DNA of 64,000 nucleotides, taken from Rhizobium bangladeshense. Lineage in GTDB: Bacteria; Pseudomonadota; Alphaproteobacteria; Rhizobiales; Rhizobiaceae. The stretch spans positions 2,545,001-2,609,000 of the forward strand of contig NZ_CP071612.1 in NCBI RefSeq assembly GCF_017357245.1, in the 5' to 3' direction. Positions 1 through 64,000 of the stretch are shown here, piece after piece (position 1 is the first letter of the stretch; each line of letters begins with the position of its first letter). A program made the position numbers and the translations under genes. Below the pieces are notes generated by a model. That model saw nothing but the letters and a program-made list of their open reading frames with translations, was not told where the DNA came from and made no database searches.

Positions 1-12
1 GCATAGCTCGCC

Positions 13-213
13 TCACTGAAGTTTGCTCGCCGCCGGGGTCTGCTTGAGCTTCTGGTAGGCCTTGTTCATCTTTTCGCGGATGGAAGCCATGGTGCCGAGA
101 TTATGGCCGCAGGCCGCGCAGGTTATGATGTCGGTCTCGCGGATCTCGGGCCGCTCGATTTTCATCTTGGTGCTTTTGCACTTTGGGCACGGTAGTTCAA
201 CCTGAACTGTCAT
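13..213 (-). CDS. Small zinc-ribbon protein
   Basis: A 66-residue protein of unknown function. Four cysteines at residues 9, 12, 32 and 35, arranged as CPKC and CAAC, form a typical zinc ribbon, and the C-terminal third is a basic, probably helical tail. It lies 91 bases downstream of cobD on the same strand, so it may be read through from the cobalamin operon, but nothing in the sequence ties it to cobalamin. Proteins of this kind usually bind nucleic acid or another protein. The role is unknown; the ribbon itself is clear. Confidence 0.75.
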   Translation of the reverse strand: MTVQVELPCPKCKSTKMKIERPEIRETDIITCAACGHNLGTMASIREKMNKAYQKLKQTPAASKLQ

Positions 214-304
214 CGCTCTGCTTCCGGTCTGATGGATGTGAGGCGTTTCGCATAAACGTTTGCGACGGAACTGTCCACCGGGCGTGAGTGATGCCGCAAG
301 CCCC

Positions 305-1285
305 TCACAGGAAGCACAAAAACAATCCGAACGTCACGCCGGTGAGCACCATGCAGCTCGCCTGAAACACCGAGACGCCATCCTCGATGTCGCCGGAGGT
401 CGCTACATCGCGGCCGGAATTGTTGATCATCGGCTCGGTCACGAGTACGCCGCCATAGATGCGTGGTCCGGCGAGCTGGACATTCAGTGCGCCGGCCATT
501 GCCGCTTCCGGCCGGCCGGAATTCGGCGAACGGTGCAGGCCGCCGTCACGCATCGCGACCCGGATCGCCTCGCGGCAGGCGCTGGTGCCGCGCCGGATCC
601 AGGCGCCGGCGGCAATCAGCAGGATGGATAAACGCGCAGCCGGCCAGTTGGCGACGTCGTCGAGCCGGGCGGCGGCCCAGCCGAAATCGATATATTTCTC
701 CGATCTGTGGCCGATCATCGAATCCGCCGTGTTCAGCATCTTGTAAGCGAAAAGCCCGGGCAGGCCGAAGATGGCATACCAGAGTGCAGGCGCCACAACG
801 CCATCGGAGAAATTCTCGGCAAGGCTTTCGATCGCTGCGCGGCAGACGCCGGGCTCATCCAGCGTCTCGGGATCGCGCCCGACAATGCGGGAGACGGCGG
901 CCCGCCCACCGATAAGCCCCTCCTCACGCAAGGCGACAGCAACGGCGGCGACATGATCGGCAAGGCTCTTCTGCGCCAGGAAGATCGCCACCAGTCCGGT
1001 TTCCAGCAGGATGCCGGCGAGGCCGAACAGCGCGAAAAACCGGCCGAACACGAAGCCTGCCGCCAAGGCCAGCAACAGCAGCGCCAGGATGGCAGCAACA
1101 CCATTCATCCGTCGCTGATGGCCCGTGAGGCTTGAAGGATTGAGCTGCCCATCGGCATAGGAGATTGCCACTCCGAAAATCGCGACAGGATGCGGCACTC
1201 GTGACCAGAGCCATTGCGGATCGCCGACGATCCGGTCGAGCAGCAGCGCCAGAAGCAGCACGAGTAGGTTTTGGTCGATCGTCAT
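305..1285 (-). CDS. cobD: Adenosylcobinamide-phosphate synthase CobD (CbiB family)
   Basis: A 326-residue integral membrane protein of the CobD/CbiB family, which attaches the aminopropanol arm to adenosylcobyric acid late in cobalamin synthesis. The N terminus (LLALLLDRIVGDPQWLWSRV) and the internal segment PALWYAIFGLPGLFAYKMLN are family signatures, and several hydrophobic helices are visible. Length is normal. The start codon overlaps the end of cobC, so the two are translationally coupled. It is the last recognisable cob gene of the cobA-B-C-D operon. Confidence 0.95.
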   Translation of the reverse strand: MTIDQNLLVLLLALLLDRIVGDPQWLWSRVPHPVAIFGVAISYADGQLNPSSLTGHQRRMNGVAAILALLLLALAAGFVFGRFFALFGLAGILLETGLVAIFLAQKSLADHVAAVAVALREEGLIGGRAAVSRIVGRDPETLDEPGVCRAAIESLAENFSDGVVAPALWYAIFGLPGLFAYKMLNTADSMIGHRSEKYIDFGWAAARLDDVANWPAARLSILLIAAGAWIRRGTSACREAIRVAMRDGGLHRSPNSGRPEAAMAGALNVQLAGPRIYGGVLVTEPMINNSGRDVATSGDIEDGVSVFQASCMVLTGVTFGLFLCFL

Positions 1286-2322
1286 CGCTCAAATCTCTGA
1301 AGGACTTCGCCAAGCCGCAGGTCCGCCGCCGGGCCCGGCGTAAGCCCGAAGCGCAGCCATGCGGGCGCATAGTCGAACTTGCGGACCAGAATATGATGCC
1401 GGCCGAGATGCGTGTAAATGTCGCTCGCCCTCGCATGGTCGACAAGGGCAAACAACGCCGTCCTCCCTGCGACCTGCAGCCCGACTCCGGTCAGCACCGA
1501 ATGCAGCGCGGCGGCGCGCTCATCGATAAGCCGGCGGATGGGAGAAACGTCCGAACGCAGCAGCGAGCCTGCTATGGAAAGGGCCGGCCCTGAGACTGCC
1601 CAGGGTCCGAGCCATTCCTCGAAACGTTTGAGAATGTCTTCATGCGCAATCGCAAAACCGAGGCGCAGGCCGGCGAGCCCGAAAAACTTGCCGAAGGAGC
1701 GGAAGATCACCAGATTTGAGAGCCTCTGCATGTTGCCTGCGAGACTGAGTGCCGGAACAGCATCGCCGAAGGCTTCATCGACGACGAGAAGTCCATTTGC
1801 AGCCTTCATCCTGTCATGCAGGCCAATGAGCGTTTCGACCGGCCATGTCCGCCCATCGGGATTGTTCGGATTCACGACAACGGCAAGCCGATGCCGGGCC
1901 CCGATCGCAGCGACATCACCGACCGTATCGACGGCAAAACCCGCCGAAATAAAAGCGCGTGTATACTCGCCATAGGTCGGCGCCACGACCGCGACCCTGT
2001 TGTCCACCATGGCGACTTTGCCATCCGTTCGGGCGCCCCCACCCTCTGTGAGTAATCGCGGCAGAAGTTGGATCACCGATTGCGTGCCAGGCACCGGAAG
2101 CGGCAGGATTTTGCCGCTCCCGTAGTAATCGCCCGCCGCCCGCCTTGCCTCATCGACCAGATAGCTGTCCGGCAGGCGGTGCCAAGCCTTTTTCGGGATT
2201 TCCGGCAGAGCGGTTGGGCATGGATTGATGCCGGTGGAAAGGTCGAGCCAGTCCTCCGGCCTGCCGCCAAAGGTGGCAGCAGCAGCGGTAATGCCGCCGC
2301 CATGGAAGATCGGCGCGCTCAC
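1282..2322 (-). CDS. cobC: Threonine-phosphate decarboxylase / aminotransferase-like CobC
   Basis: A 346-residue PLP-dependent fold-type I enzyme of the CobC/CobD(Salmonella) family. It supplies the aminopropanol (phosphate) moiety used by the CobD synthase encoded next to it. Visible landmarks are the N-terminal LDLSTGINPCP, the NPNNPDGR motif that contacts the cofactor, VVDEAFGD, and the Schiff-base lysine in RSFGKFFGLAGLRLGF. It overlaps cobB by 4 bases at its start and cobD by 4 bases at its end. Whether it decarboxylates threonine phosphate in this organism is inferred from the family. Confidence 0.93.
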   Translation of the reverse strand: MSAPIFHGGGITAAAATFGGRPEDWLDLSTGINPCPTALPEIPKKAWHRLPDSYLVDEARRAAGDYYGSGKILPLPVPGTQSVIQLLPRLLTEGGGARTDGKVAMVDNRVAVVAPTYGEYTRAFISAGFAVDTVGDVAAIGARHRLAVVVNPNNPDGRTWPVETLIGLHDRMKAANGLLVVDEAFGDAVPALSLAGNMQRLSNLVIFRSFGKFFGLAGLRLGFAIAHEDILKRFEEWLGPWAVSGPALSIAGSLLRSDVSPIRRLIDERAAALHSVLTGVGLQVAGRTALFALVDHARASDIYTHLGRHHILVRKFDYAPAWLRFGLTPGPAADLRLGEVLQRFER

Positions 2323-3626
2323 GCGGAGATCCCGGCGAGATCGATCAGATGCATGTAGGAACCCGACACCTGCCCGCGCCGGAGCCCCGCCTGGCCGAGA
2401 TCGGTTCCGAGCGCATCCCGGACCTGAAACAGCCGCTCGCCCCGGCCCTCCGAAATGAGGGTGGAATAGTGGAACTCATGCGCCGTCATCGCCCGCTGAA
2501 AGATCGCGCCGTCGAGCGGCATGACGTGACGGTAACCGAGATGGCGTTTGCGCGCGGCATAGCTGGTGACGACGGGTAGCAGGCCGAGCATCTCGTGGCG
2601 CTTGCCCTCTGCATCGATCAGGCCTTCGCCGAGCACCATATAGCCGCCGCACTCGCCATAGATCCGGATGCCCCGCGCCGCCGCATCGAGAAGGCCGGCG
2701 CGGAAAGTCGGCGCCTGTGAGAGCTTGCCGGCATGCAGCTCAGGATAGCCGCCGGGCAAATAGATCGCATCCGCATCGGCAGCGGGCGCCTCGTCGGCGA
2801 GCGGCGAGAAGAAGGAAATCGCAGCCCCCCGCCGCCGCCAGCCAAGCAGCATGTGCTCATAGGAAAAGGCGAAAGCGATATCCCGGGCCACCGCAATGCG
2901 ACTGCCGAGCGGCGGCAGACGATCGATATTGGCGGCCGACGGCCGGTTCAGGCCCTGCCTTGCGATACGCAGCAGAAACTCGAAATTGCATTCCTCGGAG
3001 ACGGCGTCCGCCGCATGCTCGATGAAACCTTCAAGACGTGTATGTTCACCGGCTTGGACAAGGCCGAGATGGCGATCCGGCAAGGCAAGCGCCTTGTCGC
3101 TGCCGATCACGGCGATCACGGGCATGCGGATCGCCTCGAGCGCCTGACGCAGCATCGCCTCGTGCCGTTCGCTGCCGACCTTGTTGAGGATAACGCCGGC
3201 AACGCGGACATCGGCGCGGAAGCCGGCAAAACCGGCAACCAGCGGCGCGACCGACTGCGACATGCGTGAGGCGTCGATGACCAGCACCACGGAAAGGCCG
3301 AGCTGGGCGGCCAGATCCGCCGCCGTCCCCTTGCCGTCGGCCGCTCCGTCGAACAGCCCCATCATCGCCTCGATGACGAGAATGCGGTCGCCGGAGCGGT
3401 GTAGCGTGGCATTGGCCGAAATCAACTCCGACCGCATCGCCCAGGGGTCGAAATTCAGGCAGGGCGTGCCGCTCGCCGCCGCATGGAAGGCGGGATCGAT
3501 ATAGTCGGGGCCGGCCTTGCCAGGCGCGACCGCTATGCCCCGCCGACGCAAGGCTCTGAGCAGGCCGAGCGTCACCGTCGTCTTGCCGGCACCGGAGGAA
3601 GGAGCTGCAATCAGGAGGCCGCTCAT
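2319..3626 (-). CDS. cobB: Hydrogenobyrinic/cobyrinic acid a,c-diamide synthase CobB
   Basis: A 435-residue glutamine amidotransferase that amidates the a and c side chains of (hydrogeno)byrinic acid using ATP and glutamine. The N-terminal half has the P-loop SSGAGKTT near residues 10-17. The C-terminal half is a class I amidotransferase domain with the nucleophile cysteine in YGECGGYMVLGEG. Length is usual for the family. It overlaps both cobA (upstream) and cobC (downstream) by 4 bases, the compact arrangement seen throughout this operon. Confidence 0.95.
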   Translation of the reverse strand: MSGLLIAAPSSGAGKTTVTLGLLRALRRRGIAVAPGKAGPDYIDPAFHAAASGTPCLNFDPWAMRSELISANATLHRSGDRILVIEAMMGLFDGAADGKGTAADLAAQLGLSVVLVIDASRMSQSVAPLVAGFAGFRADVRVAGVILNKVGSERHEAMLRQALEAIRMPVIAVIGSDKALALPDRHLGLVQAGEHTRLEGFIEHAADAVSEECNFEFLLRIARQGLNRPSAANIDRLPPLGSRIAVARDIAFAFSYEHMLLGWRRRGAAISFFSPLADEAPAADADAIYLPGGYPELHAGKLSQAPTFRAGLLDAAARGIRIYGECGGYMVLGEGLIDAEGKRHEMLGLLPVVTSYAARKRHLGYRHVMPLDGAIFQRAMTAHEFHYSTLISEGRGERLFQVRDALGTDLGQAGLRRGQVSGSYMHLIDLAGISA

Positions 3627-4462
3627 GCCAGCACCTGGCCGGACTGGCGGAATGGATCGGGTTGCAGGCGCCGCCCGGCGAGAGCGCCGAGCCAGTCAAG
3701 TGAGGCTCGGAGCCGCACCACCTCGCCGACGACGACCACCGCCGGCGGCTCGAGCCCGGAGGCGGTGACAGCCTCGGTCGCCTGCCCAAGCGTCGTCTCC
3801 AGCACCTGCTGCGCCCCGGTCGCCGCATTGCAGACAAAAGCCACGGGCTCGGACGGCGAGCGGCCCGACGCAATGAGGTTGGCGCTGATCTGGGCGATAT
3901 GCTTCATCGCCATGTACATGACGATCACGGGCGACCCCTTGCCGATCGCTTCCCAGTCTATTCGATCAGGTACGATACCGGAGGAATCATGGCCGGTGAG
4001 AAACGTCACCGTATGATTGACCTCGCGATGCGTCACCGGAATGCCGGCATAGGCAAGCCCGCCGATACCGGCGGTGATGCCGGGCACGATGCGGAACGGT
4101 ATATTATGCTCGACCAGCATCAGCGCCTCTTCGCCGCCGCGGCCGAAGACGAAGGGATCGCCACCCTTCAACCGCAGCACCCGCTTGCCGGCACGCGCCA
4201 ACTCCACCAGCCGCAGCGAAATATCGCGCTGTTTCGCCGAGGGCTTGCCGCCGCGTTTGCCGGCATATTCGAGTTCGGCGCCGGGGTGCGCGAGCCTAAG
4301 ACAGTCCTCATTGACCAGCGCGTCATGGACGATCACATCGGCCTCGGCGAGCCCCTTGGCGGCCAGGAGCGTCAGCAGGCCCGGATCACCCGGACCGGCC
4401 CCGACGAGCCAGACGCTGCCCGGCTCCAAGGCCGGCAAATGGGAGAATGTGCTATTAAACAT
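3623..4462 (-). CDS. cobA: Uroporphyrinogen-III C-methyltransferase CobA
   Basis: A 279-residue SAM-dependent methyltransferase that converts uroporphyrinogen III to precorrin-2, the entry step into corrin synthesis. The SAM-binding loop VGAGPGDPGLL is at residues 20-30, and the family signatures RLKGGDPFVFGRGGEE and GITAGIGGLAYAGIPVTHR are present. It has no CysG-type dehydrogenase/chelatase domain. First gene of the cobA-cobB-cobC-cobD operon. The 332-base leader contains no B12 box that I can recognise, so control by the riboswitch found at cobP does not obviously extend here. Confidence 0.95.
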   Translation of the reverse strand: MFNSTFSHLPALEPGSVWLVGAGPGDPGLLTLLAAKGLAEADVIVHDALVNEDCLRLAHPGAELEYAGKRGGKPSAKQRDISLRLVELARAGKRVLRLKGGDPFVFGRGGEEALMLVEHNIPFRIVPGITAGIGGLAYAGIPVTHREVNHTVTFLTGHDSSGIVPDRIDWEAIGKGSPVIVMYMAMKHIAQISANLIASGRSPSEPVAFVCNAATGAQQVLETTLGQATEAVTASGLEPPAVVVVGEVVRLRASLDWLGALAGRRLQPDPFRQSGQVLA

Positions 4463-4794
4463 TTTGTTGATCTAGGCCCAGCAAGGACCAAGGTCAACGC
4501 CGCCTGCAGCACCTCACTTGAAGTTGCTGAGATGAGGATGAATCAATTTGTAAACAAGCGGATTCGAGATCGCAGCAAAGCGCCGCAACAACATGAATGT
4601 ATTATGACATCGTCCAAACGAGACCGCCTACAGCACGGAGTGCTAACAGAGTCGTCCAACTCCCCCTCGTGATGCTCGGGCTTGTCCCGAGCATCTGCGG
4701 CGGCCGCACCGAAATCTAGGCGCAAGACCGAGTGTGACGCCACGAAAAAAGCAAGCCGAAAGTTGACGCCTGCTGCAATCAGCCTGCGAGACAC
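4463..4794. other. Intergenic region between cobA and nucleoside hydrolase
   Basis: This 332-base stretch should hold the cobA promoter (minus strand) and the 3' end of the nucleoside hydrolase transcript. The one clear structure is a hairpin at 4671-4695. No B12 box and no convincing small ORF were seen. Confidence 0.5.
4671..4695 (-). terminator. Perfect hairpin downstream of nucleoside hydrolase
   Basis: GATGCTCGGG, five loop bases (CTTGT), then CCCGAGCATC: a perfect 10-bp inverted repeat about 100 bases beyond the hydrolase stop codon. There is no clear T-run, so it may be a repeated palindrome or RNA-stabilising hairpin rather than an intrinsic terminator. Confidence 0.5.
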
Positions 4795-5745
4795 TCAGCC
4801 GCGAAGCAGCGTACCGCGGATCAGGTTGAGGACCTTTTCCGACTCGATGCCGGTGGTGACGATATGGCTCGGCAGGCCATCCCAATCGCCCGGCGGGAAC
4901 CGGCGACCGTCCGGCTTGACGATCGTCTGGCCATCGGCAATGCCGCCGCAGACGACACGCACCGCACCCGATATGGACGAGAACAGCTCCGGCGCCACAA
5001 CGTAGACTGCGGCGCAGCTGTCATGCACCATCATGCCGTCCTCGACCGCATGCTTGTAAAAGTCGATGTAGGACTGGGAGAGTGCATCGAGCAGTTTCAC
5101 GGCACCATCTCCCTCGGTCGCCATCCTGCCGAGATAACTGCGGCTCATGGTGGTGATCGAGGTGACGTCGAGGCCGATGACGGCCACCTTCCAAGGCGCG
5201 GTCATGACGATGTCGGCGGCTTCGGGATCCCCGTGAATATTGGCCTCGGCGACCGGCGAGACATTGCCGGGTACATAGAAATTGCCACCCATGATGACGA
5301 CGTCCTTGACCAGGGTCGCAATCTCTGGATCCACCTTCAACGCCATCGCCAGATTAGTCATCCGCCCCACCGCGACCAGGCGCACCTCGCCTGGATGGGC
5401 GCGCACGGTGTCGATGATAAAGCGGTGCGCCGGGCGCGGATCTAGCGGCAAGTCGATCGTCTTTGGTACCTCGATATCGCCGAGGCCGTTGTCGCCATGC
5501 ACCATGGAAGGCCATTCCCGCTCGGCGCGCGTGGCGTCGATGGTGACGCCGGCGCCTTTGGCGACGGGCGCCGGAATGTTCCATTCGCGTTTGAGGAAGA
5601 GTGCATTGCGCGTCGTCGTCTCGACCGATGCATTGCCGAAGACTGTGGTGATGCCGATCAGATCGATTTCGGGGTGGCGATGCAGGAAGAGAAGCGCCAT
5701 GGCGTCGTCAACGCCCGGGTCAGTGTCATAAATGACCTTGTGCAT
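4795..5745 (-). CDS. Inosine/uridine-preferring nucleoside hydrolase (IunH family)
   Basis: A 316-residue nucleoside hydrolase that cleaves the N-glycosidic bond of ribonucleosides. The calcium-binding Asp cluster DTDPGVDD is at residues 7-14, and the catalytic-region histidine motif MVHDSCAAVYVV is near residues 240-250, both intact. Length is normal. It begins 69 bases downstream of the cobE stop on the same strand, so it may share the cobE transcript. A link to cobalamin, for example salvage of a lower-ligand base, is possible but is inference from position only. Confidence 0.9.
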   Translation of the reverse strand: MHKVIYDTDPGVDDAMALLFLHRHPEIDLIGITTVFGNASVETTTRNALFLKREWNIPAPVAKGAGVTIDATRAEREWPSMVHGDNGLGDIEVPKTIDLPLDPRPAHRFIIDTVRAHPGEVRLVAVGRMTNLAMALKVDPEIATLVKDVVIMGGNFYVPGNVSPVAEANIHGDPEAADIVMTAPWKVAVIGLDVTSITTMSRSYLGRMATEGDGAVKLLDALSQSYIDFYKHAVEDGMMVHDSCAAVYVVAPELFSSISGAVRVVCGGIADGQTIVKPDGRRFPPGDWDGLPSHIVTTGIESEKVLNLIRGTLLRG

Positions 5746-5814
5746 GATATGTCCTCTAGATGTGAATCGCGAGGCTGCCGGTTGGCGCCGCGAATTGCCG
5801 CACCATAGCGACGA

Positions 5815-6234
5815 TCAGGCTTTCCGCAACCCGCCGCGGGCGACGGCCGCCGTCGCCCGCGGCGATTTGATTTTGCCAAGCACCAATTCGGCATCGTCGC
5901 CGATCGCCGCAAGCGCTGCGGCTTCCGCAACGCCATGGCAGCCGACGCGAGCAAAGACGACAGCCGATGGGTTTTTAAGCCGCGGCGTTTCCCGCTCCAG
6001 CCGCGGCGCGTCGAAAAATACGACCGGCACGGCAAAATGCCTGACGACCGCCAGGATTGCCGCCTCCTGCCGCCGGCTGCCGATGGAAGCAATGGCGGCG
6101 AGCTCGTCCGCACCGATCCCGACCGCCTCGAGCGCCTCGACGGCGAGCGCCAACACCTCCGCAGGCGGCGTCCCGCGCTCGCAGCCAAGCCCGAGCACAT
6201 GGCGTCTTGCCGTGCCGAAAGAAATGTCGCTCAT
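5815..6234 (-). CDS. cobE: Cobalamin biosynthesis protein CobE (CbiG C-terminal-like)
   Basis: A 139-residue protein matching the C-terminal CbiG/CobE domain, an accessory component of the aerobic corrin pathway. The LGLGCERGTPPAEVLALAVE motif is near residues 14-33. The longer frame upstream runs antisense through the TSUP permease gene and is rejected; the ATG at 6234 gives the expected family length. The last 20 or so codons contain a perfect 14-bp inverted repeat (5833-5863), which supplies the unusual basic C terminus. Divergent from the permease gene, with about 100 bases between them. Confidence 0.88.
   Translation of the reverse strand: MSDISFGTARRHVLGLGCERGTPPAEVLALAVEALEAVGIGADELAAIASIGSRRQEAAILAVVRHFAVPVVFFDAPRLERETPRLKNPSAVVFARVGCHGVAEAAALAAIGDDAELVLGKIKSPRATAAVARGGLRKA
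5833..5863. repeat. Perfect 14-bp inverted repeat in the cobE 3' end
   Basis: GCCGCGGGCGACGG, loop CCG, then its exact reverse complement, inside the cobE coding sequence about 20 bases before the stop codon. It could form a very stable RNA hairpin, either as a transcription attenuator or as a relic of a palindromic insertion. Confidence 0.75.
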
Positions 6235-6333
6235 GGAAGCAGCCGAATGTGCCCTTGCTCTGTCCTTGCAGCCATTGCAGCTTGGAGAGGGAAATGCAAC
6301 AAGACCGGCTGAAAGACCTTCTGGAATAGTATC

Positions 6334-7119
6334 TTGCCTGATATTGCCCTCCATCTGCTTCTGCTGCTCTGCGCGGCTGCCTTCTTTGCCGGTTTCGTCG
6401 ATGCAATTGCCGGCGGCGGCGGTCTCATCACCGTTCCCGCCATGCTGATCGCCGGCATTCCGCCGCTGCAGACGCTCGGGACCAACAAGGTGCAATCGAT
6501 CTTCGGCGCCGCGTCCGCCACGCTCGCCTATGCCCGCAAGGGCCATGTGGAGCTTGCCGAACAGCTGCCGATGGCGCTCATGGCCGTCATGGGCGGCGCT
6601 CTTGGCGCCGCTCTTGCCACGATCGTACCCGGACAGGTGCTTCAAGCGATCATGCCGGTGCTGCTGCTGGCGATCGCGATCTTCTTTGCCGTCAAGCCAA
6701 ATCTCAATGACCTCGACAAACACCGACTCATCACGCCCTTCGCATTCGGCTTGATGCTGGTGCCCGCCATCGGCTTCTACGACGGCGTCTTCGGCCCCGG
6801 CACTGGTTCTTTTTTCATGCTCGCCTTCGTCACGCTCGCCGGCTTCGGCGTGTTGAAGGCAACCGCCCATACCAAGCTTCTCAATTTCGGCTCCAATTTC
6901 GGCGCGCTGATCGTCTTTGCAAGCTTCGGCGCGATCCTCTGGAAGATCGGCCTGTTAATGGGCGTCTGCCAGTTCCTCGGCGCACAATTGGGCTCACGGC
7001 TCGCCATGCGCATCGGCGCAAAGCTGATCAAGCCGTTGCTCGTAATCGTCTGCGTCGCTTTGGCGGTTAAGCTGCTCGCCGATCCCACAAATCCGCTGCG
7101 GGTTTGGCTTGGTATCTGA
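6334..7119 (+). CDS. TSUP (TauE/SafE, DUF81) family permease
   Basis: A 261-residue integral membrane protein with about eight hydrophobic segments and the family signature GFVDAIAGGGGLITVPAM at residues 20-37, mirrored by GFYDGVFGPGTGSFFMLAF in the second half. The repeat of this motif reflects the internal duplication of TSUP proteins, which move sulfite, sulfonates or other small anions. The predicted start is a TTG codon (6334). It is divergent from cobE inside the cobalamin region. A substrate cannot be assigned from sequence. Confidence 0.88.
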   Translation: MPDIALHLLLLLCAAAFFAGFVDAIAGGGGLITVPAMLIAGIPPLQTLGTNKVQSIFGAASATLAYARKGHVELAEQLPMALMAVMGGALGAALATIVPGQVLQAIMPVLLLAIAIFFAVKPNLNDLDKHRLITPFAFGLMLVPAIGFYDGVFGPGTGSFFMLAFVTLAGFGVLKATAHTKLLNFGSNFGALIVFASFGAILWKIGLLMGVCQFLGAQLGSRLAMRIGAKLIKPLLVIVCVALAVKLLADPTNPLRVWLGI

Positions 7120-7230
7120 GCCAGCGCCCCACCGTCTTCCATTACCTCGGGCGTAATTGATAGGGTGCACCGCCTTCCCACATGATCGACCTGCCCGGAA
7201 CTGACGGGCGATCAAAAGGAGATGGACCCG

Positions 7231-7599
7231 ATGAATGATGCAAAGAACAAAGCCGAGCGCTACCTCGCCATCTGGAACGAGACGGATGGCGCTCGCCGCC
7301 GCGCCCTCATCGCCGAGAGCTGGGCGGAAGCAGCCACATATGTCGATCCGCTGATGCGCGGCGAAGGTCGTGAGCAGATCAATGCGCTGGTCGAGGCCGT
7401 GCAAAGCCGCTTCCCCGGCTTCCGCTTCGAACTGATCGGCGCGGCCGACGGCTATGGCGATAATCTGCGCTTTTCCTGGGGGCTCGGGCCTGAAAACGGC
7501 GAAGCGGTGATCAAGGGCACGGATTTCGCCGAACTCGACGGCGGCAAGCTGAAATCCGTGCGCGGCTTCATCGACCAATTGCCGGCAGCCGCCGGATGA
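7231..7599 (+). CDS. NTF2-like / SnoaL-like domain protein
   Basis: A 122-residue single-domain protein of the SnoaL/NTF2-like fold (YLAIWNETDGARRRALIAES near the N terminus). Such proteins bind small molecules or act as isomerases or hydrolases; no activity can be assigned. I prefer the ATG at 7231 over the ATG at 7222 because AAGGAG at 7216-7221 lies 9 bases before 7231 but touches 7222. Its stop overlaps the next gene's start by 4 bases (ATGA), so it is co-translated with the XRE regulator. Confidence 0.8.
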   Translation: MNDAKNKAERYLAIWNETDGARRRALIAESWAEAATYVDPLMRGEGREQINALVEAVQSRFPGFRFELIGAADGYGDNLRFSWGLGPENGEAVIKGTDFAELDGGKLKSVRGFIDQLPAAAG

Positions 7600-8423
7600 C
7601 GCCGGCCGCCCGCTCTCTCGGAGATTACCTGCGCGAATGGCGTCAGCGCCGGCGCATGAGCCAACTCGACCTGGCGCTGGAGGCGGAGATCTCGCAACGG
7701 CATCTGAGCTTCATCGAAAGCGGGCGCGCGACACCCAGCCGCGAAATGCTGCTGCATCTTGCCGAACGGCTGGAAGTGCCGCTCCGCGAAAGAAACCCGC
7801 TGCTGCTGGCGGCGGGTTTTGCCCCCATTTTTGCCGAACGCAAGCTTGATGATCCTGCCCTTGAGGCGGCGCGGCGCGCCGTCGACATGGTGCTGAAGGG
7901 GCACGAGCCGTTCCCGGCGCTGGCCGTCGACCGCCACTGGACCCTCGTCACGGCCAACGCCGCCATCGCTCGCTTGCTCTCAGGCATTGTCGATCAGTCG
8001 CTGCTCACGCCGCCCGTCAATGTCCTGCGCATCAGCCTGCACCCGCAGGGATTGGCGTCACATATCGTCAATCACTCTGAGTGGCGCAGCCACCTCCTCG
8101 ATAGGTTGCGTCAGCAGATAGCGGCCTCGGGCGATCCCATCCTGGAAACGCTGTTGAAGGAGCTGCGGTCCTATCCGGTTTCGGAACGGCCCGGCGAAAA
8201 CCACCCCGACTATGCCGGTATCGCAGTTCCTCTCCGGCTTTCGACCAAAGCTGGGCTCCTATCGCTAATCTCAACAACGACTGTCTTCGGCACGCCTGTC
8301 GATATCACCTTGTCGGAACTTGCGGTCGAATCCTTCTTTCCGGCGGATGAGGAAACGGCCGCGATCCTGCGCAGCCAGGGCTCAGCTGACGGCTTTAAAA
8401 CTCCACGCCCGCCTGGCCCTTGA
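7596..8423 (+). CDS. XRE-family regulator with MmyB-like ligand domain
   Basis: A 275-residue regulator. Residues about 7-60 form a helix-turn-helix of the Cro/XRE type (RRRMSQLDLALEAEISQRHL, then SFIESGRATPSREML). The rest matches the MmyB/MLTR-type ligand-binding domain common to single-component XRE regulators in actinobacteria and proteobacteria (LAVDRHWTLVTANAAI; ESFFPADEET). It overlaps the NTF2-like gene by 4 bases and probably controls that gene or a divergent target. The 3' end converges with cobO and overlaps it by 29 bases on the opposite strand. Confidence 0.87.
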   Translation: MTPAARSLGDYLREWRQRRRMSQLDLALEAEISQRHLSFIESGRATPSREMLLHLAERLEVPLRERNPLLLAAGFAPIFAERKLDDPALEAARRAVDMVLKGHEPFPALAVDRHWTLVTANAAIARLLSGIVDQSLLTPPVNVLRISLHPQGLASHIVNHSEWRSHLLDRLRQQIAASGDPILETLLKELRSYPVSERPGENHPDYAGIAVPLRLSTKAGLLSLISTTTVFGTPVDITLSELAVESFFPADEETAAILRSQGSADGFKTPRPPGP

Positions 8424-9033
8424 TGCCGGAGCGGAAGGGGTGTTTGACGAGTTCCATCTCCGTCACCAGATCGGCGATCTCGATCAGTTCCTCCTTGGCG
8501 TTGCGCCCCGTCAGCACGACATGCGTCATATGAGGCTTTTCGCTCTTCAGGAAGGCGACGACCTCGTTGATGTCGAGATAGTCGTAGCGCAGCGCGATGT
8601 TGATCTCATCGAGCAGCACCATGGAATTGCGTTCGTCGCGGATCAGCTCCTTGGCCTTGTCCCAGGCGGCCGAGGCGGCTGCGATGTCGCGGGCGCGATC
8701 CTGCGTCTCCCAGGTGAACCCCTCACCCATGGTGTGGAACTGGCAGAGATCGGAAAAATGCTTTTCGATCAGGTCGCGCTCGCCGGTCCACATTGCGCCC
8801 TTGATGAACTGCACGACGGCTGACGGCTTGCCATGCGCGATGTGGCGGAAGATCATGCCGAAGGCTGCCGACGATTTGCCCTTGCCCTTGCCGGTATGGA
8901 CGATGACCAGGCCCTTGCCATCGGTCTTCGTCGCCATGATCTTGTCGCGCGCGGCCTTCTTCTTCGCCATCTTCTCGGCGTGGCGCACATCGTCCTTGCC
9001 GCCTGGGTCGTTGTCCGTGGTCTCGTCGCTCAT
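8395..9033 (-). CDS. cobO: Cob(I)yrinic acid a,c-diamide adenosyltransferase CobO
   Basis: A 212-residue CobO/BtuR/CobA-type corrinoid adenosyltransferase, which transfers the adenosyl group of ATP to cobalt. The modified P-loop HTGKGKGKSSAAFG is at residues 46-59, and LDEINIALRYDYL is the second family signature. The N-terminal 35 residues are charged. It overlaps cobN by 4 bases and is the last gene of the riboswitch-led cobP-cobW-cobN-cobO operon. Confidence 0.95.
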   Translation of the reverse strand: MSDETTDNDPGGKDDVRHAEKMAKKKAARDKIMATKTDGKGLVIVHTGKGKGKSSAAFGMIFRHIAHGKPSAVVQFIKGAMWTGERDLIEKHFSDLCQFHTMGEGFTWETQDRARDIAAASAAWDKAKELIRDERNSMVLLDEINIALRYDYLDINEVVAFLKSEKPHMTHVVLTGRNAKEELIEIADLVTEMELVKHPFRSGIKGQAGVEF

Positions 9034-12000
9034 CGATGCACCTCATTCAGTTGTGTGGCGGTCAGGTCGAACCGGGCCGAATTGCTGCGCGGCGTCCAAA
9101 GGCCGCGGTCGATCGCTTCTCCGAGCCGCTCCCTCATCTCGTCGAATGCCGCCGGGTTCTTCTCGATCATGAAGCTGCGCACGGCCGGATCGGCGACGAA
9201 GGCCCGATAGACCGCGTCGAAATGATGCGCACCGACCGCGCCCGTCGTCGCCGCGAAGGCGAAAAGATAATCGACGGTGGCGGCGATCTCGGCTGCTCCC
9301 TTGTAGCCGTGGCGCATGACGCCCGATATCCATTTCGGATTGACGACTCGGCCGCGCACGACGCGGCCGATTTCCTCTTCGAGCGAACGGATCACTGGCC
9401 GTTCGGGCCTGGAGTGATCGTTATGATAGATTGCAGGCCGCGTCCCTGCGAGCTGTTCGGCCGCCGCCGCCATGCCGCCCTCGAACTGGTAATAGTCGTC
9501 GCTGTCGAGCAGATCGTGCTCGCGATTGTCCTGGTTCTGGATGACGGCCTGCAGCGAGCGCAGCCGTTCCTCGAACAGACCGCGCTCGGCCCTGCCCTCC
9601 TCACCGGCGCCATAAGCATAGGAGCCCCAGACAAGATAGGCTTCGGCGAGATCGGCTCGCCGCTCCCAGCCCTTCTCGTCGATCAGCGCCTGCAGGCCCG
9701 CACCATAGGCGCCGGGTTTCGAGCCGAAGACGCGGTAGCCCGCCCGCCGTCTCGCGGACGCGGCGTCGAGACCGGCGGCTGCAAGGCTTGCCGCCTCGCC
9801 GCGCATACGCACAGCGATCGGATTATCGACCTCATCCTCGTCGAGCGCGCCAACAGCCCGGATCGCCTTGTCGAACAGCGCGATCTGCTCCGGAAAAGCA
9901 TCGCGAAAGAAGCCGGATATGCGCAGCGTCACATCCACCCGCGGTCGCCCGAGCGCCGCCGGCGGTATGATCTCGTAGCCGGTAACGCGGCGCGAACTCA
10001 TGTCCCAGAGCGGCTTGACACCGATCAGCGCCAGCGCCTGGGCGATATCGTCACCGCCGGTGCGCATGTTCGACGTGCCCCAGGCCGTCAGCCCGAAGGA
10101 AACCGGCCATTCGCCGTGATCCTGCACATAGCGGCGCACCAGCAATTCGGCCGATTTCTTGCCCAGTTCATAGGCCGCTGGCGTAGGCACCGCGCGGCTG
10201 TCGACCGAATAGAAATTTCGGCCCGTCGGCAGCACGTCCGGCCGGCCGCGGGTCGGGGCACCGGAGGGGCCGGGGGCGACGAAGCGGCCGTCGAGTCCTT
10301 TGAGAAGCCCATCGATCTCGGCGCGGCCGCAGGCGAGGATGGAGGGTTTGAGATGAGTTTCAATCTCGGAGAGTACCGATCTGGTTTGGGACCAGAGAGG
10401 CGGGCATTCCATCTCGCCGAAAACGAACTTCGCGGCGAGCAATTCGATGCGTTCGACGGTATCGCCGTTGGTTCGCCAGGGGGCGTCGAGAATATCTGCT
10501 AGGATTGCCGGTTTAGGGCGAGCCCAGGCGGTGGCCATGTCGCAATCGAGAGGGTCGAAGATGGAGGCTCCCCCCTCTGTCCTGCTGAACATCTCCCCCA
10601 CAAGGTGGGAGGTCGGGGATGAGAGGTCTCGCTCCATCTCCTCCGCCGAAGGTGAGGCATTCTCCAACGCTTCTTTTGTACCAAGCCCAAGCGACTTGCC
10701 GATCTCCCCCCTTGTGGGGGAGATGTCCGGCAGGGCAGAGGGGGGTATCGCGGGCACCACGCTCAATCCCGCGTCCGCAGCAATCGCCCGCTGCAAACTC
10801 GCATCCCCGCCCTCTCCCAGCCCGCGCGGGACCCGCGCCAACGCCACGGTCAAGTCCGTAAGCCGCCGCCCCTGCGGCGAAACGCCGAACACATGCAGCC
10901 CATCGCGGATCTGCATCTCCTTGAGATCGCAGAGATAGGCGTCGAGCTTCTTCAGCGCCTCACCTTCGCTCTCGCCTTTCGCAATCCCCGCATCGCGGTC
11001 GAGGCCGATATCGGTCACAAGGTCGAGAATCTGCCGGCTGAGCAATCGGATGCGGCGAGGGTCGCCGCCGGAGGCTTCGTAATATTCGTCGACAAGCGCC
11101 TCCAGGTCCTTGAGCGGCCCGTAACTCTCGGCCCGCGTCAAAGGTGGCGTCAGGTGGTCGATGATGACCGCGCCAGTTCGGCGCTTGGCCTGCGTGCCCT
11201 CGCCCGGATCGTTGACGATGAAGGGATAGAGATGCGGTAGCGGCCCGAGGATTGCCTCGGGATAACAATCTTCCGAAAGCGCCAGCGCCTTGCCCGGCAG
11301 CCATTCGAGATTGCCGTGTTTGCCCATGTGAATGACCGCATGCGCGCCGAATTCGCCGCGCAGGAAGGCATAGAAGGCAAGATACCCGTGCGGCGGCACG
11401 AGATCCGGCGAATGATAGCTTTCCTTGGGGTCGATATTGTATCCGCGCGCCGGCTGGATGCCGACGAGGATGCCGCCGAAGCGGGCAAAAGGCAGGGCGA
11501 AGCCGCTACCGCAAAAATAGGGATCGTCTTCTGGACCGCCCCAGCGGTCCGTCACCTCATCCTGAATCTTCTTGGGAAGAGATTCCAGGAAACCTTTGTA
11601 GTGACTCAGCGAAAGCGTCTCGCGGATAACCTTGCCGTCGTGCCCGGAATTGGTCGGCCCCTCCATCAGATGCCGGATCAGCGCGTCGCCGTCGGCCGGA
11701 GCATCGGCGACCGGATAGCCCGCCGCCGCCATCGCGCGCAACACCTCGATGCTGCCGGCTGGCGTGTCAAGGCCGACGCCGTTGCCGAGCCGGCCGTCGC
11801 GGTTCGGATAGTTCGCCATTACGAGGGCGATGCGCCGGCTATGGGCCGGCGTGCGACGCAGCCGCATCCAGTTGGCGGCGAGTTCCGCCGTATAGCGCAC
11901 CCGGCCCGCATCGGGCACGTTTGCAACGATATTGGTCTCGACCGCCGCATCGTAGCGGGCCGCCGTCTTGAAGGAGATTGCCCGCGCCAACACGCGCCCG

Positions 12001-13094
12001 TCAACTTCAGGCAGCGCCACATTCATGCCGAGATCGCGCGCCGAGAGGCCCTGAGACGAAGCCTCCCAGGCTTCCTTCGACGAGGCCGACAGGACCGCCT
12101 GCAGCACGATGGCGTCATTCGCCTCCAGTACCGTCGGTTGCCGGTCCGCGCCCGGTGCAGAGACCGCAAAGCCCGTTGTGTTGATGACGACATCGGGTTT
12201 CAGCGCCGAAAACACGCTCTCGAGAATGCCTGTCGAAACGGGATCCTTCAGGCTATAGGCAAAGACCGGCAGCGGCCGCAGGCCAAGTGCGGCCAGGGCC
12301 TCGACCAGCGCCTCGACCGGCTCGGTCTCGCCGCTCTGGACGAGGGCACGGTAGAAGCTGATGGCGACGATGGGGGGCGTGGGTTCGAATTCCACCTCTT
12401 CTGTCGAGCTTGGGGTACCCCCCTCTGTCCTGCCGGACATCTCCCCGACAAGGGGCGAGATGTCCGGCAGGACAGAGGGGGGTATCGCCGCCTTGGTCGA
12501 TGACGGTGCTGTCACCCGCCGCCACTCCTCGACCCCGATCGCCCCTCGCTCCGGCCACCAGATCCCCGCCTTCATCAAAGGCACTGCCGGCGCCGGCTTC
12601 TCTGCGCCCGACAGCATCGCCGAGGCATAAGCAAGGAAGCTCCGCGTATTGGTATCGCCGCCCTCGATCAGATAGCCCCAGAGCCCATTGAGATCCTCAA
12701 GCGCTACATTCGAAAACGGCGCCAGCCCGGCGTCCGGCTTCGCATCCCCAGGCAATGCCGCAATCAGTGCACCGTTGCGAGCGGCAACGGAGTGCAGCGC
12801 CTCCAGCGCATAATGGAAATAGCTGGCGCCGCCGAGCGCACGCACCACGATCAGCTTGGCGTGCCGGGCCGTTCGTTCGACATAGGTATCGATCGACATC
12901 GGATGCTTGAGGCTCATCAGATTCGCGAGCCTCAGCGAATGAGGCATCCCCTCACACCCGCGATAGGCGGCCGCGACCGCGGCAAGTTCGGTGTCGGCAG
13001 CCGAAAGGAACAGGATATCGCCCGGCGACTGTCCGAGGTCGATTGCCTCCTCGCCGTCGCTGATCGTTCCCTGCTGGGCCAGAAGCAGATGCAT
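9030..13094 (-). CDS. cobN: Cobaltochelatase subunit CobN, enlarged by in-frame repeats
   Basis: A 1354-residue large subunit of the aerobic ATP-dependent cobaltochelatase (CobN with CobS and CobT), which inserts cobalt into hydrogenobyrinic acid a,c-diamide. Typical CobN segments include VIHMGKHGNLEWLPGKALAL, PTGRNFYSVDSRAVPTPAAY and WGTSNMRTGGDDIAQALAL. Known CobN proteins are about 1275 residues. The surplus is explained by two in-frame insertions built from palindromic repeats, near residues 205-225 and 783-841, both of which spell peptides of the PPS(V/A)LPDISP type. The frame is open throughout, so the enzyme is probably functional. It starts 3 bases after the cobW stop. Confidence 0.95.
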   Translation of the reverse strand: MHLLLAQQGTISDGEEAIDLGQSPGDILFLSAADTELAAVAAAYRGCEGMPHSLRLANLMSLKHPMSIDTYVERTARHAKLIVVRALGGASYFHYALEALHSVAARNGALIAALPGDAKPDAGLAPFSNVALEDLNGLWGYLIEGGDTNTRSFLAYASAMLSGAEKPAPAVPLMKAGIWWPERGAIGVEEWRRVTAPSSTKAAIPPSVLPDISPLVGEMSGRTEGGTPSSTEEVEFEPTPPIVAISFYRALVQSGETEPVEALVEALAALGLRPLPVFAYSLKDPVSTGILESVFSALKPDVVINTTGFAVSAPGADRQPTVLEANDAIVLQAVLSASSKEAWEASSQGLSARDLGMNVALPEVDGRVLARAISFKTAARYDAAVETNIVANVPDAGRVRYTAELAANWMRLRRTPAHSRRIALVMANYPNRDGRLGNGVGLDTPAGSIEVLRAMAAAGYPVADAPADGDALIRHLMEGPTNSGHDGKVIRETLSLSHYKGFLESLPKKIQDEVTDRWGGPEDDPYFCGSGFALPFARFGGILVGIQPARGYNIDPKESYHSPDLVPPHGYLAFYAFLRGEFGAHAVIHMGKHGNLEWLPGKALALSEDCYPEAILGPLPHLYPFIVNDPGEGTQAKRRTGAVIIDHLTPPLTRAESYGPLKDLEALVDEYYEASGGDPRRIRLLSRQILDLVTDIGLDRDAGIAKGESEGEALKKLDAYLCDLKEMQIRDGLHVFGVSPQGRRLTDLTVALARVPRGLGEGGDASLQRAIAADAGLSVVPAIPPSALPDISPTRGEIGKSLGLGTKEALENASPSAEEMERDLSSPTSHLVGEMFSRTEGGASIFDPLDCDMATAWARPKPAILADILDAPWRTNGDTVERIELLAAKFVFGEMECPPLWSQTRSVLSEIETHLKPSILACGRAEIDGLLKGLDGRFVAPGPSGAPTRGRPDVLPTGRNFYSVDSRAVPTPAAYELGKKSAELLVRRYVQDHGEWPVSFGLTAWGTSNMRTGGDDIAQALALIGVKPLWDMSSRRVTGYEIIPPAALGRPRVDVTLRISGFFRDAFPEQIALFDKAIRAVGALDEDEVDNPIAVRMRGEAASLAAAGLDAASARRRAGYRVFGSKPGAYGAGLQALIDEKGWERRADLAEAYLVWGSYAYGAGEEGRAERGLFEERLRSLQAVIQNQDNREHDLLDSDDYYQFEGGMAAAAEQLAGTRPAIYHNDHSRPERPVIRSLEEEIGRVVRGRVVNPKWISGVMRHGYKGAAEIAATVDYLFAFAATTGAVGAHHFDAVYRAFVADPAVRSFMIEKNPAAFDEMRERLGEAIDRGLWTPRSNSARFDLTATQLNEVHR
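10571..10746. repeat. RIME-like palindromic element inside cobN (composite)
   Basis: Two inverted copies of a palindrome whose arms read CCCCTCTGTCCTGC and ACATCTCCCCC, one at about 10571-10615 and one at about 10700-10746, enclose roughly 85 bases. The element is translated in frame within CobN (about residues 783-841). The motif matches the style of rhizobial intergenic mosaic elements; assignment to a named class is inference. Confidence 0.75.
12418..12482. repeat. RIME-like palindrome inside cobN (26-bp perfect arms)
   Basis: Left arm 12418-12443 and right arm 12457-12482 are exact reverse complements, separated by 13 bases. Arms start CCCCCCTCTGTCC and end GGACATCTC. It is read in frame in cobN, giving PPSVLPDISP and GEMSGRTEGG. 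It shares its sequence with the composite element at 10571-10746. Confidence 0.85.
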
Positions 13095-13097
13095 CTG

Positions 13098-14162
13098 TTA
13101 TCCCTGAACGAGCGCTTCGATGGCCTTGCGCACCGCGTCCTGATTTATCTCGTGCAAGCCGATGACGACAAGGCGCGTACGGCGCGCCTCGCCCGGTGCC
13201 CAGGCGCGGTCGAAATACTGGTCGATGCGGCTGCCGACGGCCTGCAGTTGCAGGCGCATGGGCTTGCCCGAGACGTCGATGAAGCCCTTGAGGCGCAGCA
13301 CGTCGTGCTCGGCGATGATCCCTTTCAGCTTCTCGACAAAGCCTTGCGGATCGGAAACAGCGCCGAGTTCGACAACGAAGCTGTCGAACTCGTCGTGATC
13401 ATGCGGCGCTCCCTCCTCGTGCTCCAGCTCGTGATGGGACTTGCGGTTGGCGATATCGTCTTCCGTGCCGATGCCGAGACCGAGCAACACGCCTGCCGGC
13501 ACCTCGCCATTCCTGGCCTCGATCATGACCGGCCTGCGGGCAATGCGGGAGGCGACTTCGCTCTTCACGCGGCCGAGGCCATCTTCATCGATCAGATCGG
13601 TCTTGTTGAGGACGATGAGATCGGCGCATGTGAGCTGGTCTTCGAACAGCTCCTCGATCGGGCTCTCATGATCGAGCGAGTCGTCGTCGTTGCGCGCCGC
13701 CTCGACCGCATCGTGATCGTCGGCGAAACGACCGGCGGCAACGGCCGCGCTGTCGACAACGGTGATGACGCCGTCGACGGTCACTTGCGTACGGATATCG
13801 GGCCAGTTGAAAGCGGCGACCAGCGGCTGCGGCAGGGCGAGGCCGGAGGTTTCGATGACGATATGGTCGGGCCTCTGTTCGCGTTCCAGGAGCTTCGTCA
13901 TAGTCGGAATGAAATCGTCGGCGACGGTGCAGCAGATACAGCCATTAGTGAGTTCGATAATGTCGTCCTCGGTGCAATTCTCTGCGCCGCAGCCCTTCAG
14001 CACATCGCCATCGACCCCGAGATCACCGAACTCGTTGATGATGAGCGCAATCTTCCTGCCGCCGGCATTGGTCAGCAGGTTGCGGATCATCGTCGTCTTG
14101 CCGGCGCCGAGAAAGCCGGTGATGACGGTTGCGGGAATCTTCTGCTGGTTCATGGACTTCAA
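13098..14162 (-). CDS. cobW: CobW GTPase, cobalt metallochaperone family
   Basis: A 354-residue P-loop GTPase of the COG0523 family, the CobW branch proposed to deliver cobalt for the aerobic pathway. The P-loop GFLGAGKTT is at residues 16-24, the metal-binding CxCC motif appears in NGCICCTV, and a His/Glu/Asp-rich loop ([17 protein letters not shown]) follows in the C-terminal half. It sits between cobP and cobN in the riboswitch-led operon, with a 4-base ATGA overlap with cobP. Confidence 0.94.
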
Positions 14163-14668
14163 CCCTTCATTTTCAGCGGCAGACCAGCCGCGATGAAATA
14201 GACTTCGTCGGCCTTCGCCGCGATCATTTGGTGCAGCCGGCCGGCATGGTCGCGAAAATCCCGCGCCATGCGATTCTCGGGCACGATGCCGAGGCCGACT
14301 TCATTGGAAACGATAACGAGCTGCGCCTTCGCCTGCGGCAACCAGGCGGCAAGCGCAGCAGCCTGAACCGCAATATCACGCCCGTCCATCATCAGATTGG
14401 TAAGCCAGAGCGTCAGGCAATCGACCAGGATCGCCCTGCCCTCGCCATCGATAGCCGCAAGTCGCTCGGCAAGCGCCAGCGGCTCCTCATGCGTGATCCA
14501 AGAGGGGCCGCGATCGTCCTTATGCTGGTCGATACGCGCCTGCATCTCGTCGTCCCAGGCACGGCCGGTCGCGATATAATGGCGCTCGAGGCCGGTGGAA
14601 ATGACGAGATTTTCGGCAAATCGGGATTTGCCGGAGCGGGCGCCGCCGAGGATGAGGGTTGCGGTCAT
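14159..14668 (-). CDS. cobP: Adenosylcobinamide kinase / guanylyltransferase CobP
   Basis: A bifunctional CobP/CobU enzyme (169 residues) that phosphorylates adenosylcobinamide and then attaches GMP, the activation step before nucleotide-loop assembly. The P-loop [12 protein letters not shown] is at residues 7-18, and [15 protein letters not shown] follows. I use the ATG at 14668 (MTATLIL); the longer frame adds 13 residues not found in the family. First gene after the cobalamin riboswitch, but separated from it by about 315 bases filled with repeat sequence. Confidence 0.93.
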
Positions 14669-14983
14669 GCTCCGACGCTCCTGCGAGAGAAGGTGGGGCG
14701 GCTCCACATCCCTCTTCTCCCCAGCGGGGAGAAGGTGTCGGCAGGCGGTTGAGGGGGTGAGCGGCGAAGCCGTGAATGCCCCGAGCGCAAGCGAAGAGCA
14801 AAAGGACGGAGGTGCTGCGTGGCCCCCTCATCCGACCCGTCGGGCCACCTTCTCCCTGCTGGGGAGAAGGGGAAACCCGTACGCGCCGCCGAAGGCAGCG
14901 CCGAATTCGATCGTTCAGCCAAAACAACCTCCGTGCTGGCAGCGGGCAATGCGCCCAAATTGGGCATTATGCCCGGCACCGAT
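14669..14983. other. Intergenic region between cobP and its riboswitch
   Basis: This stretch contains the repeat element at 14699-14875. Next to the aptamer it contains two short hairpins, GGGCAT/ATGCCC and GGGC/GCCC on the minus strand around 14943-14975, which could be the riboswitch expression platform. No open reading frame in it is credible. Confidence 0.5.
14699..14875. repeat. RIME-like composite repeat upstream of cobP
   Basis: Two inverted copies of a palindrome: CTTCTCCCC-AGC-GGGGAGAAG at about 14714-14734 and CTTCTCCC-TGCT-GGGGAGAAG near 14850-14872. Their flanks (GTTGAGGGGGTG and CCCCCTCATCCG) mirror each other around a central stretch of some 55 bases. This is the ordinary rhizobial intergenic-mosaic pattern, with a different core from the copies in cobN. 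Confidence 0.75.
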
Positions 14984-15350
14984 GGCAGGTCTCCTGGCTC
15001 GCGGGTATCGGCACGATCGGGACGACCGTTTCCGGTCGCCCCTGATTGTACCGGCGGATCTGCCTCGCCTTCCCGGCTGCATCGATGAAAAGGTGGACGA
15101 TTCGTAGATATAGAGGCGTCCGACCCCGGTTGATCACCATGCATATCCAGTGGCTTTTCCGGCATCTGGTCCGTTCCGCCCGCCCGCACCCTTGCAGGCT
15201 GCCAACGGAAAGTCTCGATGCCGGATGGAAGACCCTGACCGCTCTACAGTCGCGGGGTCGGCTGTGATGAAGGCGCCCGGTTTGGGTCCGCCCCGTCACA
15301 TTCCCTTTTCATCCGGAAAGCGTAACGCGGATCCGGAACCATCCGTTATG
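14984..15350 (-). promoter_or_regulatory. Cobalamin riboswitch upstream of cobP operon
   Basis: On the minus strand, in order, I see AAGGGAATGTGACGGGG, the conserved core ACCCCGCGACTGT, a GCCACTGG box, GCCGGGAAGGCGAGGC, and finally the B12 box AGCCAGGAGACCTGCC at 14984-14999. These are the conserved elements of the AdoCbl-sensing class. The 5' limit is approximate. It should repress the cobP-cobW-cobN-cobO operon when cobalamin is plentiful. Confidence 0.95.
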
Positions 15351-15584
15351 TCAGGATGGTTAGGCAAGCCGGGAGATGAAGTCAACCGACCTTCGCCGCC
15401 ACCCCGGGGCTGAATCACGTGAATGTCCAAAGCCAATGCGACTGACCCTACCGAAAATGTCGTCTTTAATCAGAGACTTACGTCGTGAATATTTGATCGG
15501 CGCGCCGGCTTTTCGCCGCAATTCCATCGCAAGCGGACTGCGTTGTCGCCCTTGACCGGGTCTCTCCCGCCTAGTTGTCTAGCC

Positions 15585-17375
15585 ATGCTTATGAAATTGG
15601 ATCGGCGCCGCCTGCGGGCGCTGCGTGTTTTCTTCGACCCCGGGCGGCTGCGCGCGCTGACCCGCCGCAGCGAAGTCGGCCTGTCGCTGGCGGGCGCTGT
15701 CGTCGGCATCGCCTCTGGGCTTGCCGTCACAGGGATGAGCCTGGTTTCCAACGAGCTGCACCAGCTGATCTTCGGCATATCGGACGATGAGAGGCTGAGC
15801 TCCTCGCTGATCGACGACAAGCTGCTGCTGCTCACAGCTCCTGTGATAGGCGGCCTCCTGCTCGGCCTCTTGCTCTTTGTACTGGCGAAACGGCGCAAGA
15901 AGCCGATGGTCGATCCGATCGAGGCCAATGCGCTGCATGGCGGCCGCCTGTCGCTCACCGACAGCATCATCGTCGCCGTGCAAAATTTGATCTCCAACGG
16001 TTTCGGCGCCTCCGTCGGCCTCGAGGCCGGCTACACCCAGCTTGCCGCCGGCCTCGCCTCGAAATTCGGCCTGAAGCTGCAGCTCCGCCGCTCGGACCTT
16101 CGCATCCTCGTCGGCTGCGGCGCGGCGGGCGCCATCGCCGCCGCCTTCAACGCGCCGCTGACCGGCGCCTTCTATGCCTTCGAGCTGATCATCGGCACCT
16201 ATACGATCGTATCGCTGACGCCGGTCGTCGTTTCAGCCCTCGTGTCCACCCTCGTCGCAAGGTTGCTTGCCGAGGGCGACTTCACCATCGATATAGGTAG
16301 CTTCGGCTCGGTCGTGCCGGCCGATTATGTCCCGGCGCTGTTGCTGGGTGTCTTCTGCGCCGGCGTCGGCATCCTCCTCATGCAGGGGGTAGCCTTCGTC
16401 GAGGAGCTGGCGCGCAAGAGTTCGATTGCCCCGCCCTTCCGCCCGGCGCTCGGCGGCATCATCGTCGGGCTGTTGGCGATGATCTCACCGCAGGTGCTTT
16501 CGGCCGGCCACGGCGCCCTACACCTCAACCTGTCCCGCGACGTGGCGATCCCGGCGCTGATCGGCCTTTTTCTCCTGAAATCCCTCGCCTCGGCGATCTC
16601 GATCGGCTCCGGCTTCAGGGGCGGCCTGTTCTTCGCCTCGCTGTTCATGGGCGCCCTGCTCGGCAAGCTCTTTGCCTATTGCGGCCCCTATTTCGCCGAT
16701 GCGACGCTGACGCCCGTCATCTATGCCGTCGTCGGCATGAGTTCGCTTGCCGTCGCGGTCATCGGCGGGCCGCTGACCATGACCTTCCTGGCGCTCGAAA
16801 CTACCGGCGACTTTCCGATCACCGCGCTGGTGCTCGCCGCCGTCATCATCTCCTCGCTCGTCGTGCGCTCGACCTTCGGCTACTCCTTCGCCACATGGCG
16901 CTTCCATCTGCGCGGCGAAAGCATCCGCAGCGCCCACGACGTCGGCTGGATCCGCAACCTGACTGTGGACAAACTGATGCGCGCCGACGTCAAGACGGCA
17001 AAGGCGGGTATCTCGCTCGAGGAATTCAAGCAGGCCTTTCCGATCGGCTCGACCCAGCGCGTCATTCTCGTCGAGGAGAGCGACAAATATGCCGGCCTCG
17101 TTTTGGTCCCGGAGATCTACGCCAACCCGACGGACGTCGAGGATGAAGGCAAGGCGCTCGCCGATTTCGTCCGCTACCGCAACGATTTCCTGCAGCCGCA
17201 GATGAACGCCAGGCAAGCGGCGGCTATCTTCGACAAGAGCGAAAGCGAGGCGCTCGCCGTCGTCAACAATCTGATTGAGCGCAAGGTGGTGGGACAGCTC
17301 AGCGAAAGCCACACGCTGCGCCGCTACAGCGAAGAACTCGACCGCCGCCGCCGCGAGGTGTCGGGCGAAATCTGA
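15585..17375 (+). CDS. ClC-family chloride channel/transporter with C-terminal CBS-like region
   Basis: A protein of about 596 residues from the ATG at 15585 (a TTG at 15543 is possible but adds an unlikely N terminus). The membrane part holds the family motifs GASVGLEAGYTQ, carrying the conserved gating glutamate in an unusual GLEAG context instead of GREGP, and AAFNAPLTGAFYAFE. The last 120 or so residues (VDKLMRADVKTAKAGISLEE and onward) resemble a CBS-domain pair. Such proteins exchange chloride, or sometimes other anions, for protons. It stands alone between the riboswitch and a convergent cyclase gene. Confidence 0.88.
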   Translation: MLMKLDRRRLRALRVFFDPGRLRALTRRSEVGLSLAGAVVGIASGLAVTGMSLVSNELHQLIFGISDDERLSSSLIDDKLLLLTAPVIGGLLLGLLLFVLAKRRKKPMVDPIEANALHGGRLSLTDSIIVAVQNLISNGFGASVGLEAGYTQLAAGLASKFGLKLQLRRSDLRILVGCGAAGAIAAAFNAPLTGAFYAFELIIGTYTIVSLTPVVVSALVSTLVARLLAEGDFTIDIGSFGSVVPADYVPALLLGVFCAGVGILLMQGVAFVEELARKSSIAPPFRPALGGIIVGLLAMISPQVLSAGHGALHLNLSRDVAIPALIGLFLLKSLASAISIGSGFRGGLFFASLFMGALLGKLFAYCGPYFADATLTPVIYAVVGMSSLAVAVIGGPLTMTFLALETTGDFPITALVLAAVIISSLVVRSTFGYSFATWRFHLRGESIRSAHDVGWIRNLTVDKLMRADVKTAKAGISLEEFKQAFPIGSTQRVILVEESDKYAGLVLVPEIYANPTDVEDEGKALADFVRYRNDFLQPQMNARQAAAIFDKSESEALAVVNNLIERKVVGQLSESHTLRRYSEELDRRRREVSGEI

Positions 17376-17406
17376 CGCATCGGCCGATGCGTAGATTTAT
17401 AGCGGT

Positions 17407-17446
17407 AGAGCGTCCTTTGTGCGTCCGAAAAGACGCACGACGCTCT
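17407..17446. terminator. Bidirectional hairpin between ClC and cyclase genes
   Basis: Nested inverted repeat: AGAGCGTC ... GACGCTCT-type outer arms and GTGCGTC-CGAAAA-GACGCAC inner arms. It lies between the converging 3' ends and overlaps the cyclase stop codon by two bases. A likely bidirectional terminator; the sequence also looks like a dispersed rhizobial palindrome. Confidence 0.65.
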
Positions 17447-18647
17447 ATGAGGCTCGGCCAGCAAGCTTGAAGACGTCGGCTCTCTTCGAAACGCCACGCA
17501 GCTCGAAAGACCCGAGATAGTCGCAGGGCACGGCACAGGTCGCTGCGAAGCTCTCCGACAGCAGCAACGGCTGCTCAAGCGTTCCGCACAGCTTTTCAAG
17601 CCGCGACGCCTCGTTGACGGCCCTGCCGATCACGGTAAAGTCCAATCGCCCCTGGGCGCCGACATTTCCGTAGAAAACCTCGCCGAGATGCAAGACGACA
17701 TCAATCCCGATATCGGGGCCGCCATTCAGCGTCCGCTCGCGATTGAGCTTCTCGTTTGCCCTCAACAGGTTCTGCGCCGAAGCCAATGCGGCCCTGCAGG
17801 CCTTTTGCGGATCCTCGGCCTCCGTCGGAAAGATTGCCAGCACGCTGTCGCCCATGAACTTGAGGATCTCGCCGGAATTTTCCTCGACATGCCGGTCGAT
17901 CAGCTCGAAATGCTCATTAAGAAAGCCGACGATCTCTCCTGGCTGATAAACCTCGGTCAGCGCCGTGAAGTTGCGGAGGTCCGCAATAAGGATGGCGGCA
18001 TCGATTGATCCGCCCATGCCTCTGCGGGTTTCTCCGGCAAGGATGCGTGCGCTGGTCCTGGCGCCGGTATAGACGGCGAGGATATCGGTCGCGGTCTTCG
18101 AAACCGCCACGCGGTAAGCGGCAAGCCCCAGCGCCGGGAACAGTCCGTCGATGATCGCCAGCTGATCATCCGAAAATCCGCCCGCAGCGTCACTCGTCAG
18201 AGAGAAACCGAGCCCCCTCAGCGCGACTTCCTTCGGGAACTCGAAAAGATTGATCACGTGGTCCGTGCCGCCGGCAAGCGCAAATTCGTAAAGCTCGGCA
18301 TAGTGGAGACCCTCGCCTTTCGCCAGGTTCCACCGCCCCGTTTTCTCACCGCGGTTCAGAAGATAGAATATCGGCGTCTTCTCGAAATTGCGCTCGGTCT
18401 CGCTGCCGTGCTCCGCATTCTCGAGAACTGTCTCACCGCCCCGCATGAAATTGGCCGCGATGCCGCGATACATAGGATGCAGGGACGGCATGCGAATGCT
18501 CGCCCGCCAGATCGGAAACCCGTCCGCAATCAGCCGTTCACACAGGCCGGCGACGAGATCGCCAATATGCTCGCTCGTGATTCCCTGCTCTATAATCCAC
18601 TGAATATGATCTTTAATTTTCCAAACTCCGCGAGGATCAACAACCAT
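17445..18647 (-). CDS. Class III adenylate/guanylate cyclase
   Basis: A 400-residue soluble protein. The C-terminal half is a class III nucleotidyl cyclase domain: first metal Asp in ILIADLRNFTALTE (about residues 215-228), second in KFMGDSVLAIFP, and the base/transition-state region LDFTVIGRAVNEASRLE. The N-terminal 190 residues resemble a GAF-like sensor and start with the ATG at 18647. Rhizobial genomes carry many such cyclases; the signal is unknown. It converges on the ClC gene. Confidence 0.9.
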   Translation of the reverse strand: MVVDPRGVWKIKDHIQWIIEQGITSEHIGDLVAGLCERLIADGFPIWRASIRMPSLHPMYRGIAANFMRGGETVLENAEHGSETERNFEKTPIFYLLNRGEKTGRWNLAKGEGLHYAELYEFALAGGTDHVINLFEFPKEVALRGLGFSLTSDAAGGFSDDQLAIIDGLFPALGLAAYRVAVSKTATDILAVYTGARTSARILAGETRRGMGGSIDAAILIADLRNFTALTEVYQPGEIVGFLNEHFELIDRHVEENSGEILKFMGDSVLAIFPTEAEDPQKACRAALASAQNLLRANEKLNRERTLNGGPDIGIDVVLHLGEVFYGNVGAQGRLDFTVIGRAVNEASRLEKLCGTLEQPLLLSESFAATCAVPCDYLGSFELRGVSKRADVFKLAGRAS

Positions 18648-18891
18648 TCATTAGCCTGCTTCGGATCGCGATACTACTCCTAGGCGAAATATTGATGCGA
18701 TACGACCGTGAGACCTCCTCTTCCCTCGAAGCTCCGAACTTCGGCTACGCACTCCAGGGCGAGCCCCTCTCGGACTTCTGATCGACGGCCAAATCCGGCA
18801 CTCTCAAATGGCTCCTAACGCGAGCTTCTTCAACACACCTCACCTGAGACGCGAAGCCGCAGCCGGCTGTTGCAGGTCCCGCCTCCGGCAG

Positions 18892-20346
18892 CTAACCAAC
18901 CAGCTCGGCCAGCCAGCGCGGGTCGAGGGAACGTTGCAATTCACAGGCGATTTCATCGAGCGCCTGCTCAACGCCCTGACGATAATTCCCCCGCTCGCCC
19001 GAGAGCCCAAAGCTCTCCAGCAGCCGGGCGCGGTAGGCGTCGCTGCCGAAGAGCCCGTGCAGGTAGGTGCCCATGATCCTGCCGTCAGCCGACAGCGCCC
19101 CGTCGGGGGCGCCGTCGACGATCGCTGAAGGCCTGATACAGTCCGGACCGCGGGTGATGCCGAGATGGATCTGGTAGCCGGCAAGCGGCGCGTCATATTC
19201 TGTCGAGCGGGCCTCGCTATTGCGTACGGTCTTCTCAGGCGCCATCTCGGTTTCGACATCGAGAAGCCCGAGCCCCGGCGTCTCCAGCGCACCGCCCTCG
19301 AGCCCAAGCGGGTCGTGCACCGTGCGGCCGAGCATCTGATAGCCGCCGCAAATGCCGATCACCCGGCCGCCGCGTCTTACATGCACCTGGAGATCCCGGT
19401 CCCAGCCCTGGGCCCTCAGATCGGCGAGATCTGAAATCGTCGATTTCGAACCTGGCAGGATCACGAGACCGGCATCGGCAGGCAGCCGCTCTCCCGCTCG
19501 CACGAAAGCCAGTTCGACATCCGCCTCCGCACGCAGCGGATCGAGATCGTCGAAATTCGCGATGCGCGGCAGCACCGGCACCGCGATCTTCAGCGCCCCG
19601 GTCCCGGCCCTTGCCAGCCGTTCGAGCACGACGGAGTCCTCGGCCGGCAGACGCGCGGCCCCTGAATGCCACGGCACGACGCCGAAGCATGACCAGCCGG
19701 TGAAGCGTTCGATGGCGCGGATGCCGTCGTCGAACAGCGAAACGTCGCCGCGGAACTTGTTGATGATATAGCCCGAAATCATCGCCCGATCGGCCTCGCC
19801 GAGGATCGCATGCGTTCCGACCAGCGAGGCGATGACGCCGCCGCGATCGATATCGCCGACGAGCACGACGGGCACGCGCGCCTTCGTCGCAAAACCCATA
19901 TTGGCGATGTCGCCGGCCCTGAGATTGATCTCTGCCGGCGAGCCGGCCCCCTCGACGACGACGAGGTCAGCGCCGGCAGACACCTTTTCGAAACTATCGA
20001 GCACGGCGCCGAGCAGTTGCGGCTTCAGCCGCTGATAATCCCGTCCCTTCGCCTGCCCGAACACCCTGCCCTGTACGATGATCTGGCTGCCGCTTTCCGA
20101 TTGCGGCTTGAGCAGCACCGGGTTCATATGCACCGAGGACGGCGTGCGGGCGGCGAGCGACTGGAGCCATTGTGCCCGGCCGATCTCGCCGCCGTCATCG
20201 GCGACCGCAGCGTTGTTCGACATATTCTGCGGCTTGAACGGCCGCACGGTGAGCCCGGCATTGGCCGCCAGCCGGCAGAGACCCGCCACCAATACGGTCT
20301 TGCCGACATCCGAGCCGGTTCCCTGCAGCATGATCGCTCTTGCCAT
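18892..20346 (-). CDS. cobQ: Cobyric acid synthase CobQ
   Basis: A 484-residue glutamine-dependent amidotransferase that amidates positions b, d, e and g of adenosylcobyrinic a,c-diamide. The N-terminal P-loop region QGTGSDVGKTVLVAGL begins at residue 8. The class I amidotransferase domain has its nucleophile in GICGGYQMLG, and a conserved histidine appears in GTYLHGLFGS. Length is normal. Transcribed alone; no B12 box was found in the 611 bases upstream. Confidence 0.95.
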   Translation of the reverse strand: MARAIMLQGTGSDVGKTVLVAGLCRLAANAGLTVRPFKPQNMSNNAAVADDGGEIGRAQWLQSLAARTPSSVHMNPVLLKPQSESGSQIIVQGRVFGQAKGRDYQRLKPQLLGAVLDSFEKVSAGADLVVVEGAGSPAEINLRAGDIANMGFATKARVPVVLVGDIDRGGVIASLVGTHAILGEADRAMISGYIINKFRGDVSLFDDGIRAIERFTGWSCFGVVPWHSGAARLPAEDSVVLERLARAGTGALKIAVPVLPRIANFDDLDPLRAEADVELAFVRAGERLPADAGLVILPGSKSTISDLADLRAQGWDRDLQVHVRRGGRVIGICGGYQMLGRTVHDPLGLEGGALETPGLGLLDVETEMAPEKTVRNSEARSTEYDAPLAGYQIHLGITRGPDCIRPSAIVDGAPDGALSADGRIMGTYLHGLFGSDAYRARLLESFGLSGERGNYRQGVEQALDEIACELQRSLDPRWLAELVG

Positions 20347-20957
20347 GGCGGCCGCCTTTCGTTGAGGCGAGGCCTACAATGGCCGCCGATCCCGGGTCAA
20401 GACTTCGAACATTCTCGCGAAAGCGCGAAAACCGCGCATGGCCATGGCTCTGCGCGGTTTGCCGAAAACTCAGGCGTCTTCGCCCCTACACGGCGAAGCT
20501 CGCTTTCTCCGGTACGCACTACCTGAACCGGAGAAGCAGCGGTCGTTGCCGCCACGCCCCAACTGATAACGGCACATTCTTACCGGAGAGTTATTGAAGG
20601 CTTACGCAAAGGTTAATTTTGACTTTTTTTGATATGTTCGGCGGAATTTCTGCCGCCATTGCACCGGCGTTCGCGGACGGCGTCCATTTTCGATCTGCGG
20701 AATTTCAGCCACGAACTAAATTCTTCGAATTCAATAATTTAGTAACGCAACCATACGCGGAAGACGGTTGATTTCTGCGAGCGAACGCGTAGGCTTCGAT
20801 AAAATACGCCATTGCTAAATATGGTCTGCAACGAGCTGCCGGAGCCAGTGAACGGGAACACGGCTGTCGTGGTAACGCCACCAGGCATTCCTTCAGGCGC
20901 CGGAAATTTGTCGGCGAGTGCCGGCAGCACGTTGCCTAAATAAATTTGGGGACGACG
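20347..20957. other. Long intergenic region between cobQ and betaine-binding protein
   Basis: These 611 bases between divergent genes contain a 10-bp inverted repeat, AAACCGCGCA ... TGCGCGGTTT at 20429-20460, and an AT-rich tract around 20600-20640 and 20715-20760 that may hold promoters. I see no credible gene and no riboswitch motif. Confidence 0.5.
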
Positions 20958-21956
20958 ATGAAGACGCTTTTGATTTCGGCCGTCTTTGCCGCGGCTCTTT
21001 TTAGCACGACCGCGCCGGCCGAAGCCGCCGAATGCGGCAGTGTTTCGATCGCCGAGATGAAATGGGCCTCGGCCGCCATTGCGGCAAACTTCGACAAGAT
21101 CATACTCGAAAAAGGCTACGGCTGCTCAGTCACCATCGTCGATGGCGATACCCTTCCGACCTTCGCCTCGATGAATGAGAAAGGCACCCCCGATATCGCC
21201 TCGGAATACTGGATCAATTCCGTCAGAGCCCTGCTTGATCAGGCAGTCAATAGCGGTCGGCTGGTGCAGGGTGCTGAGATACTCGCTGATGGTGCGGTCG
21301 AGGGTTGGTTTATCCCCAAATTCATTGCCGACGCCAATCCCGATATTCGCTCGGTCGAGGACGCGCTGAAGCATCCGGAGCTCTTCCCTGCCGAAGATGT
21401 TCCGTCGAAAGGCGCGGTTTACAACTGTCCCGCCGACTGGAGCTGCCAGATATCGACCACCAATCTCTTCAAGGCCCTCGCCGCCGACAAAAAAGGATTC
21501 GAACTTGTCGAGACCGGCAGTCCTCAGCGGCTCGATGCCTCGATTGCCCGAGCTTTCGACAAGAAGATCGGCTGGCTCGGTTATTACTGGGCGCCGACCG
21601 CCATCCTCGGCAAATACGACATGACGCGGCTGAGCTTCGGCGTCAGTCATAACAAGACTGAATGGGACCGCTGCACTGCGGTTGCCGGCTGTGCCAGGCC
21701 CCAGCTCAATTCCTATCCGGTCTCACGCGCCTTCACGCTGATGACGCGGTCTTTCGCCAGCCGCGCCGGTCCTGTGATGACCTATCTCAAGACCCGCAAA
21801 TGGGACAATCAGACGATCAACCAGGTGCTCGCTTGGCAGGATGAAAATAGCGAAAGCAACGAGGACGCCGCGATTTATTTCCTGCGCAATTACGAGAACC
21901 TATGGATGAAATGGGTGCCGGTCGATGTAGCCGAGAAAGTCAAAGCGAGCTTATAA
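20958..21956 (+). CDS. Glycine betaine/proline-type ABC substrate-binding protein (orphan)
   Basis: A periplasmic binding protein of the OpuAC/ProX type, about 332 residues from the ATG at 20958. I choose this start because it is preceded by TTGGGGA and begins a clean signal peptide (MKTLLISAVFAAALFSTTAP, cleavage near AEA-AE). The mature protein begins with the family pattern GSVSIAEMKWASAAIAANFD and has several aromatic residues suited to a quaternary-amine cage. No permease or ATPase gene is adjacent, so it must serve a transporter encoded elsewhere. A 115-residue protein follows after 31 bases. Confidence 0.85.
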   Translation: MKTLLISAVFAAALFSTTAPAEAAECGSVSIAEMKWASAAIAANFDKIILEKGYGCSVTIVDGDTLPTFASMNEKGTPDIASEYWINSVRALLDQAVNSGRLVQGAEILADGAVEGWFIPKFIADANPDIRSVEDALKHPELFPAEDVPSKGAVYNCPADWSCQISTTNLFKALAADKKGFELVETGSPQRLDASIARAFDKKIGWLGYYWAPTAILGKYDMTRLSFGVSHNKTEWDRCTAVAGCARPQLNSYPVSRAFTLMTRSFASRAGPVMTYLKTRKWDNQTINQVLAWQDENSESNEDAAIYFLRNYENLWMKWVPVDVAEKVKASL

Positions 21957-21987
21957 CGGCAGTAGCGCCAACGACCGGACGATTCGC

Positions 21988-22335
21988 ATGACAGGCAACC
22001 TTCCCTTCCCCGACCGCGATACTGTCGCGGAAAAGCTAGCCGCCCTGTCGGATGCCGATAAGTCGTATCTGGCCCTGCTCATGGAAAACGGCGCTCAGGA
22101 CGACAACCTGCTCGCCGGCCTGCGACGCCATCTCGACCTCGCCGCGGCATCGCGTTTCCTGAACTCGCTGAAGCTCGAAAACCTTGGATTGTGGCTTGGG
22201 ACCCAGGCGCCGGATCGCCTGCAGATACGGCTGATGGAAACCGCTCGCTCGAGCCAGCATCCCGCCTACCAGGTCTTCCGGATCGGTCTCAGCCGATCCG
22301 GCGGCCTCGAAAAAGCGTATCCTCCGGCGCCTTGA
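21988..22335 (+). CDS. Hypothetical protein downstream of betaine-binding protein
   Basis: A 115-residue soluble protein with no recognised domain. The middle is helical and hydrophilic (LAALSDADKSYLALLMENGA), and there is no signal peptide or membrane segment. The ribosome binding site is weak. It follows the binding protein by 31 bases on the same strand and ends before a convergent lipoprotein gene. Coding status is likely but not certain. Confidence 0.55.
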   Translation: MTGNLPFPDRDTVAEKLAALSDADKSYLALLMENGAQDDNLLAGLRRHLDLAAASRFLNSLKLENLGLWLGTQAPDRLQIRLMETARSSQHPAYQVFRIGLSRSGGLEKAYPPAP

Positions 22336-22379
22336 TCCGGCCCCGGATGGCCTGTTCGGTCCGGCAAAGCTGCCAGCCG

Positions 22380-22535
22380 TTACTTCTTCGCCGCGCGGTC
22401 GACGGAGCGACCGGCATCCTGCGTGGCGTTGACGGCGCTCGCCGTATCCTTTCCGATGCCGCGGATCGTATTGCCGCAGGAGGAAAGAGCGAGAAGAACC
22501 ATGAAGGCTGCGGCAATTTTGGCCGTTGTCGTCAT
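22380..22535 (-). CDS. Entericidin-like small lipoprotein
   Basis: A 51-residue protein read from the ATG at 22535 to the TAA at 22380-22382, too short for routine ORF calls. It has a basic start, a hydrophobic stretch and the lipobox LSSC with the lipidated cysteine at residue 20. The remainder (GNTIRGIGKDTASAVNATQD) is the EcnA/EcnB-like entericidin pattern. An AAGGAT ribosome site lies about 5 bases upstream. Entericidins are envelope-associated stress lipoproteins. A near-consensus EcfG-type promoter lies some 58 bases upstream (22593-22617), consistent with general stress control. Confidence 0.85.
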   Translation of the reverse strand: MTTTAKIAAAFMVLLALSSCGNTIRGIGKDTASAVNATQDAGRSVDRAAKK

Positions 22536-22592
22536 TTCGAATATCCTTGTTTGAAATCAACCCCGAACGGCACTCATGCCATCCGCGCCGAT

Positions 22593-22617
22593 AACGCACA
22601 AGGTAACAAAAGGTTCA
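22593..22617 (-). promoter_or_regulatory. Near-consensus EcfG-type promoter for entericidin gene
   Basis: On the minus strand: TGAAC, 16 bases, CGTT. It differs from the GGAAC-N16/17-CGTT consensus of alphaproteobacterial EcfG (RpoE2) sigma factors by one base in the -35 box. Predicted leader about 50 bases. Confidence 0.55.
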
Positions 22618-22633
22618 GTCGCTGGGGACGGCC

Positions 22634-23533
22634 TCAGGCGGCAACCGCCTTCGCTCTCTCGGCAAAAGCGCTGCGGATGCTGTCGGCTACCGTCTCGATC
22701 GGCCCCGACATCTGCGAGGCAGTCAGCAGGCGGATATCGAAGGAGCCGAGCTCCGGCAGCCCTTCCTGCAGGCCGAGGATCGTCATGTCCTCGCTGACAT
22801 AGGAGAGCGGCAACGGCGCGATGGCGAGATCGGAGAGCACGGCGGCGCGTTGCGCCATCGTATGGCCGCTGAGATAGGCGACGCGATAAGGCCGCTTGTT
22901 GCGTTCGAGTTGGGCGAGCGCCTCCTGGCGCCAGATGCAGCCATCCTCCCAGATCGAGATCGGCAGCGGGTCGCGCCGATGCGCCGAACCGCACCTTGCG
23001 CCTGCCCAGACCAGCCGCTCACGAAACACAATTTCGCCACCGGTCGGAAACGGCCGCGTCGCGCAATTGATCAACGCAAGATCGAGCCGCTGCTCCTCCA
23101 TGCGCTTCTTCAGCCCGACGCTCATATCGATCGTCACGTCGACCATGATGCCGGGATAGCTTTCGGCAAAGCTCTTCAGAATTCTCGGCAGCAGCCGCTC
23201 GCCGATATCCTCCGGCGCGCCTAGCCTGACTACACCTGTAAGTTCCGGCATAATGAAGCGCGATACGGCTTCGTTCGACAACGCAAGAATGTTGCGGGCG
23301 TAGGAGAGCAGCATCTCGCCGTGGCGCGTCAGCGTCACCGAGCGTGCGTCGCGCAAAAACAGTGTCGCGCCGAGCTGTTCCTCGAGCTTCTTGATTTGCA
23401 TCGACACTGCTGACGGCGTGCGGAATACCGCTTCGGCGGCGGTGGAAAAATTGCCCGTCTCGGCGATGGCGACGAAGGTGCGCAGCACATCGTTGTCGAG
23501 CAAAGGAATGGGACGGCGAAAGGGAAGGCTCAT
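22634..23533 (-). CDS. LysR-family transcriptional regulator
   Basis: A 299-residue LysR regulator from the ATG at 23533. The DNA-binding helix-turn-helix is in the first 65 residues (FVAIAETGNFSTAAEAVFRT, then PSAVSMQIKKLEEQLGATLF), followed by an effector domain. It is divergent from a DUF1127 gene 114 bases away, with a LysR-type T-N11-A palindrome between them (23571-23585). This regulator/DUF1127 pairing suggests the small gene is its target. The effector is unknown. Confidence 0.9.
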   Translation of the reverse strand: MSLPFRRPIPLLDNDVLRTFVAIAETGNFSTAAEAVFRTPSAVSMQIKKLEEQLGATLFLRDARSVTLTRHGEMLLSYARNILALSNEAVSRFIMPELTGVVRLGAPEDIGERLLPRILKSFAESYPGIMVDVTIDMSVGLKKRMEEQRLDLALINCATRPFPTGGEIVFRERLVWAGARCGSAHRRDPLPISIWEDGCIWRQEALAQLERNKRPYRVAYLSGHTMAQRAAVLSDLAIAPLPLSYVSEDMTILGLQEGLPELGSFDIRLLTASQMSGPIETVADSIRSAFAERAKAVAA

Positions 23534-23570
23534 CGTCGCATCTTTCAATTTTTCTGATCTTTAACCGCAT

Positions 23571-23585
23571 ATCATTTTGTTTGAT
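23571..23585. promoter_or_regulatory. Putative LysR operator (ATCA-N7-TGAT)
   Basis: ATCA, seven bases, TGAT, with the T-N11-A spacing typical of LysR boxes, in the gap between the divergent regulator and DUF1127 genes. Confidence 0.45.
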
Positions 23586-23646
23586 TGAATGTCAATCGCT
23601 CCCATAGTCTGCGTATCGGAAACAAGCGCAGCAAAGGAGGCTGGAC

Positions 23647-23865
23647 ATGGCGCAATCAAGCACCTGGAATATCCTACAAGCCCTTTCCGCATTCAAGTCG
23701 CGCCGGCGCAGGGATGCGAATCACGAACATGCGCTCCGGGAATTGAAGCGATTTCCGTCGCACCTGCTGGCTGACTGCCAGCGTGAAATAGAATTGCCTT
23801 ACCTGAGCACGGCCCCTGGGCCGAAGCGGGTCCTGAGGATCGTAGGACCGTCGTACCGCGCCTAA
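23647..23865 (+). CDS. DUF1127-like small protein
   Basis: A 72-residue basic protein with an excellent ribosome site (AAAGGAGG about 7 bases before the ATG). The central segment HALRELKRFPSHLLADC resembles the DUF1127/YjiS core, although the usual DIG motif is replaced. Small DUF1127 proteins in rhizobia and Agrobacterium are RNA-binding or stress-linked in some studied cases; this copy is not characterised. Divergent from the LysR gene. Confidence 0.65.
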   Translation: MAQSSTWNILQALSAFKSRRRRDANHEHALRELKRFPSHLLADCQREIELPYLSTAPGPKRVLRIVGPSYRA

Positions 23866-23872
23866 TCGTGGC

Positions 23873-24481
23873 TCAGACCCCACGGATCAGCTTGAAGGCT
23901 ATAATCCACATCGTCGCAGCGACGAGCGTTTCAAGCATCCGCCAGGACGAGGGCTTGGAGAAGATCGGCCGCAGCGATGTTGCGCCATATCCAAGCGAAA
24001 AGAAGAACAGGAAGGAGCCCGTCACCGCGCCTAAGGCAAAGGAAGCCTGCTCCCCAGGATAGCGCGTCGAGATCGTACCTAGCAGCACCACTGTGTCGAG
24101 ATACACATGCGGATTGAGCCAGGTGAGCGCGAGGCAAGTCACAAGCGTCCGGGAAAAGCTTGCCGTTTCAGCCGCCGCCACTGTGAGCGCAGCGGATGAC
24201 CGCAAGGCGGAATAGAGGCTCTTGGCTCCGTACCATGCCAGAAACGTCGCTCCCCCATAGCGCATGACCGGATCGAGCCAAGGTAGCAGTCCGGCGATCC
24301 GCTGCAGGCTGGTCACGCCGAGCACGATCAATGCGGCGTCGGACAGGGCGCATGCCAGGCAGACGGCGAAGACATGTTCATTGCGCAACCCCTGGCGAAG
24401 GATGAAGGCGTTCTGAGCGCCGATCGCGACTATAAGGCTGAGCCCCATCATCAGACCAGTGGCATAAACAGAGAAATTCAT
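23873..24481 (-). CDS. LysE/ArgO-family amino acid exporter
   Basis: A 202-residue membrane protein with about six hydrophobic segments and the LysE signature LIVAIGAQNAFILRQGL near residues 15-31. LysE/ArgO proteins export basic amino acids such as lysine, arginine or canavanine. I use the ATG at 24481; the upstream TTG adds four residues. It is divergent from an ArgP/LysG-type regulator, the standard genetic arrangement for this exporter. Confidence 0.9.
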   Translation of the reverse strand: MNFSVYATGLMMGLSLIVAIGAQNAFILRQGLRNEHVFAVCLACALSDAALIVLGVTSLQRIAGLLPWLDPVMRYGGATFLAWYGAKSLYSALRSSAALTVAAAETASFSRTLVTCLALTWLNPHVYLDTVVLLGTISTRYPGEQASFALGAVTGSFLFFFSLGYGATSLRPIFSKPSSWRMLETLVAATMWIIAFKLIRGV

Positions 24482-24534
24482 CGTCTTCGGCAACCACTCT
24501 CAAGCTCGATGAAGTTGCGGTATCGCCTGAAATT

Positions 24535-24553
24535 GGATTAGTCTAATTAATCC
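24535..24553. promoter_or_regulatory. Putative ArgP/LysG operator
   Basis: GGATTA, seven bases, TAATCC: a perfect inverted repeat between the divergent lysE-like and argP-like genes, with spacing that suits a LysR dimer. Confidence 0.6.
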
Positions 24554-24582
24554 GCCTTATCTTGATTAAGCGAAACTAACTC

Positions 24583-25476
24583 ATGCTTGACTATCCCGCC
24601 CTGCGCGCCGTCGCAACCGTGGTCCAAACCGGCAGCTTCGAGAGGGCGGCGACCCTGTTGAACGTGACGCCTTCGGCGGTCTCGCAGCGTGTGAAGCAAC
24701 TCGAGGAACGCCTCGGGGTCATTCTGATCGCCAGAGGCACCCCCTGTACGGCGACCGAAAAAGGAGAATGGCTCTGTCGTCACATCGAGAATGTCGGCAT
24801 GCTGGAAGCCGAGCTTTTCGCGCAGTTGCCGGCTCTTGTCGATCCAGACGAGCCACGCCAAAGAGTGACACTTCAGATCGCGACCAATGCCGACAGCCTC
24901 GGCACATGGTTCGTGGAGGCCATGTCGAATTTCTCCAAGACCTCGTCCTATCTATTGAATGTCGCTGTCGACGACCAGGATCACACCGCCGAATGGCTGC
25001 AGCGAGGACGCGTGATCGCAGCCGTCACCAGCCTGGAGAAGCCGATCCGAGGATGCCGGCGTTTCGCCCTTGGAACTCTGCGTTACAACGCCACCGCAAC
25101 ACCTGATTTTGTCGCACGCCACTTTCCAGACGGCGTGACGTCGGAGGCGATCCGCAACGCTCCCGCCCTGACCTTCAACCAGAAGGACAGGCTTCAGAGC
25201 AGCTGGGTAAGGCAAACCTTCGGCCAGGATTTGGACTACCCCACACACTGGCTACCCTCGCCGCAAAGCTTCGTCGAGGCCACCCTTTCAGGTATGGGAT
25301 GGGGAATGAACCCGACCCAGCTCACCCGCGATCACCTCGCATCGGGACGGCTGGTCGAGCTAGTCGCAGACACGCCGCTTGACGTCCCGCTCTACTGGCA
25401 GATAAACCGCCTCGCCGCCGATCGCCTGGCGGAGTTGACACGTGAAGTCGTCGCCGTGGCTAAGCGCCGTCTTTGA
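24583..25476 (+). CDS. ArgP/LysG-family LysR regulator
   Basis: A 297-residue LysR regulator. The N-terminal helix-turn-helix (FERAATLLNVTPSAVSQRVK at about residues 18-37) and the continuation QLEERLGVILIARGTPCTAT follow the ArgP/IciA/LysG pattern. ArgP proteins sense lysine or arginine and switch on the divergent exporter. The position opposite the LysE gene supports this. It converges with the GreA-like gene downstream. Confidence 0.9.
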   Translation: MLDYPALRAVATVVQTGSFERAATLLNVTPSAVSQRVKQLEERLGVILIARGTPCTATEKGEWLCRHIENVGMLEAELFAQLPALVDPDEPRQRVTLQIATNADSLGTWFVEAMSNFSKTSSYLLNVAVDDQDHTAEWLQRGRVIAAVTSLEKPIRGCRRFALGTLRYNATATPDFVARHFPDGVTSEAIRNAPALTFNQKDRLQSSWVRQTFGQDLDYPTHWLPSPQSFVEATLSGMGWGMNPTQLTRDHLASGRLVELVADTPLDVPLYWQINRLAADRLAELTREVVAVAKRRL

Positions 25477-25547
25477 GCCGTCAGGAACCCTGTTCACAAT
25501 GTCTCGGTGGAGCGGCGACACCAGGTCGTGCGGCGTTGAGATCTGCT

Positions 25548-26030
25548 CTAGGAAATGGCGATAATCTCCAGCTCCCGGCCACCTGCCTCCACCACATCGC
25601 CGACAGCCTTGCCCATCATAAGCCGCGCCACCGGGGAGACGTAGGAAATCGATCCCGCCTTGGGATCTGCCTCGTCTTCTCCGACGAGCCGATAAGTCTG
25701 CACGCGTCCGTCGTCCCGGCTGAAAGTGACCGTGCTGCCAAAGGCAACCACCTCGGCTGACGCAGGGTCAGGCATGAGCTGGGCTGTGCGAAGTCTGGCC
25801 GATAAGTATCGGAGATCACGTAAAGGATTGGCAGCTTGGCGCCGCCGTTCATTTACGTCTTCGATGGTGCTCGCAGCGTCATAGGCCGCGCGCGCCTGCT
25901 GAAACTGCAGTTCAAGAGCCTTCAACCCGGCTTCCGTGACGAGGTTCGGATGCGGCGAAATTGGCCGGTCCGGCAACAGCGTTTCCGAAGCGGTTTCGAA
26001 ACTCTCTTCCTTGGTGAAGGCAACGGCCAA
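25548..26030 (-). CDS. GreA/GreB-type transcription elongation factor
   Basis: A 160-residue protein. The C-terminal domain is GreA/GreB-like (VVAFGSTVTFSRDDGRVQTY, then ISYVSPVARLMMGKAVGD), and the N-terminal helical part is the coiled-coil region. Gre factors stimulate transcript cleavage by backtracked RNA polymerase. It is shorter in the coiled coil than classical GreA, so it may be an accessory Gre-like factor rather than the housekeeping copy. The start is a TTG with GGAG 7 bases upstream. Confidence 0.85.
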   Translation of the reverse strand: MAVAFTKEESFETASETLLPDRPISPHPNLVTEAGLKALELQFQQARAAYDAASTIEDVNERRRQAANPLRDLRYLSARLRTAQLMPDPASAEVVAFGSTVTFSRDDGRVQTYRLVGEDEADPKAGSISYVSPVARLMMGKAVGDVVEAGGRELEIIAIS

Positions 26031-26161
26031 TCAATAACTCCGTTTTAGATGTGCCACGCGCTCTTTTGGTTGGTGCGATAGCCCGGTCTGGAACATCCAT
26101 ACACCCATGACCGGGAAACCGCCAATCTTGCCGTATTGCCGACGTCTGCGGCCGGGCTTCC

Positions 26162-26186
26162 GGAACGTCCTGGCCGACATCGCGTT
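26162..26186 (+). promoter_or_regulatory. EcfG/RpoE2-type promoter for the mgtC-like gene
   Basis: GGAAC at 26162-26166, 16 bases, CGTT at 26183-26186: an exact match to the alphaproteobacterial general stress sigma consensus. The mgtC-like start codon is about 80 bases downstream. Confidence 0.75.
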
Positions 26187-26270
26187 ATCTGATCCGGATG
26201 CACTGCAGCGCAGGAGGATCGAAATGCCCCGCCGGCAGCGAAGGAGCTGCGAAACAGTCAGGATCAGACC

Positions 26271-26990
26271 ATGCCTTCGTTCCTGACGGAAGCGATGCCG
26301 CTGACGCCAAGCTGGTGGGAGATCGCCGTGCGGATCTTACTGACGGTGATCGCGGGCGGCCTCATCGGCCTCGATCGCGAGCGCGGCGGTCACGCGGCGG
26401 GCTTCAGGACCACGATCCTGGTGGCTCTTGCCGCCTGCCTGGCGATGATCCAAGCAAATCTCCTTCTGTCGACCTACGGAAAAACCTTTAGTTATTTCAC
26501 GCAGATGGACGTGCTGCGCTTTCCGCTCGGCATTCTCACAGGCGTAGGTTTTATCGGCGGCGGAGCGATCCTGAGACGCGGCGACATGATGACCGGCGTC
26601 ACCACGGCGGCAACCATGTGGTTCATGACGGTCGTAGGTCTCTGCTTCGGCGGCGGCCAGATCCTGACCGGCATGGCGGCGACCTTGGTCGCCTTCATCG
26701 TCTTGTCGCCAATGAAGCAGCTGGATATGTGGCTGCGCTCCGAACAGAAGGCCACGCTCGTCATCCATAGCTCCGAAGCCGATCTGCCTGATTTGTCGGA
26801 GGTGCTTGGACCGCTCGGTTGCGTTGCCCGGTTCGTTTCTTTTGGGCAAACCAGCGAGGGCCGCCCCGGCGTCACGTTTGAACTGCGATGGATGGCCAAG
26901 GACCAAGACGCCTCCGCCCGCGCGATTTTCGATGCTCTTTCAGAGGCCTATCAAGTCGCAGGATTTTCCATGCATTCGACGTCGGCATAG
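26271..26990 (+). CDS. MgtC/SapB-family membrane protein
   Basis: A 239-residue protein with four or five N-terminal membrane helices and the MgtC/SapB signatures AGGLIGLDRERGGHAAGFRT and FPLGILTGVGFIGGGAILRR, followed by a soluble C-terminal domain of ACT-like size. MgtC proteins support growth at low magnesium or at acid pH and modulate ATP synthase or transporters in some bacteria. The ATG has an AGGAT ribosome site. An EcfG-type promoter upstream suggests induction in the general stress response. Confidence 0.88.
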   Translation: MPSFLTEAMPLTPSWWEIAVRILLTVIAGGLIGLDRERGGHAAGFRTTILVALAACLAMIQANLLLSTYGKTFSYFTQMDVLRFPLGILTGVGFIGGGAILRRGDMMTGVTTAATMWFMTVVGLCFGGGQILTGMAATLVAFIVLSPMKQLDMWLRSEQKATLVIHSSEADLPDLSEVLGPLGCVARFVSFGQTSEGRPGVTFELRWMAKDQDASARAIFDALSEAYQVAGFSMHSTSA

Positions 26991-27012
26991 CGTCTCACAG
27001 GCTCTTGCACGA

Positions 27013-27198
27013 TCATTTGGAGACATGCTCGGGTTTGCCCTTGGTCTTGGTCGACGCGAATTCCTCGAGCTGTTTTTCACTCATGGATTCTTCCATCTGC
27101 TTCGAAGCGCCCCTGAGTTCTTTCTTGGGCGTTTCCCCGCGTTTGGCTGAAAGTGCGGCGCCTGCCGCCTTCTGCTGGGCCTTCGATTTGGCTGGCAT
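27013..27198 (-). CDS. DUF3008 small basic protein
   Basis: A 61-residue, highly charged protein (MPAKSKAQQKAAGAALSAKR at the N terminus) of the DUF3008 family. The ATG at 27198 has an AGGAGG ribosome site about 6 bases upstream, which decides against the longer frame. No hydrophobic segment. It is the last of three small genes on the minus strand, probably expressed from the EcfG-type promoter at 27769-27793. Function unknown. Confidence 0.8.
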   Translation of the reverse strand: MPAKSKAQQKAAGAALSAKRGETPKKELRGASKQMEESMSEKQLEEFASTKTKGKPEHVSK

Positions 27199-27236
27199 AT
27201 TCGACCTCCTCTCCTCCGGATGAACCATTGCCGGCG

Positions 27237-27446
27237 TCAAAGCTTCCTGAGTTCCTCAGGCTTGTGCGCGGCTCGATTTCCGGATTTATCGCTCTCGACG
27301 ATATATTGCGGGTTCTCCGCCGACGCCTTCACTATATGACCCTTGATCTTCGTCCGGCTGGCCTGTTTCCTGATGACCCTGCCTTCGGTTTTTCCCTGAC
27401 TGGCGTCCCAGCTGACTTCATCGCCCTTCTCAAATTGTCGTGTCAT
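27237..27446 (-). CDS. DUF2945 (Tudor-like) small protein
   Basis: A 69-residue protein of the DUF2945/hypervirulence-associated Tudor-like family, seen in FEKGDEVSWDASQGKTEGRV and the C-terminal HKPEELRKL. The start at 27446 gives the family length; the longer frame runs through the hairpin upstream. It lies between DUF2171 and DUF3008 genes in a small same-strand cluster. Likely stress-related; no activity known. Confidence 0.8.
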   Translation of the reverse strand: MTRQFEKGDEVSWDASQGKTEGRVIRKQASRTKIKGHIVKASAENPQYIVESDKSGNRAAHKPEELRKL

Positions 27447-27466
27447 GGGTGCTCCGTTCAGGAGGA

Positions 27467-27488
27467 GGCTGCGGCCTGAGCCGCAGCC
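27467..27488 (-). terminator. Perfect hairpin between DUF2171 and DUF2945 genes
   Basis: GGCTGCGGC, loop CTGA, GCCGCAGCC. No T-run follows, so it may attenuate or process the message between the two genes rather than end it. Confidence 0.5.
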
Positions 27489-27496
27489 TGCACTCC

Positions 27497-27730
27497 TCAA
27501 TTGATGGTGGCCCATTGGCTGCGGACATCCCGGGCATTCTTCGATAGGTGAACATGGGCGTCGACGTGATCGACCCAATCGAGCGGAATCAGATGGTGTT
27601 TGCCGTCCTCCGAGTCGGTCTTCGTCAGCTTGATGCGGGTCGGACCGTCGAGGTGATCCACCGTTCCGACATGAGTGCCGTCGGCCGTCAGGACTTCCAT
27701 ATGTTCACGGATCTGGTCTGCGGAAATCAT
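27497..27730 (-). CDS. DUF2171 small protein
   Basis: A 77-residue protein of the DUF2171 family: IREHMEVLTADGTHVGTVDH near the N terminus and HLIPLDWVDHVDAHVHLSK near the C terminus. The fold is probably a small PRC-barrel-like beta domain. I use the ATG at 27730, which has GGAGGA 4 bases upstream; the ATG at 27733 is nearly touching that site. It has an exact EcfG-type promoter just upstream. First of the three-gene stress cluster. Confidence 0.82.
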   Translation of the reverse strand: MISADQIREHMEVLTADGTHVGTVDHLDGPTRIKLTKTDSEDGKHHLIPLDWVDHVDAHVHLSKNARDVRSQWATIN

Positions 27731-27768
27731 CATTTCCTCCTTTGCGTCACTGGCAGTTACCAGGCGGC

Positions 27769-27793
27769 AACGGCGTGGGGGAAACATGGTTCC
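27769..27793 (-). promoter_or_regulatory. EcfG/RpoE2-type promoter for the DUF2171 gene
   Basis: On the minus strand: GGAAC, 16 bases, CGTT, exact consensus, ending 39 bases before the DUF2171 start codon. It probably serves DUF2171, DUF2945 and DUF3008. Confidence 0.75.
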
Positions 27794-27833
27794 AAAGCTT
27801 TTTGCCGCACGCTCACGGACATGACCACTCTCT

Positions 27834-28877
27834 CTATGGGCCGTCGACATTCGGCTTAAGAGCGGCTTGGTGCGGCCTGTTTCCTTCCTCTCCCGGCGGC
27901 CATAGAACAGCCGACAGGAGCAGCGCGTAGATCAAGGCTGCCGCGACATAGGCAATCCTGCTCGCGAAGGATTCCGCGGCACTGCCCGGGAGCGGAGAGA
28001 CACCAAGACCGAACAGAATAAGGAATATGGTTAGGACACCCGCGAACACGCGAGCGTCCTTCGAGCGAGCGGCAGCGCGCCCTCCAATGAGCAGGGCGAC
28101 GACCAGCAGGATGAGGAAAATCGAGAGAAGGCTTGGGCGCAGCAATAGCGCTGCATAGGCAACGGAGGCCAGCACGCCGCCGCAGAAATTGACGAACACC
28201 AATCCAATCGCCGCCCGCGCGCTTGCGGCAACGTCCAACTGCCCGAGCAGCGACGCCACGGTTATGGGAATGACTACCGCGGCGCTCAGATTGTCGCTCG
28301 TCAGACACATGACGACGGACGTCAGAAGGATGAAAGCATTTGCCAGAGCCCGAAGTAAGGCCGGCGGCCGTTCTTCAACTGCGACCGCTTCGCTCCTCGG
28401 AGAGACCGGTTCGGGAAAGATCGCATGGGCGAGCCACATGAGAGCCGCGCCCGACACAACCGCCGCAACCAGGATCGACAGGATAGAACTCGCGAGTTCC
28501 TTGTTCAGGATGCCGAGGAGGGGCACGATGATCGACACGACGAGCACGAGGAAAACAGCTGGCCCTCCCCGTCCCGCCGACTGTAGCGCGAAACACGCAA
28601 AATAAGTGAGCCCAAGGATCAGCAGGAAAGGCATCGGACGTTCGCCGAGCAGGTCGGTCAACGCCATCATCGCTATACCGGCAAAGAGAATGACCAGCGC
28701 TGCGCCGATGGTCTTGCCAGGTGGCATGGGCCGCGAACTTCCAAGGAGAAACTGAGCAGCAAAGAGCGGACCGAGGAAGGGCAGGACAGCACCGGCATGG
28801 ACTGCCAAGGTGAAGCCGACTGAGACTGCGAAGGCGACCCGCAGCCCTTTGCGTTTCTGCTCTCCGTCAGCTGACAT
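27834..28877 (-). CDS. DUF2955 (FUSC-like) inner-membrane protein
   Basis: A 347-residue integral membrane protein with two blocks of about five hydrophobic helices, one from residue 15 to 165 and one from residue 185 to 335. This matches the DUF2955/FUSC-like fold that pairs with HlyD-type periplasmic adaptors in aromatic-acid or drug efflux. It overlaps the HlyD-like gene upstream by 11 bases, so the two are co-translated and probably form one exporter. Substrate unknown. Confidence 0.82.
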   Translation of the reverse strand: MSADGEQKRKGLRVAFAVSVGFTLAVHAGAVLPFLGPLFAAQFLLGSSRPMPPGKTIGAALVILFAGIAMMALTDLLGERPMPFLLILGLTYFACFALQSAGRGGPAVFLVLVVSIIVPLLGILNKELASSILSILVAAVVSGAALMWLAHAIFPEPVSPRSEAVAVEERPPALLRALANAFILLTSVVMCLTSDNLSAAVVIPITVASLLGQLDVAASARAAIGLVFVNFCGGVLASVAYAALLLRPSLLSIFLILLVVALLIGGRAAARSKDARVFAGVLTIFLILFGLGVSPLPGSAAESFASRIAYVAAALIYALLLSAVLWPPGEEGNRPHQAALKPNVDGP

Positions 28878-29973
28878 AGGTCAGCACCGACATGAGACGG
28901 ATCCACAGCGATCCCCAGGCATTGGTGACCGGGTTGTCGCCCGTGTAGATGACGACGATCGCCTGAGAGCCGTAGCGTACCCCGCCCTTCGGCCGCTGCC
29001 CCTCCTCGAAGTTCAGCCGGACAGGAAACCGCTGCGGCTCCTGGACCCAGCCGCTGTCGTTGCGGATCGTGGGCAATCCGGTACTCGGGTCGGTGCTGCC
29101 TTGCGATACCCCGAACCCGACGCTCTCGACCGTTGCCGGGAATAACCGGCCGGGAAGTGCGTCGAAGAGGATGTCCGCTCTGTTGCCGACGGCGACCTTC
29201 TCCAGGCTGTTTTCCTTGAATGCCGCATTGATCCAGATGGTGCCGGCATCGATGAAGGTCATTGCCGGCTGGCCCACCGAGACGACCTTGCCGATGGTGA
29301 GCTGAAGATTGGTGACAACACCGGCTGACGGTGCCCGGACGGTCGTCCGCACCAGATCGAGCCGGGCCTTTTCCAATCCGGCAAGGGCTGCACGCAGTTG
29401 TGGATTGTCGTTACCGGACGGGCCGAGTTGCTCCTTGGCCTTGACAAGGTCGGCTTGCGCCCCCGACACCGAAGCCTCGGCCTGATCATAAGCGGACTTG
29501 GCCGCATCGAACCGGGCCTTGGAAAAAACCCCGCGCTTCACCAACTCGGTCGCCCGGGCATACTGATCGCGCAGATTGTCTCGGTCCGCCTCGATCTGAA
29601 CGAGCTTGGCCTGTGCCGCATCGACGGCCGCGGTCGACGCCCCGATCGATTGGCCGACGCTTGCAAGCGCTGCTTCGGCTTCGCTGACGGCGAGCTCGTA
29701 ACGTTCGGGATCGATCCTAAAGAGAACCTGATCGGGCTCGACGCGCGAATTGTCGGCGACCCCGACTTCCACGACTCGACCGGTGACCTCGGGTGCGATG
29801 CCAACGATGTAGGCATGGACCTGCGCTTGCGACGTCGACGGTGTACGCCGCTCCATGAAAATGGAGAGGACGAACAGAGCCATCGCCAGCAGTACGACCG
29901 CGAGAGCTATGCTGCGCAATGGATTCCGGGGTGTTGAGGAGATGACAGGCTCATCCATATTTTCGGAAACCAC
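28867..29973 (-). CDS. HlyD-family membrane fusion protein
   Basis: A 368-residue periplasmic adaptor of the EmrA/HlyD type: one N-terminal membrane anchor (about residues 20-40), a biotinyl-lipoyl-like half (AYIVGIAPEVTGRVVEVGV), a long alpha-hairpin with heptad character (about 85-200) and the second lipoyl half (TTVRAPSAGVVTNLQLTIGK). The GTG at 29973 is preferred because AAGGA lies 7 bases upstream. The adaptor precedes its DUF2955 partner. A 19-bp palindrome at 30062-30080, about 90 bases upstream, is a likely operator. Confidence 0.9.
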   Translation of the reverse strand: MVSENMDEPVISSTPRNPLRSIALAVVLLAMALFVLSIFMERRTPSTSQAQVHAYIVGIAPEVTGRVVEVGVADNSRVEPDQVLFRIDPERYELAVSEAEAALASVGQSIGASTAAVDAAQAKLVQIEADRDNLRDQYARATELVKRGVFSKARFDAAKSAYDQAEASVSGAQADLVKAKEQLGPSGNDNPQLRAALAGLEKARLDLVRTTVRAPSAGVVTNLQLTIGKVVSVGQPAMTFIDAGTIWINAAFKENSLEKVAVGNRADILFDALPGRLFPATVESVGFGVSQGSTDPSTGLPTIRNDSGWVQEPQRFPVRLNFEEGQRPKGGVRYGSQAIVVIYTGDNPVTNAWGSLWIRLMSVLTYVS

Positions 29974-30061
29974 GGCAAGATCCTTCGAAAGCGTTGGTGA
30001 AGCATGATTTTAAGCGCCAGCTGTCTGTCGCGATGGTCGTGACCGAACGGGTGGGGCGCAA

Positions 30062-30080
30062 GTAAGTAACCGTAACATAC
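30062..30080. promoter_or_regulatory. Palindromic operator-like site upstream of hlyD-like gene
   Basis: On the minus strand GTATGTTACGGTTACTTAC, which matches the site at 30463-30481 in 17 of 19 positions. Confidence 0.6.
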
Positions 30081-30117
30081 GCCTGCCCATGACTGGCCTT
30101 CGGATCGACCGCATAGA

Positions 30118-30378
30118 TCAGCGGGCGGGTGGCGGCGTCGAAGCGATGTCGAGCGCGCCCTCTATCTCCTTGAGAAGCTCTGCGATCAGTTCTCGGTACT
30201 CGGCAATGCGCTCGACACGCTTCGGATCGGCTGAGACGCTCCATTTTTCCACCGCCAGTCCGGCGTCGGCAAAGTCCCTGCAGATTTCCCGAAAGTCCTC
30301 ACTGCGGGCGGCAAGAACATCGATCGCCTTGGCCCTGGCCGGAAAATGCCGACGGACCGCTGCCACGCCTTCGTCCAT
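30118..30378 (-). CDS. Hypothetical small helical protein
   Basis: An 86-residue, probably all-helical soluble protein of unknown function (RVERIAEYRELIAELLKEIE near the C terminus). The ATG at 30378 has a CAGGAG ribosome site 6-7 bases upstream, and the longer frame upstream is rejected because it reads through the operator region. It lies between the hlyD-like gene and the divergent regulator, with an operator palindrome on each side. Confidence 0.65.
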   Translation of the reverse strand: MDEGVAAVRRHFPARAKAIDVLAARSEDFREICRDFADAGLAVEKWSVSADPKRVERIAEYRELIAELLKEIEGALDIASTPPPAR

Positions 30379-30462
30379 GGTTCGCTCCTGACCGAATATG
30401 TGACGCCGCCACTGCAGCGTGTGCCGGCTCCCGATCTTCATGGACGACGACCGGTTCGAGGA

Positions 30463-30481
30463 GTATGTTACTGTTACATAC
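30463..30481. promoter_or_regulatory. Palindromic operator-like site at the regulator promoter
   Basis: GTATGTTACTGTTACATAC, an almost perfect dyad (8 of 9 pairs), midway between the divergent small gene (start 30378) and the regulator (start 30524). A near-identical copy is at 30062-30080. Confidence 0.65.
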
Positions 30482-30523
30482 AGTCTGGCAGTGATGTGAC
30501 TCAACGGGGGATTGGGGACAGAC

Positions 30524-32344
30524 ATGCTGACGTCTATGCCGCCAGAAGGGTCTGCGGCGCCCTTTCCTTCAGAGTCGGGGCCTCAAGCGCACGACATCAC
30601 GAGACAACTGGAGCGCGTTATATCCAGTCCTGAATTTCCTGGCGTTGGCCGCGCCGCAGCTTTTCTCCGCTATGTCGTCTCTGAGACCCTCGCCGGTCGA
30701 GGCAACCGGATCAAAGCCTATTCCATTGCGATCGAAGTATTCGGCCGGGATACCGGCTTCACCCAGGACGATCCAGTTGTCAGGATCGAGGCAGGACGCC
30801 TGCGACGATCGCTCGAGCGCTATTATCTGGTTGCCGGCCAGCATGATCCAATACGGATTGATATTCCGAAGGGCGGTTATGTCCCCACCTTCACCTGGTC
30901 CTGCCCAGCCTCTGCCGACACGCGCAACGAAGATGTGGAAGCGCTGCCCTCTCCGGCCCGCCCCGGACGCTGGGAGCGGGCGAGACAAGTTTTGTTGCTA
31001 GGCGCTATTGCCGTCACCATGCTTGCTCTTTCACTCTATTGGCTGGCAGCATTGCCTACAGCCTCTTCGCTCCAAAGGGCTGCAAGTCCATCGCCCGATC
31101 GTCCGGCCCTGGTGGTGGCTCCCTTTGCCAATCTTGGCGAAGGGCCTGAGGCGCAGCTCTACAGTGCCGGCCTGACAGAAGAACTGATGACCGTCCTCCC
31201 GCGGTTCAAGGAGATCAAAGTCTTCGGCCGCGAGACCTCCCGATCTCTTCCGGCGGATGTGCGGGCATCGGAAATCCGGGCGGAATTCGGCGCGCGCTAT
31301 CTGCTGACCGGCGGTGTACGAACTTCGGGCCAGCGTCTTCGCGTAACCGCCAGGCTGCTCGACACCTCGGACGGCGAAATCCTCTGGTCGGAGAACTACG
31401 ACAAGGATCTCGCGTCGGGAGACCTCTTTGCGATCCAGACGGACGTTGCCAGAAAGGTCGCGACCGCCATCGCCCAGCCGTATGGGGTGATGGCACAGGT
31501 TGACGCCGCCAGTCCGCCCCCGGACGACCTCGGTGCGTATGAGTGCACGCTGCGCTTCTACGCCTACCGTTCGGAACTGAGCGCCGAAGCGCATTCGCGA
31601 GTGCGCAGTTGCCTTGAGAGCGCGATAGCTCGATTTCCGAACTATGCGACCGCCTGGGCGATGCTATCGATCGTCTACCTCGACGAGGACAGGTACAGGT
31701 TCAATTCGACGCGAAACAAGGAGGCAACCATAGAGCATGCGCTCGGTGCTGCCAGGCGAGCGACACAGCTCGATCCGAGCAATACGAGAGGCCTTCAGGC
31801 GCTGATGACGACGCTGTTCTTCGACAGGCAGCTCCCCGAGTCCTTGCGCGTGGGAGAACAGGCCCTGGCCACGAACCCCAACGACACCGAACTGATGGGC
31901 GAGTTCGGAACGCGGCTGGCAATGGGTGGCCAATGGCGGCGCGGAGCAGCTCTCCTTGATGAGGCCATCGCGCTCAATCCCGGCGGCGGCGGCTTCTACC
32001 ATGGGACACGCGCACTGGCGGCTTACATGCTCCACGACAATCACACTGCCCTGCTGCAGATCAGACAGGCGAACATGCAGAAGTTCCCGCTCTTCCATGT
32101 CGTGGCTGCCATCATCTATGCCGAGGCCGGCATGATGGAGGACGCGCGGCGGGAGGGGGAGGTTTTCGTCGCCATGCGGCCTGACTTCCTGCCGAACATT
32201 GCAACGGAACTTGCAATACGCAACATTCAGCCTGACGATCGGGACCGTCTGATCCGCGGTCTTCGCAAGGCAGGACTGACGGTCCCCGATCCTGACAAAT
32301 TGGCGTCATCCGTCACCGGCATCTCCGAACTGCAGCCCCGCTGA
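30524..32344 (+). CDS. Membrane-bound winged-helix / TPR regulator ('adenylate cyclase'-like annotation)
   Basis: About 606 residues from the ATG at 30524, preceded by GGGGAC. Residues about 20-110 form a predicted winged-helix DNA-binding domain found in many rhizobial proteins (RIKAYSIAIEVFGRDTGFTQ, then DDPVVRIEAGRLRRSLERYY). One membrane segment follows (about 150-172). A TolB-N-like domain (LVVAPFANLGEGPEAQLYS) and C-terminal TPR-like repeats complete it. No cyclase catalytic motifs are present, although relatives are often annotated as cyclases. The layout is CadC-like: a membrane sensor that binds DNA directly. It is the natural candidate to bind the nearby palindromes. Confidence 0.82.
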   Translation: MLTSMPPEGSAAPFPSESGPQAHDITRQLERVISSPEFPGVGRAAAFLRYVVSETLAGRGNRIKAYSIAIEVFGRDTGFTQDDPVVRIEAGRLRRSLERYYLVAGQHDPIRIDIPKGGYVPTFTWSCPASADTRNEDVEALPSPARPGRWERARQVLLLGAIAVTMLALSLYWLAALPTASSLQRAASPSPDRPALVVAPFANLGEGPEAQLYSAGLTEELMTVLPRFKEIKVFGRETSRSLPADVRASEIRAEFGARYLLTGGVRTSGQRLRVTARLLDTSDGEILWSENYDKDLASGDLFAIQTDVARKVATAIAQPYGVMAQVDAASPPPDDLGAYECTLRFYAYRSELSAEAHSRVRSCLESAIARFPNYATAWAMLSIVYLDEDRYRFNSTRNKEATIEHALGAARRATQLDPSNTRGLQALMTTLFFDRQLPESLRVGEQALATNPNDTELMGEFGTRLAMGGQWRRGAALLDEAIALNPGGGGFYHGTRALAAYMLHDNHTALLQIRQANMQKFPLFHVVAAIIYAEAGMMEDARREGEVFVAMRPDFLPNIATELAIRNIQPDDRDRLIRGLRKAGLTVPDPDKLASSVTGISELQPR

Positions 32345-32567
32345 TACTGTCTCCTCGCCGTAACATACCAGATCATACGGGTAAGCCATCTCATCTTCGC
32401 ATAGTCTGACCTACAAGCCGCAGTGATCGCCGCGGCTCATTTGGGCGACCTGCAGGGCTTTGGGACAAGCTCTTAACCGGCACAGGCAAGTGGCGGCGGC
32501 ACGTGACGCGGCGAGCCTGATCCTTTCCGCCAACGGTTCGGGGAGGTTCGCCAAATCGGGATGGACA

Positions 32568-34724
32568 ATGGTTGTGCTGTCTAGGATCCGCACGATAGTG
32601 CCTTTTTCCGCGGGGGCCGCCCTGGCCTCCCTTCTTCTCTGCGCCTCGATTGCCATGGCGCAAAGCCCGACGCCTGTGGACCCGCAGCCTGAAAGCGTCC
32701 AGCGCTTCATCGCAATGTTCTCGGATCCTGACGTCCAGCGCTTCCTGCAGCAGCAGTCGCAGGCCGCCAGGCATGTGCCGGAACCACCCCTGGAAGTGCC
32801 GAACCGCGACCCCTCTTTTTCCGAATTCACGATGCGGTTCCGCGCCCACGCTTCCGCCCTTCTCGGCGCGGTGAATTCCTTTCCCCTGGAGACGACCCGA
32901 GCCTGGGCCATCGTCGAAGCGGACATTCGGGCAAACGGCGGGACGCGGCCGATTCTCCTGATCGCCGCCTTCGTCGCCGCTGGGCTGGCCGCTCAATGGC
33001 TGTTCTGGTGGGTCAGCGTCGGCTGGCGCAGATGGATGTCGCGCGCGTCCTACCGGACCATATCGGGAAGAGTTGTCGCATTGGCGGCAAGATTTCTGTG
33101 GGCGGGATGTTACGTCCTTTCCTTCGGCCTCGGCAGCATCGGCTTTTTCCTGCTGTTCCAATGGCCGCCTGTCATCAGGGAGATCGTCGTCGGATACCTC
33201 TTGGCGACCGTCATCTTCCGTCTGGGGAGCGCCCTTTTCGAGGTTTTCCTGACACCGCGGGCCGAAGAAGAGGGCGGGTTTCGGGTCGTCCCGCTCGCTC
33301 GGGATGCCGCCTGCCACTGGGCGAAACGGCTGGCCTATCTCGTCGGCTGGTATGCCTTCGGATGGGTGACCATCCGCCTGCTCGACACGTTAGGCTTTTC
33401 CCTTCCGGCCCGGCAGCTGGCCGCCTATTGCCTCGGCCTCGTCCTTCTCTTGATCGTCATTGAAGCCGTATGGAGACGTCCGTCCCGATCGCCTTCCAGC
33501 CAAACCAGCCGAATCGGCGTGAGGGCCCGCAACTGGCTCTGGACGTCCTATTTCTTTGCCGCCTGGCTGCTATGGGTAGTCGGTGCCATGCGGCTGTTCT
33601 GGATAGCGGTGGTCGGTGCCGCCCTACCCGCCGCCATCGCCCTTACCAAGGCGTCGGTCGACAATATCTTGCGGTCTCCCGCAACCGAGGAGGATGGTCA
33701 TAAGCGAAGCACCGTCGTCTCCGTGGTCGTCGAACGCGGCATCAGAGCCGCACTGATCGTCGCAGCCATCGTCCTGCTTGCGCAGGCGCTGGACGTCCGG
33801 TTGACTGAGATGACGATGCAAGATTCTCCCCTTCTGCGACTCGTGCGTGGCCTCCTCAGCGCCGGGATCATTCTCATGATCGTCGACCTGGCTTGGAACC
33901 TCGTGGCAGTCCTGATCGATCGCAAGCTCGGCGACACCGAGGCGGTCCTCGAAGCCGGAAGCGATCGGGAGCGGCGGCGCTTGCGCATCAGGACCCTTCT
34001 GCCGATCCTTCGCAATTTCCTGATGATCCTCTTCGTCGCAATCGCGATCATGATGGCCTTGTCGTCCCTCGGTATCGAAATCGGCCCGTTGATCGCAGGT
34101 GCAGGAGTAGTTGGCGTCGCAATCGGCTTCGGGGCGCAGACCGTGGTCAAGGACGTCATTAGCGGAGTGTTCTACCTGCTCGATGATGCCTTCCGCGTGG
34201 GCGAATACATCCAGAGCGGCAGTTACAAGGGCACCGTCGAGTCGTTCAGTTTGCGATCCGTCAAGCTCAGGCACCACCGCGGAGCGGTCTTCATCGTCCC
34301 CTTTAGCGAGCTCGGAGCGATCCAGAACATGAGCCGCGATTGGGTGATCGAGAAGATGACGATCACTGTCACCTACGATTCCGATATCGAGAAGGCACGC
34401 AAGATAATCAAGAAGATAGGCCTGGAATTGTTCGAGGATCCGGAGTTCAAAGCAACGACCATCGAGCCCCTGAAAATGCAGGGGATTGATAGCCTCGGCG
34501 ACTCCGGTCTGCTCCTGCGAATGAAGGTCATGACCCTTCCAGGCCAGCAGTTCACGCTGAAGCGGCGGGCACTCCGAATGATCCATGAGGCGTTCCATGA
34601 AAACGGCATCAAGCTCGCCGTGCCGACTGTCCAGGTCTCCGGCGGAAACGGCGACGCCGTCGGCGCCGCCGCCCAGCAGACGATCGCGGCGCACAATGTA
34701 GCGATAGCCGCGGGTCCGGCCTGA
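32568..34724 (+). CDS. MscS-family mechanosensitive channel
   Basis: About 718 residues from the ATG at 32568, which opens a signal peptide (MVVLSRIRTIVPFSAGAALA, cleavage near AMAQ). A periplasmic region and about ten membrane helices precede the MscS pore and beta domain: VVGVAIGFGAQTVVKDVISG is the TM3/beta junction, followed by AFRVGEYIQSGSYKGTVESF. It therefore belongs to the large, multi-helix MscS branch that protects against hypo-osmotic shock. It is on the same strand as the regulator, 223 bases downstream, with an operator half-site in the gap. Confidence 0.9.
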   Translation: MVVLSRIRTIVPFSAGAALASLLLCASIAMAQSPTPVDPQPESVQRFIAMFSDPDVQRFLQQQSQAARHVPEPPLEVPNRDPSFSEFTMRFRAHASALLGAVNSFPLETTRAWAIVEADIRANGGTRPILLIAAFVAAGLAAQWLFWWVSVGWRRWMSRASYRTISGRVVALAARFLWAGCYVLSFGLGSIGFFLLFQWPPVIREIVVGYLLATVIFRLGSALFEVFLTPRAEEEGGFRVVPLARDAACHWAKRLAYLVGWYAFGWVTIRLLDTLGFSLPARQLAAYCLGLVLLLIVIEAVWRRPSRSPSSQTSRIGVRARNWLWTSYFFAAWLLWVVGAMRLFWIAVVGAALPAAIALTKASVDNILRSPATEEDGHKRSTVVSVVVERGIRAALIVAAIVLLAQALDVRLTEMTMQDSPLLRLVRGLLSAGIILMIVDLAWNLVAVLIDRKLGDTEAVLEAGSDRERRRLRIRTLLPILRNFLMILFVAIAIMMALSSLGIEIGPLIAGAGVVGVAIGFGAQTVVKDVISGVFYLLDDAFRVGEYIQSGSYKGTVESFSLRSVKLRHHRGAVFIVPFSELGAIQNMSRDWVIEKMTITVTYDSDIEKARKIIKKIGLELFEDPEFKATTIEPLKMQGIDSLGDSGLLLRMKVMTLPGQQFTLKRRALRMIHEAFHENGIKLAVPTVQVSGGNGDAVGAAAQQTIAAHNVAIAAGPA

Positions 34725-34764
34725 ACAGACGTGGCCTGAGACACGGAGAATAGGAGGAAACGAG

Positions 34765-35175
34765 ATGAAGATCCTGGTCATCCTGACACACATGCTTTCA
34801 ACACTTGCGGTGTTGATGATGGTTTGCGCGCCCCTTCTCATTCCGACGACTGTCGAGGCTCGTCGAGGCGTGGCTGCATGCGGTCCGAGAGGCTGTGGTG
34901 CGGCCGCCTGCGGACCGCGCGGATGCGCTGCAGTCGGACGCACCCGTCCGGCCTATCGTCCTGTCGTTCGACCGCCCGTGCGGCGTGGCGTCGTGGTCAT
35001 CACTCCTCGTCGCTACTGGCGTCCCGGCACTGCCATCGCCGCAGGCGCCGCCATCGGTTTCGTTACGGGCGCTGCGGCCGTTTCATTGGCAGGTACGCCA
35101 CCTCAATCCGGACAATGCTGGTACTACACCACACCCGCCAAAACCACGGGGTTCTGGGACGTATGCCCCCGCTGA
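34765..35175 (+). CDS. Small secreted Cys-rich protein with ACGPRGC repeats
   Basis: A 136-residue protein with a strong ribosome site (TAGGAGGAAACGAG before the ATG). It has an N-terminal signal sequence of about 32 residues, then two tandem AACGPRGC/AACGPRGC-type units, an Arg/Pro-rich linker, a Gly/Ala membrane-like segment (AIAAGAAIGFVTGAAAVSLA) and a short tail with two cysteines. I know no function. It sits 40 bases after the MscS gene, so it is probably co-transcribed. Confidence 0.75.
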   Translation: MKILVILTHMLSTLAVLMMVCAPLLIPTTVEARRGVAACGPRGCGAAACGPRGCAAVGRTRPAYRPVVRPPVRRGVVVITPRRYWRPGTAIAAGAAIGFVTGAAAVSLAGTPPQSGQCWYYTTPAKTTGFWDVCPR

Positions 35176-35274
35176 ACGAAGCACAAAAGGCCCCTTTTTT
35201 GCTCCCTGCCTTGTGGCCTTCCCCTATAGGGGGAGCCGCCCCTATTTCGCGTTAAATTTTCAGAGGGTAGGTTC

Positions 35275-35922
35275 ATGGATTTCACAGTCATCGATGCCGC
35301 ACTTGTCGGAAAACTTCTTCTGCTCCTTCTGATCGGTTTGGGACCAAAGATCGCCCTCGTGCCGTTCCTGGAAAAGACCCATGCCTTCGACACCGAGACC
35401 AAAGCTCGCATTGGCCGCCGTATGGTTCTGATCGCCGTGGTCACGGCCCTGATTCTGTTCGCGACCGGCGCACTGCTGATGCGGCTCCTCCACATTACGG
35501 GCGGAGCGGTCGCGGTCGCCGGCGGCATCATCCTCGCGCTGATCGCGATCAAGATGGCATCGGGACCAACGGAAAGACCGCACGACGAAGTTGCAGCTCC
35601 GCTCGACCCGGACAAGCTGGCCGTATTTCCGCTTGCGGTCCCGTACCTGCTCAATCCTGTCGGCATCACCATCATCATCATCGCCTCTGGCGAAGTCGTC
35701 TCGGTCGCCAGCGCCATGCTCGTCATTGCCCTGATCCTGATCGTCGGTGCGTTCGATTATCTGGTATTCACCAATACCGATAAGCTTGCCAAGCACATGA
35801 AGCCTGCCAGCATGATCGTCTCGGAGGTCGTCTTCGGCATTCTGCTGACCGCAGTCGCAGTCCAACTGATCGTCGTCGGGCTCAGCAACCTCGGAATCAT
35901 CGCCCCGCCCGCAGCCCATTAG
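35275..35922 (+). CDS. MarC-family integral membrane protein
   Basis: A 215-residue protein with six hydrophobic segments. The family pattern is seen in LLLLIGLGPKIALVPFLEKT, GGAVAVAGGIILALIAIKMA and FPLAVPYLLNPVGI. MarC/YhgN proteins have no settled function despite the name. The ATG follows GAGGGTAGG. The 99-base gap before it holds an AAAAGG-type inverted repeat with a T-run (about 35184-35202) and the palindrome CCCCTATAGGGG. Confidence 0.82.
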   Translation: MDFTVIDAALVGKLLLLLLIGLGPKIALVPFLEKTHAFDTETKARIGRRMVLIAVVTALILFATGALLMRLLHITGGAVAVAGGIILALIAIKMASGPTERPHDEVAAPLDPDKLAVFPLAVPYLLNPVGITIIIIASGEVVSVASAMLVIALILIVGAFDYLVFTNTDKLAKHMKPASMIVSEVVFGILLTAVAVQLIVVGLSNLGIIAPPAAH

Positions 35923-36011
35923 ATGCAGACGGCCCAGACCCGGACCGCACAATTTCCTTTGTGAAGCTCGGTCATGAGCGGTCGATAAGATTTAAATGAA
36001 CCGTCATGCCG

Positions 36012-36641
36012 TCACCCCTCGAACGGGAGAACCCCTCCCGCGGCATGCAACTCCTCGAGAGTATCAACGTCGATCAGAGCCGCCTCTCCGATTTCCACCT
36101 CGACGCGGGGCACATCATGACCATCAATCAAAAGGCGCGCGCCAACGTCACCCTTGAGATCCTGAATGAGATCCTGCAACCATTCGCGACGGCGCGCACC
36201 ACATGACTGCCGCCATTCTTGCGAAAAGCGTCGATCAGCAGATTGAGATGCAGATCCGTTATCGCAGGCATGTCGGCGAGCGCTATCATGATGCCGTCCG
36301 GCCGATCCTTTTGCGCACGTGCCACTCCGACCCGTAAGGATGCCGCCATGCCCGATGCGTAGTCCTCGTTGCGCACCACCTCGACTGGCAGATCACAGAT
36401 CGCCTTCAGCACTTCGTCATGCCTGTGGCCGGGTGACGACGTAAACGCGGGAACATTGGCAGGATAATACGATAAGGACGGACTTTCGAACCAGAGGGAC
36501 GCCGTCGAAAGTGGCAAGGAGCTTGTGATTCTCTCCTTTGCCCATTCGACTTGATCTCCCTGCCGCTAGGATGACGACGGCAACAGGGAGAGCTGGAATG
36601 ATCCCGGTACCCATTAGTTCCACATGGATATGGTTCGGCAT
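36012..36641 (-). pseudogene. Broken MobA/MocA-like nucleotidyltransferase
   Basis: Minus-strand remnant of a molybdenum-cofactor nucleotidyltransferase. Frame one gives VAVVILAAGRSSRMGKGENH and breaks after RVYVVT. Frame two resumes with GHRHDEVLKAICDLPVEVVR and includes MIALADMPAITDLHL, ending near ANG. Frame three supplies the C terminus, DLKGDVGARLLIDGHDVPRV to VLPFEG. The first break is one extra C in a CCC run at about 36431-36433. The second also lacks some residues that relatives have between the ADMP region and the GDVGAR motif. Two lesions make a sequencing error less likely. No functional full-length product. Confidence 0.8.
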
Positions 36642-37052
36642 GTCCGCTCCGTTTGGGTTTATCGGGAGTGAGGGCAAGGCCCGAACGCTCAGCGCCGGGC
36701 TAGGACGTAGTGCATCCGTTTAAGAAGATTAGATGTCGTTCGTCGCTAAACCCATCTGTCTGGTTCATAAATCCGTGAACTCGCCCCGCTGCCCCCTGGT
36801 CCTCCGAGGCCTTGAACTGGCGCTACAGGGCTCGCGCGCTGGTTCGTAAGACTTGCCGGGCTGCCGTCGCTTCCCAAGAGGTGCAGCCATGAGACCAGGG
36901 TCGGGCGGCGCTGAGATCATTCAATATCGTTGATGCTATCCATAAGCTCTATTCGTTTGAATGATGAGTGCCCGACGCCCATATTAACAGCGTGGACATG
37001 GACGAGCCTCCCATCGGCGACCATGCCTCTGACCCAGGAAAGGAACTGGATA
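36642..37052. other. Intergenic region with a possible structured RNA
   Basis: Between the pseudogene and a DUF1127 gene. No credible ORF. The central 130 bases (36782-36910) have strong, nested inverted repeats, listed separately. Confidence 0.5.
36782..36910. ncRNA. Candidate structured RNA (strand not resolved)
   Basis: A closing stem pairs CCCTGGTC (36794-36801) with GACCAGGG (36893-36900) and continues outward through CGCC/GGCG (36782-36785 with 36907-36910). Inside are CGAG/CTCG plus CC/GG (36805-36811 with 36828-36834) and GGCTGC/GCAGCC (36859-36864 with 36883-36888). This multi-branch layout in a gene-free stretch suggests a non-coding RNA. I could not match it to 6S, SRP or any riboswitch class. 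Confidence 0.4.
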
Positions 37053-37253
37053 ATGACCACGCTCACCTATCGGGGTGGTGGCAAGACCCTCACCTCCGGC
37101 GAAGGCCGCTTCGATCTGGGCCACTACGCCCATAAGTTGATGCTTGCCTGGACGCGCTGGCGGACCGCCCGTGAAATTGAAGCCATGCCCTTTGACGTCC
37201 GCAAGGACATCGGCTGGCCGAGCACCGACGACAGCAAACACCGGACCATGTAA
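37053..37253 (+). CDS. DUF1127 small protein
   Basis: A 66-residue protein from the ATG at 37053 (AGGAAAGGA upstream). The C-terminal half, LMLAWTRWRTAREIEAMPFD followed by VRKDIGWP, is a clear DUF1127 motif with the KDIGW box. DUF1127 proteins are small, abundant, basic proteins in alphaproteobacteria, some with roles in RNA turnover and phosphate or stress responses. This copy is independent of the divergent one at 23647. Confidence 0.85.
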   Translation: MTTLTYRGGGKTLTSGEGRFDLGHYAHKLMLAWTRWRTAREIEAMPFDVRKDIGWPSTDDSKHRTM

Positions 37254-37393
37254 TGAATGCGACATTCCTCCCGAGATGAGGGCGGCGTCTGCCTCGCGCA
37301 ACGCCGCCTTTTTCATCCCCGCTGTGCCGTTCCCAACCGTCTTCGATCCCGAATTTCAGTCGTCTAAAAGCCTGTCCTCCTCCCAGGCCGGCG

Positions 37394-37409
37394 ATTTGAC
37401 CGGTCAAAT
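37394..37409. promoter_or_regulatory. 16-bp perfect palindrome upstream of glxA-like gene
   Basis: ATTTGACCGGTCAAAT, followed directly by a further half-site CCGGTCAA (37411-37418). It lies 115 bases before the AraC-type regulator and is a probable operator, possibly autoregulatory. Confidence 0.6.
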
Positions 37410-37523
37410 TCCGGTCAATGTCGCATATTTGCTCTTCCCGGCCGCATTTTTCCATGCCACTGTCGCTTTTAGGACATCGGCGCGACGCATTCCGCGCAAC
37501 GAATATGTCATCACCCCTCGAGC

Positions 37524-38555
37524 ATGGATTTCGCTATGAACAGGATGCAGATCAAGAAGCGCTCACTGGTCTTCTTTATGGTACCGCAATTCACCATGCT
37601 GCCCTTTTCGGCAGCGGTGGACACCTTGCGCATCGCCAACCGCATGCTCGGCTATCAGGCCTATACCTGGCGGCTCGCCTCGGTCGACGGAGAGAAGGTC
37701 TATTCCTCCTGCGGCATCGGCATCGAGGCGAACTCCTCGCTTGCCGAGGAGCGCCGCCATCTTGGCGGCGAAAACCGTCCCGGCATGGTGCTCGTCTGTT
37801 CCGGCATCGATATCGAGGAATTCAACAACAAATCCGTCAATGCCTGGCTGCGTGAATGCTACAATCGCGGCGTCGCCGTCGGCAGCCTCTGTACGGGCGC
37901 GCATGTGCTGGCACAGGCCGGCCTTCTGAACGGCAAGCGTTGCGCCATCCACTGGGAGAACCTGCCCGGCTTTTCCGAAGCCTTTCCGCAGGCGGAGGTC
38001 TATGCCGATCTCTACGAGGTCGACGGCAATCTCTATACCTGTGCCGGCGGCACCGCCTCGCTCGACATGATGCTGAACCTGATCGGCGAGGATTTCGGTG
38101 AAAGCCTCGTCAACCGCATCTGTGAACAGCACCTGACCGACCGCGTGCGCAACCCGCACGACCGCCAGCGCCTGCCGCTGCGCGCCCGCCTCGGCGTTCA
38201 GAACGCCAAGGTGCTGTCGATCATCGAGCTGATGGAAGGCAATCTCGCCGAGCCGCTGTCGCTGATCGAGATCGCCGATGGCGCCGGTCTCTCCCGCCGC
38301 CAGATCGAACGGCTGTTCCGCCAGGAGATGGGCCGTTCGCCGGCGCGCTACTATCTGGAAATTCGCCTTGACCGCGCGCGCCACCTGCTGGTGCAGTCCT
38401 CGATGCCCGTCGTCGAGGTCGCCGTCGCCTGCGGCTTCGTCTCGGCCTCGCATTTTTCCAAGTGTTATCGCGAACTCTACCACCGCTCGCCGCAGCAGGA
38501 ACGCGCCGAGCGCAAGTTGACGATGGCGACGTCAAGACAGGCGGTCGCGGCGTAG
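37524..38555 (+). CDS. glxA: GlxA/GbdR-type AraC regulator with DJ-1/PfpI domain
   Basis: A 343-residue regulator. Residues about 10-190 form a DJ-1/PfpI-like (class I amidotransferase) domain with the nucleophile-elbow sequence GSLCTGAHVLAQAG and the partner AIHWENLPGFSEAFP. Residues about 225-325 form an AraC double helix-turn-helix (LIEIADGAGLSRRQIERLFR; VVEVAVACGFVSASHFSKCY). Family members of this design respond to quaternary amines or related metabolites. I use the ATG at 37524, but those at 37536 and 37545 are also possible. The GlxA name reflects the rhizobial orthologue group and is moderately sure. Confidence 0.85.
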   Translation: MDFAMNRMQIKKRSLVFFMVPQFTMLPFSAAVDTLRIANRMLGYQAYTWRLASVDGEKVYSSCGIGIEANSSLAEERRHLGGENRPGMVLVCSGIDIEEFNNKSVNAWLRECYNRGVAVGSLCTGAHVLAQAGLLNGKRCAIHWENLPGFSEAFPQAEVYADLYEVDGNLYTCAGGTASLDMMLNLIGEDFGESLVNRICEQHLTDRVRNPHDRQRLPLRARLGVQNAKVLSIIELMEGNLAEPLSLIEIADGAGLSRRQIERLFRQEMGRSPARYYLEIRLDRARHLLVQSSMPVVEVAVACGFVSASHFSKCYRELYHRSPQQERAERKLTMATSRQAVAA

Positions 38556-38631
38556 GCCGCTACGGTGAGAGGCGGCCATCAGTGCGAACGAGGGAGCCTT
38601 GACGTAAGGCGAAGCAACACGGCAAGCAGCT

Positions 38632-39963
38632 CTACTGCGCCGCCTCCTCCGTCATCTTGGCGTCGGAGTAGACCTGGTTACGGCCGCGATGCTTGGCCAT
38701 ATAGAGGAATTGGTCAGCGGCATTCAGGTAGTTTTCGAAAGTTTCGTAGCTGCCGATCTCGGCGATGCCAATCGAGATTGTGACGCCGAGTTCCTCGTCG
38801 TCGGCCGTTACCTTCAGCCGCGAAATATCCGAGCGGATCTCGTCGCAGAGCTTGGTGGCGGCGGCCGAATCCATCTGCGGAAAGAGGATGGCGAACTCCT
38901 CGCCGCCGAGGCGCGAGAGCAGGTTGTCGCTGCCATCGAAGATCGTGAACAGCCTGTTTGCGACTGCCTTCAGCACCTTGTCGCCGATCTCATGCCCGTA
39001 TGTGTCGTTCAGCCGCTTGAAATGGTCGATATCGAGAATGGCAACCGAACTCGGCACTTTCAGCCGCAGGCACTCGTTCACCAGCTTTGGACCGTTATCG
39101 TAGAAATAGCGGCGGTTATAGAGGCCGGTGAGATAGTCGCAGGCGGCAGCAGCCCTCAACTGGCGCATCTGCGCCAGTGTTTCCGCATTGTTGGCGATGC
39201 GGCATTGCAGCTCCTCGGCCACGAAGGGCCGGTAGACGAAGTCGCTGGCGCCGGCCTTGAGGAAACTCGCGGACAGCATGCGATCGTTGGATGAGGAAAC
39301 GCCGATGACGCGCAGCCGGTCCGATCCGAAGCGGTGTCGGATGCGCCGCGTGAGCTCGTAACCGCTCATATCGGGCATGTGATGATCAGTGACGACGAGT
39401 TCGATATCGCTATAGGCTTCGAGCGCAGCCAGCGCCTCGAGCCCTGAGCTTGCCTCGACGACGAGATATTGCTGCGCCTTCAAGAGGTCGACAAGAACCT
39501 GGCGTGCCGAGACGACATCGTCGACGACGAGGACCCGCGTTTTCCGGTTGGAGATCGCGCGGCGTACCGTGGCGACGAGGTTGTCGAGCGCGAACTCATT
39601 GTCCTTCAACACGTAATCGATAACATTGCGCTCCAAGATCTTGTTGCGCGTATTGAGATCGAACGTGGCGGTGAACACGATTGCCGGAATATCGTGTTCG
39701 ATCGTGCAGTCGAGCGCTTCGCCATAGGGCGAATCCGGAAGGTTGAGATCGACGACCGCCATGGTGTAGCCGTGGCTGTCCTCGGCGAGCTCCCTGCGAA
39801 GCGCCTTCAGCGACGAGCAGGATTTGACGGCAAGACCAAGCTCCGTCTGGAACCGGTGGCAGAGCACGGCGGAAAACATTCGGGAATCTTCAACCAGAAG
39901 TATTTTGAGGCCGCTGGAGCGCAGCCCAAGCCCATCCCGCTGAAAATCCGCCTGAAAAGCCAC
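38632..39963 (-). CDS. Diguanylate cyclase with two receiver domains
   Basis: A 443-residue protein from the GTG at 39963, preceded by GGGGGAG. Two receiver domains come first (phosphoacceptor Asp in AVVDLNLPDS and VVTDHHMPDMSG), then a GGDEF domain with an intact active site RLGGEEFAILFP. The RxxD inhibitory site just before it reads DGSD, so product inhibition through the I-site is unlikely. It makes the second messenger c-di-GMP. It lies 180 bases downstream of a second two-receiver protein on the same strand, and the receivers of the two proteins resemble each other, so they probably act in one signalling pathway. Confidence 0.92.
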   Translation of the reverse strand: MAFQADFQRDGLGLRSSGLKILLVEDSRMFSAVLCHRFQTELGLAVKSCSSLKALRRELAEDSHGYTMAVVDLNLPDSPYGEALDCTIEHDIPAIVFTATFDLNTRNKILERNVIDYVLKDNEFALDNLVATVRRAISNRKTRVLVVDDVVSARQVLVDLLKAQQYLVVEASSGLEALAALEAYSDIELVVTDHHMPDMSGYELTRRIRHRFGSDRLRVIGVSSSNDRMLSASFLKAGASDFVYRPFVAEELQCRIANNAETLAQMRQLRAAAACDYLTGLYNRRYFYDNGPKLVNECLRLKVPSSVAILDIDHFKRLNDTYGHEIGDKVLKAVANRLFTIFDGSDNLLSRLGGEEFAILFPQMDSAAATKLCDEIRSDISRLKVTADDEELGVTISIGIAEIGSYETFENYLNAADQFLYMAKHRGRNQVYSDAKMTEEAAQ

Positions 39964-40143
39964 AGCCGCTACTCCCCCATGCGCCTGACGGGCTCGACTC
40001 GGCCCTCCTCCCGGCGCGGCGGACGATAGCCGAGAGGCCCGTCCGCGTGAAGGGGACAAATATTCTGATTACCTGTAATTGCAAAAATCCGGCCTCCGGC
40101 AGCGACGATCGCCCCAGGCTTCATCGCAATCCTGGAAGAGCCG

Positions 40144-40974
40144 TCAGGCAACCGCCCGCTCCTTGCGCATTGACTGGATCTGCAGCAGCGTGTCGAGGTT
40201 CTGGTTGACGCGGCAGTAGAACTCCTCGTCGATGAACGGGCGTAGCATGAAGTCATTGCCGCCCGCCTTCAGGAACCGGGCCGAAAGCAGCCTGTTCGAT
40301 GAGGAGGAAACACCGATAATGCGCAATTCGTGCGAGCCGATATGGGCCCGGATCCGCCGCGTCAGTTCGAAGCCATCTATATCGGGCATATTGTAATCGG
40401 TGATCATCAGGCCGATGTCGCGATTGGCCTTCAGGATCTCCAGCGCCTTGGCGCCATTTTCGGCGGTGCTGACTCGGAAATTATAGCGCTTCAGCCGACT
40501 CGACAGCAGCGCGCGCGCCGTCGCGCTGTCGTCGACGATCAGCACGTGATGGCGATGATTGGTCAGGAACCGGCAGATCGACTCCGCCAGAAGGTCGACG
40601 GCGAAGATATTGTCCTTGAGGATATAGTCGACGATGTCCTTGGCGATCAGCTTGTCCCGCATGCCTTCATGGAAGGTGCCGGTGAAGACGATCGTCGGGA
40701 TCGAGAGGTCGACCAGATATTCGAGCGCTTCGCCGTTTTCGGCGCCGGGCAGATTGATATTCGAGATCGCCAGCGTGATCGGATCGGACGATTTGTCGTA
40801 AGAGAACTGCAGGTCCTCGAAGTTGCGGCAGATCTCGACCTCTATGTCGAACAACTCCTTGAGGCGTTTGCTGATCATCGAGGTGAATACGTTTGAATCT
40901 TCCGCGACAATAATGCGCGCGCCGGCAAACATCTCTCCGGAATATTGCATCCCCGAAATACCTAAAAATGCCAT
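40144..40974 (-). CDS. Two-receiver response regulator with degenerate first receiver
   Basis: A 276-residue protein from the ATG at 40974. Two receiver domains without an output domain. The second has the phosphoacceptor in GLMITDYNMPDIDG. The first reads TLAISNINLPGAENG where the partner diguanylate cyclase reads AVVDLNLPDSPYG, so the acceptor Asp is replaced by Asn. The N-terminal receiver should therefore not be phosphorylated at the usual place. It probably acts with the cyclase gene downstream. Confidence 0.88.
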   Translation of the reverse strand: MAFLGISGMQYSGEMFAGARIIVAEDSNVFTSMISKRLKELFDIEVEICRNFEDLQFSYDKSSDPITLAISNINLPGAENGEALEYLVDLSIPTIVFTGTFHEGMRDKLIAKDIVDYILKDNIFAVDLLAESICRFLTNHRHHVLIVDDSATARALLSSRLKRYNFRVSTAENGAKALEILKANRDIGLMITDYNMPDIDGFELTRRIRAHIGSHELRIIGVSSSSNRLLSARFLKAGGNDFMLRPFIDEEFYCRVNQNLDTLLQIQSMRKERAVA

Positions 40975-41212
40975 CGCTAAGCCTTCAATAAAAAATCCAT
41001 CACCGCTCAAACCGATACGTCAATTGCTTTGACTAATGATTAATCAGAGCCGGGACAGGAAAAGAAGAAGCTGCCAGACGGGAACCGCTTTCGATTTCTT
41101 GCGGATATGCTTAAGAAAAGGGACGTAGACGAAGCTTTCGCCGACAACCGGCGGCAGACTCCTCCAAGAGGTTATAAGGAGCCATCCGCCGCCCCAGCAG
41201 CAGAGGTCCGCC

Positions 41213-42196
41213 ATGATCGGATTGGATTGGGTGATCGAATGGCTTCTTGATTCCGATCCGGCGATCCGCTGGCAGGTGATGCGCGACCTCATCGACGCTC
41301 CGGCGCGGGAATGGATGGCCGAGCGGGCCAAAGTTGAAACCGAAGGCTGGGGCGCGAAGCTCCTCTCCTTTCAGGACGAAGACGGGCAATGGGCGGGTGG
41401 CGCCTTTCTGCCCGCCGAATTCGATCCCCATGAATGGCGCGAGCACGGCCAGCCTTGGACGGCCACGACATTTTCGCTGTCGCAACTGCGAGAGTTCGGT
41501 CTCGACCCGTCATCGGAACGCGCCGGGCGCACCGTCGCGTTGATCGGCGCCAACGCCCGTTGGGAAGAAGGTGGCCAACCCTATTGGGAGGGGGAGGTCG
41601 AGGAATGCATCAACGGCCGGACCGTGGCAGACGGCGCCTATTTTGGCATCGACGTCTCCTCCATCGTCGAGAGGCTTACCGGCGAGCGCCTCGACGACGG
41701 CGGCTGGAACTGCGAACGAGCCCGCGGTTCTCTTCGCTCCTCCTTCGCCAGCACTATCAACGTGCTGGAAGGCTTACTGGAATTCGAAAGATCGACGGGC
41801 GGCACGCCACTGTCCCGCGAGGCGCGCAGCACGGGTGAGAACTTCCTGCTTGAACGCAACCTATTTCGACGCCTCGGCACCGGCGAACCGGCAGACGAAC
41901 GCTTCCTGCACTTCCTCCACCCCAATCGCTGGCGCTACGACATCCTGCGTGCGCTCGACTACTTCAGGTCAAGCGCCATACTGACCGGCGCCGACCCCGA
42001 TCCTCGCCTCGGCGAGGCGATAGACCATCTCCGTTCAAGGCGTTTACAGGACGGCCGATGGCCGATCGACTGGCGCCTGCCGGGACGCGTCTGGTTCCAT
42101 GTAGACGAGGAGCAAGGTCAGCCTTCGCGCTGGATAACGCTGCGGGCGATGCGGGTGCTCAGATGGTGGGATACTCAGGCATCAATCAGAGCCTGA
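41213..42196 (+). CDS. Predicted alpha/alpha-toroid protein (terpenoid cyclase-like fold)
   Basis: A 327-residue soluble protein with repeated helical units rich in Trp and DGxW/GG motifs (EDGQWAGGAF, RLQDGRWPIDW), as in the prenyltransferase/squalene-cyclase toroid fold. No DxDD or other catalytic motif of a known cyclase is clear, so enzyme activity is not assigned. It stands alone between the receiver genes and the arsenic operon. Confidence 0.65.
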   Translation: MIGLDWVIEWLLDSDPAIRWQVMRDLIDAPAREWMAERAKVETEGWGAKLLSFQDEDGQWAGGAFLPAEFDPHEWREHGQPWTATTFSLSQLREFGLDPSSERAGRTVALIGANARWEEGGQPYWEGEVEECINGRTVADGAYFGIDVSSIVERLTGERLDDGGWNCERARGSLRSSFASTINVLEGLLEFERSTGGTPLSREARSTGENFLLERNLFRRLGTGEPADERFLHFLHPNRWRYDILRALDYFRSSAILTGADPDPRLGEAIDHLRSRRLQDGRWPIDWRLPGRVWFHVDEEQGQPSRWITLRAMRVLRWWDTQASIRA

Positions 42197-42308
42197 CCGC
42201 AAATCCGGCGACGGCAGAAAATGGCCCATGGCGTCTCGCCGATATCGGGCTAATTGACGACACCGTGCAGATCATTGAATAGAAACCCAAGCCCAGGCAT
42301 ATGCGATC

Positions 42309-42833
42309 CTAGGCGCAGCAACGGCTCCCCGCCGCCGACGGGCTGCAGCAGCCGACGGCCTTCCTGTCCTCCTGGGCGAGCCAGCGATCGCGCGGCTTGC
42401 AGCTTGCCGGCCGCGGCGAAAGCGAAACATGGATGGCGCCGGAACGCAAGATTGGCATCCCCGCACGATAGAGCTGTATCGGCCGGATGCCGTCGCTGAC
42501 TTCGAAAGTGAGCTTGGCGTTGCCGTCCAACTCCACATGTTCAGTGACCTTTCGGATGATCGTGTGAACTTTGCCGGCCGACATATGCGTGCGCTGGTCT
42601 TCATCGATATCCCAAAGCTGAATGAAAATTTCCATCCATGCTTCTGGATTGGCGCCGCAATCCAGCGCCGCGAATTGGCCCGCCTTCACCTCGGTGACAT
42701 GATAGCCAGGCTTCACCGCCCGGCCTTCGTAATGGAAAACCAGCGGCGCCTCCTTGTCGTGGGAGAGCGCATTAAGCAGCAGACCGAGGCTGATTTCGTC
42801 CGCCTGACTTTTATTGTTGTCGATTGCACTCAT
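42309..42833 (-). CDS. DUF6428-like protein with Cys-rich C terminus, ars-linked
   Basis: A 174-residue protein from the ATG at 42833; the longer frame is antisense to arsR. The main part (LVFHYEGRAVKPGYHVTEVK; LTFEVSDGIRPIQLYRAG) fits the DUF6428 family often found beside arsR genes. The tail carries paired cysteines, GCCSPSAAGSRCCA, a possible metal(loid) site. It is divergent from arsR, 42 bases away, and so is likely controlled by it. Confidence 0.75.
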   Translation of the reverse strand: MSAIDNNKSQADEISLGLLLNALSHDKEAPLVFHYEGRAVKPGYHVTEVKAGQFAALDCGANPEAWMEIFIQLWDIDEDQRTHMSAGKVHTIIRKVTEHVELDGNAKLTFEVSDGIRPIQLYRAGMPILRSGAIHVSLSPRPASCKPRDRWLAQEDRKAVGCCSPSAAGSRCCA

Positions 42834-42857
42834 CTGCGCTAATCCTCGTTTCAACGA

Positions 42858-42873
42858 TTCAAGGATTATTGAA
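42858..42873. promoter_or_regulatory. Putative ArsR operator
   Basis: TTCAA, six bases, TTGAA: an inverted repeat in the 42-base gap between the divergent DUF6428 and arsR genes, ending two bases before the arsR start. Confidence 0.6.
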
Positions 42874-42875
42874 AT

Positions 42876-43232
42876 ATGGATCAACGTCAAGCCCTCGCCG
42901 CATTCGGCGCCCTGTCGCAGGAAACGCGCCTTCACATCATCCGCATGCTCGTCGTCTCGGGCCCTGACGGAATGGCGGCGGGCTCCATCGCCGAAAAGGC
43001 GGAGGTTTCGCCGTCCAACGTCTCCTTCCACCTGAAGGAGCTGGAGCGATCCGGGCTGATTACCCAGCAGCGTGAATCGCGCTCGATCATCTACACCGCC
43101 AACTACGATGCGCTCGGCAGCCTGATCCGTTTCCTGATGGAGGATTGTTGCGGCGGAAACGCGGAAATCTGCGCGCCCGCCGCCGTAGTTGTTGCATGCT
43201 GTGCACCTGCAACCAAGGAGGGACTGCAATGA
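42876..43232 (+). CDS. arsR: ArsR-family arsenic repressor
   Basis: A 118-residue winged-helix repressor (VSPSNVSFHLKELERSGLIT is the recognition region). Metalloid-binding cysteines lie in the C-terminal part: EDCCGGNAEIC and VACCAP. This C-terminal type binds As(III) away from the DNA helix. First gene of the arsenic operon; overlaps the arsC start by 4 bases. Confidence 0.92.
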   Translation: MDQRQALAAFGALSQETRLHIIRMLVVSGPDGMAAGSIAEKAEVSPSNVSFHLKELERSGLITQQRESRSIIYTANYDALGSLIRFLMEDCCGGNAEICAPAAVVVACCAPATKEGLQ

Positions 43233-43759
43233 CCACTGACCGCGCTTATAACGTGCTCTTTCTTTGCACCGCCAATTCTTCCCGCTCGATTATGGCCGAA
43301 TCCATCCTGGAGGCGGAAGGCAAGGGCCGGTTCAAGGCCCATTCAGCCGGCAGCCAGCCGAAAGGCGAGGTCAATCCTCTGGCCCTGAAGGAGCTGCAGG
43401 CATTGGGTTACCCCGCGACCGGCTTCCGATCTAAGAGTTGGGACGAGTTCGCCAAGCCCGGCGCACCACAGATGGACTTCATCTTCACCGTCTGCGACAC
43501 CGCCCACGGCGAAGCCTGTCCCGTCTGGATCGGCCATCCGATGACCGCTCACTGGGGCGTCGAGGATCCGGCCGCCGTCGAGGGCAGCGACGTCGAGAAG
43601 GGCCGCGCCTTCGCCCAGGCCGCCCGCTTCCTCAAGAACCGGATCATGGCCTTCCTCAGCCTGCCCTTGTCGTCGATCGACAAGCTGGCGCTGGAGCAGC
43701 ATTTGCACCAGATCGGCGCGATGGAAGGCACAACCGCAAAACCGGCAGGGGCTGGCTGA
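43229..43759 (+). CDS. arsC: Arsenate reductase, low-MW phosphatase (thioredoxin) type
   Basis: A 176-residue reductase of the low-molecular-weight tyrosine phosphatase fold. The phosphate loop is FLCTANSSRS at about residues 11-20, followed by the distal segment DFIFTVCDTAHGEACPVW with the additional cysteines used for electron relay. It reduces As(V) to As(III). The start at 43229 overlaps the arsR stop; a longer frame upstream is antisense-like and rejected. Overlaps aqpS by one base (TGATG). Confidence 0.93.
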   Translation: MTTDRAYNVLFLCTANSSRSIMAESILEAEGKGRFKAHSAGSQPKGEVNPLALKELQALGYPATGFRSKSWDEFAKPGAPQMDFIFTVCDTAHGEACPVWIGHPMTAHWGVEDPAAVEGSDVEKGRAFAQAARFLKNRIMAFLSLPLSSIDKLALEQHLHQIGAMEGTTAKPAGAG

Positions 43760-44460
43760 TGGCGTCGTTCGATCTGCCGCGCCGGCTGGTCGCAGAGGCC
43801 TTCGGCACCGCCATGCTGGTCGCAACGGTCGTCGGATCGGGCATCATGGCGACATCATTGACCGAGGATGTCGGCCTCGCCCTCCTCGGAAATACGCTTG
43901 CGACCGGAGCGATCCTGGTTGTGCTGATCACCGTCCTTGGACCGATCTCCGGCGCCCATTTCAATCCGGCCGTCTCACTGATCTTCGCCATGTCGCGTTC
44001 CCTGCCGAAACGCGAGCTCGGCGGCTATGTGCTGGCGCAGATCGCCGGAGGCGTGGCAGGGACGATCGCCGCTCACCTGATGTTTGCACTCCCGCTTCTG
44101 GAGATGTCGAGCAAGGTCCGCACCGGCGGCCCGCAATGGTTTTCCGAGGGTATCGCGACCTTCGGCCTCGTCTCGGTCATTCTCGCCGGTATCCGCTTCG
44201 AGCAGAAGGCAGTTCCATGGCTGGTCGGGCTTTACATTACCGCCGCCTACTGGTTCACCGCCTCGACCTCCTTCGCCAATCCGGCGGTTGCTCTCGCCCG
44301 CTCCCTGACCGACACCTTCTCCGGCATCCGCCCGGTCGATCTCCCGGGTTTCTGGATCGCCGAAATCATCGGCGCGGTTGCTGCTCTCTTGCTGTTCACC
44401 TGGCTGCTGCAGCCAGCCGAAACATCCTCATCAACCCTGCCATCAGAGGCGAAGCTATGA
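43759..44460 (+). CDS. aqpS: Aquaglyceroporin AqpS, arsenite channel
   Basis: A 233-residue MIP-family channel with six helices and two NPA boxes, HFNPAVSL and FANPAVALARS. In Sinorhizobium, AqpS in the ars operon lets As(III) formed by ArsC leave the cell, in place of an ArsB or Acr3 pump. The same arrangement is seen here: it sits directly between two arsenate reductase genes and no arsB/acr3 is present. Confidence 0.93.
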   Translation: MASFDLPRRLVAEAFGTAMLVATVVGSGIMATSLTEDVGLALLGNTLATGAILVVLITVLGPISGAHFNPAVSLIFAMSRSLPKRELGGYVLAQIAGGVAGTIAAHLMFALPLLEMSSKVRTGGPQWFSEGIATFGLVSVILAGIRFEQKAVPWLVGLYITAAYWFTASTSFANPAVALARSLTDTFSGIRPVDLPGFWIAEIIGAVAALLLFTWLLQPAETSSSTLPSEAKL

Positions 44461-44879
44461 ACGTCACCATCTATCACAATCCCGGCTGCGGCACGTCGCG
44501 CAACACTCTGGCGATGATCCGCAATGCCGGCATCGAGCCTGATATCATCGAATATGTTAAGAACCCGCCATCGCGCGAGGAATTGGCGAAAATGATAGTC
44601 GATGCCGGCCTCACGGTGCGCCAGGCCATCCGCGAGAAAGATACGCCCTATGCCGAACTCGGCCTCGACAATCCTGATCTGACCGACGATCAGCTTCTCG
44701 ACGCCATGCTGGCGCAGCCAATCCTGATCAACCGGCCCTTCGTCGTCACGCCGCTCGGCACACGCCTTTCGCGACCGTCCGAGGTGGTCCTGGAAATCCT
44801 GCCGGAGACGCACAAGGGACCATTCACAAAGGAAGACGGCGAAAAGGTGCTCGATGCCGAAGGCAAGCGCGTTGTCTGA
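44457..44879 (+). CDS. arsC: Arsenate reductase, glutaredoxin type
   Basis: A 140-residue thioredoxin-fold ArsC of the E. coli type, with the catalytic cysteine in [11 protein letters not shown] (about residues 9-19) and the later [15 protein letters not shown] arginines that bind arsenate. It is unrelated in fold to the arsC two genes upstream. It overlaps aqpS by 4 bases. Confidence 0.93.
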
Positions 44880-45579
44880 CCTCCCGGCCGCCTCGCCGGC
44901 GCATCTTCGCCAGCCGGATTTGGCGGCTCTGCGGCCGCCCTTCTCCACCCACAAGCCGCGCATCCTCATCCTCTACGGCTCACTCAGGGCCGTGTCCTAC
45001 AGCCGCCTCCTGGCGTATGAGGCATCACGGCTGCTCGAGCACTTGGGCTGTGAGGTGCGGATCTTCGATCCCGAGGGCCTTCCCCTTCCCGACGGAGCTC
45101 CGGTCACCCATCCGAAGGTGCAGGAACTGCGCGAGCTCTCAGCCTGGTCAGAGGGCCAGATCTGGGTCAGCCCTGAGAGACATGGGGCGATGAGTGGAAT
45201 CATGAAGGCGCAAATTGACTGGATACCGCTGTCGGTGGGTTCGGTCCGGCCGACACAAGGCAAGACGCTTGCCGTCATGCAGGTATCCGGCGGGTCGCAG
45301 TCGTTTAATGCAGTGAACCAGATGCGAGTCCTCGGCCGATGGATGCGGATGATCACCATCCCCAACCAGTCATCGGTGGCGAAGGCTTTTCAGGAGTTCG
45401 ACAGCGATGGGCGCATGAAACCCTCATCCTTTTACGACCGCGTCGTGGACGTCTGCGAGGAACTGGTGAAATTCACATGGCTGACACGTGACGCCTCGGC
45501 TTATCTCACCGACCGCTACAGCGAGCGCAGGGAAGAGGCCGACAAGCTCGAGCGGCGCGTGGGCCTCAAGTCCATATGA
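44854..45579 (+). CDS. arsH: ArsH organoarsenical / NADPH-FMN oxidoreductase
   Basis: A 241-residue flavodoxin-fold protein. The FMN-binding loop is [17 protein letters not shown], with [20 protein letters not shown] as the second signature. ArsH oxidises trivalent organoarsenicals and reduces quinones or other acceptors with NADPH. It overlaps the previous gene by 26 bases and the next by 4. Confidence 0.93.
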
Positions 45580-46811
45580 CGCCCGCCGCTTTCGAACATC
45601 CGCCCGTTGCCGCCATCCTCGCCCTCGGCCTCACACAGATCATCGGCTACGGCACCCTCTATTACAGCTTCAGCATCCTCGCACCGGACATGGCGCGCGG
45701 CCTCGACTGGTCACAGGAATGGATCTTCGGGGCACTTTCTGCGGCATTGCTGATCGGCGGCCTGGTTGCGCCGACCATGGGCAAATGGATCGATCGCTTC
45801 GGCGCGGGCAGAGTCATGACCTCAGGTTCGGCCATCGCAGCAGCCGCGCTTGCCGCCTGCGCCCTCGCTCCCGGCAAAATCGCTTTCGTGATAGCCTTGA
45901 TCGCCATCGAAACAGCTTCGAACCTGGTGCAATACGCCGCAGCCTTCGCCCTGCTCGTTCAGATCCAGCCGCAATTGGCCCAGCGCAGCATCACCTATCT
46001 CACGCTGATCGGCGGTTTCGCCTCGACCATCTTCTGGCCGATTACCACGACGCTGCACGCCCATCTCTCATGGCAGAACGTCTACTTCATCTTTGCCGCG
46101 CTCAATCTCCTGGTCTGTCTTCCCATTCATGCCTGGTTGGCGCACAGCGCCGGCGATACCGGCACGCGCGAGAAGGCCGGCGCAACGAGGCGTGTCGAAC
46201 CGGGCCTTCCCGCCGCGGCACGCACGCCGGCCTTCGTTCTGATGGTGACCGGCTTTGCACTGGAAAGTTTCGTCAATGCTGCCCTTCTTGTTCACATGGT
46301 GCCTGTCATGTCGGCGCTTGGGCTCGGCGCCATGGCCGTCATGGTCGGCACGCTTTTTGGCCCGTCGCAGGTGCTGAGCCGCTTCATTAACATGGTCCTC
46401 GGCGGCGGCCTGCCGCAGCTGACGCTAGCCATCATTTCCGCAATGCTGCTGCCGACGGCCCTTGTCATTCTCCTCGTCACGGCGCCATCGGTTGCCGGTG
46501 CATTGGTCTTCGCCGTAATATTCGGTCTCGGCTCCGGCCTCAGCAGCATCGTGCAGGGAGTGCTGCCGTTGGCGCTCTTCGGAAGCGACGGCTATGGGCA
46601 GCGGCAGGGAAAGGTGATATCGGCTCGCCTCGTGGTTTCCTCGACGGCGCCGTTCGCGCTCGCCTTCCTGATAGGAAATGTCGGCATATCCTGGTCGTTG
46701 ACGATCACTGCGATGCTTGGCACCGTGGCCGTAGCGGCATTCCTCGCCATCCGGCGACTGATGCGGACATCGGCGCCGGCGGAAGTGGCTCTGGCACGCG
46801 GAGAGCCGTAG
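45576..46811 (+). CDS. MFS transporter, ars-operon linked
   Basis: A 411-residue major facilitator protein with 12 predicted helices and a motif A variant [13 protein letters not shown]. It overlaps arsH by 4 bases and is the last gene of the operon. It is not obviously ArsJ (no neighbouring GAPDH-type gene). It may export an organoarsenical or another arsenic species, but this is inference from position. Confidence 0.83.
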
Positions 46812-46828
46812 CCTGACAAGCCCCTATC

Positions 46829-47095
46829 CTATTTGACCACCGCCGAGCCTTTGACGATATCGATGGTCTCCCCGCCATCGAGCCCGATGCGGTCGCCGTC
46901 CGGAGTCGTCATGAAACAGCCGGAAGAGCAGAGATTTTCGGAAGCGCCGGCATCAACCACGACTTCGACGCGCTGTCCGCCCTCGGTGATGACGAGGACC
47001 ACGGCGGCAGCGTCGGTGTTGGTGACGGATGCCGCATCGACCGCGGGCGCGGCAAGCAGCGGGACAAGCAGAACGGCAGCAAATCTTGCCATCAT
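46829..47095 (-). CDS. Small secreted hypothetical protein
   Basis: An 88-residue protein with a signal peptide (MMARFAAVLLVPLLAAPAVD, cleavage near AASV) and a small beta-rich mature part, including a CSSGC pair and TPDGDRIGLDGGETIDI. No family name known to me. It converges on the ars operon. Confidence 0.7.
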   Translation of the reverse strand: MMARFAAVLLVPLLAAPAVDAASVTNTDAAAVVLVITEGGQRVEVVVDAGASENLCSSGCFMTTPDGDRIGLDGGETIDIVKGSAVVK

Positions 47096-47207
47096 GTGCG
47101 GCGGCGCGGGTGCGCCCTCCCCTCAAACGATCGGTGCTGCCCTCGGCAGCAATCCCGATGTAAGGGATCATGCACATAGACCTGTGAATGATGGCTGAAC
47201 GAGCCGT

Positions 47208-49733
47208 TCAGCTCTCCGCCGTCCGCCCGCGAAGTTGCCGCACCGGCCGATCCTCTTCCTCCATCGGCCTATCCCTAGGAGCCTCCTGGCCCTCCTTCCG
47301 CTCCTTGCGTGCATTGGGAAGGCTGGGCGCGGCGTCACGATGGATGGTAAGGTCGCTCTGCGGCAGCGGGATCTCGATACCTTCAGCTTTGAAGCGCTTG
47401 AGGATTTCGATCCTCAAATTGTTTCGAACCGCCATGCCGTCGCCCATGTCGGCGAGAAAGAAGCGCAGCTCGAAATCCAACGAATACGGGCCAAAACGGA
47501 GGAATTCGACGTGAGGCTCCGGATTGCGCATGATGAGCGGCACCTTGGCCGTCAACTCCAGCAGTATATCCATCACCTGCTGCGGATCGGCGTTGTAGCT
47601 GACCGAAACCGGGATTTCCGAGCGACCGATCTTGTTGCGATGCGTCCAGTTGCCGACGAGGCCGTTGATCAGTTCCGAATTCGGCACGATGATCGCCTGT
47701 TTACGAAAAGTCTCGATCTCGGTGGCGCGAACCGAGATCCGCTTGACAATGCCTTCGGCAGTGCCTGACACGACATGATCGCCGACCTTGAAAGGCCGCT
47801 CGACCAGGAGGATCAGGCCCGAGACGAAGTTGGAGACGATGTTCTGCAGGCCGAAACCGATACCGACCGACAGTGCCGAGGCGACCAGCGCGAAGCTCGA
47901 CAAATCGATGCCAGCGGCGGAGACGCCAATGATCGCGGCAATGCCGACGCCGAGATAGCCGATGCCTGTTTTTACCGAATTGCGCACGCCGAGATCGACA
48001 TGGCTTCGTGCCATCACGTTGCCATCGAGCCAGCGCTGCAGCCAGCGCGTCAAGAGGTAGACGCCAGCAAACAGCAAGATGCCGGTGCAGATGCCGAGCA
48101 GCGAGATGCTGATGCCGCCGAGCTTGACCTCGGTAAACAGTCGGAAGGCGATAAGCTGCAGATCCTGCACATGAAAGCCCCAGAGCAGCAGGATCAGCGG
48201 AATACCGACGAGCAGCGCCACCGCATAGATGGCCAGGCCGACGAGCAGGCCGACCTGATCGATCGCCACCGGACCGAGGTTGAAGCGCCTCGTCAGGAAG
48301 CGAGCGAAGAAAGTGTCGCCAAAGCTTTCCTGCCGCGAGATCGCTTTGCCGGAGAGCAGGCCGACATACATGGTGGCGACAACAGCCCCGGTGATGATGA
48401 GCTGCGTGGCGACGAAACGGGCAAGCCCGACGTAGCCGGCAAGCGCCGTGACGATCAAAGCGGCGCCGACGACACGTAGGATGATCGCCATGCCGCGTGG
48501 CCAATGTCTGCCCGGCGCGTCGGGATCACCGCTTCTCGCCAGCATCGGCTTGCTGAAGGAGACGGCAATCAGAATGATGCCGATGATCAGCGCAGCAATC
48601 AGGCTCCGGACTACGGTCAGTACCAGCGGCGAGCCCATCGCCTCGCTGACGGTGCCGAAGAGATAGTCGAGACCGTTGACGACAGCCATTGCCGATAGGC
48701 AGTAGCCGATCGAGCGGGCGCCGAGATTGGAAAGCTTGACGAGCCGCCAGCGCGGTTCCTGCGGCGCGAAGATGGCGTTGACGAAGCGGCCGACGAAATA
48801 GACGAGGCCGATCGTTCCGAACAGCGCGCCGATGACAGGCGCAATGTCCGGCCGCAAAACATTGAAACTATTGAGGAAGAAGAAGGAGGTGACGAGCAGC
48901 ACCGCAAGCGCCAGCGTGCGGATCAAGGTCGACCAGAAGGCGATCGACAGCCGACCGATATAGGATGGATTCTCGACTGTCTCGTCGCGGCGCAGATAGG
49001 AGCCGAACAGCCGGTAGCTGCCGGAAAGCAGGATAAGCGCGGAGGCGAGCGAAAGGAAAATCGCCGCAAATAGAGGGAAGCGCTTGAACTTCCAGACGAA
49101 GGAGGCCCAGCTCGCTAGAGCCTGCGAAAATTCGCTGATCTCGTGCACGAAGGCGCTTGCGGCATCGTCGAGTACCGAGACAGAAATTTCCGTGCGCCTG
49201 AAAAGCGTATCGGCGAACAGCTGCCGCCGCATCGCGATGATCTCGTTCATGAGCTTAGTCACCGCGATCGACAGGTTTTCGGCGTCTTCGGTCACCGCGT
49301 TGATCTGCGCGCGCTCGGCGGCAAGCGCGTTGCGCTCGTCCGTGACAATCTGCGCCTCGGGCGGTTGTCCCTCCTTCGGCGGCTCGCCGATTTCGGTCAG
49401 CCGGTTCCTGATCTGGTCGAAACGCGGCCTCAGGTTGACCGAGATGGTGATGACGGCGCGGCTGAGCTCGTCGGCCTTGGCCGCAAGCCCGACCAGCGCA
49501 TCGTCATTATCGGCATTCTGCTTGACGCTTTCCTGAAGCGAGGCAAGCTGGGTCTTCGCCTTCTCAATCTCCTTCGCCGCCTGCGCCGATGGCGTATCGG
49601 CAAGCGGCGCCTCTGCCGTTGCCGCCTGCGGCTGCGGTTCCTGCGCGAGGGCTGCTGCGCTCTCGAAATGCGCGCCGGCGAGCGTCAGCGTCACGAAAAG
49701 AACGGTGCAAAGGAGGATTGATCTCAGCCGCAA
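47208..49733 (-). CDS. Large MscS-family channel with periplasmic domain (DUF3772-type)
   Basis: An 841-residue channel. It opens with a signal peptide (MRLRSILLCTVLFVTLTLAG), a coiled-coil-rich periplasmic domain of the DUF3772 kind up to about residue 190, about ten membrane helices, and a C-terminal MscS module: SVGIGFGLQNIVSNFVSGLI followed by RPFKVGDHVV and VPNSELINGLVGNWTHRN. MscK-like channels of this size gate on membrane tension, sometimes with an ion signal. Stands alone; the second MscS gene of the window. Confidence 0.92.
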   Translation of the reverse strand: MRLRSILLCTVLFVTLTLAGAHFESAAALAQEPQPQAATAEAPLADTPSAQAAKEIEKAKTQLASLQESVKQNADNDDALVGLAAKADELSRAVITISVNLRPRFDQIRNRLTEIGEPPKEGQPPEAQIVTDERNALAAERAQINAVTEDAENLSIAVTKLMNEIIAMRRQLFADTLFRRTEISVSVLDDAASAFVHEISEFSQALASWASFVWKFKRFPLFAAIFLSLASALILLSGSYRLFGSYLRRDETVENPSYIGRLSIAFWSTLIRTLALAVLLVTSFFFLNSFNVLRPDIAPVIGALFGTIGLVYFVGRFVNAIFAPQEPRWRLVKLSNLGARSIGYCLSAMAVVNGLDYLFGTVSEAMGSPLVLTVVRSLIAALIIGIILIAVSFSKPMLARSGDPDAPGRHWPRGMAIILRVVGAALIVTALAGYVGLARFVATQLIITGAVVATMYVGLLSGKAISRQESFGDTFFARFLTRRFNLGPVAIDQVGLLVGLAIYAVALLVGIPLILLLWGFHVQDLQLIAFRLFTEVKLGGISISLLGICTGILLFAGVYLLTRWLQRWLDGNVMARSHVDLGVRNSVKTGIGYLGVGIAAIIGVSAAGIDLSSFALVASALSVGIGFGLQNIVSNFVSGLILLVERPFKVGDHVVSGTAEGIVKRISVRATEIETFRKQAIIVPNSELINGLVGNWTHRNKIGRSEIPVSVSYNADPQQVMDILLELTAKVPLIMRNPEPHVEFLRFGPYSLDFELRFFLADMGDGMAVRNNLRIEILKRFKAEGIEIPLPQSDLTIHRDAAPSLPNARKERKEGQEAPRDRPMEEEDRPVRQLRGRTAES

Positions 49734-49891
49734 AAAGGCCTCCGGAAAAGGTTGTCGTCGAAATTGAATGCTCGCTTTTCATCGCAAAGAAAGGCGACAC
49801 AAAGGCGGAAGATGCCTAAGGCGCCTTGCGCCGCGCTTGTTCCGGCGCTGAGGTCACGTCCCCGAAACCGCTGCGCCCTCGAGCGACGCAC

Positions 49892-50443
49892 TCAGAAGCC
49901 GGCGCCGGGCTTTGAGAGATAATCGAGCTCAGCGGCCGTCGATTCCCGCCCGAGCATGGCGTTGCGGTGAGGAAAACGCCCATAGGCGGCGATCACGTCG
50001 CGGTGGCGGACCGCATAGTCCAGATATTCCTCGTCGCCGAGCGCAGTGAACAGGGCCACCGAACGCTCCTGCTCGTCGAGGTTCTCGGCATGTTCGAACG
50101 GCAGATAGAAGAAAGTCCGGCACGCAAGTTCCACCGCCTGGTCGGCGCCTGCGGCTAGCGCGAGCTTGGCTTCTCGAAGCGCCAGCCCGTCGGTAGCAAC
50201 GGCTAGTCCGGTGCCGCGATAGATGTTGCGGGGGAACTGATCGAGCACGATGACAGCCGCCAGCCGGCTCACCGGGTCGGCCCGCCATTCGTCACCGACG
50301 CCTGCGGCAAGCGCCAGATGCGTGTCGCGGAAAACATCGCGGATCTCGACATCGAGTTCCGGGGTTGCGCGAAACCACAGGTCCCGACCGCATCGGACGA
50401 ACCAGAAATCATAGACTTCCCGAGGTGTGCGGATGGCCGTCAT
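49892..50443 (-). CDS. DUF924 family protein
   Basis: A 183-residue soluble protein of the DUF924 family: CGRDLWFRATPELDVEIRDV, VLDQFPRNIYRGT and the C-terminal FPHRNAMLGRESTAAELDYL. The ATG at 50443 has GGGAGG upstream; the longer frame is rejected. The fold is TPR-like helical. No known activity. Confidence 0.85.
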   Translation of the reverse strand: MTAIRTPREVYDFWFVRCGRDLWFRATPELDVEIRDVFRDTHLALAAGVGDEWRADPVSRLAAVIVLDQFPRNIYRGTGLAVATDGLALREAKLALAAGADQAVELACRTFFYLPFEHAENLDEQERSVALFTALGDEEYLDYAVRHRDVIAAYGRFPHRNAMLGRESTAAELDYLSKPGAGF

Positions 50444-50621
50444 TTTTTTGCCTCCCGTAGCGTTAGGATTGATGATGCGATTTCTGCAAGATGTTGTCGA
50501 ATAAGAGACAGCTGGCACCGATAGCGGTTCATCCGGCTGCCGCCACCTTCTTTCCTGGCGGGAGGTCATGGTAAGGCGGATAAGGACTGTGAGGCACGAC
50601 CTTCATCGTTACTCTTCCCGC

Positions 50622-51686
50622 CTACTTCCCCTCATGCAACGAAAATACCAGCGTCGCCCTCGTTCCGTCATGCTCGGGATCATAAGCGAAATCCGATTGC
50701 AAACTCGCGGCCATGGCCGTCAGGATGCGCGTGCCGAGGCCGGTTCCGCGGGCCGGGCCTGACGGATCGAAGCCGGAACCATCATCCTCGACGATGACAC
50801 GCACCGCCTCTTCCGTTTGGTCGACCAGGACGCGGATCTCGCCCGAGACGCTGTCCGGATAGGCATATTTGAAAGCATTGGTGACGAGCTCACTGACGAT
50901 CAACCCAAGCGTGATCACCTTATCAGTCGCCAGATTGACCGGTTTTGCAGTCAGCATGATACGGTGCGGCCGCTTGTCATCGCGCATCGAAGCTTCAAGC
51001 TCGGTCAGGAGACTGTTCAGATATTCATCGACCTGCACGGAGCCGACCTGCCGCTTGGTATACAGGCGGCGATGCACGCTGGCGATGGCGTTAATGCGCA
51101 TCTGAGTTTCGTGCAGGGCGTCGATCGCCACCTGATCCTTGGTCATGGAGGATTGCATGCGGATCAGCGCGCCGACGAGGCCCAGGCTGTTGGCAATGCG
51201 GTGATTGACTTCGGCAAGCAGCATCTCCGCAAGATCGCGCTGCTGGCGGATTACCTCCTGCGCATGCGCCGTCTCCCGACGAAACCGCGCCCGCTCCAAT
51301 GCCTGTTCGAGCGTGGCGGCGAGCAGATCGAAATAGTCGGCCGAAACTCCCTTCAGCATGTAATCATCGGCACCCGCCTTCAGCGCCGCGACGGCGATGC
51401 TGGTGTCGTCCGACCCGGTTGCGTAGATGACTGGAGGATGATCCCCCAGTGCCGTGATGGAGGTCAGGATATCGAGCCCGGTCTCGCCGCCCAGCAGATG
51501 ATCGAGCACTACGGCGTCGATACCGCCTTTGCCAAGCCGCGCAAGGCCGGCAGCACCACTCTGCGCCCACTCGACGGAAAAGCCGCGCCGCGCGAGGTTC
51601 TTCTGCATCAGGAGGGCGAGCCCCTCGTCGTCGTCGATACAGAGGATGTGGATCAGGGCATCCGCATCGCCGCTAGAACTGCTCAT
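50622..51686 (-). CDS. Receiver-HWE/HisKA_2 histidine kinase hybrid
   Basis: A 354-residue protein from the ATG at 51686 (GGGAG upstream). Residues about 12-125 form a receiver domain (acceptor Asp in AVVLDHLLGGETG). The remainder is a histidine kinase with the HisKA_2/HWE-type motif AEVNHRIANSLGLVG and an ATP-binding part (SELVTNAFKYAYPD; GTGLGTRILTAM). No membrane segment, so it is a cytoplasmic response-regulator-coupled kinase. Partner unknown. Confidence 0.9.
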   Translation of the reverse strand: MSSSSGDADALIHILCIDDDEGLALLMQKNLARRGFSVEWAQSGAAGLARLGKGGIDAVVLDHLLGGETGLDILTSITALGDHPPVIYATGSDDTSIAVAALKAGADDYMLKGVSADYFDLLAATLEQALERARFRRETAHAQEVIRQQRDLAEMLLAEVNHRIANSLGLVGALIRMQSSMTKDQVAIDALHETQMRINAIASVHRRLYTKRQVGSVQVDEYLNSLLTELEASMRDDKRPHRIMLTAKPVNLATDKVITLGLIVSELVTNAFKYAYPDSVSGEIRVLVDQTEEAVRVIVEDDGSGFDPSGPARGTGLGTRILTAMAASLQSDFAYDPEHDGTRATLVFSLHEGK

Positions 51687-51905
51687 TCCGTCTCCCAGCG
51701 TTTTCTCTAAGCAACGACTGCTCGCAAGCGTCCGAGTCGTCGGCATGCAATGTCGTATTGCATTGACCGCCTGAGGTAAACAGCGCTCAGCCCTCGCTCT
51801 TGTCGCAGGCGGCGGAATGCAGGAGTCGAAAACGGCATTGCGGGGAGTCGGAAATGCGAAAATGAGCGCTATCAACCGCGAGCCGCCCGCTTAGCTCCCG
51901 CGGCG

Positions 51906-53351
51906 TTAAGTTTTCTGGAATTTCCGATGGCCGGAAACTTCGGCGCCCGCCTCTTTCGGCAATTGCAGGAAGCGCAGCGACGAAACGATGCCGATCGCAC
52001 CGATCACGACGAAGGCCCAGCGGAAATCGGCCAGCGCGGGATTGCCGGCACCTCTCAGAGCAGAGGAAATATTGAGCACGGCGGCGGCCACTGCGACGCC
52101 GAGCAGCATAGACACCTGCTGCAGCATACTCGACAGCGTCGAGGCCGAGCTTCGCTGCGCCGGGCCGATATCGGCAAAGGCGAGCGTGTTCAGCGCCGTG
52201 AACTCCATCGACCGCGACAGGCCGGCGAGAAAAAGCAGCGCATGGATGAAAAACGGCGGCGTGTCACGCGTCAGGAAGCCGCAGGCGACGATCGAAAGCG
52301 CCGCAATCAACCCATTGAGTCCCAGAACGGTGCGGAAGCCGAAGAAGCGCAGCAGCGGCGTCGTCACTGCCTTCATGCTGAAGTTGCCGAGAAAATAGAC
52401 GAGCAGATAGGCGCCGGCGGAAATCGAGCTCAGCCCGAAGCCGAGCTGGAACAACAGAGGCAGCAGGAACGGCGTCGCGTTGATCGCCGTCCGGCAGGCC
52501 GTGCCCGCCGAGAGCGTCGACATTGAAAAGGTCTGGACTCGAAAGGCCGAGAGATCAAGCAGCGGATTGTCGACGGCAAGGAAATGCCGTGTCGCCATGG
52601 CGGATAGTACGATGCCGGCCGCCAGCATCGAGATGACGAGCCACAGCCCGCCTTCCCATGTGACCGAAAGCTCAAGCGCGGCGAGCAGGAAAGTCAGGCC
52701 CGTCGCGCTCAGGATGAAGCCTGGCATATCGAGCCGGCCGGGATCTGCCTCGCGCTGTTCCGGCACAAAGCGCAGCACGAGCCCCATGCCGACAATACCG
52801 ATCGGGATGTTGATCAGGAAATTCCAATGCCAGCTGGCATAGGTGGTGATAAAGCCGCCGAGCACTGGGCCGACCACGGGCGCCGTCAGCGCGGGCCAGG
52901 TGATCAGCGCGATGGCCTGGACGAGTTCGGACTTGCGGGCGTTCTTCAGCACGATGATACGCCCCACCGGCGTCATCAGCGCACTGCCCGCCCCCTGCAG
53001 CGCACGCCACAACACGAATTCCATAAGGCTGCCGGAGAGCCCGCAGAATAGCGAGGCGCCAGTGAAGACGCCGATCGACATCAGAAAGACGCGACGGGCG
53101 CCGAAGCGGTCACCGAGCCAGCCTGACAGCGGAATGAAGGCCGCCATCGTCAGCATATAGACGGTGATGCCGATGCTCATCGACACCGGCTGCACGCCGA
53201 AGCTTGCCGCCATCTGCGGCAACGAGGTGGCGACGATAGTGCCGTCGAGGATCTGCATGAAGAAGGAAACCGCGACGACCAAAGCCACGATCTTCGCCTG
53301 ACGGCCGCCTGCGGCCTCTTGCTCGTTCTTGCTCATCTCTGCTGTGGTCAT
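51906..53351 (-). CDS. DHA2-family MFS drug:proton antiporter
   Basis: A 481-residue transporter with 14 predicted helices. Motif A (LSGWLGDRFGARRVFLMS) and the antiporter segment GPVLGGFITTYASWHWNFLI are intact. EmrB/QacA relatives export lipophilic drugs. No EmrA-type adaptor is adjacent. Divergent from the ABC operon at 53899. Confidence 0.9.
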   Translation of the reverse strand: MTTAEMSKNEQEAAGGRQAKIVALVVAVSFFMQILDGTIVATSLPQMAASFGVQPVSMSIGITVYMLTMAAFIPLSGWLGDRFGARRVFLMSIGVFTGASLFCGLSGSLMEFVLWRALQGAGSALMTPVGRIIVLKNARKSELVQAIALITWPALTAPVVGPVLGGFITTYASWHWNFLINIPIGIVGMGLVLRFVPEQREADPGRLDMPGFILSATGLTFLLAALELSVTWEGGLWLVISMLAAGIVLSAMATRHFLAVDNPLLDLSAFRVQTFSMSTLSAGTACRTAINATPFLLPLLFQLGFGLSSISAGAYLLVYFLGNFSMKAVTTPLLRFFGFRTVLGLNGLIAALSIVACGFLTRDTPPFFIHALLFLAGLSRSMEFTALNTLAFADIGPAQRSSASTLSSMLQQVSMLLGVAVAAAVLNISSALRGAGNPALADFRWAFVVIGAIGIVSSLRFLQLPKEAGAEVSGHRKFQKT

Positions 53352-53898
53352 CGATCTGCCAATGGAAATCCGGTGTCGCGACAGGGAACGGGAGGAAGCC
53401 GATCAGTGATCTGCCGCGCGAGGGACGCGCGGACATAAAACCGCGCCCTGGCTGAATACGCCCGTTGCATCGGGGCGGAAAGGCTAAATCTCGCACTATG
53501 CTGGAATATTCCAATACGCCCGACAGGGGCAGACGCAAAGAAAAAGGCCCCGCCGGAGCGAGGCCGAGTTTGCACCGCTCCGGGGAAAATACGGGAGCGG
53601 CGAACGGTCCATATCGCGCCATCCATATTGCAGCGAGGCCTGATATCGCTGCATCGGTACGGTCAGGAAAAAATTTTCTGAAACGTGCGGAAATTCCCCT
53701 AAACAGCCGGCCCTCTCGCTCCGACTTTGCGCTGCAACCTGTGCAATGCAGCAACGATTGCCGCTTGCATTGTTTATAAAACCGTCTATCACTAAACATA
53801 TTGCTAAACATGATGATTGAGGAGTTCATGTGAGCATTTTCTGAAACGGGTGAACATGCGACGCCGGTGGGGAGCCGGCTTGGTTCTGGGAGGAACTC
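53352..53898. other. Divergent intergenic region upstream of ABC/Dha operon
   Basis: No credible ORF in 547 bases. It contains an inverted repeat CCGGAGCG/CGCTCCGG (53553-53560 with 53576-53583) and, in an AT-rich stretch, a tandem pair of CTAAACAT at 53792 and 53804, probably the operator region of the operon. Confidence 0.55.
53792..53811. promoter_or_regulatory. Tandem CTAAACAT repeats, putative operator
   Basis: Two exact CTAAACAT copies 12 bases apart, about 100 bases before the binding-protein start. A direct repeat with roughly one-turn spacing suggests cooperative binding by a sugar-operon regulator, which is not encoded in the window. Confidence 0.5.
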
Positions 53899-55224
53899 AT
53901 GCAGAAAACATCGAAAGCCCTTTTGGGGCTAGCCGCGGCATTCGTCATGTCGTCGGCATTGCCCAATCTCGCCAAAGCCGATGAACTGACGCTCTGCTGG
54001 GCCGCATGGGACCCTGCCAATGCGCTCGTCGAGCTGTCGAAGGACTTCACGGCCAAGACTGGCACGCAGATGAAGTTCGAATTCGTTCCCTGGACGAGTT
54101 ATGCCGACCGCTTCCTCAACGAGCTGAATTCCCACGGCAAGCTCTGCGACCTCATCATCGGCGACAGCCAGTGGATCGGCGGCGCGGCCGAGAACGGCCA
54201 TTACGTCAAGCTGAACGACTTCTTCGACAAGGAAGGCATCAAGATGGATGACTTCGTGCCGGCAACGGTCGTCGGCTACTCGGAGTGGCCGAAGAATACC
54301 CCGAACTACTGGGCGCTGCCCGCCATGGGCGATGTCGTCGGCTGGACCTATCGCAAGGATTGGTTCGAAAAGCCCGAACTGCAGAAGGAATTCAAGGCGA
54401 AATACGGCCACGACCTCGCAGCCCCGAAGACCTATGACGAACTGAAGCAGATCGCCGAGTTCTTCCAGAAGCGTGAGATCGACGGCAAGACTGTCTACGG
54501 CGCCTCGATCTATACCGAGCGCGGCTCCGAAGGCATCACCATGGGCGTCACCAACGTTCTCTACGACTGGGGCTTCCAGTACGACAATCCGAAGAAGCCC
54601 TACGAGATGGAAGGCTTCGTCAATTCGGACGACGCGGTCAAGGGCCTCGAATTCTACAAGTCGCTCTATGACTGCTGCACGCCGCCCGGCAGTTCCAACG
54701 TCTACATGGTCGAATCCGCCGACGCCTTCAAATCCGGCCAGGTTGCCATGCAGATGAACTTCGCCTTCACCTGGCCCGGCCTCCACAAGGATGAGAAGGT
54801 CGGCGGCGACAGGATCGGCTTCTTCCCCAATCCGGCGGAGAAGGCGCATTTCGCCCAGCTCGGCGGACAAGGCATCTCAGTGGTCTCCTATTCCGACAAG
54901 CGCGACGCCGCCCTGCAGTACATCAAGTGGTTCGCACAGCCCGACGTACAGGCCAAGTGGTGGGAACTCGGCGGCTTCTCCTGCCTGAATTCGGTCGTCA
55001 ACGCGCCTGATTTCGCCAAGAGCCAGCCCTATGCCCAGGCCTTCCTGGACTCGATGGCAATCGTCAAGGACTTCTGGGCCGAGCCAAGCTACGCCTCGCT
55101 GCTGCAGGCCATGCAGAAGCGCGTCCATAACTACGTCGTGGCCGGCAATGGCACTGCCAAGGAAGCGCTCGACGGCCTGGTGAAGGACTGGAGCGACGTC
55201 TTCAAGGACGACGGCAAAATCTAG
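53899..55224 (+). CDS. ABC transporter substrate-binding protein (sugar/polyol class)
   Basis: A 441-residue periplasmic binding protein of the extracellular solute-binding family 1. GGGAGGAA precedes the ATG. Signal peptide MQKTSKALLGLAAAFVMSSA, cleavage near KA-DE. The mature protein contains WAAWDPANALVELSKDF and a hinge/aromatic-rich pocket (PNYWALPAMGDVVGWTYRKD). Position at the head of an operon with Dha kinase and PTS genes suggests a small polyol or ketose, such as dihydroxyacetone, glycerol or a tetritol, as ligand. That is inference. Confidence 0.9.
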   Translation: MQKTSKALLGLAAAFVMSSALPNLAKADELTLCWAAWDPANALVELSKDFTAKTGTQMKFEFVPWTSYADRFLNELNSHGKLCDLIIGDSQWIGGAAENGHYVKLNDFFDKEGIKMDDFVPATVVGYSEWPKNTPNYWALPAMGDVVGWTYRKDWFEKPELQKEFKAKYGHDLAAPKTYDELKQIAEFFQKREIDGKTVYGASIYTERGSEGITMGVTNVLYDWGFQYDNPKKPYEMEGFVNSDDAVKGLEFYKSLYDCCTPPGSSNVYMVESADAFKSGQVAMQMNFAFTWPGLHKDEKVGGDRIGFFPNPAEKAHFAQLGGQGISVVSYSDKRDAALQYIKWFAQPDVQAKWWELGGFSCLNSVVNAPDFAKSQPYAQAFLDSMAIVKDFWAEPSYASLLQAMQKRVHNYVVAGNGTAKEALDGLVKDWSDVFKDDGKI

Positions 55225-55270
55225 TGCCCGAAGGGACTGGCATCCCTCTGCGCGCCATCCTAACCAGGAT

Positions 55271-55303
55271 GGCGGCCCGGATCGGCAGACGAACCGGGCC
55301 GCC
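55271..55303 (+). repeat. Hairpin in the gap between binding protein and permease
   Basis: GGCGGCCCGG, 13 bases, CCGGGCCGCC: a perfect 10-bp inverted repeat just after the binding-protein stop. Hairpins here commonly stabilise the upstream message so that more binding protein than permease is made. Confidence 0.7.
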
Positions 55304-55337
55304 GGATCTTTCATATTCCAAAAGATCGGGTGAAAAC

Positions 55338-56306
55338 TTGACCATTTCCCATTCCTCCATCGTGGAGAAAGCGGCCGACGCGACAGCAAGGGCAACGCCC
55401 GCCTCGCTCGCCCGGCGCGTCCGCGGCCTCTCCGACAGGGCGATTGCCTGGCTGTTCATAACGCCTGCCATCACCCTGCTCCTGGCGATCAACATCTTCC
55501 CGCTCATCTGGGCGGTCTATCTCTCCTTCACCAATTACCGCGCCAACCGGCCGAATGCGCCAGTCCAGGGCGTCGGCCTAGGAAATTACGAACGCGTTCT
55601 CAACGATCCCGATATATGGCAGGCGATGCAGACCACCGCCCATTTCGTCTTCTGGACGATCCTGCTGCAGACGGTGATCGGTTTTGCGCTCGCTTACCTG
55701 ATCGACCGCAAGTTTCGCGGCCATGCCTTCTGGACGACGATCATCCTGATCCCGATGATGCTGTCGCCGGCCGTGGTCGGTAACTTCTGGCGCTTTCTCT
55801 ACGAGCCGCAGATCGGCCTCTTCGCCTATGCCGTCTCGCTGGTGTCGGGCATTCCGACATCCGAAGTGCAGATGCTCGGCAATGTCTCGCTGGCGCCTTG
55901 GGCGATCATCATCGTCGATACCTGGATGTGGACGCCCTATGTGATGCTGATCTGCCTCGCCGGGCTGCGCTCGATTCCCGACTATATCTACGAGGCGGCC
56001 GAGGTCGATCGTGCATCGCCCTGGCGCCAGTTCTGGTCGATCACCGTGCCGATGGCCCTGCCCTTCATCATGCTCGCGGTGCTTTTCCGCGGCATTGAGA
56101 ATTTCAAGATGTTCGACATGGTGACGCTGCTGACCGGCGGGGGGCCGGGCTCGGTCACCGAGGTCGCCTCGATCACGTTGAAGCGCGCCGCCTTCGAAAG
56201 CTGGGCGACCGGCCGGGCCTCGGCCTTCGCCATCGTTCTCTTCGTCGCGGTGTTCGGGCTCGCCAACATCTACGTCAAGGCATTGAACAAGGTGAAGCAA
56301 AGATGA
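55338..56306 (+). CDS. ABC transporter permease 1
   Basis: About 322 residues from a TTG at 55338 (LTISHSSIVEK). The longer frame from 55224 reads through the hairpin and is less likely. Six membrane helices and the EAA-type motif YEAAEVDRASPWRQFWSITVP are present. First of two permeases of the importer. The next gene begins 4 bases before its end. Confidence 0.85.
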   Translation: MTISHSSIVEKAADATARATPASLARRVRGLSDRAIAWLFITPAITLLLAINIFPLIWAVYLSFTNYRANRPNAPVQGVGLGNYERVLNDPDIWQAMQTTAHFVFWTILLQTVIGFALAYLIDRKFRGHAFWTTIILIPMMLSPAVVGNFWRFLYEPQIGLFAYAVSLVSGIPTSEVQMLGNVSLAPWAIIIVDTWMWTPYVMLICLAGLRSIPDYIYEAAEVDRASPWRQFWSITVPMALPFIMLAVLFRGIENFKMFDMVTLLTGGGPGSVTEVASITLKRAAFESWATGRASAFAIVLFVAVFGLANIYVKALNKVKQR

Positions 56307-57256
56307 GCGCCGCCAACTCCGCCCATTCGGTCGTCGAGCCGAGCCTCAACAGCAAGCGCATCGCCGGCACGATCGTCGTGCTCTATGCGCTGATCACCCT
56401 CATCCCGCTCGTCTGGATCTTCCTGACCAGCATCAAATCGCCGCCGGATTCGATCAGCTATCCCCCGAAGATCGTCTTCACGCCGTCGCTCGAAGGCTAC
56501 TGCAACCTCTTCACCACGCGCACGCGGCAGACATCCGACTATATCGCCGCGCTGCCGGCGCCGGTCGGCACCTGCGATGAGGTGACCCGCAAACGCAACA
56601 TGGTGATCGCGGGTCCGTCGAACTTCCTGCCGCGGTTCGTCAACTCGCTGGTCATTGCTTTCGGCTCCACTTTCCTGGCTGTCTTCCTGGGCACGCTCGC
56701 CGCCTACGGCTTCTCCCGCTTCAGGGTGCCGCTCGCCGACGACCTGCTGTTCTTCATCCTGTCGACGCGGATGATGCCGCCCATCGCCGTCGCCATCCCG
56801 ATCTATTTGATGTATCGCGAGCTCGGTCTGTCGGACACGGCGCTCGGCATGATCCTGCTCTATACCGCCGTTAACGTCTCGCTCGCCGTCTGGCTGCTCA
56901 AGGGCTTCATCGACGAGATCCCGCGCGAATACGAGGAAGCGGCGATGATCGACGGCTATTCGAGGCTGCAGGCCTTCCGCAAGGTCGTGCTGCCGCAGGC
57001 GACCACCGGTATCGCCGCTACCTCGATCTTTTGCTTGATCTTCGCGTGGAACGAATATGCCTTCGCCGCCCTTCTGACGTCGGGCGAGGCCCAGACCGCG
57101 CCACCCTTCATTCCGACAATCATCGGTGAAGGCGGGCAGGATTGGCCCGCCGTCGCCGCCGGCACGACGATCTTCCTGATCCCGATCCTCGTTTTCACCA
57201 TTCTCCTGCGCAAGCAACTGCTGCGCGGCATCACCTTCGGAGCCGTCCGCAAATGA
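56303..57256 (+). CDS. ABC transporter permease 2
   Basis: A 317-residue permease with six helices and the EAA motif YEEAAMIDGYSRLQAFRKVV. It overlaps permease 1 by 4 bases and the small membrane gene by 4. Contains an unusually long loop after the first helix (about residues 55-100, with LFTTRTRQTSDYIAALPAPV), probably periplasmic. Confidence 0.9.
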   Translation: MSAANSAHSVVEPSLNSKRIAGTIVVLYALITLIPLVWIFLTSIKSPPDSISYPPKIVFTPSLEGYCNLFTTRTRQTSDYIAALPAPVGTCDEVTRKRNMVIAGPSNFLPRFVNSLVIAFGSTFLAVFLGTLAAYGFSRFRVPLADDLLFFILSTRMMPPIAVAIPIYLMYRELGLSDTALGMILLYTAVNVSLAVWLLKGFIDEIPREYEEAAMIDGYSRLQAFRKVVLPQATTGIAATSIFCLIFAWNEYAFAALLTSGEAQTAPPFIPTIIGEGGQDWPAVAAGTTIFLIPILVFTILLRKQLLRGITFGAVRK

Positions 57257-57471
57257 GCCACCTGATCGAAACACGCACCCGCACCCCTGCCCGCCCGAAA
57301 CGGCCGTTCTTCCTGCGCCGCGGTCCGATGGAAAACATCGCCACGGTGCTGATCGGGCTCGGTTTTCTGATGCTGTTCCAGCCCTTCCTGCTGGTGCTCT
57401 ACACCTATTCGCTGGTGATCCTGCTCGTGGGCACCTTCATGTTCATCATCGTCTCGAAATTCCCGGAGTGA
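57253..57471 (+). CDS. Small membrane protein within the ABC operon
   Basis: A 72-residue protein with two probable membrane helices (NIATVLIGLGFLMLFQPFLL and a following segment), a basic N terminus and no signal peptide. The ATG at 57253 overlaps permease 2 by 4 bases and it ends 3 bases before the ATPase. Glycerol-type ABC importers in rhizobia also carry a small membrane gene, so it may be a subunit or stabiliser. Confidence 0.8.
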   Translation: MSHLIETRTRTPARPKRPFFLRRGPMENIATVLIGLGFLMLFQPFLLVLYTYSLVILLVGTFMFIIVSKFPE

Positions 57472-57474
57472 ACC

Positions 57475-58572
57475 ATGGCGGACATCCGGATCGAAAATCT
57501 TCGCAAGGAATTCGGCAGCTTCGTGGCCGTTCAGGATTCGAGCTTCACCGTTCATGATGGCGAGTTCCTGGCGTTGCTCGGACCTTCCGGCTGCGGCAAG
57601 ACAACGACGCTTCGCATGATCGCCGGCCTGGAGTTGCCCAGCAGCGGCAAGATCCATCTCGACGGTGAGGACGTCACCTTCAATCGCGCCAGCGCCCGCG
57701 ACATCGCCTTCGTCTTCCAGCTCTTTGCGCTCTACCCGCATATGAATGTGCGCAAAAACATCGGCTTCCCGCTGCTGTCGCAGGGCATGCCCAAGGCCGA
57801 GATCCGTCAGCGCGTCGAAGAGACCGCCCGTCTGCTGCAGATCGATCATATTCTCAACCGCTCGGTCTCGGGCCTTGCCGGCGGCGACCGGCAGCGCGTG
57901 GCGCTCGGCCGCGCCATCGTCCGCCGCCCGAAATGCTTCCTGATGGACGAGCCGCTTGGTACGCTCGACGCCGAGTTTCGCGAGATCATGGTCCACGAGT
58001 TGCGCGAACTGCACAACCGTATCCATGCCACCACCGTCTACGTCACCCACGACCAGCACGAGGCGATGGCGATGGCCGACAAGATCGCCGTGATGAACCA
58101 CGGCGTCATCGAGCAGTTCGGCACGCCGCAGGAAATCTACGCCAAGCCGGCGACCATGTATGTCGCCGATTTCATCGGCTCGCCGCCAATGAACTTCATG
58201 CGCTTCACCTCCGGCCTAAAGAGCGGCGACAGATCCATCCTGCTCGACGGTGTTAATGTCGCCGTTCCCGAGATCCATCAGGACATGGCCGAGAGCGAAC
58301 TGGCGCTCGGTGTCAGGCCGGAGCACATCCGCTTCAGCGACGCCTCGCCCCTTCGCGGCGCCGTCTACGGCAGCGAATATCTCGGCACCAATCAGGTTGT
58401 AGCAGTGGAAACCCCGGGCGGCCTGATCAAGGCCCGCGTTCCCGCCAACCGCAGCTTCCGGATCGGCGAGACCGTCGGTCTCGAATTCAACCCGGCGAAC
58501 CTCGCGCTCTTCGACTGCGTCTCGGGCCGCGCGGTGCCATCCCAGCTCTATCAGGAGACCCGGCATGGCTGA
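57475..58572 (+). CDS. ABC ATPase 1, with divergent signature motif
   Basis: A 365-residue MalK/UgpC-type ATPase. Walker A GPSGCGKTT (residues about 38-46) and the Walker B region LMDEPLGTLD are intact, but the signature motif reads LAGGDRQRV where LSGGQ(Q/E)xR is usual, and the D-loop is GTLDAEFRE. The C-terminal regulatory domain is present. A divergent site in one of two distinct ATPases suggests a heterodimeric ATPase pair with one site reduced. It overlaps the second ATPase by 8 bases. Confidence 0.9.
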   Translation: MADIRIENLRKEFGSFVAVQDSSFTVHDGEFLALLGPSGCGKTTTLRMIAGLELPSSGKIHLDGEDVTFNRASARDIAFVFQLFALYPHMNVRKNIGFPLLSQGMPKAEIRQRVEETARLLQIDHILNRSVSGLAGGDRQRVALGRAIVRRPKCFLMDEPLGTLDAEFREIMVHELRELHNRIHATTVYVTHDQHEAMAMADKIAVMNHGVIEQFGTPQEIYAKPATMYVADFIGSPPMNFMRFTSGLKSGDRSILLDGVNVAVPEIHQDMAESELALGVRPEHIRFSDASPLRGAVYGSEYLGTNQVVAVETPGGLIKARVPANRSFRIGETVGLEFNPANLALFDCVSGRAVPSQLYQETRHG

Positions 58573-59572
58573 TGTCGTCCTCAGAAATCTCAGCAAGCGC
58601 TTCGGCGACACCCAGGCTCTCGATGAGCTCGATCTTTTTATCCGCGACGGCGAATTCGTCGTGCTGCTCGGTCCCACAGGCGCCGGCAAGACCACGACGC
58701 TCAGGCTGATCGCCGGGCTCGAAAGGCCCGACAGCGGCCGCATCGAGATCGGCGGCCGCAATGTTGCGGCCGAAGCGCCGGCCGGGCGCGACGTCGCCTT
58801 CGTCTTCCAGCAATATTCGCTCTATCCGCACATGACAGTTTACGAGAACCTCGCCTTCCCGCTGAAGGCGCCGGTGCGCAAGCTGAGCGCGGAGGAGATC
58901 GACCGGCGCGTGCGCGAGGTCGCACGCATGGTCCGCATCGACCACAAGCTGGAAAACCGCTCGACCAGGCTCTCCGGCGGCGAGATGCAGCGCGTCGCGA
59001 TCGGCCGGGCGCTGGTGCGCCGGCCGGCAATCTATCTGATGGACGAGCCGCTCTCCTCGCTCGACGCCAAGCTGCGCGCCGAACTGCGCCTGGAGCTGAA
59101 GCGCATCCAGAAGGAGCTTGGCTCGACGCTGCTCTATGTCACCCACGACCAGGTGGAAGCCATGACCATGGCCGATCGCATCGGCATCGTCGCCGAGGGC
59201 CGGCTGCTGCAGGTGGGAACGCCGCGGGAAATCTACGGCAATCCCGCCAACCTGCATGTCGCCGCGCGCCTCGGCCAGCCGCACATCAACCTTCTGCCGG
59301 CGGACCTGCTGCCCGGCGGCCGTCCGCCCTCCGGCACCAAAACCGTCGGCGCGCGCACCGAACATCTCGATATCGCCGTCGGCAAGGATGCCAATGCCGA
59401 GGTCGATTGGATCGAGCATCTCGGCGACCAGAACCATCTGCATATCAGGGCCGGCAATCACAAGCTCGTCACACTTGCGGATCCATATCTGGCGATCGCG
59501 CCGGGCGACCGGATCAGCCTGACACTGCGCGATCCGCTTTATTTCGATGCGGCTGGACAGCGCCTGTCGTGA
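58565..59572 (+). CDS. ABC ATPase 2, canonical
   Basis: A 335-residue ATPase with Walker A GPTGAGKTT, signature LSGGEMQRVAIGRAL and Walker B LMDEPLSSLDAKLR, all canonical. Probably pairs with the divergent ATPase encoded just upstream. Followed by the kinase gene after 22 bases. Confidence 0.92.
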   Translation: MADVVLRNLSKRFGDTQALDELDLFIRDGEFVVLLGPTGAGKTTTLRLIAGLERPDSGRIEIGGRNVAAEAPAGRDVAFVFQQYSLYPHMTVYENLAFPLKAPVRKLSAEEIDRRVREVARMVRIDHKLENRSTRLSGGEMQRVAIGRALVRRPAIYLMDEPLSSLDAKLRAELRLELKRIQKELGSTLLYVTHDQVEAMTMADRIGIVAEGRLLQVGTPREIYGNPANLHVAARLGQPHINLLPADLLPGGRPPSGTKTVGARTEHLDIAVGKDANAEVDWIEHLGDQNHLHIRAGNHKLVTLADPYLAIAPGDRISLTLRDPLYFDAAGQRLS

Positions 59573-59594
59573 GCGGCAAACAAAATGATATGGC

Positions 59595-61265
59595 ATGAAA
59601 AAACAATTGGACGGGTCTCAATCGATGAAACACTTCTTCAACCGCAGGGAAACCATCGTCACCGAAGCTCTGGACGGCCTGCTTCTGACGACGAGCAGCG
59701 GCCGTCTCGCCCGTCTTGACAGCTTTCCCGACATCAAGGTGATCCTGCGCGCCGACTGGGACAAGTCGGAGGTGGCGATCATCTCGGGCGGCGGCGCCGG
59801 CCATGAACCATCCCATGCCGGCTTCGTCGGTAAGGGCATGCTGACGGCGGCCGTCTCCGGCGAGATCTTCGCCTCGCCCAGCGTCGATGCGGTGCTGACG
59901 GCGATCCGCGCCGTGACCGGCCCAAAGGGCGCCCTGCTGATCGTCAAGAACTATACCGGCGACCGCCTGAATTTCGGTCTCGCCGCCGAAAAGGCGCGCG
60001 CCGAGGGCTTCGATGTCGAAATGGTCATCGTGGCCGACGACATCGCCATCCCCGGCATCAACCAGCCGCGCGGCGTCGCCGGCACGCTGTTCGTACACAA
60101 GATCGCCGGCTATCACGCCGAAAGGGGCGAGGACCTCAAGACGGTCGCGGCCCATGCCGCGGCTGCAGCCGGCGATATCGTCTCGCTCGGCATGTCGCTC
60201 TCCACCTGCAGCGTGCCCGGACAGGCGCACGAGGATCGCCTCGGGGCCGATGAAGGCGAACTCGGCCTCGGCATCCATGGCGAACCCGGCGCCGAGCGCA
60301 TCGCGCTCCAGCCGGTCGCCGACATCGTCGCTACCATGGCGGCGCGCCTGACCCCGGCCTTGCGCGAAGGAGCAAACCACGCCCTCCTCGTCAACAATCT
60401 CGGCGCCGTGCCGCCGCTCGAAATGACCGTCATCGCCAAGACAGTGCTGTCCTCGCCGCTTGGCCGCCACATCAGGCTGATCGTCGGCCCGGCGCCGATG
60501 ATGACCGCGCTTAACATGAACGGCTTCTCGCTGTCGCTGATCCGCCTGGATGCCGCGCGCGAAGCGGCGCTGACGGCAGAGGTCGAGCCGCATGCCTGGA
60601 TGCCGGCCGTCGAACGCCAGGAGATCAGGGTCATCCCTGCGTCGAGGACGGCGGCCCCCCTGAACGGCGCGGCCACACCAGGCGAGAACAGCCGTAACCG
60701 ACGCCTGATCACGGCACTCTGTGAGCACCTGATCGCGCAGGAGAACGAGCTCAACCGGCTGGACGGCCGCGTCGGCGATGGCGATACCGGCTCGACGGTG
60801 GCCGCAGGCGCCCGTAGCGTGCTTGCCCGCCTCGACACGCTGCCGCTCGATAAGCCAGCGGCAACGCTTGCCTCGCTCGGCGATATCCTCGGCACCAGCA
60901 TGGGTGGATCGAGCGGCGTGCTGCTGTCGATCTTCTTCACCGCTGCGGCAAAAGCGATGGCCGATAAAGCCGATATTTCAGCGGCTCTTCTTGCCGGGCT
61001 CGACAGGATGACGTTCTATGGAGGAGCAGGCGTCGGCGATCGGACGATGGTCGATGCGCTGTCGCCTGCCCTGCAGGCGCTTGCGTCCGGCGATATCGCT
61101 GCCGCGGCAAGGGCAGCGGCATCAGGCGCGGAGTCGACAAAGACGATGACGAAGGCGAGAGCCGGACGCGCCTCCTATGTCGGCGAAAGCGACCTTGCGG
61201 GTGTCGCGGACCCCGGAGCGGTCGCGGTTGCCGGCGCGTTCGGCGTGGCGGCAAGCCTCGCCTGA
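59595..61265 (+). CDS. ATP-type dihydroxyacetone kinase, DhaK-DhaL fusion
   Basis: A 556-residue kinase. Residues 1 to about 340 are the DhaK domain: GGGAGHEPSHAGFVGKGML and the substrate-binding histidine in LGIHGEPGAERI. Residues about 360-556 are the DhaL nucleotide domain, with the Asp metal ligands in GRVGDGDTGSTVAAGARSVL and GTSMGGSSGVLLSIFF. This single-chain form uses ATP directly. It phosphorylates dihydroxyacetone or a related ketose such as erythrulose; which one is not decided by sequence. The ATG at 59625 is an alternative start. Confidence 0.88.
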   Translation: MKKQLDGSQSMKHFFNRRETIVTEALDGLLLTTSSGRLARLDSFPDIKVILRADWDKSEVAIISGGGAGHEPSHAGFVGKGMLTAAVSGEIFASPSVDAVLTAIRAVTGPKGALLIVKNYTGDRLNFGLAAEKARAEGFDVEMVIVADDIAIPGINQPRGVAGTLFVHKIAGYHAERGEDLKTVAAHAAAAAGDIVSLGMSLSTCSVPGQAHEDRLGADEGELGLGIHGEPGAERIALQPVADIVATMAARLTPALREGANHALLVNNLGAVPPLEMTVIAKTVLSSPLGRHIRLIVGPAPMMTALNMNGFSLSLIRLDAAREAALTAEVEPHAWMPAVERQEIRVIPASRTAAPLNGAATPGENSRNRRLITALCEHLIAQENELNRLDGRVGDGDTGSTVAAGARSVLARLDTLPLDKPAATLASLGDILGTSMGGSSGVLLSIFFTAAAKAMADKADISAALLAGLDRMTFYGGAGVGDRTMVDALSPALQALASGDIAAAARAAASGAESTKTMTKARAGRASYVGESDLAGVADPGAVAVAGAFGVAASLA

Positions 61266-61316
61266 CCGGGTAAATTTCGAAAGCCCCCAGGAGAGAGGGC
61301 GACAGGGAGGAAGGCA

Positions 61317-61931
61317 GTGCAGGTGGAACCGGTGCTTGTGGCGGGACTGATCGAAGTGTGCCGCGCGACAATCGCGGAAAACGCCGATCACCTCTGCGCA
61401 CTCGATCGCGCCATCGGCGATGGCGATCACGGAACCAATATGCGGCGCGGCTGCGAGGCGGTGAGCGCCGAGGGCGAAAGCCTGTCCAGCTTGCCCTTCC
61501 CCGAGGCGGTGGAAAAGATCGGCCTGACGCTGGTGATGAATGTCGGCGGAGCGGCCGGCCCGCTATACGGCACGCTGCTGATCGAGATCGGCCGCGAGCT
61601 TCGCAAAAATGAGGAGAGGGCCGATTTTTCCCTGGTGCTGAAACAGGCGATTGACGCCGTGGCAAGGCGCGGGCGGTCACACGCCGGCGACAAGACCTTG
61701 CTCGACGTACTCTATCCCGTCCATGCCGCGCTGGCGAAGCGGTCACCGCTCAGTGACGTAGCTCGCAAGGCCGAGTGGTCCGCCGACAGGACCGCCGCGA
61801 TGAAGGCGATGCGCGGACGCGCCGCCTATCTCGGCGACCGGTCGATCGGCCATGTCGATCCCGGCGCGTCGAGCTGCGCGCTGCTGACCACTGCGATCTG
61901 CCGCTATCTCGGGGAGCACCGCCCCCAATGA
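61317..61931 (+). CDS. dhaL: Stand-alone DhaL, ADP-binding subunit of a PTS-type Dha kinase
   Basis: A 204-residue DhaL domain with Asp ligands in RAIGDGDHGTNM, followed by GGAAGPLYGTLLIEIG and the basic tail. GTG start at 61317 with GGGAGGAAG upstream. DhaL subunits normally hold ADP that is rephosphorylated by DhaM. Present in addition to the fused DhaL domain of the gene before it. Confidence 0.9.
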   Translation: MQVEPVLVAGLIEVCRATIAENADHLCALDRAIGDGDHGTNMRRGCEAVSAEGESLSSLPFPEAVEKIGLTLVMNVGGAAGPLYGTLLIEIGRELRKNEERADFSLVLKQAIDAVARRGRSHAGDKTLLDVLYPVHAALAKRSPLSDVARKAEWSADRTAAMKAMRGRAAYLGDRSIGHVDPGASSCALLTTAICRYLGEHRPQ

Positions 61932-61945
61932 ATGAAAGGACCGGC

Positions 61946-62344
61946 ATGAATGGAAAGACCGCAAATGTGGGCATTGTGATCGTCTCCCACTCGCCGCTGG
62001 TGGCAAGGGGCATCGCCGACATGGTGCGACAGATGGTCGGCGACTGTGTGCCGCTCGCCTGGTCGGGCGGCAACGTCCATGGCGAGCTCGGCACCGATGC
62101 CGGCGGTATTCTGAAGGCGATCGAGGCCGCCTGGTCCGATGCCGGCGTCGCCGTTTTCGTCGATCTCGGCGGTGCCGAGACCAACAGCGAGATGGCGATC
62201 GAAATGCTGGGCCTTCCCCGGTCGGCCCTTGTCTCCATTTGCAACGCACCGCTCGTCGAAGGCGCCGTCATCGCCGCCGCCGAAGCCTCAGGGGGCGCGT
62301 CGCTCGCCAAGGTCGTCGCCACAGCCGAGGAACTGTCCCCCTGA
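61946..62344 (+). CDS. dhaM: DhaM, PTS EIIA(Man)-like phosphotransfer subunit
   Basis: A 132-residue EIIA-Man-fold protein with the phosphorylated histidine in IVIVSHSPLVARG. I use the ATG at 61946, with AAAGGA 6 bases upstream; 61928 overlaps dhaL and is possible. Encoded alone, not fused to HPr and EI as in E. coli DhaM. It passes phosphate from HPr to the DhaL-bound ADP. Confidence 0.9.
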   Translation: MNGKTANVGIVIVSHSPLVARGIADMVRQMVGDCVPLAWSGGNVHGELGTDAGGILKAIEAAWSDAGVAVFVDLGGAETNSEMAIEMLGLPRSALVSICNAPLVEGAVIAAAEASGGASLAKVVATAEELSP

Positions 62345-62688
62345 TGACGAACCGATGGCGTATTGAGAAACAGGAGCCTGATCCTTTGCACGTGAATTGC
62401 CAGACGGAGGTGGAAGTCAAGCACGGCGTTGGGCTGCATGCCCGCCCCTCCGTCACCTTCACACGACTTGCCAAGTCCTTCCCCTGCTCGATCGAGATCG
62501 CCGTCAACGGCAGCGACGTCTGGCTGAACGGCAAGAGCATCATCAAGGTCATGGGCGCGCGCATCCGCAAAGGCTCGATCCTCCGGATACGGGCGGACGG
62601 CATTCTCGCCGAAGAGGCGATCCGCGCGCTCAAGGAACTCATCGAGCGCAATTTCGATGAGGAAACGAAACATGGCAGAACCGCTTAG
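62344..62688 (+). CDS. HPr-family phosphocarrier
   Basis: A 114-residue HPr with the phosphorylated histidine in GVGLHARPSVTF and the later GKSIIKVMGARIRKGS. The ATG at 62344 overlaps the dhaM stop by one base; a TTG at 62385 would give the usual HPr length, so the first 14 residues may not be made. It belongs to the Dha relay. Confidence 0.88.
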   Translation: MTNRWRIEKQEPDPLHVNCQTEVEVKHGVGLHARPSVTFTRLAKSFPCSIEIAVNGSDVWLNGKSIIKVMGARIRKGSILRIRADGILAEEAIRALKELIERNFDEETKHGRTA

Positions 62689-64000
62689 GCTGAAAGCAAA
62701 GAGCGCGTCCCCGGGCATCGCATCCGGCCCGGCCTTTCTCGCCGAGGAGCCGAAGGCTGTTTCCACGCCCGCCGGCGGCTACGGCGCGCTTGAGACGGCA
62801 ATCCATATCTCGATCGGCGAACTCGAGCGGCTCGCCGAGGGCGCCGATGCCGAAAGTCGCGATATCATCGATTTCCAGATCGAGGTGCTGCGCGATCCGA
62901 CGATCGCGGAAGCAACAGGCGCGCGCATGCAAGCCGAGGAGAATGTCGTCTTCGCCTGGATCGCCACGCTCGACGCCTATATCGGCGAACTCGAAGCAGC
63001 CGACGAGGAACCGATGCGCGCGCGCGCCGTCGATATTCTCGACATCAAGAACCGCGTGCTCGGCGCGCTGGCCGGCACCCCGGTCGCCGATTTCCCGCCC
63101 GGTTCGGTCTTCGTCGGCAAGGATATGGAGCCGAGCCGCTTCCTCGCTCATGACTGGTCGAAGGGCGGCGGTATCGCGCTGTTCGCAGGCAGCGCCGCCG
63201 GCCACGTCGCTTTGCTCGCCCGGGCGAAATCGGTGCCGATGGTGGTCGGCACAGGCCGTTTTTCAGCAGCGGACGGCGATCCCGTCGGCGTCGATGGCGA
63301 CGCCGGCGCCGTCATCCTCAAGGCGGGCGGCATGCTGATCCCGCCGCTCGCGCCAGCCGGCGACACCAAGCTTGAAAGCGGCGAGCTGCGCACGACGGAC
63401 GGCGTACCGATTCTCATCTCCATCAACATCAACGATCCCGCCGAGATCGATGCGCTCGATCCGGCAACGGCGGGCGTCGGGCTGATGCGCTCGGAATTCT
63501 CAGTCACCTCGATCGCCGATGCCGCCAATGAGGAACGGCAGCTGGCGATCTATCGCCGCGTGCTGGAGCAGGCTGGCCAAAAGCCGGTGACCATAAGGAT
63601 GCTGGATATCGGCGGCGACAAGCCGCTTGCCGGCCTCGAAGACCCGCCGGCTCTCGAGCCGGGCCTGCGCGGCGTCCGGCTGCTGCTTGCCCGGCCGGAA
63701 ATCGCCCGCGTCCAGGCCCGCGCCCTGCTGCGCGCCGCCGTCTTCGGCAAGCTCTCGGTAATGCTGCCGATGGTGAGCTTTCCCGAAGAGGTCGACAGGA
63801 TGCGCGAACTGTTCCGCGAGGAAGCCGAAAAGCTCGGCCGCCGCGCCCTGCAGCACCGGATGCCGCCGATCGGCATGATGGTGGAAGTGCCATCGGCCGC
63901 ATTGATGCTCGACACCTTCGCATCCGCGGCCTTCTTCTCCTTCGGAACCAACGATCTGACGCAATATCTCGCCGCCTCGCACCGGGACGGCAACGAGGTC
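62672..64000 (+). CDS. PTS Enzyme I-like protein, truncated at window end
   Basis: The ATG at 62672 overlaps the HPr end by 17 bases and the frame stays open to the end of the window (443 residues seen). The phosphohistidine region reads GSAAGHVALLARAKSVPMVV, with the TSH of usual Enzyme I replaced by AGH but the histidine kept. The PEP-binding half is typical: GVGLMRSEF, TIRMLDIGGDKPL, GLRGVRLLL, GMMVEVPSAALM, FSFGTNDLTQYL. No GAF domain, so it is not EI(Ntr). It should phosphorylate the HPr encoded just upstream. Confidence 0.9.
   Translation, partial: MAEPLRLKAKSASPGIASGPAFLAEEPKAVSTPAGGYGALETAIHISIGELERLAEGADAESRDIIDFQIEVLRDPTIAEATGARMQAEENVVFAWIATLDAYIGELEAADEEPMRARAVDILDIKNRVLGALAGTPVADFPPGSVFVGKDMEPSRFLAHDWSKGGGIALFAGSAAGHVALLARAKSVPMVVGTGRFSAADGDPVGVDGDAGAVILKAGGMLIPPLAPAGDTKLESGELRTTDGVPILISININDPAEIDALDPATAGVGLMRSEFSVTSIADAANEERQLAIYRRVLEQAGQKPVTIRMLDIGGDKPLAGLEDPPALEPGLRGVRLLLARPEIARVQARALLRAAVFGKLSVMLPMVSFPEEVDRMRELFREEAEKLGRRALQHRMPPIGMMVEVPSAALMLDTFASAAFFSFGTNDLTQYLAASHRDGNEV

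Follow-up and report, generated by a model that had tools for sequence, protein, structure and literature searches.

A predicted operator for a membrane-bound winged-helix/TPR regulator at an HlyD-DUF2955 exporter locus of Rhizobium bangladeshense

Two near-identical 19-bp elements stand near the genes of an HlyD-DUF2955 exporter and of a regulator in the window, by which we mean the whole 64,000-nucleotide stretch of Rhizobium bangladeshense DNA that was analysed. An earlier note, made from the sequence, had proposed that the winged-helix/TPR regulator encoded next to them might use them as its operator. Which protein reads these sites, do they travel with that regulator in other genomes, and in which direction would the adjacent genes be controlled?

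Genes and 19-bp sites of the locus

From left to right the order is DUF2955, HlyD adaptor, O1, small gene, O2, regulator, O3 and MscS-like channel:

27834-28877, minus strand: DUF2955 protein (PF11168, E 2.3e-8)
28867-29973, minus strand: HlyD-type periplasmic adaptor (HlyD_D23, PF16576, E 2.3e-18)
30062-30080, minus strand: O1, GTATGTTACGGTTACTTAC, predicted operator upstream of the HlyD-DUF2955 exporter
30118-30378, minus strand: divergent small gene, 86 aa, helical model
30463-30481, plus strand: O2, GTATGTTACTGTTACATAC, predicted operator separating the divergent small gene from the regulator gene
30524-32344, plus strand: regulator, 606 aa, with N-terminal winged helix, one putative membrane helix and TPR region
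30779-30826, plus strand: recognition helix of the regulator, VRIEAGRLRRSLERYY, residues 86-101
32360-32378, plus strand: O3, GTAACATACCAGATCATAC, weaker and operator-like, following the regulator gene and preceding the MscS-like gene
32460-34724, plus strand: MscS-like mechanosensitive channel behind O3, start codon uncertain

The HlyD adaptor and DUF2955 genes are adjacent on one strand, the arrangement of an HlyD-DUF2955 exporter, and the DUF2955 protein is presumed to be the inner-membrane partner of the adaptor. The adaptor matches the MdtN, EmrA and AaeA models, all below their cut-offs. The two-gene order is like that of the AaeA/EmrA/MdtN systems, but the partner here is a DUF2955 protein and the neighbouring regulator is of a membrane-bound winged-helix type and not of the LysR type to which AaeR belongs. 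For the small gene, which ends at 30118, ATG 30378 is the most likely start: an AGGAG box lies ahead of it, and the alignment with the closest homologues begins at this codon. The ORF matched no Pfam family. Elsewhere in the window, positions 23873-25476 hold an ORF resembling (by eye) a LysE/ArgO-type exporter together with a divergent LysR-type regulator, where the window scan found no operator copy, and 37524-38555 encodes an AraC-type regulator with a DJ-1/PfpI domain.

In the window scan O1 and O2 both match the pattern of the earlier note, GTATGTTACNGTTACWTAC, without mismatch, and the two near-identical copies, described there as some 400 bases apart, are indeed present with a spacing of 401 bases. 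The element had been called a 19-bp palindrome; its length stands, and its sequence in the window is an imperfect inverted repeat, while the O2 counterpart in the related genome G194, GTATGTTACCGTAACATAC, is a perfect palindrome except at the centre. That the pair is unlikely to have arisen by chance is borne out by 100 dinucleotide shuffles of the window, none of which had a match at ≤3 mismatches. When the whole 6.35 Mb genome was scanned at ≤3 mismatches to the W-degenerate form of the motif, GTAWGTWACNGTWACWTAC, O1 and O2 were the sole matches (control: GTAWGTWACNGTWACWTAC read backwards gave 9 matches per strand). G194 keeps 18 of the 19 bases of O1 and 17 of the 19 of O2. O3 has two mismatches to the general pattern GTANNNTACNGTANNNTAC derived below. 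A site in the O1 position is also present in loci L088-L098, and each of 11 named loci checked has a copy in the O3 position, with G194 counted once more among the 11.

The regulator and the sites around its relatives

The N-terminal 127 residues of the regulator are predicted to form a winged helix (pLDDT 89.8) with the fold of the OmpR C-terminal domain. The first 14 rows returned by VIA-align for this model were all OmpR/PhoB-type domains, the best fold matches being OmpR/PhoB effector domains (SaeR, YycF, PhoB, KdpE); Foldseek gave no match for the model at E≤0.001. Pfam Trans_reg_C (PF00486) did not match the window regulator and was matched by one of 32 homologues (best E 0.081), and at E≤0.001 the regulator matched TPR models only. 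A class III adenylate cyclase, the label that according to the earlier note the family is usually given in error, was also considered and rejected: there is no cyclase catalytic domain among the Pfam matches at that threshold, and the N-terminus models as a winged helix. By eye, a membrane helix spans approximately residues 156-177, with a basic RWERARQ followed by VLLLGAIAVTMLALSLYWLAAL, and the helix DPVVRIEAGRLRRSLE is one that we take to resemble an OmpR-type recognition helix. The HilA/EilA model was matched by 16 of 32 homologues, the window's included, and the CadC model by four of the 32 (E≤0.01 in both cases); the window regulator itself matches HilA/EilA weakly (16.3 bits against a cut-off of 589, E 0.0024), the aligned part being the TPR region. 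At E≤1e-4 this DNA-binding domain is matched by a single protein of the window genome. Its closest named relatives come from Rhizobium, and among the papers listed by a literature search none showed a characterised member of the family.

CadC and ToxR are membrane-bound one-component regulators with an OmpR-type winged helix, one membrane helix and a periplasmic sensor; members of the HilA/EilA family combine an OmpR-type winged helix with TPR. The nearest known kinds are CadC and HilA, both of them activators. Unlike CadC/ToxR, the present regulator is TPR-like behind the membrane helix, its DNA-binding domain is unseen by Trans_reg_C, and its presumed operator resembles an inverted repeat, with one site covering the regulator's own putative -10. 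It is alike in general architecture to HilA/EilA, but operator and targets differ and a membrane helix is present (by eye). OmpR/PhoB-type domains bind tandem direct repeats, whereas the regulator is membrane-tethered, has no receiver domain and has presumed sites that seem to favour inverted over tandem repeats (in the central triplets of 93 distinct 19-mers, 115/279 matches for inverted and 64/279 for direct symmetry). The best reading is a CadC/HilA-like regulator of the membrane-bound winged-helix type, probably repressing itself and controlling the exporter. As a one-component, membrane-tethered transcription factor it would read the 19-bp inverted repeat, GTATGTTACnGTAACATAC in the family, with its cytoplasmic OmpR/PhoB-fold winged helix, and an envelope signal would be sensed by the TPR region, which follows the single membrane helix and is presumably periplasmic.

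Homologues of the regulator at E≤1e-60 are found in 39 of 247 family genomes. Eight of the 247 carry the W-degenerate motif with at most one mismatch, at 13 places of which nine are on homologue-bearing contigs. Thirty loci returned around homologues were read to derive the wider operator form GTANNNTACNGTANNNTAC, which at ≤1 mismatch occurs in 19 of them, window included (0.0 expected in Markov shuffles). Since the pattern had been generalised on these loci, a second set was fetched with GTANNNTACNGTANNNTAC fixed beforehand, comprising the best 80 named loci less five duplicates. The fixed pattern (≤1 mismatch) lies within 3 kb of a regulator homologue in 56 of these 75 further loci, which are not mutually independent (about ten represent the R. 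leguminosarum group) and also take in Phyllobacterium, Mesorhizobium, Methylocella, Bosea, Microvirga and Kaistia records; the reversed-GTANNNTACNGTANNNTAC control gave one of 75. The other 19 have no site within 3 kb, eight of them with a recognition helix identical to the window's, and the regulator of G057 is 63% identical to the window's, yet no site lies in the 19 kb around it. Outside the window's family the site was found in 1 of 22 loci, and exact GTANNNTACNGTANNNTAC in none of 35 genomes, 19 of which have a homologue; some named loci of Bosea, Microvirga, Methylocella and Kaistia, which we take to be genera of other families than the window's, carry the site at ≤1 mismatch.

Starting from the motif, exact GTANNNTACNGTANNNTAC was searched in 32 of the 39 regulator-bearing genomes and gave 27 sites, 16 within 7 kb of a homologue. 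The 11 farther away comprise five of GTACCGTAC type and six others, which were fetched. Four of these six unlinked sites precede or adjoin gene families that accompany the regulator elsewhere: one is by DUF1254/1214 (68% identical over 480 residues), two are by DUF3300, one of these with DUF2950, PPK2 and sulphate permease, and one is by a Cys-rich/OmpA pair. The remaining two had, by Pfam labels, a generic ABC-ATPase match only and nothing, respectively. A comparison set of 32 hand-chosen genomes with no regulator homologue at E≤1e-60 had eight exact sites, six of GTACCGTAC type and two of GTAATGTAC type. The GTACCGTAC-type palindrome recurs with and without the regulator (e.g. G067:C13:356460, G046:C1:2664175) and is included in the counts of 27 and 8.

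The recurrence of the site beside 56 of 75 further regulator relatives leads us to read it as an operator: the regulator, encoded at 30524-32344, very probably binds O1 and O2, and probably O3 as well, a prediction drawn from sequence comparison. The assignment made in the earlier note is thus well supported from both sides, regulator-first (56/75 against 1/75) and motif-first (16/27).

The operator type also differs between classes of recognition helix. We grouped 129 loci by the residue at window position 91 (Gly in the window) and scored a GTA-type site within 1.5 kb, which is present in 71/107 loci of the Gly class, 0/10 of the Arg class, 1/7 Ala, 1/3 Ser, 0/1 Val and 1/1 unassigned. A different palindrome, GAACRYGTTC, occurs in 8/10 of the Arg class against 5/107 of the Gly class; it was first seen by eye, and the Arg-class half of the comparison is therefore post hoc. 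In the sister subfamily with the helix EARRLRRDL it is upstream in 8 of 22 loci (0.23 expected in shuffles); palindromes of this kind, e.g. GTACGAACATGTTCGTAC, stand approximately 160-290 bases before the regulator match (L181, L184-L189 and L195, from other families of the order). Operator type thus appears to go with recognition-helix residue 91, Gly versus Arg, with the same post hoc qualification. A third operator type may exist for homologues with an EAARLRR helix. Such homologues (L061, L065, L147, L178-L180) mostly have no GTA-type site, as in the Ala class above.

Direction of control and alternative readings

The following putative promoter elements lie in or next to O1 and O2:

30056-30061, minus strand: TTGCGC, possible -35 of the exporter, abutting O1 (TTGCGT in the G194 orthologue)
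30441-30446, plus strand: TGGACG, putative -35 of the regulator promoter, 17 bp before the -10 in O2
30464-30469, plus strand: TATGTT, putative -10 of the regulator promoter, inside O2
30475-30480, minus strand: TATGTA, putative weak -10 of the small-gene promoter, inside O2 (TATGTT in G194)
30499-30504, minus strand: TTGAGT, putative -35 of the small-gene promoter, kept in G194

TGGACG recurs at the same spacing ahead of sites in Rhizobium and Phyllobacterium loci, and a 4/6 match to the -35 is found at 15 of 28 distinct autoregulatory sites (6.7% of background positions have at least four). On the small-gene side, TTGAGT is 18 bp before TATGTA. A protein on O2 would cover the putative -10, so that autorepression is the simple reading, and we think it rather likely that the regulator bound at O2 blocks its own promoter, with the divergent small gene under the same control. 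O1 lies directly before the possible -35, a geometry that would suit an activator, though the -10 candidate behind TTGCGC, GACCAT, is weak and a sigma-70 scan found nothing; we suggest tentatively that the regulator bound at O1 might activate the HlyD-DUF2955 exporter, and rank this behind autorepression.

A serious rival, which we hold to be possible but rather doubtful, is that the regulator binds these sites as a plain repressor throughout, exporter included, and is relieved by an envelope signal. This is compatible with the binding proposed above and competes on the direction of control only. It fits the position of O2 over the -10 of the regulator promoter, and a possible exporter -10, TATGTT, is present inside O1 and kept in G194. 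However, the -35 match 16-19 bp before this TATGTT is 2/6 in the window and 3/6 in G194, which are the commonest background values, whereas TTGCGC/TTGCGT is abutted by the site not only at the exporter (window, G194) but also before the DUF1254 gene of G128, where the site ends directly at it; the activating role of CadC and HilA weighs on the same side.

Another regulator, such as a TetR-type protein encoded elsewhere, might bind the palindrome instead, leaving the winged-helix protein a bystander or another target. Inverted repeats of 19 bp are typical of TetR operators, and three genomes have the site with no winged-helix regulator detected (G088, G020 and G158). G020 and G158 each have one site close to the W-degenerate form. 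Those of G088 have one and two mismatches to it and adjoin small-gene, DUF900 and DUF2092 homologues, and neither a regulator homologue nor a homologue of its DNA-binding domain was detected in this genome; either another regulator took over there, or the small protein counts more than thought. In locus L204 (G088:C1:89000-98000), at about 4437-4853, operator-like sites stand before the small gene and before the DUF2092 gene. TetR candidates were scored in four genomes (150 of 197 in the window genome G000, 150 of 183 in G194, 150 of 179 in G128 and 144 of 144 in G234). In G128 two TetR matches stand at distances of 15.7 kb (from the unlinked C65 site) and 72 kb (from the C75 site), but none of the 37 TetR_N matches reported among the 150 scored candidates of the window genome comes nearer than 200 kb to the sites, and there is none among the TetR matches listed on the site contigs G194 C103 and G234 C41. 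The site moreover tracks the winged-helix gene, and the operator type goes with its recognition helix, so we regard binding by another regulator as very improbable.

Slightly less credible still is the view that the conserved 9-mer GTANNNTAC is a mere conserved promoter -10 region and no operator. It does contain TANNNT, and many distant loci show one obvious 9-mer only, rightly spaced from a possible -35; against this, the full 19-bp double site is also present downstream of the regulator gene (+1650 to +1950 for 15 of 90 sites) and before unlinked genes, and the inverted symmetry at search-free positions (115/279) exceeds the shuffled value of 99.6 and was reached by 30 of 2000 shuffles.

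The small helical protein is a recurrent companion of the regulator. Homologues of its gene are present in 22 of 36 fetched family neighbourhoods, with F12, F29, C33, R57, E60, L68 and E71 invariant in the 22 aligned proteins, and in 44 of the 75 named loci, where 43 of the 44 are divergent and upstream. The model consists of four helices (pLDDT 94.4), and a comparison with the PDB gave no match at E≤0.001. We consider it probably a co-regulator or a feedback/signalling partner. A view in which it replaces the winged helix as DNA-binding or decisive factor, with the regulator doing no more than controlling the small protein, is the least probable reading of all: 41 of the 75 named loci have both site and small-gene homologue within 3 kb and the G088 sites adjoin the small gene, but 15 of the 75 have the site with no small-gene homologue within 3 kb, the four-helix model is without a PDB match, and operator type changes along with a residue of the winged helix.

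Candidate regulon and significance for the family

With the winged-helix/TPR regulator as the preferred reader of the sites, the genes around them form a candidate regulon, in the sense of neighbourhood membership and not of control of each gene. By Pfam labels, the families that adjoin or follow sites in the neighbourhoods fetched are DUF1254/1214, DUF3300 with DUF2950, DUF3302-HlyD-sulphate permease, PPK2, AI-2E transporter, DUF2092, DUF900, OmpA, Lnb_N, Bestrophin-like, MGH1-like glycoside hydrolase and HlyD-DUF2955; several of the site-neighbouring families in relatives are envelope or membrane proteins. According to a root-nodule genome survey (PMC4653623), the orphan genes DUF2950 and DUF3300 were induced in both RNA-seq studies used there, and their gene neighbourhood gave no other hints of function.

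We put forward, as a conjecture that we would sooner question than assert, that Rhizobium and its relatives possess a membrane-bound winged-helix/TPR family in which a Gly/Arg code at residue 91 switches between GTATGTTACnGTAACATAC and GAACRYGTTC, in which many members work with a dedicated helical partner of about 85-110 aa with an invariant Cys, and in which the regulon of the Gly class includes DUF3300 (by DUF2950), DUF1254/1214 and HlyD exporters. The regulator family thereby gains a candidate operator, candidate target genes and a correlation between helix and operator. The regulator would be tied to DUF1254/1214, DUF900, DUF2092 and the HlyD-DUF2955 exporter, and also to DUF3300, the neighbour of DUF2950, a pair reported as induced in the nodule survey cited above (PMC4653623).
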